Source: a virus. From it: a DNA stretch of 25,457 nt. Below the pieces are notes generated by a model that saw nothing but the letters and a program-made list of their open reading frames with translations, did not search any database and was not told where the DNA came from. Position numbers and translations under genes: made by a program. The stretch is taken from the IMG/VR virus record IMGVR_UViG_3300044470_000046, positions 1 to 25,457 of that record; one strand, written 5' to 3'. Below, in pieces: positions 1 to 25,457 of this stretch (position 1 is its first letter; each line of letters starts with the position of its first letter).

Positions 1-1
1 T

Positions 2-114
2 CAACGGTTGGCCGAGCAACGTGCCGCGGTACGGCCGCTCCAAGCCGTCAAAGTTGAGCCGGAACTGACGCCGGCCGAAATCGAAACTCAAATCGCGCAG
101 TATCGGAGTAAGAC

Positions 115-118
<4 letters not shown>
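2..118 (+). CDS. 3' end of an unidentified gene
   Basis: An open frame enters from the left edge and ends at a TGA at 116-118, which overlaps the ATG of the next gene (ATGA). The visible 38 residues are rich in Gln, Ala, Glu and Arg and contain the phrase PELTPAEIETQIAQY, which looks like an amphipathic helical C-terminus. The product cannot be named from this fragment. The overlap indicates translational coupling with the downstream small-gene chain. Confidence 0.6.
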
Positions 119-830
<712 letters not shown>

Positions 831-834
<4 letters not shown>

Positions 835-1139
835 ACACCTGGCGCGCACCGCAACTTCAGGACGCTTTCGGTGCCAAGCCGTTCGCCGTCTCAGACTGCG
901 CCGTTGCGGCGGCCATAGCGCAATGCTGGCTACACCGTTCCGAAGACATGCCGGCGTCCGTCAAACTCAACCATGAACCCTGCGACTGGTGCGCATATCC
1001 GCTGGACGTTCTGCTGAACTCACTCAATGACTTCTGGCGCGACGAAGACACTGAATACCGTGAGCGCGACTTCCGCAACCTTGCGGAGGCCGTGCAACGT
1101 CGTCTCGTCGAGCAAGCGGCGCATGAGGTGCGGACGTGA
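831..1139 (+). CDS. small hypothetical protein beginning MNTW
   Basis: The 102-residue acidic protein starts at an ATG that overlaps the previous stop (ATGA) and ends in a TGA overlapped by the GTG of the next gene. The longer upstream open frame is an artefact of the GCC repeat. Its first four codons (ATGAACACCTGG) are identical to those of the preceding gene at 115. Visible features are an HEPCDWC segment around residues 47-53 with two Cys, and a charged helical C-terminus. No family is recognised. Its place in a tightly coupled chain suggests a phage accessory or early gene. Confidence 0.7.
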
Positions 1140-1480
1140 CGGACCTTGCTCGCTACAAAGCCGATCTCACCGGCTCAGATCCCGAGATAACCCTAGTCTG
1201 GCAACTCAAAGTCTCAGGACTTCCCGAACCCGTCCGGGAGTTTCGCTTCTTGGACGAGAGAAAGTGGCGGTTCGATCTAGCATGGCCGGCTCAACTGATT
1301 GCAGTCGAAGTGGAAGGCGGTATCTACTCTGCGGGTAGACACTCAAGAGGCGCCGGCATGGAGGCAGACATGGTGAAATACAATCGCGCGGCCGAACTCG
1401 GCTGGCGCGTTTTCCGCTACTCGCCGCGTATGATCGACAACGGCGAGGCGCTGGCTCAACTCGAAAGGGTGCTGAAGTGA
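1136..1480 (+). CDS. small PD-(D/E)XK-like nuclease domain protein
   Basis: This is a 114-residue single-domain protein. The pattern RFDLAWP (Asp47), then IAVEVEGG (Glu58/Glu60), then KYNRAAELGWRVFRY with Lys81, fits the acidic D, E-x-E and downstream Lys arrangement of small restriction-like or VSR/DUF559-type nucleases found in phages. The segment EVEGGIYSAGRHSRG is typical of a common phage version of this fold. It starts at GTG 1136, which overlaps the previous TGA, and its own TGA overlaps the next GTG. A role in phage DNA processing (nick, junction or repair nuclease) is inferred; the substrate is unknown. Confidence 0.65.
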   Translation: MTDLARYKADLTGSDPEITLVWQLKVSGLPEPVREFRFLDERKWRFDLAWPAQLIAVEVEGGIYSAGRHSRGAGMEADMVKYNRAAELGWRVFRYSPRMIDNGEALAQLERVLK

Positions 1481-1710
1481 GTAAGTGGAACCGGCCGATG
1501 CGCGAGTACCACGCTGACCCACTCACCTGCCCCACTTGCGGCAAGCCGATCCTTCTGAGCCAGGCGATCGGCTTTGTCAATGGCGCATATCAGCACGCCA
1601 CGAACTGCATCGCACCACCGACGCGCGAGGCGTACCTGGCGCGCGTAGCCGCCAAGCGAGCGGCACGCCGAGACAACGCGACTGGTACTGGAGGTGTCTC
1701 AGATGCGTAG
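1477..1710 (+). CDS. small CxxC zinc-ribbon protein
   Basis: The 77-residue protein starts at GTG in a GTGA overlap with the nuclease-like gene. It contains CPTCGKPI (residues about 18-25) and a later His-Ala-Thr-Asn-Cys (HATNC), which together could bind one zinc ion (CxxC plus H and C). The C-terminal third is Ala/Arg-rich and basic (REAYLARVAAKRAARRD), so nucleic-acid binding is possible. No specific function can be given. Confidence 0.65.
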   Translation: MSKWNRPMREYHADPLTCPTCGKPILLSQAIGFVNGAYQHATNCIAPPTREAYLARVAAKRAARRDNATGTGGVSDA

Positions 1711-1951
1711 TCCTGACGGCCAAACCGACGTTGCCACATACGACACGATCACCGTGATCGCCGCTACGGCGTGCCTGCGACTTCTGGTACGGCCGAACCT
1801 CGAAAAGGAGCTGACAGCCTTCGACCTGGACCAGGGCGCGCGGCTGCTGGAGATCCTTCAGGACCTCGGCGTCGAACTACGGCCCATTGACGACGACCTC
1901 GACAGCGCCGGTAGCCTCAAACCTACCGCTCACGCCATAGATGGGGCGTGA
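1703..1951 (+). CDS. small hypothetical acidic protein
   Basis: The ATG at 1703 is chosen because GGAGGT lies at 1690-1695 with a 7-nt spacer; the GTG at 1694 would sit inside that site. It overlaps the preceding gene's end by 8 nt. The 82-residue product is acidic, mainly helical in appearance (DLDQGARLLEILQDLGVELRPIDDDL), with no recognised domain. It is the last gene of the coupled chain before the repeat-bearing intergenic region. Confidence 0.6.
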   Translation: MRSPDGQTDVATYDTITVIAATACLRLLVRPNLEKELTAFDLDQGARLLEILQDLGVELRPIDDDLDSAGSLKPTAHAIDGA

Positions 1952-2006
1952 AATGTGGACCAGGCTCGAAATGTGGATCGGAATGTCAATGACGGCCCAC
2001 ATTTCG
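1950..2006. promoter_or_regulatory. operator-like cluster: direct plus inverted GAAATGTGG repeats
   Basis: GAAATGTGGA occurs at 1950-1959 and again at 1968-1977, 18 bp apart. CCACATTTCG at 1997-2006 is the exact inverse of CGAAATGTGG at 1967-1976, giving a perfect 10-bp inverted repeat with a 20-nt spacer. A further pair, GATGTCAAA-like, is seen at 1981-1989 and 2021-2029. The site lies at the end of one gene chain and upstream of the next gene at 2086, so a repressor or activator binding site is the simplest reading. An RNA hairpin is also possible. Confidence 0.45.
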
Positions 2007-2044
2007 TCGCTACCACTCCGGATGTCAAAGGTGGCTTACATAAG

Positions 2045-2072
2045 CCTTGAACAAGGGACGCCATATTCAAGG
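2045..2072 (+). promoter_or_regulatory. inverted repeat just upstream of a ribosome binding site
   Basis: CCTTGAA (2045-2051) is matched by TTCAAGG (2066-2072) around a 14-nt loop. It ends 4 nt before the GGAGG at 2076-2080 that serves the GTG at 2086. It could be an operator half-site pair or an mRNA hairpin influencing translation of the HTH-like gene. Confidence 0.35.
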
Positions 2073-2085
2073 ATAGGAGGCTGAC

Positions 2086-2361
2086 GTGGGACGACTCCGA
2101 GAAGCCGTCTTAGCAGACATGCCCGACACGCCATTCCAGCGCGGCGGCCGGCACTGCGCCGTGGAGATCTACCGCAGACGACTACCACCGGCCGACTTAG
2201 CCACCTTCGACGGCTACCTTGCCGACCCCGACGCATGGAGCGGCCCGCGTATCGCTCGCCGTATGAGCGAATACGTCGCCGCGACAGGTATGGAGATGCC
2301 GCCCCTGAATGCCGATGTCATCACCTACCACCGACGAAGAGACTGCAAATGCCCTCGCTGA
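2086..2361 (+). CDS. small HTH-like phage protein
   Basis: The GTG start at 2086 has a strong AGGAGG-type site at 2075-2080. The 91-residue product has the shape of a widespread small actinophage protein: an N-terminal LREAVLADMPDTPFQRGG, a central LPPADLATFDGYLADPDAWSG, a helix-turn-helix-like IARRMSEYVAATG, and a C-terminal HRRRDCKCPR tail with a Cys pair. Members of that group are usually annotated as helix-turn-helix DNA-binding proteins, which I state from memory. It directly precedes, and overlaps by 13 nt, the metallophosphoesterase gene. It might act on the operator-like repeats upstream. Confidence 0.6.
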   Translation: MGRLREAVLADMPDTPFQRGGRHCAVEIYRRRLPPADLATFDGYLADPDAWSGPRIARRMSEYVAATGMEMPPLNADVITYHRRRDCKCPR

Positions 2362-3380
2362 AGGAGATGGAGGCCAATGACCCGAATCCCGAACTCGAAG
2401 AAATCCGACGCTCCCTGACGCGCGCACTCTTGGCGCTAGATAAAGAGAAGGACCGAACGGCGATATTGCGGCAAGCGGTTTATCAGGCAAGCTTTGACGC
2501 ATCCAGCACGCTGCAACTCGATCCCGTCACCGCGCCCGTCAAAGACAGGAGGCGCGGCAAGCCCGAGACGGCCATCCCGATCGTCGGCGACTGGCAGCTC
2601 GGCAAGAAAACCCCCACGTATACCTCAGAGATCTGCGCCAAGCGTATCGGCAAGTACGCTGACAAGGTGCGGCGCATCGCGGACATCCAGCGCGCCGATC
2701 ATCCCGTGCGCGCCTGCCACATCTGGAACCTCGGCGACCTGGCCGAGGCCGAGATGATGTTCCCCGGCCAGGCACACCGCATCGACGCGAGCCTATTCCG
2801 CCAGGTGTGCGTCGATGGGCCGAAGATCCTGGCGGGCTTCTGCCGCTCGATGCTGAGCGACTTCGACACCGTAGACCTGTACTACGTGGACGGCAACCAC
2901 ACGTTTGGCGGCAAGGATCGCCGAGAGTATCACCCAGACGATAGCGCCGACCGCATGATCGTCGAAAACACGAAAGCTCTGCTGTCGAGTGAGAAGCGTT
3001 TGACGTTCCACGACCCAACGGTGGACGGCGAGCGTAACTGGTATGCGATAGATCGTATTGGCAAGTATTCCTGCCTGCTGTTCCACGGCAATCAGATCCG
3101 AGGCGGCTTCGCGGGCTTCCCCTGGTACGGCCTGGGACGTATGGTGCTTCGCTGGTACAAAGCGCTCGGCCCCTTTGACGACGTGGCGCTCGGCCACTTC
3201 CACACGTTGGCCGAAGTGGATATCAACGGCATCTTGGCTCGCGCCAACGGCTCAACCGAAAGCACGAATACCTACGCTCTCGAAGAGATGGCGTCGATGG
3301 GCCGGCCGGCCCAGCGCCTCATGTTCGTAGACCCGGCCGACGGTATCGTGACGTCCGAGTACAAAGTCTGGTTGGACTGA
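2349..3380 (+). CDS. calcineurin-like metallophosphoesterase (Mre11/SbcD-like fold)
   Basis: The 343-residue protein shows the ordered metal-binding motifs of the calcineurin-like phosphoesterase superfamily: GDWQ (80-83), GDLAE (129-133), GNHT (182-185), a His in FHGN (246) and GHFH (282-285). Motif I normally reads D-x-H; here it is D-W-Q, a known type of variation in phage members but worth noting. The N-terminal 60 residues are charged and helical. Phage relatives are often annotated as DNA exonucleases or phosphodiesterases, so a role in phage DNA metabolism is likely but not shown. The ATG at 2349 is preferred: a purine-rich GAAGAGA lies about 8 nt upstream and the in-frame codons further up are shadow of the previous gene. 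An ATG at 2367 is the alternative. Confidence 0.8.
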   Translation: MPSLKEMEANDPNPELEEIRRSLTRALLALDKEKDRTAILRQAVYQASFDASSTLQLDPVTAPVKDRRRGKPETAIPIVGDWQLGKKTPTYTSEICAKRIGKYADKVRRIADIQRADHPVRACHIWNLGDLAEAEMMFPGQAHRIDASLFRQVCVDGPKILAGFCRSMLSDFDTVDLYYVDGNHTFGGKDRREYHPDDSADRMIVENTKALLSSEKRLTFHDPTVDGERNWYAIDRIGKYSCLLFHGNQIRGGFAGFPWYGLGRMVLRWYKALGPFDDVALGHFHTLAEVDINGILARANGSTESTNTYALEEMASMGRPAQRLMFVDPADGIVTSEYKVWLD

Positions 3381-3383
3381 CCG

Positions 3384-3411
3384 TTGACCCCTACTTCCAG
3401 CGGTGTAGACT
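3384..3411 (+). promoter_or_regulatory. sigma70-like promoter TTGACC-N16-TAGACT
   Basis: TTGACC (3384-3389) and TAGACT (3406-3411) are separated by 16 bp, directly after the metallophosphoesterase stop. This is close to the housekeeping consensus, and TAGACT is a common actinobacterial -10. A Shine-Dalgarno-like AAGGGG (3412-3417) and ATG (3422) follow so closely that the transcript would be nearly leaderless for the first gene. Confidence 0.55.
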
Positions 3412-3421
3412 AAGGGGCGTC

Positions 3422-3559
3422 ATGAGACTCATCCAGCGTTTCGCGGACGGCGGCTACAAGCACGTCGCCCCTGAACCCCACCACGGACTCGGCCGTCCCG
3501 GCAAGACACCGCCGCGCATCGTCTGGGTCCGCACACCCTACGGCTGGAAACCGGCATGA
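3422..3559 (+). CDS. 45-aa basic hypothetical protein
   Basis: A short frame starts at ATG 3422 and ends at 3559, its TGA overlapping the ATG of the next gene (ATGA). The product begins MRLIQRFADGGYKHV and is rich in Pro, Gly, Arg and Trp (RIVWVRTPYGWKPA). The promoter just upstream, the overlap and the coding-like composition support it. No family is recognised. Confidence 0.55.
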   Translation: MRLIQRFADGGYKHVAPEPHHGLGRPGKTPPRIVWVRTPYGWKPA

Positions 3560-3936
3560 CACCCCGAATAGCGCGCGCAGACGCGGCCGCCACCGGGAGC
3601 GCAATCCCGAGCGCGGCCGATTTCGTGGCCGGCATCGCCACCGTTCAAGGCGTCGTCACGCAACTCCGGGTAGATCTCAAGGACCGCTTCGACAAACTTG
3701 ACGAGAAGGTGGATGGTGTCTGCTCAGACGTGGACCAGCTCAAGACGGACGCCGCAGTCAACGCAGCGCTGGCCAAGCAGGCGACCGATTTAGCAAAGAC
3801 AACTTCTGCCGATAACGTCCGGCTGGCCGAGTCGCACGTCTTGGCCTATCGTTGGCGAGTCGGTATCGCCATTGGCGCAGCGGGCGGGCTCGGCGGACTA
3901 TGCATCGGCGTCTTCCGACTCCTGATAGGGCACTGA
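3556..3936 (+). CDS. coiled-coil protein with C-terminal membrane anchor (lysis-accessory-like)
   Basis: The 126-residue protein has a central heptad-rich region (about 35-75: QLRVDLKDRFDKLDEKVDGV and onward) and one C-terminal hydrophobic segment (about 101-123, GIAIGAAGGLGGLCIGVFRLL). A coiled coil with a tail anchor is the architecture of XhlA-like or spanin/holin-accessory proteins in phage lysis cassettes. The neighbours are a small membrane protein, a peptidase and a holin-like protein, which supports a lysis role, though no family signature is decisive. It starts in an ATGA overlap. Confidence 0.6.
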   Translation: MTPRIARADAAATGSAIPSAADFVAGIATVQGVVTQLRVDLKDRFDKLDEKVDGVCSDVDQLKTDAAVNAALAKQATDLAKTTSADNVRLAESHVLAYRWRVGIAIGAAGGLGGLCIGVFRLLIGH

Positions 3937-3937
3937 C

Positions 3938-4111
3938 ATGATCTTGCTCGCCGCCCTGCTGTTCGTCGGCGTCAACATCGGCGTCTTCGTCTGGGCGCTG
4001 TGGCTTGATCACCGCGTAGCGGTCCACGAACGCCAGAGCATGACGTCAGACATTTACTACCTCACTGAACACGATCCTGAGACCGTCGAAACGAGGACAC
4101 ACGCACGATGA
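3938..4111 (+). CDS. 57-aa single-pass membrane protein
   Basis: The frame begins at ATG 3938, one base after the previous stop, and ends in an ATGA overlap with the peptidase gene. Residues 2-23 form one strongly hydrophobic segment (ILLAALLFVGVNIGVFVWALWL), followed by a polar, acidic C-terminus. The topology suggests N-terminus out or a signal anchor. A small lysis-cassette membrane protein (holin or spanin-like) is the likely class. Confidence 0.6.
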   Translation: MILLAALLFVGVNIGVFVWALWLDHRVAVHERQSMTSDIYYLTEHDPETVETRTHAR

Positions 4112-5058
4112 AGATGCAACTCGGCCGACTACCCGCAGACCCCAATAAGCGCCGACTCCTGATCGGCGCGCCGACCTGGGCCATCCCAACCCCACCTCCG
4201 GCGGTAGACAACCTGTCGCGGATCTACCCGCTGGACATGGGCGGCAATGACGCATGGGGCGATTGTGTAGTCGTCGCCTGCCGAACGTCGTTCGAGGTGT
4301 CATGGAAGACACTCACGTCCGAGCCGATGCCTGCCGTCACAGCGGCCGACTGCATCGCGGACTACAAAGCGGCCGGACACTATTCCTCGCCTCCAGGTGA
4401 TGGACTGGTAACGGAGCGGTTCCTCGATTGGCTGCTCGTTCACGGCCTGACCAGCGACCCACGAACTAAGCCGCTTGCATGGGGTTCCATCCACAAGGAC
4501 TGGACGAGCATCGAAGAGGTAGATGCCGAGTTCTGCGGCGGCATCTACGGCGTCGTGGTTCACGCCGCGCAGGAGTACCCGGCGAAAGTCTGGGACGGCG
4601 GTGCCGGACAGGGGCAGATCGAAGGCGGCCACGAGATCGGCGGCGGACGATATGACCCGACCTACGTCTACGCGAACACGTGGGCGTATCAGTGCCAGCT
4701 CACAAAGTCCTTTGTGGGCAATCCCAGCGACTTCAACGAACATCACGTCATCATCTGGCCGCACGTTTGGGCCAGCCTCACACCCGAGCGCCGGACTCAG
4801 ATCGCGGCCGACTTCCAGGCGCTTACGGGAAAGGAGTTCCCCACGGACCCAACAATTCAGGTCCCCTTCGCCGACAAAGGCGCCGATGTCAAAACCGCTA
4901 CGTCCCTGGCCTGCTATATCAACCCGGACGGCTCGCCGACTCCGATGGTGGTCGTTCAGACGACGCGCAAGGGCTTCTTGGGCGGACGGTACACGGGCGC
5001 GGCGCACCAGCTGGCGAACGGCCAGTTTATTCTCGACCGCAACTTCACCTTTCGATAA
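4108..5058 (+). CDS. papain-like cysteine peptidase, possible endolysin
   Basis: The 316-residue protein has NDAWGDCVVVA with Cys53, IEGGHEIGGG with His175 and YANTWAY with Asn190/Trp192. That C, H, N order and spacing is as in papain-fold or C39-like peptidases; the GNDxxGDC...A phrase is typical of phage and bacterial members. A C-terminal beta-rich part (about 265-316) may be a separate wall-binding or tail piece. There is no signal peptide. Because it sits between membrane-anchored small proteins and a holin-like gene, a peptidoglycan-cleaving role is a reasonable inference, but a virion or host-protein peptidase cannot be excluded. The start is ATG 4108 in an ATGA overlap. Confidence 0.6.
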   Translation: MKMQLGRLPADPNKRRLLIGAPTWAIPTPPPAVDNLSRIYPLDMGGNDAWGDCVVVACRTSFEVSWKTLTSEPMPAVTAADCIADYKAAGHYSSPPGDGLVTERFLDWLLVHGLTSDPRTKPLAWGSIHKDWTSIEEVDAEFCGGIYGVVVHAAQEYPAKVWDGGAGQGQIEGGHEIGGGRYDPTYVYANTWAYQCQLTKSFVGNPSDFNEHHVIIWPHVWASLTPERRTQIAADFQALTGKEFPTDPTIQVPFADKGADVKTATSLACYINPDGSPTPMVVVQTTRKGFLGGRYTGAAHQLANGQFILDRNFTFR

Positions 5059-5074
5059 TGAGCAGCCTTTCTGT

Positions 5075-5263
5075 GTCGGGTGGCACCCGACCCGTCCTGG
5101 CTCCCACGGTTGGGCCTGTTCTCGCATCGGCAATGCCTTCTCAATTGGGTTGTGCGGCAGACCGAGAACGACCCTTAGTCCGAGGCCGAAGTAAGTCGGC
5201 CGGGTTAGCCTCCGGCGCATCGAGCCGGAGCCAGGGCGAACCCTGCAACCCCAAGGCAAGTTA
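5075..5263 (+). ncRNA. candidate structured RNA in a 216-bp non-coding gap
   Basis: The gap 5059-5274 holds no convincing gene but many exact stems. GTCGGGT/ACCCGAC forms one at 5075-5091. GTTCTCG (5118-5124) pairs with CGAGAAC (5163-5169). GGCCGA (5184-5189) pairs with TCGGCC (5196-5201). CTCCGGC/GCCGGAG pair at 5210-5230, and CAGGG-CGAA-CCCTG at 5232-5245. GGGTT (5202-5206) can close the last two stems against AACCC (5247-5251), which makes a three-way junction. The structure ends just before the GGGGAGGAG site for the next gene. A riboswitch-like leader, a processing element or another non-coding RNA is possible; no known class was identified. Confidence 0.4.
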
Positions 5264-5274
5264 GGGGAGGAGAC

Positions 5275-5760
5275 GTGGCAACAGCCGGTGAGATCAAGGT
5301 GAAAATCAAGACGAACTCCGCTGAGTTCGAGGCTGCCTGTGCTCGACTCCATGCGGCCATTGAGAACCTACCGCCCATCCACATCGAGATAGTGGAGGAT
5401 AAAGGAGCGAAACACATGAACAGACTAGCTGCCATCATCGCGGCCATCCACAACGCCTGGCTCACCATCCCGCTCGGCATCCGAACGGCGATCAGCTTCT
5501 CGCTCGCTGCCGTCACCGGCTCGGCCATCGCACTCGTACATGGATACGGCTGGTTTATTCCGAGCTCGCCGGACGCCGTCAAGGGCGAGGCGATCGCGTT
5601 CCTGAGCTACGCCACGCCGATCCTCGCGGTCCTCGTGGCGCAGCTCGTACGCAGCAAGATCGCGCCGGCCATCGTGACGTGGTTCCTGAGCACGTTCGGC
5701 TACGCGCCGACGGCCTCGTTCGCCGCGCTGCGTTCTGACGCCAAATGGGTCAGGATCTGA
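5275..5760 (+). CDS. holin-like two-TM membrane protein
   Basis: The 161-residue product starts at GTG 5275 behind a strong GGGGAGGAG site. Residues 1-47 are soluble and acidic. Two hydrophobic segments follow at about 67-90 (IRTAISFSLAAVTGSAIALV) and 106-127 (AIAFLSYATPILAVLVAQLV), with a basic turn and a short C-terminal tail. Small two-TM proteins next to peptidase genes are typical holins. An internal in-frame ATG at 5416 (Met48) has its own strong ribosome site, so a 114-residue short form lacking the soluble head is likely, or is the only true protein with an overlapping upstream peptide fused in the same frame. Confidence 0.6.
   Translation: MATAGEIKVKIKTNSAEFEAACARLHAAIENLPPIHIEIVEDKGAKHMNRLAAIIAAIHNAWLTIPLGIRTAISFSLAAVTGSAIALVHGYGWFIPSSPDAVKGEAIAFLSYATPILAVLVAQLVRSKIAPAIVTWFLSTFGYAPTASFAALRSDAKWVRI
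5401..5418 (+). promoter_or_regulatory. internal ribosome binding site and start of the holin-like gene
   Basis: AAAGGAG (5401-5407) lies 8 nt before ATG 5416, in frame with the GTG at 5275. Both starts have near-ideal sites, as in dual-start holins that produce effector and inhibitor forms. Confidence 0.5.
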
Positions 5761-5823
5761 CCCCCAATCATGACCGGCCTGGTATCTCGCGTTCCCTCTC
5801 CGCGAAGTAGGGCCGTCCGCGCT

Positions 5824-5845
5824 CCCCGCCCGCGTTATGGCGGGG
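5824..5845 (+). terminator. GC-rich hairpin after the holin-like gene
   Basis: CCCCGCC (5824-5830) and GGCGGGG (5839-5845) form a perfect 7-bp stem with an 8-nt loop. There is no T run after it, so it may be a terminator of the kind used in high-GC genomes or an mRNA stabiliser. The rest of 5761-5865 holds nothing else I can support. Confidence 0.35.
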
Positions 5846-5865
5846 ACTAACTCAAAGGGGAAGCC

Positions 5866-5925
5866 GTGTCGCTGATAGCACTCTTGATTGTCGTGCTCAT
5901 CATCATCCTGATCCTGAAGGCGTAA
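5866..5925 (+). CDS. 19-aa hydrophobic peptide
   Basis: A GTG at 5866 follows AAAGGGG (5854-5860) by 5 nt and opens a 19-codon frame ending at TAA 5923-5925. The peptide is almost entirely Leu/Ile/Val (MSLIALLIVVLII...) with one Lys near the end, long enough for one membrane span. The ribosome site and composition argue for translation, but the frame is so short that chance is possible. It lies between the holin-like gene and the small terminase, so a lysis or membrane role would fit. Confidence 0.4.
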   Translation: MSLIALLIVVLIIILILKA

Positions 5926-5995
5926 CATCTGTATCGGCCCGTCCGAGTCGCGAGTGGAGACGGCAACCGAAACCCCTTACTCGCAGGGAACTAAC

Positions 5996-6460
5996 GTGGC
6001 AGAACGCAAAGCAGTTGTGAAGGCCGGGGTAGAGGTGCCCCGGCTTCCGGTTGCCCGACGTCGGTATACAAAGCGGCAGAAGGCATCTGCCGTGATTGCA
6101 GCGGAGATGTCAAGCCAGACGCAGGCGGCTGAGGCGACGGGTATCCCGCTAACGACCCTGAACTCATGGATGACAGAGCCGTGGGCGGTAGAACTGCGGA
6201 CTAAAACGCGAGCGGACCTGGCTGACGAGTCACGTATTCTGGCGCATCGGGTCCTAGCGGTCATCTCGCAGAAGCTCGACACATTCTCGCCGCGCGATTT
6301 GCCCATCTTGTACGGCATCCTCGTGGACAAGGGACAACTGCTTGCCGGCGAGCCCACCGTGCGAACCGAGATAACGGAGGCCCCTGCGTTCAGCGACCAG
6401 GAGAGGGAACTCTTGGCTGATGCCATCCACCGTGAGCTCGCCGTACGGGGCGAGACATGA
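5996..6460 (+). CDS. terS: terminase small subunit
   Basis: This 154-residue protein lies directly upstream of, and overlaps by ATGA, the large terminase. Residues about 24-60 (RRRYTKRQKASAVIAAEM, then a TQAAEATGIPLTTLNSWM helix-turn-helix) match the DNA-binding N-terminus of small terminases. The later helices (about 65-115) would form the oligomerisation core, and the acidic C-terminus could contact TerL. GTG 5996 is preferred because AGGG at 5984-5987 precedes it; the upstream GTG at 5954 has no site. The protein should bind the packaging site and load TerL. Confidence 0.75.
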   Translation: MAERKAVVKAGVEVPRLPVARRRYTKRQKASAVIAAEMSSQTQAAEATGIPLTTLNSWMTEPWAVELRTKTRADLADESRILAHRVLAVISQKLDTFSPRDLPILYGILVDKGQLLAGEPTVRTEITEAPAFSDQERELLADAIHRELAVRGET

Positions 6461-7731
6461 CGACTGCGTTCACTGACGTGCCGTCCGAGATGCTGCACGC
6501 ATTCCGGACTTTCGACCTTCAGTTGCCGCGGTTTATCAACCGTCAGCAGTTGAGTTTCTTCTTTTCAACGGCACCGGAAATTCTCTACTCGGGAGCGTTT
6601 CGCGCAGGTAAGAGTCGCATCGGTTGCGAGAAAGCCTACGATCTCGCAAGGCGGTACCCAGGTATCCCAATCGGCATCTTCCGCAAGACTGCCGCGAGCC
6701 TGGCGGCGTCCACAGAACGGACACTACTTCACGATGTTATGCCGCGCCCGGCTATCGCGCGCTCCAATCGCACAGAGCGCTGGTACGAACTAGCCAACGG
6801 CTCGCGCATCTGGTTCTTCGGGCTCGACCCCGATCCCATTACCGGCATCCCGTCTAAGGTGGGATCTGTCGAACTCGGGTTTGCTTTCATCGATGAGGCC
6901 GCCGAGGTATCCGAAGGCGACTGGGAGATGGTCAAGGGCCGGCTCTCCTGGCCGGGCATCCCGTGGCACCAGATCGCCGCCGCGACAAACCCAGCGAGTC
7001 CTAAGCACTGGCTCAAGCAACGGTTTACGCCCCCCACGCCCGAGCGGGTCTACTTGCACGCATCCACCTTCGACAACCCCTCCCTGCCACAGGATTACCT
7101 TTCAGAGGCCGCGGGCGCCACAGACGACTTTCGCCATCGTCGTTACCACCTCGGCGAATGGGTAGGCGCAGAGGGTTCGATCTGGGTCCTGCCTGACGCT
7201 GCTGTGCAGCGTCCGCCGTTTGGGACGGCATATAAGCGCGTGGTTGCCGGCGTAGATTGGGGCTTCGTACACGCCTTCGCCTGTGAGATCGTGGGCCAGA
7301 CAGGAGAGGGCAAGCTCGCCGCGCTTGACGAGGTATACGCGAAGGGTGCCCTGCTAGAGCAGGAGATCATCCCGCGCCTCCTCGCGCTGAAGATGGCGTA
7401 CAACATCGAGACGTTCTATGCCGACCCCAGCCAGCCCGAGTACATCGCCGCCGCTCGTTCGCGCGGCGTACCGATTGAACCCGCCACTAACGACGTTCTT
7501 CCTGGTATCAGTGCAGTATCGAGCGCCCTGGCTGACGGCATGACCATCTCTCCCTCCTGCGTGGGGCTGCTCGGAGAGATCCCCGGCTATGTGTGGGCGA
7601 CCGATAAACTCGCCGGTGGGTTCAAGGAAGCCCCGCTCAAGATCGACGACGACGCCTGCGATGCGCTCCGCTACGCCGTCATGGCACTACGTACCAATCC
7701 ATGGGGCACCTACGGGACGGGCGTGGCATGA
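6457..7731 (+). CDS. terL: terminase large subunit
   Basis: The 424-residue packaging motor has an N-terminal ATPase with Walker A GAFRAGKS (46-53), Walker B FAFIDEAAE (Asp146, catalytic Glu147) and a coupling motif ATNP (177-180). The C-terminal RNase H-like nuclease has acidic residues in VAGVDWGF (Asp267), FYADPSQ (Asp323) and KIDDDACDALRY (Asp397-402). Length and motifs fit the HK97/PBSX-type group. It cuts concatemeric DNA and drives it through the portal encoded downstream. The start is ATG in an ATGA overlap with the small subunit; its own TGA overlaps the next ATG. Confidence 0.95.
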   Translation: MTTAFTDVPSEMLHAFRTFDLQLPRFINRQQLSFFFSTAPEILYSGAFRAGKSRIGCEKAYDLARRYPGIPIGIFRKTAASLAASTERTLLHDVMPRPAIARSNRTERWYELANGSRIWFFGLDPDPITGIPSKVGSVELGFAFIDEAAEVSEGDWEMVKGRLSWPGIPWHQIAAATNPASPKHWLKQRFTPPTPERVYLHASTFDNPSLPQDYLSEAAGATDDFRHRRYHLGEWVGAEGSIWVLPDAAVQRPPFGTAYKRVVAGVDWGFVHAFACEIVGQTGEGKLAALDEVYAKGALLEQEIIPRLLALKMAYNIETFYADPSQPEYIAAARSRGVPIEPATNDVLPGISAVSSALADGMTISPSCVGLLGEIPGYVWATDKLAGGFKEAPLKIDDDACDALRYAVMALRTNPWGTYGTGVA

Positions 7732-7940
7732 GACGAAAGCTCTACGCGTGCGGGTGTCTGGATTGCCATTGCGACTCGCCATCTAAGGCACCCATCTGCG
7801 GCTTCTGCACCGCGGACTTGCACCGCGCGGCCGTCATATGCGTGCATCCATCGGGGAAACGGCACGACATCACCGAACGCGGCGCGCAGTGTGGCGTAGA
7901 CGTTCGGTTTGAGCATCCAATTCTTCGGGGTGTAGCATGA
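7728..7940 (+). CDS. small Cys-rich zinc-binding-like protein
   Basis: The 70-residue product starts in an ATGA overlap with terL. It carries CGCLDCHCD and ICGFCTADLH, then two further Cys, a pattern consistent with one or two zinc sites. Phages often encode such a small zinc-ribbon protein between terminase and portal. Its role is unknown. The stop overlaps the ATG of the next gene. Confidence 0.65.
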   Translation: MRRKLYACGCLDCHCDSPSKAPICGFCTADLHRAAVICVHPSGKRHDITERGAQCGVDVRFEHPILRGVA

Positions 7941-8122
7941 TGTTCGCCCGTTTGCGCGCACTCGAACTGTTTGACCGGCTCGTTCTATTGGGAGCCGCCT
8001 TCGGGGCTGTGGGATTTGGGTTGATATGGTTCCCGCTCGGACTGCTCTTCCTGGCTGCTGTCGCACTGACGCTGGCAGCCGTCATCGACCGGCGCACACC
8101 TGCAATTGAGGCGAAGCCATGA
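7937..8122 (+). CDS. small two-TM membrane protein
   Basis: The 61-residue product begins with tandem ATG codons at 7937/7940. It has hydrophobic segments at about 15-32 (LVLLGAAFGAVGFGLIWF) and 33-49 (PLGLLFLAAVALTLAAV), then a basic tail. It is coupled on both sides by ATGA overlaps. Function is unknown; a membrane or superinfection-exclusion role is only a guess. Confidence 0.6.
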   Translation: MMFARLRALELFDRLVLLGAAFGAVGFGLIWFPLGLLFLAAVALTLAAVIDRRTPAIEAKP

Positions 8123-10215
8123 GCGTCCTAGTCCCGCGCCGTTTCGAGAAGGCCGTCATGGGTCCCGGAGCTGCGGCCCAGATGACGCTGCAACCGATGT
8201 GGAGTGCCATCCACAGTCCGCAGAAGATGATGCAGATGGCGCAAGCCATGTTCCATACCGATCCCTGGGTACGGCGTGCTGAGGAGACTGTGGACCTCGC
8301 CTGTTCGACCGTCGATTGGCACCTCGAAGACGAGAATGAAGAGGAGATCGACGAAACCACGACCGGCCCCGCTGGTGCCGCGCTATCACTCCTGGAGAAG
8401 CCGCAGGGCGCCCTGACCGAGCGTCAGCCAATGACGCGCGCTCAGTTGTGGTCGATTACCTTCCGTCATATGGGCCTGTGCGGTTCGTCGTTCTGGCTGT
8501 CTGACCAGATGGAAGGGCTTGCACACACCCCCTTGGCGACGCTCTATATCAACCCCACCCGTATGACGCCGGCCGAGGACGCACAGGGCAATCTGACGGG
8601 CTGGGTACTCGACTACCGCGGCGCCGCGGGTACGGGCGTCCCGCTCGAACTCGATGAGGTTCAGCATTTCAAGCTGAACGAGCCGGATAGCGGACACTTC
8701 GGCATTGGCATCGTCGAAAGCGCGCTTACGAAGACGGCCCTGACTCGTTTGTCAGACGCACACGCTGCCGATGTCCTGGCGTCCGGCGGACGGCTAGCCG
8801 GCATCGTCTCAGCCAAAGCAGGGGGTACGATCCCAGACGCCATCTTCCAGCAGCTCGTACGCGACTTCCGTACCGTCAACGAGCAGCCCGGCGCCGCCAA
8901 ACACGTCACCGTCATGCAGGGCCCGGCCGACTTCACACCGATGGCCGCTACGCCTGCTGAGTTGGATCTGCTCAAGCTCATGACTATGGGCCGTGACGAC
9001 ACACTCGCGCTGTGGGGCGTCCCGCTCTCTCAGATCGGCGGTTCTACGCCGTCCGGGCTCAACAGCGGCGAGGTTCGCAAGTACGATCGCGCGGCGATGT
9101 GGCAGAACGCCATCCACCCGCGACTCGTAACGTTCGCCGAGGTTCTGCAGTTCCAACTCCTGGACCGCTTCGCCAAACTCGGCGCGACTATTGAGTTGGA
9201 GATCGACGAACCCGAGTTTGACGACGACTCCCCGCGCTATGACCTGCTTGCCAAGTCGCAGACGATCACCCTGACCAACGACGAACGCCGGGCGCTGATC
9301 GGCAAGGACCCGCTACCGCCGGAAGTCATTGGCGCAACGGGACGTCCGCTGGGTGAAGAGGTGTGGCTGCCTGCAACGTTCGTGGTGGTATCCAACCCCG
9401 CCAGCCTGCCCGTCCCGGAAGTCGGCCCCACGCCGACCGAGGTCGCTCTTGGACGTGGCGAACCTCAGGACAATCAGGCTGCCGACGCGGCGGGTGAAAC
9501 TTCTGCCGGTAAGGCCGCGCTCTCTGGCCCGCGTGCAGCGATGCGCCAACTGCGCACCGGTATCGAGACGAAGATGACGCCGCGTATCAAGAGCGCCGTA
9601 GCAGCGTTCCTCGATGCACAGAAACACGAGATCGCCGCCCTGGTGCGTGCAAAGGGCGAGCACCTTGCGAGCAAGCCGGGCGATCAGTCGGCATGGTGGA
9701 ACGGCAAGCGATGGGACCAGCGGCTCAGTACCGCTCTGGCGGGCCACCTGGGAGGCATCGCCGAGATTGTGTCGGGCCATGTGCGCGACGTGCTCCCGAC
9801 GTCCGGCAAGGCGGACCCGTTTACTACGTCGGTAGTCCAGCGGGTGCTCAACCACGGCGCGGGACGCATTACGGCTATCAACGAGACGACCCGCGAAGAC
9901 ATCGCCAGGATCATCGCCCAGGGTGTCGCCGATGGCGTGTCAGCTGGTGCGCTGGGCGCGCTGATCGAACAGGCCACGGCCTTCGACCAATACCGCGCCG
10001 AGATGATCGCCCGCACCGAACTGACTGCCGCTTACAATGCCGCCGCGCTCGGGTCATATGCCGAAGTCGGTATCGAGATGGTCGAAGCCATTGACGGCGA
10101 CGAAGATGAGTTGTGCGCCGACAGATTGTCCCGTAACCCGTTCACCATCGACGACGCCGACGCTGAAGATGAACACCCCAACGGCACCCTTGACTGGCTC
10201 CCGGTAATAGCATGA
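8119..10215 (+). CDS. portal protein fused to a MuF-like C-terminal domain
   Basis: The 698-residue protein joins two head proteins. Residues about 1-430 are an HK97-type portal: a DTLALWGVPLSQIG segment, a LNSGEVRKYDRAAMWQNAIHP segment and the stem and wing region. Residues about 470-698 carry a helical linker and a MuF/SPP1-gp7-like domain ending AEMIARTELTAAYNAAAL, then IDGDEDELCADR and NPFTIDDADAEDEHPNG. The portal forms the dodecameric DNA gate; MuF domains are minor head proteins that may be ejected or help morphogenesis. The fusion is known in other phages. It starts in an ATGA overlap and is followed by a 10-nt gap with a GAGGA site for the protease. Confidence 0.9.
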   Translation: MSVLVPRRFEKAVMGPGAAAQMTLQPMWSAIHSPQKMMQMAQAMFHTDPWVRRAEETVDLACSTVDWHLEDENEEEIDETTTGPAGAALSLLEKPQGALTERQPMTRAQLWSITFRHMGLCGSSFWLSDQMEGLAHTPLATLYINPTRMTPAEDAQGNLTGWVLDYRGAAGTGVPLELDEVQHFKLNEPDSGHFGIGIVESALTKTALTRLSDAHAADVLASGGRLAGIVSAKAGGTIPDAIFQQLVRDFRTVNEQPGAAKHVTVMQGPADFTPMAATPAELDLLKLMTMGRDDTLALWGVPLSQIGGSTPSGLNSGEVRKYDRAAMWQNAIHPRLVTFAEVLQFQLLDRFAKLGATIELEIDEPEFDDDSPRYDLLAKSQTITLTNDERRALIGKDPLPPEVIGATGRPLGEEVWLPATFVVVSNPASLPVPEVGPTPTEVALGRGEPQDNQAADAAGETSAGKAALSGPRAAMRQLRTGIETKMTPRIKSAVAAFLDAQKHEIAALVRAKGEHLASKPGDQSAWWNGKRWDQRLSTALAGHLGGIAEIVSGHVRDVLPTSGKADPFTTSVVQRVLNHGAGRITAINETTREDIARIIAQGVADGVSAGALGALIEQATAFDQYRAEMIARTELTAAYNAAALGSYAEVGIEMVEAIDGDEDELCADRLSRNPFTIDDADAEDEHPNGTLDWLPVIA

Positions 10216-10225
10216 GGACGACGCC

Positions 10226-11017
10226 ATGACTACAGAGACCGACGCCGGCAAGGCGCTCCTTCCTATGAAGGCCGAACCGCTGCGCGACTTCGAACTCGCC
10301 GATTGGTTCGCTGGTAAGCGAGCGCGACGGTTGCTCGCCATCCCGTTTGGCGGTTCCTTTGCGCCCGGACTGTGGGGCTACGCCGAGGACGGCAAGGGCC
10401 GCGACCTGGACGGCGAACTCTTCGACGCGGATACGGATGTCAAGTCCGAATGGTTCACTGAACGCCCAATCGACTGGCATCACTCCAAAGATCCGTCCGG
10501 ACTCATGAACGGCACGCTGCTGGGCAAGGCGACGGATCTCACAATGGAGTCGGACGGCTGGTGGGTCGAGACTTGGCTCAAGGCCGGCGAGAAACGACTC
10601 AAGCTCGTGGAGAACCTCATTGAACGCGGCGCGCCGCTGCGAGGTTCCTCGTGGGCATATCCCAACCTAATCAAGCGGGGCAAAGCCGGTCACATTGACG
10701 TGTGGCCGTACTTCGTGCAGACGCTCTCAACATCCCCGCAAAACGACAGGTCGAACTTCGCCTCCGCAAAGGCGGCGCTCGACCTCTTCGATGCTTCGGA
10801 GATCACGCTCGACGGTCGCATCCGCGCACTGTTGGGCTCTCTCGACAACCTCCAGACCGGTCCTGCATCCGACCTTACGGGCGACGATGCGGCAAAGGCG
10901 GGGCGCGTCATCTCTGCCAAGAACGAGCAGGCGTTTCAGGACGCTATCGACCTCCTCCAGTCGCTGGTGGACTCGATGAGCACCCCGAAGCCGGCTCCCA
11001 CCAAGGAGACGACGTGA
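10226..11017 (+). CDS. capsid maturation protease with scaffold-like tail
   Basis: The 263-residue protein lies between portal and capsid genes, where HK97-type phages encode the prohead protease. The likely catalytic part is RPIDWHHSKDPSG (His85/His86), GWWVETWLKAGE (111-122), then LRGSSWAYPN with Ser141/Ser142. These fit the herpesvirus/S78-like serine protease pattern of His and Ser. Residues about 175-263 are helical and acidic and could act as scaffold before self-cleavage. The gene's TGA overlaps the GTG proposed for the capsid gene. Confidence 0.8.
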   Translation: MTTETDAGKALLPMKAEPLRDFELADWFAGKRARRLLAIPFGGSFAPGLWGYAEDGKGRDLDGELFDADTDVKSEWFTERPIDWHHSKDPSGLMNGTLLGKATDLTMESDGWWVETWLKAGEKRLKLVENLIERGAPLRGSSWAYPNLIKRGKAGHIDVWPYFVQTLSTSPQNDRSNFASAKAALDLFDASEITLDGRIRALLGSLDNLQTGPASDLTGDDAAKAGRVISAKNEQAFQDAIDLLQSLVDSMSTPKPAPTKETT

Positions 11018-12378
11018 CAATGTCCGTCACCGAGTTGGACGAGAAGATCGGCCAGCTCACTCACAGCATTACCGAGATGGTCGGCGTCATGCAGGAGTCT
11101 CAGGCGTCTGACAAGGCGCGTTGGGACACTGCCGACACTGAACGCACTCGACTCGCAGGCGAACTCGAAACCCTCAAGGAAGTCCGCGAGGGCGAGGTTC
11201 GGCGCGAGAAGACCGAGAAGGCGATGGCCGACATGACAGCGTTCATGTCTACCGTGCGCACTCCAAGCAAGGCAGGCCTCGCCGGCAACGGACGCTCGGC
11301 GCCCGCAGAGGACGAGGGCTTCCTGAAGGCCATCTTCGAGTCGCACAACGTGGACTATGCGGTCCAGCAGGCCGGTAAGGCGAAGGTCGCTGAGCTTCAC
11401 CTGCAGCGGTTCGAGCGTGGCGCGGCTCGCATAATCGACATCGACGACGACGGCAAGGCCACCCTCGGCGGCACGGGCGTGATCGGCACGACCGGCCCCC
11501 TGGGCATGTACATCGCGCCGAACTACTTCGTCGATGCTCTCGTCACAATCGCGACACCGCTCAACCCGTTCCGCGGGCTGATGACGTACGTCGATGGCGT
11601 CGGAACTCCTGGCGTCAGTATCCCGGTCGAAGCGGCCACTCCGCTCCGGGCCACCGTGTCCGCGTGGGGTAACACGAAAGAGAACATCGACGTCACGCTC
11701 GCGCGGTACGATGCCGTCTTCTACACGCTGGCGCGCATCCACGACGTGTCCAATCAGTTGCTCCGGTACTCCCGGGGCGCTGCCGAGAAGATGATGATCT
11801 CCCGGTTGGGTCGAGCATTCGGACTCGGCGAGGCGTACTACATCCTGAGTGGTGCGGGTACGACTGAGCCGACGGGCCTCATCACCGCTCTCGCCGCGTC
11901 CGGCGCGTTCGATACCGCCGACATTGCCGGCTTCGCCACTCCTGGCGCTGCAGTCTATGGCGCGATCGCCAAGGCCGTGGGCGCTCTTGAGCAGCGTGCC
12001 CGGCGCGTCGATGGCATCATCATGAACCCGAACGACTTCTGGACGTATCTCGCCCTCGAAGGTTCGGCGGTTCGGCCGTACCTGAACAGCTACATGGCGG
12101 GTCAGCCGCTTCCGGCGGTCAACAATCCGCAGTCGGCGCTGTTCGAGGCATCCATCACCCGCAACGCGAACCTGGCCGCTGGAACCGCCATCGTTGGCGA
12201 GTTCAAGTCGGCCGAGGTCTACACCGGGCTCGGCTATCGCATCGACACGAGCGATCAGGCGGGTACCCGGTGGGACAACAATTTGACGGGTTTCCGCGCG
12301 GAAGAGGAATTCGCCTTTAATGCGACGCCATACGTCGTGGCGGGCATGTTCCAGCGCATCACCTCTGTTGGCACGTGA
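11014..12378 (+). CDS. major capsid protein, HK97 fold
   Basis: The roughly 454-residue product has an N-terminal coiled-coil delta/scaffold region (about 1-100, with LAGELETLKEVREGEVRREK) that the protease probably removes. The HK97-like core follows: PFRGLMTYVDGVGTPGVSIPVE, LARIHDVSNQLLRYS, IIMNPNDFWTYL and a C-terminal GTRWDNNLTGFRAEEEFAF. GTG 11014 is taken as start because AAGGAG at 11003-11008 is 5 nt away and it makes the overlap common in this genome; ATG 11020 is the alternative, differing by two codons. Upstream in-frame codons back to 10702 are shadow. It should assemble the icosahedral shell. Confidence 0.9.
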   Translation: MTMSVTELDEKIGQLTHSITEMVGVMQESQASDKARWDTADTERTRLAGELETLKEVREGEVRREKTEKAMADMTAFMSTVRTPSKAGLAGNGRSAPAEDEGFLKAIFESHNVDYAVQQAGKAKVAELHLQRFERGAARIIDIDDDGKATLGGTGVIGTTGPLGMYIAPNYFVDALVTIATPLNPFRGLMTYVDGVGTPGVSIPVEAATPLRATVSAWGNTKENIDVTLARYDAVFYTLARIHDVSNQLLRYSRGAAEKMMISRLGRAFGLGEAYYILSGAGTTEPTGLITALAASGAFDTADIAGFATPGAAVYGAIAKAVGALEQRARRVDGIIMNPNDFWTYLALEGSAVRPYLNSYMAGQPLPAVNNPQSALFEASITRNANLAAGTAIVGEFKSAEVYTGLGYRIDTSDQAGTRWDNNLTGFRAEEEFAFNATPYVVAGMFQRITSVGT

Positions 12379-12398
12379 TAACTAACCCCTAGTCAATC

Positions 12399-12423
12399 GT
12401 GGGGCCGGAACTCCCGGCCCCAC
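12399..12423 (+). terminator. strong hairpin after the capsid gene
   Basis: GTGGGGCCGG (12399-12408) and CCGGCCCCAC (12414-12423) form a perfect 10-bp stem with an AACTC loop, 20 nt after the capsid stop. There is no T run. It could attenuate transcription or protect the 3' end of the capsid message. Confidence 0.55.
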
Positions 12424-12442
12424 ACCCCACAGGAGGCCAGAT

Positions 12443-12607
12443 ATGGCAAAGACGCAAACGGCGACAGTCACGCTGAACAGCGGCAAGATCGCTACGCTCA
12501 CTCGCAAGGACGGCGTGGTGCCGACGGTGGATATCGTCGAAGTCGCCAAGAACTACCACTCCGCACTTCCCCCCACCGGTAACGCTGAGTTTGTCAAGAT
12601 CCAGTAA
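12443..12607 (+). CDS. 54-aa protein following the capsid gene
   Basis: ATG 12443 follows a textbook AGGAGG (12431-12436) by 6 nt. The product begins MAKTQTATVTLNSGK and contains VPTVDIVEVAKN and a TGNAEFVKIQ end; it looks beta-rich. It lies between two strong hairpins, so it can be expressed on its own short message or with the capsid gene. A small head or decoration protein is possible from position only. Confidence 0.65.
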   Translation: MAKTQTATVTLNSGKIATLTRKDGVVPTVDIVEVAKNYHSALPPTGNAEFVKIQ

Positions 12608-12614
12608 TGTCCCG

Positions 12615-12648
12615 CCCCGGCCCGGAGACACCTCCCTCTGGGCCGGGG
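12615..12648 (+). terminator. second strong hairpin before the glycan island
   Basis: CCCCGGCCC (12615-12623) pairs exactly with GGGCCGGGG (12640-12648) around a 16-nt loop. It ends 5 nt before the CGGAGGT site of the first glycosyltransferase. It may reduce read-through from the highly expressed head genes into the island. Confidence 0.5.
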
Positions 12649-12664
12649 CACAACGGAGGTAGAA

Positions 12665-13282
12665 GTGATAACCCTGGCGATGCTGGTCCGGGATCCGCAG
12701 ATAGACCGGCTGGCGGCCCTGTTGGAGTACGTCAAGCCCGTCGTGGGCCAGGTTGTCATCGTTGTGGATGACCGCACCTCGCAGCGCGACCGCGACTTCA
12801 TGGCGTCATGGGGCGCGGAACTCGTGCCGTTCACATGGTGCGACGACTTTTCAGCCGCGCGCAATGCGGCCTTGACGCACGTCAAGGGCGACTGGACGCT
12901 CATGCTCGACCCTGACGAACTACCGACCCCTTCGATGATGGCGTTCCTGGCACAAGTGGACGCCTCCGAGTGGGGCGACGTGCCGTGGTACGGCACCGTT
13001 TACTATGCGCCGCGCGGTTATTTGTTCTGGCGCGCCAACTACTTCGCCGGCGTCCGTGGGGAGTTCGGCGAGGACCAATGGCACTGCCGCCTGTTCCGCT
13101 CGGGTTTGGGCGCCTGGTATCGCCCGGTTCACGAACTCGTACTGCTCGATGGACGGCCCGAGAACCAGACACGCAACACACCTCTGCTCCCGAAGGCACC
13201 GCGCTCGGCGTATCTCATCCACTCCAAGCCCGAAGATCGCATCGCCGCCGACGACGCGCTGTACGGGAGACTGGCGTCATGA
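12665..13282 (+). CDS. GT2-like glycosyltransferase (GT-A fold)
   Basis: The 205-residue protein shows VVIVVDDRTSQRD (nucleotide-binding Asp35/Asp36), DDFSAARNAAL (60-70) and GDWTLMLDPDEL (75-86), the DxD-like metal/nucleotide site of family 2 glycosyltransferases. The C-terminal part (GEDQWHCRLFRSG, then AYLIHSKPEDRI) fits the acceptor side. It starts at GTG 12665 behind CGGAGGT and ends in ATGA overlap with the cupin gene. It is short but complete for a minimal GT-A domain. It should transfer a sugar from an activated donor; acceptor and donor are unknown. Confidence 0.8.
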   Translation: MITLAMLVRDPQIDRLAALLEYVKPVVGQVVIVVDDRTSQRDRDFMASWGAELVPFTWCDDFSAARNAALTHVKGDWTLMLDPDELPTPSMMAFLAQVDASEWGDVPWYGTVYYAPRGYLFWRANYFAGVRGEFGEDQWHCRLFRSGLGAWYRPVHELVLLDGRPENQTRNTPLLPKAPRSAYLIHSKPEDRIAADDALYGRLAS

Positions 13283-13728
13283 TCCAACTGCGCACGATCG
13301 ACGATCCATCGGGCAGGCTCACGGCCATCGAGGGCGACGCCATCCCGTTCCCTGTTCGGAGAGTGTTCTACATCACAGACGTTCCCGCTGGGGCTTCGCG
13401 CGGCGGGCATGCGCAGCGCACGATGCAAGAGGTAATCATCGCTATCTCTGGTTCGTTCGACGTGAGCACGTACGATGAACATGGCCCGCACCGCTGGCAG
13501 CTCAACCGTCCCACGGTTGGGTTGCATGTTCCGGCGAACGTATGGCGCAGCCTGTCCAACTTCAGCTCGAACTCCGTTGCTCTAGTTCTGGCGTCCACGC
13601 AATATGACGAGGCCGACTACATCCGCGACTTCGAGCTGTTCAAGGCCGGGCTGGAGGTACTGGAGGAGCCGTACTTCGAACGCCGCGCAAAGACGCACTC
13701 ACTGGAAGAACTCCAGGGCGTCCGATGA
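13279..13728 (+). CDS. FdtA/WxcM-like cupin sugar 3,4-ketoisomerase
   Basis: The 149-residue protein closely follows the WxcM-like/FdtA/QdtA family: RRVFYITDVPAGASRGGHA, then MQEVIIAISGSFDV, VPANVWRSLSNFSSNSVALVLAS and YDEADYIRDFELF. Family members interconvert dTDP-4-keto-6-deoxyhexose and the 3-keto isomer before amination. Tyr31, Arg41 and His44 are in place, but the second His of the usual RGxHAH motif is Gln46 here, so activity may be altered. The true start is ATG 13279 in an ATGA overlap; the longer upstream frame is shadow. No 4,6-dehydratase or aminotransferase is seen in the window, so the host or another part of the phage would have to supply them. Confidence 0.85.
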   Translation: MIQLRTIDDPSGRLTAIEGDAIPFPVRRVFYITDVPAGASRGGHAQRTMQEVIIAISGSFDVSTYDEHGPHRWQLNRPTVGLHVPANVWRSLSNFSSNSVALVLASTQYDEADYIRDFELFKAGLEVLEEPYFERRAKTHSLEELQGVR

Positions 13729-13756
13729 TCGCCGGCGCAACTGTGGAGGACCCGCT

Positions 13757-14320
13757 TTGATACTCACCGGACGTTACGTCAGTCTTCGGCCGCTCGTACC
13801 AGGCGACGCCGAGATTACGCATAAGTGGCGCGAGTCCCCGCGGGCGTTCCTGCTGAACCGCGGCGCGCGGAACGTCGAAGAGCAGCGCGCATGGATCGCC
13901 TCGCGGCCCGACACTGAGTACAACTTTATCCAGCAGCTCGTGACGGGCGAACCCGTGGGGATGCTGTCTCTCGTGGAAATCTCGCACACTCACAAGACGT
14001 TCGAGATGGGCCATTTCCTGATCGGCGAGCCCGAACTCGTGAAGCCCTACGGAAATGGAGTGATTGCCGCCGAAGCGTCGCGCTTGCTATACGACTACGC
14101 CTTCGACGTGCTGAAGCTCCACAGCCAGCATGGCCCCATCGCCTCCGAAAACACCGGCATGCTCGCATGGGCTAGGTACATCGGTGTCAAGGAAGAAGGA
14201 CGGCTCAAGGACTTCTACTTCCTGAACGGACACTACATGGACGCGGTGTGGATGGGCTGCACGCAAGACGACTATCGCAACATCATGCGCCCGCGACTCA
14301 GCGGGCTGATTGGAGACTAA
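13757..14320 (+). CDS. GNAT N-acyltransferase, PseH-like
   Basis: The 187-residue protein has the RimJ/RimL or PseH-type GNAT layout. The N-terminus is MILTGRYVSLRPLVPGDAE; GMLSLVEI and FEMGHFLIGE (83-92) form the central sheet; KPYGNGVIAAEASRLLYDYAF stands at the acyl-CoA pyrophosphate loop; IASENTGMLAWARYIGVKEEGRLKD forms the family's end. The start is a TTG at 13757 preceded by GTGGAGGA (13743-13750) with 6-nt spacing; no ATG or GTG fits better. In nucleotide-sugar pathways such enzymes N-acylate an amino sugar. The ACP gene two bases downstream suggests that the acyl donor could be acyl-ACP. Confidence 0.8.
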   Translation: MILTGRYVSLRPLVPGDAEITHKWRESPRAFLLNRGARNVEEQRAWIASRPDTEYNFIQQLVTGEPVGMLSLVEISHTHKTFEMGHFLIGEPELVKPYGNGVIAAEASRLLYDYAFDVLKLHSQHGPIASENTGMLAWARYIGVKEEGRLKDFYFLNGHYMDAVWMGCTQDDYRNIMRPRLSGLIGD

Positions 14321-14321
14321 C

Positions 14322-14582
14322 GTGGAAGCACTTGTCATCGCCGCAGTCAAGCGGGCGTTCCAGCTTCAGGGCGACGGCAGCGTGGACGTTACGCCGTCCA
14401 CCGTTGTCTATGGTCCAGACTCCGATCTGGACTCGCTAGGGTTTATCTCCGCCATCCTGGAGGTGGAGGACGGCCTGCGCGCCAAGGGCGTCACGCTGAA
14501 CCTGAACCCGGACGGCACGTTCGATCCCGCAGAGCGTTACGCCACCGTGGCGACGTTCGCCGCCTATCTGGAGAACGCATGA
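14322..14582 (+). CDS. acyl carrier protein
   Basis: The 86-residue protein has the ACP signature PDSDLDSLGFISAILEVED, with Ser38 as the 4'-phosphopantetheine site. Two helices precede it and an acidic helix follows (EDGLRAKG, then YATVATFAAYLENA). GTG 14322 is chosen because GGAG at 14312-14315 is 6 nt upstream; a TTG at 14310 overlaps that site. It begins one base after the GNAT stop and overlaps the SDR by ATGA. Activation would need a host phosphopantetheinyl transferase. It presumably carries the chain made by the ketosynthase and SDR. Confidence 0.85.
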   Translation: MEALVIAAVKRAFQLQGDGSVDVTPSTVVYGPDSDLDSLGFISAILEVEDGLRAKGVTLNLNPDGTFDPAERYATVATFAAYLENA

Positions 14583-15217
14583 AATACGAGGGGCTGAGCG
14601 TTGTCATCACCGGGGCCAGCCGTGGGCTTGGCTTGGAACTTGCGGATCACTTCGAGGGCGCCAACGTGTTTGATCTCAGCCGGACGAACGGTTGCGACGT
14701 GAGCGATCCCGCAGCGGTGCGCGCGACTCTGCCTCCGCACGTTGACATCCTTGTGAACAACGCCGCCGTCGGCTCCGCGTCCTATGCTGCTGCCACGCCT
14801 GACGGTATCGCGCGTGAGACGGTACTCACAAACTTGCTCGGGACGTTCAACTGCTCCGTCGAAGCGGCCAAGCGTATGCGCTCTACGGGTGGACGCATTA
14901 TCAACATCGGCTCGATTGCCGTGCCATTCGAGGACGCCGGAACCGCGCTCTACACCGCAACGAAAGCCGGTTGTGAGGCCATGACGGGCGTACTCGCCAA
15001 GGAGTTCGCACCGTGGGGCGTCACGGTAAACACGGTGGGCGTCTCGGCGCTGCCTACCGCGATGTGGGCCGCGCATTCCGAAGCGACTCAGAAAGCCATC
15101 CTGTCGCGGCTGCCGTTGGGCATGGCGACGTTCGAAGACGTGTTCGCCGTGGTGGACTTCTTCTGTTCCAGCCCATTCATCACGGGACAGACGATCTACC
15201 TCGGAGGTGCAAGGTGA
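14579..15217 (+). CDS. short-chain dehydrogenase/reductase, FabG-like
   Basis: The 212-residue SDR has the NAD(P) motif TGASRGLG (11-18), NNAA (60-63), a catalytic Ser112 in NIGSIA, and YTATK with Tyr125 and Lys129. The C-terminal SPFITGQTIYLGGAR is typical of FabG-like ketoreductases. Next to an ACP and a ketosynthase it most likely reduces a 3-ketoacyl-ACP to 3-hydroxyacyl-ACP; an alternative is reduction of a keto-sugar. It is slightly shorter than bacterial FabG (about 245 residues). It starts in an ATGA overlap with the ACP. Confidence 0.85.
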   Translation: MKYEGLSVVITGASRGLGLELADHFEGANVFDLSRTNGCDVSDPAAVRATLPPHVDILVNNAAVGSASYAAATPDGIARETVLTNLLGTFNCSVEAAKRMRSTGGRIINIGSIAVPFEDAGTALYTATKAGCEAMTGVLAKEFAPWGVTVNTVGVSALPTAMWAAHSEATQKAILSRLPLGMATFEDVFAVVDFFCSSPFITGQTIYLGGAR

Positions 15218-15480
15218 AGAGGCAGATGAACAAGCGGTACTGGCGTATGGAAGTCGAATGGGTGGATAGCCACGTCTCCGACGGTGGATGGCACCCCTGT
15301 AAATGGTATGTCCGAAACAAGAAGAACCGACGCCCGGTCATGGTGTCAGTGGGTTTCGTTCTCGCCGACGATAAGGCGGGGATCGTTCTAGCCAACAGCG
15401 TCGATCCCCGCTATAACGCGGCGTGCGGCGTCATCATGATCCCGGCTGGAGCCGTACTCACTCGCAGGAGACTTCGGTGA
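15214..15480 (+). CDS. small conserved-looking phage protein
   Basis: The 88-residue product starts at GTG 15214 (GTGA overlap, GGAGG at 15203-15207). The pattern VEWVDSHVSDGGWHP, then VMVSVGFVLADDKAGIVLANS and a CGVIMIPAGAV end resembles a family of small beta-rich phage proteins with VxWxDS...SVGFL...IPxxxV spacing, known to me only as hypothetical. An ATG at 15226 is the alternative start. It interrupts the biosynthetic genes without an obvious link to them. Confidence 0.6.
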   Translation: MKRQMNKRYWRMEVEWVDSHVSDGGWHPCKWYVRNKKNRRPVMVSVGFVLADDKAGIVLANSVDPRYNAACGVIMIPAGAVLTRRRLR

Positions 15481-15683
15481 ATACAGTGCACGTCCTCCCG
15501 GATTGGCAGAACCATTCCCCTAACCCGTTTTGCTGGTGTGGACCTAGCAAGGAGCCTGTCCCGCCTAACGGGGAGTTGTGGGTACACCGTGCCGCGAATG
15601 ATGACGAGCCTATCTACGATCCCGCCAAAGACCCCGCCGTAGCAGACCCGAACAGGCACTGGCTCGTATTGGAGGCGACATGA
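15477..15683 (+). CDS. small hypothetical protein with CWCGP motif
   Basis: The 68-residue protein starts at GTG in a GTGA overlap and ends in an ATGA overlap with the ketosynthase gene. It contains NPFCWCGPSKEPVP near residue 20 and an acidic, Pro-rich remainder ending HWLVLEAT. Small phage proteins with a V-x-P...CxCGP pattern are common and uncharacterised. It is unlikely to be part of the acyl-sugar pathway. Confidence 0.6.
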   Translation: MNTVHVLPDWQNHSPNPFCWCGPSKEPVPPNGELWVHRAANDDEPIYDPAKDPAVADPNRHWLVLEAT

Positions 15684-16618
15684 TCGGCATACTCGGAACC
15701 GGCCGCGCGATGGGATCGAAGCTTCTCTCGAACGAGGAACTCTGCCAGACGCTACCCGTTACACCGGAGTGGATCGTCGAAAAGACTGGTATCAAGCAAC
15801 GCTACATGGCGGTGGATGGCGAGACTGTCGCGTCCTTGGCCCTACAAGCCGCCAGGAAGGCCCTAGAAGCGGCGCAAGTCTCCCCGGAGCAGATAGGGCT
15901 CACTATCGTCGCAACGTTCAGCCACGACTACCTTTTCCCGGCCGCGAGCGCGAAGCTCCACCACGACCTAGGACTGAAGGGCGGGCAGTTCTTCGACCTC
16001 CAAGCCAACTGCTCTGGGTTCGTCGCGGCGCTCGGAGTGGCGACGGATCGGATGACAGTAGACCCCACGGTTCACTACGCGCTAGTGGTGGGTTCGGAAG
16101 TCGTGGCGGACTTCATTGACAAGACGGATGAGAACACGGCCCCGTTCTTCTCTGACGGCGCGGGCGCGGTTGTCTTGGGCCCCGCGGATGTTGGGTTCGT
16201 GGCGAACGCTTACTACGCCGACTCTTCGGAATATGAGGCGGTGCGCTGCAAGCGCGGGACGGCGTTCCCGCATATCGAGCAGTACGGCTTCGCCACAGGC
16301 AAGCAAGCACTCGCGCACCTGCCGCGTACGGTTTTACGTGCGCTCGATAAGGCGCATTGGGACGTGGCGGACGTGGATTGCTTCATATTCCACCAGGCCA
16401 ACCTGCGGCTCATTGAGTTCTTGTGCGGCATACTTCATGTGCAAATGAACAAGACGTATACCAACGTCGAAACGGTGGGCAACGCCGGCGCGGCTTCGGT
16501 GCCGATCGCGCTCGCGGACGCCGTAGAGGCCGGCGCTATCAAGTCGGGTTCGAAGGTGTGCTTCGCCGCCGTGGGCGCGGGCTTCGGGTTCGGCGCGTCC
16601 TGTTGGATCATGCCGTGA
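15680..16618 (+). CDS. 3-oxoacyl-ACP synthase III (FabH-like)
   Basis: At 312 residues this is full length for FabH (about 317). The catalytic triad is intact at nearly the E. coli positions: Cys111 in QANCSGFVAAL, His238 in IFHQANLRLIEF and Asn268 in VGNAGAASVPIAL. The N-terminal VTPEWIVEKTGIKQR and the C-terminal VGAGFGFGASCW also fit. KAS III enzymes condense an acyl-CoA starter with malonyl-ACP to give a 3-ketoacyl-ACP. With the ACP and SDR upstream it would make a short 3-hydroxyacyl group such as 3-hydroxybutyryl. A substrate other than acetyl-CoA cannot be excluded. It starts in an ATGA overlap and its TGA overlaps the next GTG. Confidence 0.92.
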   Translation: MIGILGTGRAMGSKLLSNEELCQTLPVTPEWIVEKTGIKQRYMAVDGETVASLALQAARKALEAAQVSPEQIGLTIVATFSHDYLFPAASAKLHHDLGLKGGQFFDLQANCSGFVAALGVATDRMTVDPTVHYALVVGSEVVADFIDKTDENTAPFFSDGAGAVVLGPADVGFVANAYYADSSEYEAVRCKRGTAFPHIEQYGFATGKQALAHLPRTVLRALDKAHWDVADVDCFIFHQANLRLIEFLCGILHVQMNKTYTNVETVGNAGAASVPIALADAVEAGAIKSGSKVCFAAVGAGFGFGASCWIMP

Positions 16619-17220
16619 TAACCATCATCACACCCACGTACAACCGGCCGGGCCTGTTGTTCAGCCGGTGCGTCCCGTCCGTCCTGGCCCAGACGTACAC
16701 GGATTGGGAGATGCTCATTGTCGGGGACGGATGCGCACCTGAGACTGTCGCCGCCATCGAGGCCGGCATCGCGGATCACCGCATCTCGTTTGTCAACCTA
16801 CCCCGTCAGGCGTACCCGGAGAACGATCCCGAAGCGGCTTGGCGGCAGACTGCCGTGAACGCATCTAATTGGGGGATGGATCATGCACGCGGCGAATGGA
16901 TCACCGGCCTGGCGGATGACGACGAACTTCCCCCCGACGCCCTATCCGTGCTCCTGGCGGCTACGGACGGCGTGGATGCAGTCTATGGACGGGCCGAGGT
17001 TGTGGGATGCGGGTTCATCGGAGCCTACCCGCCCCGAGAAGGACAGATCCAGTCTTTCATGTGCCGAGCCGGACTCCCGCAACGCCTGAAGGTATCGAAC
17101 TACCCATCCGACTGGGCGCTCGTGGCGCAGATGCTCGCGGACGGCGTGACGTTCGGGTTCGTGCCGGATATCGTCTATCGCTACTTCCCCAACCTACACG
17201 TTCCGAGAGTGGACGCATGA
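16615..17220 (+). CDS. GT2 family glycosyltransferase
   Basis: The 201-residue protein opens with IITPTYNRPGLL (4-15), continues with SVLAQTYTDWEMLIVGDGC (22-40) and has the metal-binding LADDDELPPDAL (Asp101-103). This is classic GT2 order. It lacks the C-terminal extensions of larger GT2 enzymes, so it is a minimal catalytic domain. It starts at GTG in GTGA overlap with the ketosynthase gene and ends in ATGA overlap with the next transferase; co-translation with the lipid-type genes supports joint work on one glycan. Confidence 0.85.
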   Translation: MITIITPTYNRPGLLFSRCVPSVLAQTYTDWEMLIVGDGCAPETVAAIEAGIADHRISFVNLPRQAYPENDPEAAWRQTAVNASNWGMDHARGEWITGLADDDELPPDALSVLLAATDGVDAVYGRAEVVGCGFIGAYPPREGQIQSFMCRAGLPQRLKVSNYPSDWALVAQMLADGVTFGFVPDIVYRYFPNLHVPRVDA

Positions 17221-17828
17221 TCGCCGCCGTCATCCCAACTCGGTTTCACCCGCCGCAGCTCGACCCGCTGATTGCGCTGCTGGAGGCCGACGGCGTAGAG
17301 GTGCATCTGCTGGAGTCCGCCGACTACGAACATCGGATCTACCGAATGTGGAATGAGGGCGTTCGGCTTGCGGGGAACGTGGACCATATCGCCATCTTGA
17401 ATGACGATATAACCATCCTCCCCGGAACGCTGCCGCTCATGGCGCACGCTCTGGATACCGACCTGTTAGTGGGCGTCGTATACCCGGACGTGAGCGTGGG
17501 CTTTGGCAGTCTGCCAATCGAGCCGCTCACCCTACAGGCCACCGAAGGATCGTGGGGCCGCGGCGGCATGGCGGGGTTCTGCTTCATGTTCCGCGCACCC
17601 GTCAACCCGCCGGTATTCGACGAGTCCTACGGATGGTGGTTCGGCGACGACGATTTTGAGGAGCGTGTCCGTGGCGCCGGGCGGCTCGTGTGCCGCATCC
17701 GGGGGTTGCCGATCATTCATCAGGTGGACGGCTCGGCCCGCAAGGTGTGGGACGAGAAGGGGCCTATCACGGCTGCCGATCAGCGACTTTGGGACGCACG
17801 TCACAGAGAAGAGAGGGCCGCCGGATGA
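17217..17828 (+). CDS. GT-A type glycosyltransferase-like protein
   Basis: The 203-residue protein starts MIAAVIPTRFHPPQL, has HIAILNDDITILPG (58-70) and a later YGWWFGDDDFEERVR (138-152). The IPT start, NDD motif and W-x-G-[DE]-D-D segment are typical of small GT-A enzymes found in phages and actinobacteria. It ends with HQVDGSARKVWDEKGP. Its stop at 17826-17828 lies inside an ATGA, as if a further coupled gene once followed; instead the minus-strand cassette begins here. Confidence 0.75.
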   Translation: MIAAVIPTRFHPPQLDPLIALLEADGVEVHLLESADYEHRIYRMWNEGVRLAGNVDHIAILNDDITILPGTLPLMAHALDTDLLVGVVYPDVSVGFGSLPIEPLTLQATEGSWGRGGMAGFCFMFRAPVNPPVFDESYGWWFGDDDFEERVRGAGRLVCRIRGLPIIHQVDGSARKVWDEKGPITAADQRLWDARHREERAAG

Positions 17829-17839
17829 CGACCCTCTCT
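17810..17839 (-). terminator. hairpin at the end of the minus-strand cassette
   Basis: AGAGAGGG (17810-17817) and CCCTCTCT (17832-17839) form an exact 8-bp stem with a 14-nt loop, two bases beyond array 1. Read leftward it follows the minus operon and could end its transcript. It also lies across the end of the plus-strand transferase gene, so it could act in both directions. Confidence 0.45.
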
Positions 17840-17840
17840 C

Positions 17841-17905
17841 TTGCCTTGCCTTGCCATGCCCCGCCCAGCCGAGCCGTGCCAAGCCTCGCCTTGCCATGCC
17901 CTGCC
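17841..17905 (-). repeat. pentanucleotide array 1: 13 perfect GGCNN units
   Basis: On the minus strand the 65 bp read as GGCNN thirteen times in perfect 5-bp phase. The variable pairs are AG, AT, AA, GA, TT, AC, TC, TG, GG, AT, AA, AA, AA. It starts 3 nt after the TAG of the winged-helix-like gene, so it would form the 3' untranslated region of the minus operon. The constant GGC and freely varying last two bases set it apart from a simple microsatellite. Confidence 0.9.
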
Positions 17906-17908
17906 GCG

Positions 17909-18370
17909 CTAGAGCAGACCCTCCTTTCGGAGGACTTCCTCTATCTGTCGGATGCGGTGCTCGTGGGCCACGATAGCCCAAAGCGCGAAGGTGGCCTTTT
18001 GCTCCGTGTCCCACTCCGCCAGTCCGGTCCCGGAGAGCTTCTCCAGGTCGGTCGCGGTGAGGACGCGGGTTGCGATAGCGAGCTGGCGGCGGCTCTTGCG
18101 CCGGTGAGCGACGGAGAGGCGAACATGCTCATTGGCCTCCACCACGCGGTAGCCGGTCCCAGGGACGGCCTCAAGCCAACGATGCTTGATAGAACCAAGA
18201 TCCTGCCGGGCACGGTACAGCGGCCCGCGGTTAGGCTCAAAGGGTCGGCCGAGCAACTCGGCAATCTGAGCGTAAGTGATAATCGCGCCAAAGTCGGCGT
18301 CGGCGAGCAGGTCTTCGTAGATCATGCGCCACTCGGGGCGGTCGCCCTTGGACGCGAACAGCGGGGCCAT
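17909..18370 (-). CDS. winged-helix-like protein of the minus-strand cassette
   Basis: The 153-residue basic protein has a winged-helix-like N-terminal half. The segment GAIITYAQIAELLGRPF (28-44) looks like the turn of the helix-turn-helix. RGPLYRARQDLG (48-59) would be the recognition helix, and HRWLEAVPGTGYRVVEANEH (63-82) a wing. A basic stretch, RRKSRRQLA (90-98), follows, then a helical C-terminus. I recall similar uncharacterised phage proteins beside the RAMP-like partner, but have no name for them. Its ATG follows the partner's TAG with no gap (TAGATG), so the two are translationally linked. It may bind DNA or the repeat RNA, or repress the operon's own promoter. Confidence 0.7.
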   Translation of the reverse strand: MAPLFASKGDRPEWRMIYEDLLADADFGAIITYAQIAELLGRPFEPNRGPLYRARQDLGSIKHRWLEAVPGTGYRVVEANEHVRLSVAHRRKSRRQLAIATRVLTATDLEKLSGTGLAEWDTEQKATFALWAIVAHEHRIRQIEEVLRKEGLL

Positions 18371-18940
18371 CTAGGATACCTTCGCAGAGAAGCGGCCGAA
18401 GCCGAGCTTGCGGGCATCGCCGATGCCGTAGAACCGGCCGGCGCGGTCGGCGATCTTGGCGAGGTCTTCGATCTTGAGTTCGAGCGTTTCGAGCTCGACC
18501 GTGACCGTGACCGACCACGGGGGCCGGAAGATTGGACGAGTTCGGGCCACGCGCACGCGGCCGATGACGACGGTGCGATGGTCGATATTCGCCTCGCGGT
18601 AGAGCTTCGAGGGCTCCTTCGGGCCGTCATAGACCAGAGCGGCCTTGTCGTCCAGGATCGTGACGGCGCGGTAGAGCAGGTCGCCTTGCTTCCACGCTGT
18701 CGCGGAGTCGCGCAGCGAGCGGATAACGTTGATTGTCGGGACGTAGACGCCGAACCCCTTTTCGTAGTAGAGCCCGCCCATCCATTCGAGTTGGGCAAGT
18801 TGCTCCTGCTCTTCGGGAGTCTTCTTGCGCTTCTGCGCAAGTGGGTCCAGCGCCCGCTTCATCGGGTCCAACGGATCGGCCAGCCGTCCGTTGTGCATGA
18901 GCAACGGGGATCGTCCCGTCAGTTCGATAGTGGCTTCCAT
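18371..18940 (-). CDS. RAMP-like protein (Cas7/Cas6-type fold suspected)
   Basis: The 189-residue protein starts MEATIELTGRSPLLMHNG (1-18), then ADPLDP, a charged helical insert KRKKTPEEQEQLAQLEWMGGLY, a VYDGP (103-107) and RTRPIFRPPWS (133-143). Near its end is YGIGDARKLGFGRFS (171-185). The first strand with SPLLMHNG and the terminal Gly-rich loop G-x-G-(x)5-6-G-x-G match the layout of RAMP-superfamily RNA-binding proteins. I recall similar proteins in phages as uncharacterised. No nuclease triad is evident. The ribosome site AAGGAG is formed by the edge of array 2, placed 5-6 nt before the ATG. Function is unknown; binding of the GGCNN repeat RNA is the obvious hypothesis. Confidence 0.75.
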   Translation of the reverse strand: MEATIELTGRSPLLMHNGRLADPLDPMKRALDPLAQKRKKTPEEQEQLAQLEWMGGLYYEKGFGVYVPTINVIRSLRDSATAWKQGDLLYRAVTILDDKAALVYDGPKEPSKLYREANIDHRTVVIGRVRVARTRPIFRPPWSVTVTVELETLELKIEDLAKIADRAGRFYGIGDARKLGFGRFSAKVS

Positions 18941-18948
18941 AGCGCTCC

Positions 18949-19013
18949 TTGCCTTGCCCTGCCCGGCCTTGCCCCGGCCCGTCTTGACCCGCCCGGCCTA
19001 GCCGTGTCCGCCC
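18949..19013 (-). repeat. pentanucleotide array 2: 13 units, partly degenerate, ending in the ribosome site
   Basis: Read on the minus strand, thirteen 5-bp units run into the RAMP-like start codon. Eight are perfect GGCNN (TA, CG, GG, AA, CG, AG, AA, AA). Five keep a G at position 1 and the 5-bp phase but vary inside (GGGCG, GACAC, GTCAA, GACGG, GCCGG). The last full units are GGCAA GGCAA, followed by GGAGC, which supplies the Shine-Dalgarno sequence. Confidence 0.85.
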
Positions 19014-19058
19014 TAACGAGCGGCCGGAGAGTCCGAAGGCTCTCTCGTCGGTCGTTAG
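19013..19058 (-). repeat. long hairpin between arrays 2 and 3
   Basis: CTAACGA (19013-19019) and TCGTTAG (19052-19058) are exact inverse copies. Inside, GAGAG-T-CC and GGCTCTC form a second stem around a GAA loop. The element spaces the two arrays and would present them as two single-stranded or stacked blocks on either side of a stem in the leader RNA. Confidence 0.6.
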
Positions 19059-19121
19059 ACCTTGCCTTGCCTTGCCCTGCCTGGCCGCGCCTTGCCCTGC
19101 CTGGCCGCGCCTTGCCAAGCC
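19057..19121 (-). repeat. pentanucleotide array 3: 12 perfect GGCNN units plus GGTCT
   Basis: On the minus strand, in transcription order, the variable pairs are TT, AA, GC, CA, AG, AA, GC, CA, AG, AA, AA, AA, then GGTCT. The four-unit block AA-GC-CA-AG occurs twice in tandem (20 bp each). As in array 1, the array ends with three GGCAA units. The total is again 13 units. It would be the first part of the transcript from the promoter at 19131-19160. Confidence 0.9.
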
Positions 19122-19130
19122 TTGAGCCCG

Positions 19131-19160
19131 TATCTAAACACGGTCTGTTCTCCGTGTCAA
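19131..19160 (-). promoter_or_regulatory. minus-strand promoter TTGACA-N18-TAGATA with internal operator-like repeat
   Basis: On the minus strand TTGACA lies at 19160-19155 and TAGATA at 19136-19131, with an 18-bp spacer. Transcription would start near 19124, at the edge of array 3. ACACGG (19138-19143) and CCGTGT (19152-19157) form an exact inverted repeat with an 8-nt centre, covering the spacer and the end of the -35. That is a typical place for a repressor site. The cassette can therefore be expressed apart from the late operon. Confidence 0.65.
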
Positions 19161-19176
19161 CTGTGAGGAACGCCGC

Positions 19177-20430
19177 ATGAGTCGCATCTTGTTCTTTGGC
19201 GACATGGCGGGAACGGGCTTCGGCACGGTCACGGCGGATCTCGGCCGGGCTATGCTCAAGCTCGGCGAGGATGTGCGCTTCCTGTCGATCAACGAAACCG
19301 GCGACAAACTGCCCGAGCCACTTGCCAGCCGGACGTTCTCGATGGGCCACGCCGACGGTTGGATACACGTCCCACAGAACGAGGAGGACGCCCGCGAGAT
19401 GGTCGAGCGACTGACCGGACTCTTTACCGGGGCCAGTTTCCCCGATGGATGGAAACCCGAAGCCGCGATCCTGCTCGGCGACCCTGAGTCGGTCAAGCGT
19501 TCGTCTATCGTCGGTTTCGTCCCCAAGGGGTTTCCTGTCTTCCATTACGTGCCGATCGAAGGCGTCGGGTTGCCGCCGCGCTGGAAGGAAGCCATTTGGA
19601 GCCGTCTCGTTCCGGTTGCCATGTGCGAGTTCGGGGCAGACGAGATTGAGAAGGTCACGGGAGTCCGTCCGGCGGTGGTTTATCATGGGGTGGATACGCA
19701 CGTCTTTCATCCCATTAGCGCGGTCAATCCGATGGTGCTCAAGACAACCGCCGAGATTACGACGCTCCGCTCTAAGGACGACTGCAGGCGCTTCTTTGGG
19801 TTCGAGCCCGGACGCGTCTGGTTGCTGAGAACGGATCGGCATATGCCGCGCAAACGATACAACTCCATGCTGCGCTCACTGGTGCCGGTCCTGGAACGCA
19901 ACTCAAAGGTTGACCTGGTGATCCACTGTCGGACTGAGGACATGGGCGGCGACCTGCGGGACGCACTTTCGAAGTTCCCCGAGTGGGTGAGTCAGCGGGT
20001 CATTCTGACAGGCCTCCATGACGCCTTTGGCGGAGTGCCGCGCGAGGTTCTTGTAATCCTTTACAACGCGGCGGACCTGTACGTCTCCAACTGCGCCGAG
20101 GGCTTCGGGTTGTGTATCGCCGAGGCGCTGGCGTGTGGCATCCCCGCCGTGGGCGCTAATTTCTCAAGCGTGCCCGAAGTGATCGGTCCCGCAGGTGTGA
20201 CGGTCGAGCCGGTCGAGCTCTTTGAGAACGAATACGACTACTTCTGGGGCGTCGCGCAGGAGGAAGCCTTCGGCGCGGCCGTCGAAGAACTGCTCAACCG
20301 GCCGCTGCACATGGCGCATCTCGGCGCCAAGGGCACGGATCATGTCCGCCAGACGTTCCGCTGGGACACCGCGGCTCGCCAATTCAGCGATCTTGTGAAA
20401 GCCGCTACGCGGCAGGAGGCTGCAGCATGA
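19177..20430 (+). CDS. GT4-like glycosyltransferase (GT-B fold)
   Basis: The 417-residue protein begins SRILFFGDMAGTGFGTVTADLGRAM, a GT-B N-terminal loop. VVYHGVDTHVFHP (168-179) lies at the domain hinge, RTDRHMPRKRY (218-228) at the phosphate-binding strand and CAEGFGLCIAEALACGIPAVG (306-326) at the nucleotide-sugar site. Glu308 and Glu316 form the EX7E motif of family 4 and related retaining enzymes. The ATG has GAGGAA 7 nt upstream. It resumes the plus-strand chain after the cassette and overlaps the next virion gene by ATGA. It probably acts with the three upstream transferases. Confidence 0.88.
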   Translation: MSRILFFGDMAGTGFGTVTADLGRAMLKLGEDVRFLSINETGDKLPEPLASRTFSMGHADGWIHVPQNEEDAREMVERLTGLFTGASFPDGWKPEAAILLGDPESVKRSSIVGFVPKGFPVFHYVPIEGVGLPPRWKEAIWSRLVPVAMCEFGADEIEKVTGVRPAVVYHGVDTHVFHPISAVNPMVLKTTAEITTLRSKDDCRRFFGFEPGRVWLLRTDRHMPRKRYNSMLRSLVPVLERNSKVDLVIHCRTEDMGGDLRDALSKFPEWVSQRVILTGLHDAFGGVPREVLVILYNAADLYVSNCAEGFGLCIAEALACGIPAVGANFSSVPEVIGPAGVTVEPVELFENEYDYFWGVAQEEAFGAAVEELLNRPLHMAHLGAKGTDHVRQTFRWDTAARQFSDLVKAATRQEAAA

Positions 20431-21593
20431 CCGCCGTCGTGCGCCCCGTCCTTGGCTCGGCTGCGTTCCAAGCCGCGACCTCCTTCGATGCTGCCGGGGA
20501 GGCTCGTCTTGCCCCCTACGGCCCCGCGCAGCAGCAGGCGCCCTACGTTTACGACGACTTCGACCGGGCGGACGGCACGATCCGGGGGATGGTTACGCCG
20601 ACCGGGCAGACGTGGGGCACAACAGGCACGGGCTACCTGACGGCGGCGATAGTCAATCGGAGACTGAGCAGCGCAGACAACGTGTACGCCAGCTTGGCTT
20701 ATGGGGCACCCGTCAATCGCATCAGTGGGACGTTCTCCGTTTCTCACGGCATCGGAGCGGATATTCGGACCACGACGGCCCTAGCTCTCCATGCTACCCG
20801 CGACGGCGGCCTTCTGAACATGCTCCACCTCCAAATCACGGGCGTGAGCTGGACCCTGGATAAGTATGTGGACGGGTCGATCACGGCCGCCATTCTGGTG
20901 GGTACATACGATCTCATCAACGACGTGCCGTACAACATCGCAATGGAGATCAGCGGCAACACCGTGACGGTCTACCCGCCGCAGGGCGTTCCTGTCAGCA
21001 TTACGGATGCCGATGTCAGCACCATCGCGGCGGCATGTGGAACCTGGCAGATCATCCCCACTACGGATGCTCTTCTCGGCCGATGGTGGCGTGTTTCGAT
21101 GGGGCCAGACCAGCAGGGCCGCGCGGCGGCGGCGATCGGAGCGGCCCCTGCCGCCGAGGTTGGTTGGTTGCACGGGGCGGCGCTCACGAGACGCCAGAGA
21201 GTGGCGACCACCCTCACTGGCGGAGCGGGTTGGTATCGCATCGCCATAACCGATGTCGGTTTTATGGGTGGAGCGATCTGTGGATTTCTAAGCATCTCTG
21301 CCAGCGACCAGTACACAAACAACTCCGCTAGGGTCGTTGTTGAGGGGGGTTATGGCGGCGCTGGAACCCTCGTAGAGCAGTTGAACCATAACTACACCGC
21401 CAACACCATCGACAAGGTGAGATTGAGTTATGACGGCCCGGCCTACGCCGTGGCGCTCGATGTCCATGTGCCCAACGCCTACGGCGGGTCGGTGTTGGTC
21501 ACATTCGATTTCGAGGGCTACTTCACGGTAGTTTCGCAGCCCGTGGTCGGCGCGACCGTTCTCGCTACCGGCAACGTGGTCCTTTCGCTCTAG
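20427..21593 (+). CDS. LamG-like beta-rich virion protein
   Basis: The 388-residue protein has the start of a concanavalin/LamG-like jelly roll at about residues 42-225. It opens with YDDFDRADGTIRG, and LLGRWWRVSMGPD marks its end. A second beta-rich part (about 240-388) ends in TVVSQPVVGATVLATGNVVLSL. Such domains bind sugars or form fibre and decoration proteins in phages. The ATG overlaps the GT4 stop, so it is co-translated with a glycosyltransferase. It may be a head fibre or decoration protein and a candidate acceptor or reader of the glycan. No enzymatic residues are evident. Confidence 0.55.
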   Translation: MTAVVRPVLGSAAFQAATSFDAAGEARLAPYGPAQQQAPYVYDDFDRADGTIRGMVTPTGQTWGTTGTGYLTAAIVNRRLSSADNVYASLAYGAPVNRISGTFSVSHGIGADIRTTTALALHATRDGGLLNMLHLQITGVSWTLDKYVDGSITAAILVGTYDLINDVPYNIAMEISGNTVTVYPPQGVPVSITDADVSTIAAACGTWQIIPTTDALLGRWWRVSMGPDQQGRAAAAIGAAPAAEVGWLHGAALTRRQRVATTLTGGAGWYRIAITDVGFMGGAICGFLSISASDQYTNNSARVVVEGGYGGAGTLVEQLNHNYTANTIDKVRLSYDGPAYAVALDVHVPNAYGGSVLVTFDFEGYFTVVSQPVVGATVLATGNVVLSL

Positions 21594-21605
21594 GAGACTT
21601 CTGAC

Positions 21606-22607
21606 ATGCCGATAATCGCGCAAGGCACACCCGGAACCCTCGACGCTGTTGTTGGCAGTACCTACCCCGCCGACTTCGATGCTTCGCCCGTTCCGACAGT
21701 CACCGTGCAGACGCTCCTCGGAGTAGCGCAGGCGGGCTTCCCTGCGAGTCCCCTGGTCCACGACGGGCTGGGGCTATATCACTACGTCTGGAACGTCCCT
21801 GCGGCTCAGGCTATCGCGACCTACGACGTGCATTTCCAGGGCAACGTCGGCGGCGTGGCTTACGACGGCTGGGATACGGTCGAGGTCGTGGCAGCGGGGT
21901 CGATACCCAGCGGCGGATTCGTGTCCGAGGCCGACGTCCGCGACTACATGGAACTCAACGGCGTCAGTTCACTGAGCAAGTACAGCAGCGCCGGCATCTG
22001 CTCGAACATCCGCGCCGCATCGGCCACTCTAGAGCTGCTGACTCACCGCTACTTCGCCGACCGGCCTGCCGCAACGTACGTCTTCACGTCCGAGGGTCGG
22101 GCACAGTTCTTCATTCCCGGCATACGCAACGTGACGAGTGTCACTTGGCAGGGTGCGCCCATGACGTTCGCAGTGCCGCCGTCCAATAACGGGGCATGTT
22201 GGTTCCTCCCCGATATTCAGCAGTCCGGCATCTATACCGGCTTCCAGCTCCGCGTCTTCCGCTCGGAGGGAATGGGCAACTACCTAGCCAACCCGAACTG
22301 GTTCGATCAGGCGGCCGATTCGCCGTTTCACCCAGCCAACCGCGGCGGCGGTGTCAATCAGCACACTCTCCCCAACGACGTAGCGATCCTCGGCGATTGG
22401 GGCTACGCTGATACGAGCCTGCCCGAGCCGCTCCTGCTCGCAACAAAGGTCCTGGCGTCCTGGTATACGATCCGGCCGGCGTCGCTCCTGGCGAACATCT
22501 CGCTTTCACCGCAAGGCGTCGTGTCCAACTACGGCGAGTTGCCCCCTGAGGTAGTGGACTTCGTGCGCGAGTGGCGGATCGGCGAGCAGGCGGTGATGAT
22601 CCAGTGA
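21606..22607 (+). CDS. head-tail connector with N-terminal Ig-like region
   Basis: The 333-residue protein has an N-terminal beta-rich part (1-95; LYHYVWNVPAAQAIATYDVHFQG) like a small Ig-fold. From about 105 (EADVRDYMELNGVSSLSKYSSAGICSNIRAASATLEL) it has the helical pattern of gp6/gp15-like head-tail adaptors, ending PEPLLLATKVLASWY and PPEVVDFVREWRIGE. The position before a gp10-like gene agrees. GGAGA at 21592-21596 precedes the ATG at a loose distance. Confidence 0.65.
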   Translation: MPIIAQGTPGTLDAVVGSTYPADFDASPVPTVTVQTLLGVAQAGFPASPLVHDGLGLYHYVWNVPAAQAIATYDVHFQGNVGGVAYDGWDTVEVVAAGSIPSGGFVSEADVRDYMELNGVSSLSKYSSAGICSNIRAASATLELLTHRYFADRPAATYVFTSEGRAQFFIPGIRNVTSVTWQGAPMTFAVPPSNNGACWFLPDIQQSGIYTGFQLRVFRSEGMGNYLANPNWFDQAADSPFHPANRGGGVNQHTLPNDVAILGDWGYADTSLPEPLLLATKVLASWYTIRPASLLANISLSPQGVVSNYGELPPEVVDFVREWRIGEQAVMIQ

Positions 22608-23182
22608 GCGAAACCATCCAGGGTTACGCGCAGCTTCAGGCCCGCATCGCCGCGCTCAAGAGCCCGACATTGGGTAAGGCGATCATGGGCTCGCTGGCTG
22701 CTGCTGCGAACAAAGAGCAGCGGCAACTCGTGTACGAGCGCGTCCATCGCCGCACGGGTGCGGCGGGCTCCGGTGGCCCTAATGGGTTGATTAGGGTTCT
22801 CAATGTAACTGCTACATCGGCCCAACTGGAAGCCCGCGGCGTCGCGGCCTATATCGACACGGGCACGCGCGCCCATGTAATCCGGCCGAAGAACAAGAAG
22901 GCCCTGTTCTTCTCGGCTACCGGACTCGGTACGCGGCTATCGGGCGCCGTGTCCAGTCGCTTCCGTGGCGCGAAGGGCCTAAGCCGTTCTCACAATGTCA
23001 ACATCGGGACGTTCGATACAGGCGGCGGAAAGGCTACCGCCGATATTGGCCTCACGTTTGCTAAGGTCGTGCATCATCCCGGAACAAAGCCGCATCCGTT
23101 CATGATGCAGGGCGCGCAGCAGGCGATCTCGAAGGCCGGCCTGGCCGATAGGGTAATCGCAGTCTGGAACGGCGCGAAATGA
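22604..23182 (+). CDS. HK97 gp10-like neck protein
   Basis: The 192-residue protein carries AAYIDTGTRAHVIRPKNKKALFF and FAKVVHHPGTKPHPFM, the hallmark phrases of the HK97-gp10-like neck/head closure family. The start is GTG 22604 in a GTGA overlap. It should sit under the connector and help close the head or join the tail. Confidence 0.8.
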   Translation: MSETIQGYAQLQARIAALKSPTLGKAIMGSLAAAANKEQRQLVYERVHRRTGAAGSGGPNGLIRVLNVTATSAQLEARGVAAYIDTGTRAHVIRPKNKKALFFSATGLGTRLSGAVSSRFRGAKGLSRSHNVNIGTFDTGGGKATADIGLTFAKVVHHPGTKPHPFMMQGAQQAISKAGLADRVIAVWNGAK

Positions 23183-23664
23183 CAGTCCCGGTCGTGGTCA
23201 TGCCGACACTCTCGCAGACGGATCGTCAGGATATCCATTCGGGCGTGCTGGCGATGCTCAACCTGTTCACCGCGACCTACGCCACGGACCCACGGTTCGG
23301 GGTGGGCGGCATCCAGCGCGTGAACTACCACGCTTTGCCACGACTTCGCACTGGCGAGGGGCCGTTCGTCTATCTCTCGGGCATCACTGAAACAGTGCAC
23401 CACGACCCGGGCGCCCGAACTACCACGTTCAAGGGTTCCTTCGGATACGTGGATACGCTCGTCAACCCGGAAGACACGGATGATCGCGTGAACGCGTGGG
23501 CCGACTTCATGCGGGATGTTTGCACCGTCAATGCGCGGATGCTCCCCGTGGGGACATTCCAGGAGGTTGGACTTCATGAGGCCGAGATGCCTGAGGGCGG
23601 ACCGGCCGACCTAACGAACGTGCTCCTGGAATGGGAGTTCGTCATTCAGGAAGGGCGGCTGTAA
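23179..23664 (+). CDS. tail terminator/completion-like protein
   Basis: The 161-residue protein follows the gp10-like gene in ATGA overlap and precedes the major tail protein, where tail terminators are encoded. It has YLSGITETVHHDPGARTTTFKGSFGYVDTLV in the middle and a beta strand end LTNVLLEWEFVIQE. These fit the alpha-beta fold of such proteins in a loose way; the call rests mainly on gene order. Confidence 0.6.
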   Translation: MTVPVVVMPTLSQTDRQDIHSGVLAMLNLFTATYATDPRFGVGGIQRVNYHALPRLRTGEGPFVYLSGITETVHHDPGARTTTFKGSFGYVDTLVNPEDTDDRVNAWADFMRDVCTVNARMLPVGTFQEVGLHEAEMPEGGPADLTNVLLEWEFVIQEGRL

Positions 23665-23688
23665 CCGCCAGGGAAAGGAGAAAACCCG

Positions 23689-24705
23689 GTGCCTATCACC
23701 GCCATTCCGGGCAGCATAAGGCTGCGGAACTTTCAGATGGGAGCGGAGGTCACGTTCGCAACGACTGCCGTCGCCACCCGCAGATACCCGTGGAAGTTCA
23801 CTCCAACCGTTGAGCCGCACTGGACGTTCCCCGATGTGGACGGCGGCAACATCGACCGGCCGATCGCGCCGTATCCCACGGCCTACGATTACACCGGATC
23901 CTCGGACGGGCCGCTGAACTACAACGACCTGCCGGCACTCATGACGGCGCTGTACAAGCCCGTTACCCCGGTAACGTCCGGGGCGACAACCTGGACATGC
24001 CAGCCCGCCTCGGTGACACAGGACAACTTCCAAACGTTCACCGCCGAATGGGGCGACGAAACTACCGACCAACTCCGCTTCCGGGGTGGGTTGCTTGAGC
24101 AGCTCGTTCTCACGGCACCCGACGATCAGGGACCGGTCACGCACACGGGTTCCTGGCGCTTCGCCGCGCTGGATTACCCGCAGGCCCCCACGGGGTCACT
24201 CTCAGTCGATCCCTCCCCGACGCCGTGGATGTCCACCGATACCACGGTCTATCTCGACGCGACTGCCGGTGGCATCGAAGGCACCGCGCTCACAAACGCC
24301 ATTCATTCCTGGGTCCTGACAATCAAGAACACGATCGACGTGAAGCGGTTCCAGAACGGCTCGAACACTCGCCTGGTGGCTTCCGGCTACGGGCGCGGCT
24401 TGCGAACGGTGGAGTTCAAGATCACCGGCGCCAAGTCCGCGGCCATCCTCACGGAGATCGCGAACTTCCTGAACTCAAACCCGCAGCAGCGGTTCCTCGG
24501 TATCAAGACGCAATCCCCGATCATGGCATCGGGCGCCACGAACTACTCCAGCGACCTGCGTTTCGCCGGTTACTGGACGGTTCACGCGGACACCACGCAC
24601 GGCGCGGCCAACACCGCCGCCGAACTGACGTGCAACAACGTTTACAATCCCACCCTCACATACGCCCAGAAGTGGGTAGTGGTCAACGCTCTGGCTTCGC
24701 TCTAG
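23689..24705 (+). CDS. major tail (tube) protein
   Basis: The 338-residue beta-rich protein starts at GTG 23689 behind GGGAAAGGAG (23671-23680). The N-terminal IRLRNFQMGAEVTFATTAVATRRYPWKF and the middle LNYNDLPALMTALYKPVTP, TAEWGDE and TLTIKN-like strands match long-tailed phage tube proteins. It is immediately followed by the frameshifted tail chaperone pair, the standard arrangement. Its length above 300 residues allows for an extra C-terminal domain. Confidence 0.8.
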   Translation: MPITAIPGSIRLRNFQMGAEVTFATTAVATRRYPWKFTPTVEPHWTFPDVDGGNIDRPIAPYPTAYDYTGSSDGPLNYNDLPALMTALYKPVTPVTSGATTWTCQPASVTQDNFQTFTAEWGDETTDQLRFRGGLLEQLVLTAPDDQGPVTHTGSWRFAALDYPQAPTGSLSVDPSPTPWMSTDTTVYLDATAGGIEGTALTNAIHSWVLTIKNTIDVKRFQNGSNTRLVASGYGRGLRTVEFKITGAKSAAILTEIANFLNSNPQQRFLGIKTQSPIMASGATNYSSDLRFAGYWTVHADTTHGAANTAAELTCNNVYNPTLTYAQKWVVVNALASL

Positions 24706-24714
24706 GAGGAACGC

Positions 24715-25230
24715 ATGGAAACCAAGCGCGTAGAGGTGAAGGCGTGCTCGTGCCCGGGCACGCCCCACCCTCAGGATTGGGTCGAGTTCCCCGCGTCACT
24801 CACTGTCGAGATGGGCGCCGAGGCAACATTCGCTTTGCAGCAGACGCTCCAGAACGAGTCATACCGCGGCGCCGCTCAGGCCGTGTCGGCCGTCGAAGGC
24901 ATCCTCGCGGGGGTGTGGCTGCGCCATGTCGTCGCGTGGTCGTTCCTCGAACCCGACGGGACGGGCGCGGTATTGCCCGTCCCGATTACCGCCGAGAACG
25001 TCGAGCGTCTCCTGCCGTGGAATGACGGCGGGGACGTGGCGATCGAGTTCGCGGACAGCCTCTACTCGGAGGATCTGACGCGCCCTTTAGTCCGCAGACG
25101 ACAACTGCTCTCGCAGGCTGGGCACAACGAGCCATTGACATCTCCGAGCCCGTCCTCTGGGCCGAAGCCCCCGAAGCCCTCCAGACGATCCTCGCGGACC
25201 GCTACGGCTGGGAGGAAGTCAGGACAATGA
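24715..25230 (+). CDS. tail assembly chaperone, short form (gpG-like)
   Basis: The 171-residue product starts at ATG 24715 with GGAGG at 24705-24709. Residues 1-124 look like normal protein (FPASLTVEMGAEATFALQQTL, then ERLLPWNDGGDVAIEFADSLYSEDL). After the slippery site the zero frame encodes a low-complexity Ser/Pro/Arg/Lys tail, as usual for the unshifted form. It assists polymerisation of the tail tube around the tape measure. Confidence 0.8.
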   Translation: METKRVEVKACSCPGTPHPQDWVEFPASLTVEMGAEATFALQQTLQNESYRGAAQAVSAVEGILAGVWLRHVVAWSFLEPDGTGAVLPVPITAENVERLLPWNDGGDVAIEFADSLYSEDLTRPLVRRRQLLSQAGHNEPLTSPSPSSGPKPPKPSRRSSRTATAGRKSGQ

Positions 25231-25376
25231 CGTTCTACGAGGCGCGCCTGAGCTTGCAACTGATTGCAGAGATGCGATCGGGCAACGCCGTGCGCCTCAG
25301 CAACGCCCTCGCGCAAGCGGAACGCCAGGCGGAAGATGCGGCCTTCGCCGCGGGGGTGCCCGATGGCTATCGCTGA
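24715..25376 (+). CDS. tail assembly chaperone, frameshift long form (gpGT-like)
   Basis: A -1 shift at 25083-25089 joins the first 125 codons to a second frame that reads SPQTTTALAGWAQRAIDI, then LWAEAPEALQTILADRYGWEE and MTFYEARLSLQLIAEMRSGN, ending at 25376. The total is about 220 residues. The YGW-EE and L-A-E-M-R segments resemble the T part of such pairs. The alternative is a separate 49-codon gene from ATG 25227, which makes an ATGA overlap with the short form; I prefer frameshifting because the -1 frame looks coding well upstream of that ATG. It overlaps the tape measure start by 14 nt. Confidence 0.75.
25083..25089 (+). other. -1 programmed frameshift site CCCTTTA
   Basis: The heptamer C-CCT-TTA fits the canonical X-XXY-YYZ form exactly in the reading frame of the chaperone gene. 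The -1 frame has a stop at 25023-25025 and then stays open to 25374-25376, so a shift here yields the long form. The zero frame continues to 25230. Confidence 0.8.
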
Positions 25377-25457
25377 CACCGCGCAGCTGGTAGTTGAGCT
25401 GACGCTCAAGGACTCCCTCTCTTCCGCGGCCACGGGCGTTCAGGGTGCGATGTCTCG
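25363..25457 (+). CDS. tape measure protein, N-terminal fragment
   Basis: ATG 25363 lies inside the end of the long chaperone frame. The 31 visible residues, MAIADTAQLVVELTLKDSLS and onward, match the usual beginning of tape measure proteins, and the position after the frameshifted chaperone is diagnostic. The gene runs off the right edge. Confidence 0.75.
   Translation, partial: MAIADTAQLVVELTLKDSLSSAATGVQGAMS

Follow-up and report, generated by a model that had tools for sequence, protein, structure and literature searches.

A compact, probably complete VIPR locus with GGY-repeat guide tracts in a tailed-phage genome fragment

Introduction

Phage-encoded VIPR (Viral Interference Programmable Repeat) systems, as described in the main text of a 2026 preprint (PMC13142463), combine a small RAMP protein, Vipr, with an accessory gene, vap, and with vrRNAs, the last defined as 9-16 YNNGG repeats with hypervariable NN positions and a structured 3' tail. 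In that account, target recognition on double-stranded DNA is by the NN bases, which leave one base unread between successive dinucleotides, and the complex acts as a transcriptional repressor. Such RNAs are used as guides in the published systems, and the solved protein closest to the one studied here, that of Escherichia phage SUSP1 (Felixounavirus; type II), binds GGY/NN RNAs. Phages are thought to silence rival phages with these systems, the natural targets are mostly satellites and prophages, and VIPR may resemble the ancestor of CRISPR effectors (PMC13142463).

Here we analysed a stretch of 25,457 bases (the window), which corresponds to the virus record IMGVR_UViG_3300044470_000046 and is a fragment of tailed-phage DNA. 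A sequence-only reading of this DNA had singled out an open reading frame at 18371-18940 as a stand-alone RAMP-like gene without cas genes. This gene and its surroundings were compared to the described VIPR systems.

Results

The open reading frame (vipr) was found to start with an ATG at 18940 and to end with a stop codon at 18371-18373 on the minus strand, and to encode a protein of 189 aa; the ends assigned to it earlier were exact. The SPLLMHNG and GIGDARKLGFG motifs, which had been taken as signs of a RAMP layout with a Gly-rich loop, were located at residues 11-18 and 172-182, respectively. Both were conserved in an alignment of 42 sequences, the invariant columns of which included H16, R135, P136, F138, W142, G168, G172 and G182. 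Comparison of Vipr to Pfam, NCBIfam and PADLOC gave no match, and the family label therefore derives only from PHROGs, the PDB and PMC13142463. By search of PHROGs, Vipr was matched to phrog_4652 (E 9.7e-40), a family annotated as of unknown function. When the PDB was searched with the single sequence, one significant match was detected, 36pp_D "SUSP1 Vipr protein" (E 4.5e-22, residues 4-188), and the profile of the 42 sequences matched the 36pp SUSP1 Vipr at E 2.1e-56. The window protein and SUSP1 Vipr share about one third of their residues; for phage REP10, whose protein closely resembles that of SUSP1, the identity is 33%. Judged by its sequence, the vipr product is a homologue of the characterized Vipr proteins.

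An AlphaFold2 model of Vipr was generated from the 42-sequence alignment (pLDDT 92.5, pTM 0.86) and compared to the PDB by Foldseek. By this approach, all 37 matches with E ≤ 0.001 were found to be entries that contain CRISPR RAMP proteins, mostly Csm3, Cas7-like and Cmr subunits (types III-A, III-B, III-D and VII) and some Cas6. The top matches were Csm and type VII RAMP subunits, with a best E value of 2.4e-5 and TM scores of up to 0.55. When Vipr was compared to a viral library, the third match was to a phage protein that carries a Cas-associated RAMP annotation. The PDB, Foldseek and viral-library matches to RAMPs revealed that the fold had been guessed correctly, and a confident match to a non-RAMP fold did not appear. 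As modelled, the vipr product is a RAMP protein with an RRM core and a Gly-rich loop (conserved G172 and G182). This fold is common to window Vipr and the class 1 CRISPR subunits Csm3 and Cas7, yet the locus differs from class 1 CRISPR-Cas in having no array and no cas genes and in combining a single small protein with predicted pentamer-repeat guides. The absence of CRISPR components noted earlier was upheld, in that no CRISPR-type repeat/spacer array was found in the window and PADLOC gave no cas match among the proteins scanned. The repeat families of the window were confined to a GC-rich 9/15-nt coding repeat, the GCCNN pentamer tracts described below and one weak 26-nt pair. The coding repeat (387-812) is a G+C-rich tandem repeat located in an Ala-rich open reading frame at the contig start.

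Directly after the vipr stop codon begins a vap-like gene (17909-18370, minus strand) that encodes a protein of 153 aa. This protein matched phrog_5926 (E 8e-10) in PHROGs, and hhalign related its profile to genes located after vipr in the VIPR loci of Felixounavirus and Pseudomonas phages, at a probability of 96.7% and E 4.5e-10. The structure model (pLDDT 90.5) displayed a winged-helix-like N-terminal part and long C-terminal helices, with weak matches to wHTH DNA-binding domains. VIPR types are told apart by Vipr phylogeny, vrRNA layout and vap class; a Vap of the DNA-binding kind and the homology to SUSP1 point to type II as the nearest VIPR type.

The sequence around vipr, when read on the minus strand, was found to be made up of GGY-NN pentamers. 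Thirteen perfect GGY units form the vrRNA1 tract (19059-19121), with the NN dinucleotides TT AA GC CA AG AA GC CA AG AA AA AA from 19121 to 19059. The vrRNA3 tract (17843-17905), also of 13 perfect units, is placed right after the vap stop codon and reads AG AT AA GA TT AC TC TG GG AT AA AA from 17905 to 17843. When the locus was shuffled 2,000 times with dinucleotides preserved, the longest perfect GGY run was 4 units, compared to the 13 observed, and in 200 shuffles of the whole window a run never exceeded 5 units. Besides vrRNA1, vrRNA3 and a leader tract (see below), no GGY run of at least 5 units was present in the 25-kb window. The NN content was found to differ between the tracts of the window and among relatives.

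Within vrRNA1, four units are duplicated in a perfect 20-nt tandem repeat (19069-19116), and thus the guide would read AA GC CA AG twice. This duplication was the strongest internal repeat among 137 tracts. Unit duplication as a route of guide diversification was considered and rejected, as no general excess was detected across the 137 tracts. Two tracts of one locus shared four consecutive NN units in 2 of 169 pairs (1776-1838 with 2886-2953 in locus L012, and 4071 with 4173 in L075) compared to a mean of 0.3 in shuffles, few cases that hint at recombination between guides.

Both perfect tracts are followed by a structured 3' tail. The vrRNA1 tail (19013-19058, minus strand) forms a nested hairpin in the centroid structure, paired as CTAACGA...GAGAG...CTCTC...TCGTTAG, with a folding energy modestly better than that of shuffles (z -1.3). 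The vrRNA3 tail (17806-17842, minus strand) forms a strong hairpin, AGAGAGGG...CCCTCTCT, of -26.7 kcal/mol (z -4.3), and none of 200 shuffles was equally stable. Search of Rfam yielded nothing credible in the VIPR locus. The pentamer tracts on both sides of vipr and the vap-like partner gene had been overlooked when the RAMP was called stand-alone; with guide-like RNA tracts of its own and a vap-like gene, vipr is not solitary.

The leader tract, a degenerate, vrRNA2-like tract, was found at 18946-19008 on the minus strand, ahead of vipr. Its units (GAC-AC GGC-TA GGC-CG GGC-GG GTC-AA GAC-GG GCC-GG GGC-AA GGC-CG GGC-AG GGC-AA GGC-AA GGA) include four to five that are off the GGY consensus. The tract has no separate tail, and its last units are the vipr Shine-Dalgarno sequence AAGGAG (18950-18945). 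The same arrangement was detected in L012 (1776-1853), in which a perfect 13/13 tract is followed by the AAGGAG of vipr and is likewise tail-less. Tracts with no evident tail of their own were also located 21-42 nt before vipr in L003, L029, L040 and L076. These tail-less tracts may be guides that are processed from the mRNA, or sites at which Vipr holds back its own translation.

Just before vrRNA1, a candidate promoter, TTGACA-17-TTAGAT, was identified (19132-19160, minus strand), for which an alternative spacer of 18 nt leads to TAGATA. The homologous site of L012 reads TTGACA-17-TAGAGT, and 11 nt separate its end from the tract. As the window site went uncalled in a strict sigma70 scan, this promoter is regarded as putative; a promoter before the tract is clear in L012 and plausible in the window. 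When promoters were searched for ahead of tracts, the mean was 4.6 of 12 compared to 3.4 of 12 at random positions, a mild excess.

The locus is inserted on the minus strand of a tailed phage, among late genes and glycosyltransferase genes that lie on the plus strand. The terminase and other late genes of the record are on the plus strand, and vipr lies in an island of opposite orientation between plus-strand genes at 17007-17828 and 19177-20430 (a glycosyltransferase). Amid the phage late genes, a cassette at 12665-17828 and 19177-20430 was observed to encode glycosyltransferases, an FdtA-like sugar isomerase, a probable acetyltransferase, a carrier-protein-like open reading frame, a short-chain dehydrogenase and a 3-oxoacyl-ACP synthase III; this cassette may modify sugars of the virion or host surface. 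The window terminase is about 31% identical to Streptomyces-phage terminases, and a Streptomyces host was considered and set aside, as this identity is too weak for naming a host.

By contig scan, 69 related loci were identified in viral contigs, 129 records were found among annotated phages, and genome contigs yielded distant vipr loci only. Tracts of at least 8 GGY units were counted by strand in 53 loci around vipr, the window included. By this approach, 107 tracts (in 42 of the 53 loci) were found in the sense of vipr versus 4 on the opposite strand. GGY tracts were present beside vipr in phages with a G+C content of 31 to 70%, and tract number, NN content and tails varied widely among relatives, with arrays of up to about seven tracts. 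The order of vipr, a 153-aa vap and a tract right after the vap stop codon is common to L002, L012, L013, L014, L015 and L018. The vap gene and post-vap tract are as in the window in the uncultured IMG/VR phage contigs L002 (vipr 89% identical to that of the window, vap 80%), L012 (vipr 55%), L013 (55%) and L014 (52%), whereas in none of them is the NN content or the tail sequence that of the window. L012 further resembles the window in its promoter and in its leader tract fused to AAGGAG, and is unlike it in having no separate upstream vrRNA.

Homologues of vipr and of the vap-like gene, accompanied by GGY tracts, were also found in the actinophages Gordonia Trine and MakoManhole and Mycobacterium LittleE and prophiBWHA-1. 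By contrast to the window, the tails of these VIPR-like loci include minihelices that resemble a tRNA acceptor and T-arm. Such tails were observed in L003, L004, L006, L007, L022, L024, L031, L038, L040, L045, L048 and L053 (actinophage or high-G+C) and in L074. They comprise an acceptor-like stem of about 6 bp, a short linker (often ATGGTYGYA) and a T-arm with a TTCGANN loop, and have no anticodon arm. When 11 of these tails were set side by side, the stems were found to pair via many different base pairs, a count that is partly circular because the tails had been selected for pairing. By use of ARAGORN, the minihelix tails were not scored as complete tRNAs, except for one in L004 with an unassigned anticodon. 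RNase P or RNase Z may process the minihelix tails. No mention of tRNA is made in the main text of PMC13142463.

Compared to SUSP1 as presented in the main text of PMC13142463, the window shares a homologous RAMP and a DNA-binding vap-like gene that follows it. In both, the genes are flanked on either side by same-strand GGY/NN tracts of about 13 units that carry structured 3' tails. By contrast, the window tails are simple hairpins unrelated in sequence to those of SUSP1, and the one upstream and three downstream vrRNAs of SUSP1 compare to one upstream vrRNA, one leader tract fused to the Shine-Dalgarno sequence and one downstream vrRNA in the window.

Targets of vrRNA1, vrRNA3 and the leader tract were searched for with queries of 20 specified bases in a 1-nt skip pattern. 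For vrRNA3, no exact 20-base match was found in viral or genome contigs, and no match with up to 3 mismatches was found in 36 related phage records. The sole match of these searches was of vrRNA1 to L010; this candidate was rejected as chance, as it falls within a low-complexity Lys/Ala repeat of a gene in an A+T-rich phage, fails at unit 11 and has its skip off the wobble position. When all vrRNA tracts were compared to all examined loci at skips of 0-3, weak matches were similarly frequent at every skip length, and the exact tract matches, seen at skip 3 only, were those of tracts to their own copies in duplicate records. Thus, no convincing natural target was found for this locus, an absence that says little while no host is assigned.

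Discussion

Of the features of VIPR that are testable from sequence, all but a target were found together in the window: Vipr homology, a RAMP fold, vrRNA repeats, a structured tail and an adjacent vap. The locus is very probably a complete and compact VIPR system, with GGY-repeat guides for silencing competing phages by an NN code. Transcription of the whole set, from vrRNA1 through the leader tract, vipr and vap to vrRNA3, probably starts from a single promoter ahead of 19121. As in other systems (PMC13142463), Vipr molecules would bind the GGY-repeat RNAs along the tract, and the hairpin tail would mark the 3' end of the vrRNA. The NN dinucleotides would read double-stranded DNA in three-base steps with one base skipped, and AGNATNAANGANTTNACNTCNTGNGGNATNAANAA is the predicted reporter target sequence for this code. 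Binding would keep a gene of a competing phage or prophage from being transcribed, with likely help from the DNA-binding Vap. We infer that the locus is active and represses a gene of a rival phage.

The GGY tracts might instead be cis-acting sites, with Vipr coating its own mRNA leader, hiding the Shine-Dalgarno sequence and limiting its own synthesis, and with no DNA-targeting guides involved. The fusion of the leader tract to the vipr AAGGAG in the window and L012 and the tail-less tracts that four other loci carry 21-42 nt ahead of vipr favour this explanation, and the autoregulation proposed in the sequence-only reading fits it. It leaves unexplained, however, vrRNA1 and vrRNA3, which are perfect, tailed and placed apart from the start codon, and the arrays of up to about seven tracts in relatives, and the main text of PMC13142463 describes such RNAs as guides. 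Cis-acting leader control is possible as an addition to the guide explanation and highly improbable as its replacement. A less improbable, though still unlikely, alternative is a decaying and inactive VIPR remnant, to which the four to five off-consensus units of the leader tract, the internal duplication of vrRNA1 and the target that was not found could be ascribed; vipr and vap are nevertheless intact, two tracts are perfect, and the two genes retain 89% and 80% identity to those of L002.

The 20-nt duplication, together with the G+C-rich repeat at 387-812, would also suit tracts that are mere G+C-rich slippage sequence beside a RAMP gene. Such an origin is scarcely credible for tracts with a strict GGY period of five, varied NN and a strand bias of 107:4, which lie beside vipr across phages of 31 to 70% G+C and are not approached by locus shuffles (never more than 4 units). 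Equally hard to credit is a lone RAMP that would counter CRISPR immunity by binding crRNA of the host. The resemblance of the fold to crRNA-binding Csm3 and Cas7 subunits agrees with this idea; the sequestering of host crRNA suggested in the sequence-only reading nevertheless found no support, as Vipr has cognate repeat RNAs of its own, the window holds no CRISPR-like repeat, and the closest solved relative binds GGY/NN RNAs according to the main text of PMC13142463.

Within the guide explanation, autoregulation by Vipr through the leader is conceivable, given that in L012 as well as in the window the Shine-Dalgarno sequence forms the end of a GGY tract with no tail. We tentatively suggest, as a conjecture with the odds against it, that the leader tract is a built-in sensor, such that free Vipr would assemble on its own mRNA leader and halt translation until tailed vrRNAs suffice to draw the protein off. 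Since the vrRNAs would take Vipr away, guide supply would set effector supply. The main text of PMC13142463 describes no leader or sensor control of vipr.

The locus adds an example to the VIPR kind described in 2026, and the kind itself is not new. The window presents an intact member that is distant from SUSP1 Vipr; its guides can be read, and its leader tract is unusual. Its relatives (about 70 loci, including the actinophages with tRNA-like tails) provide material for studying the making and capping of guides and their balance with the protein.
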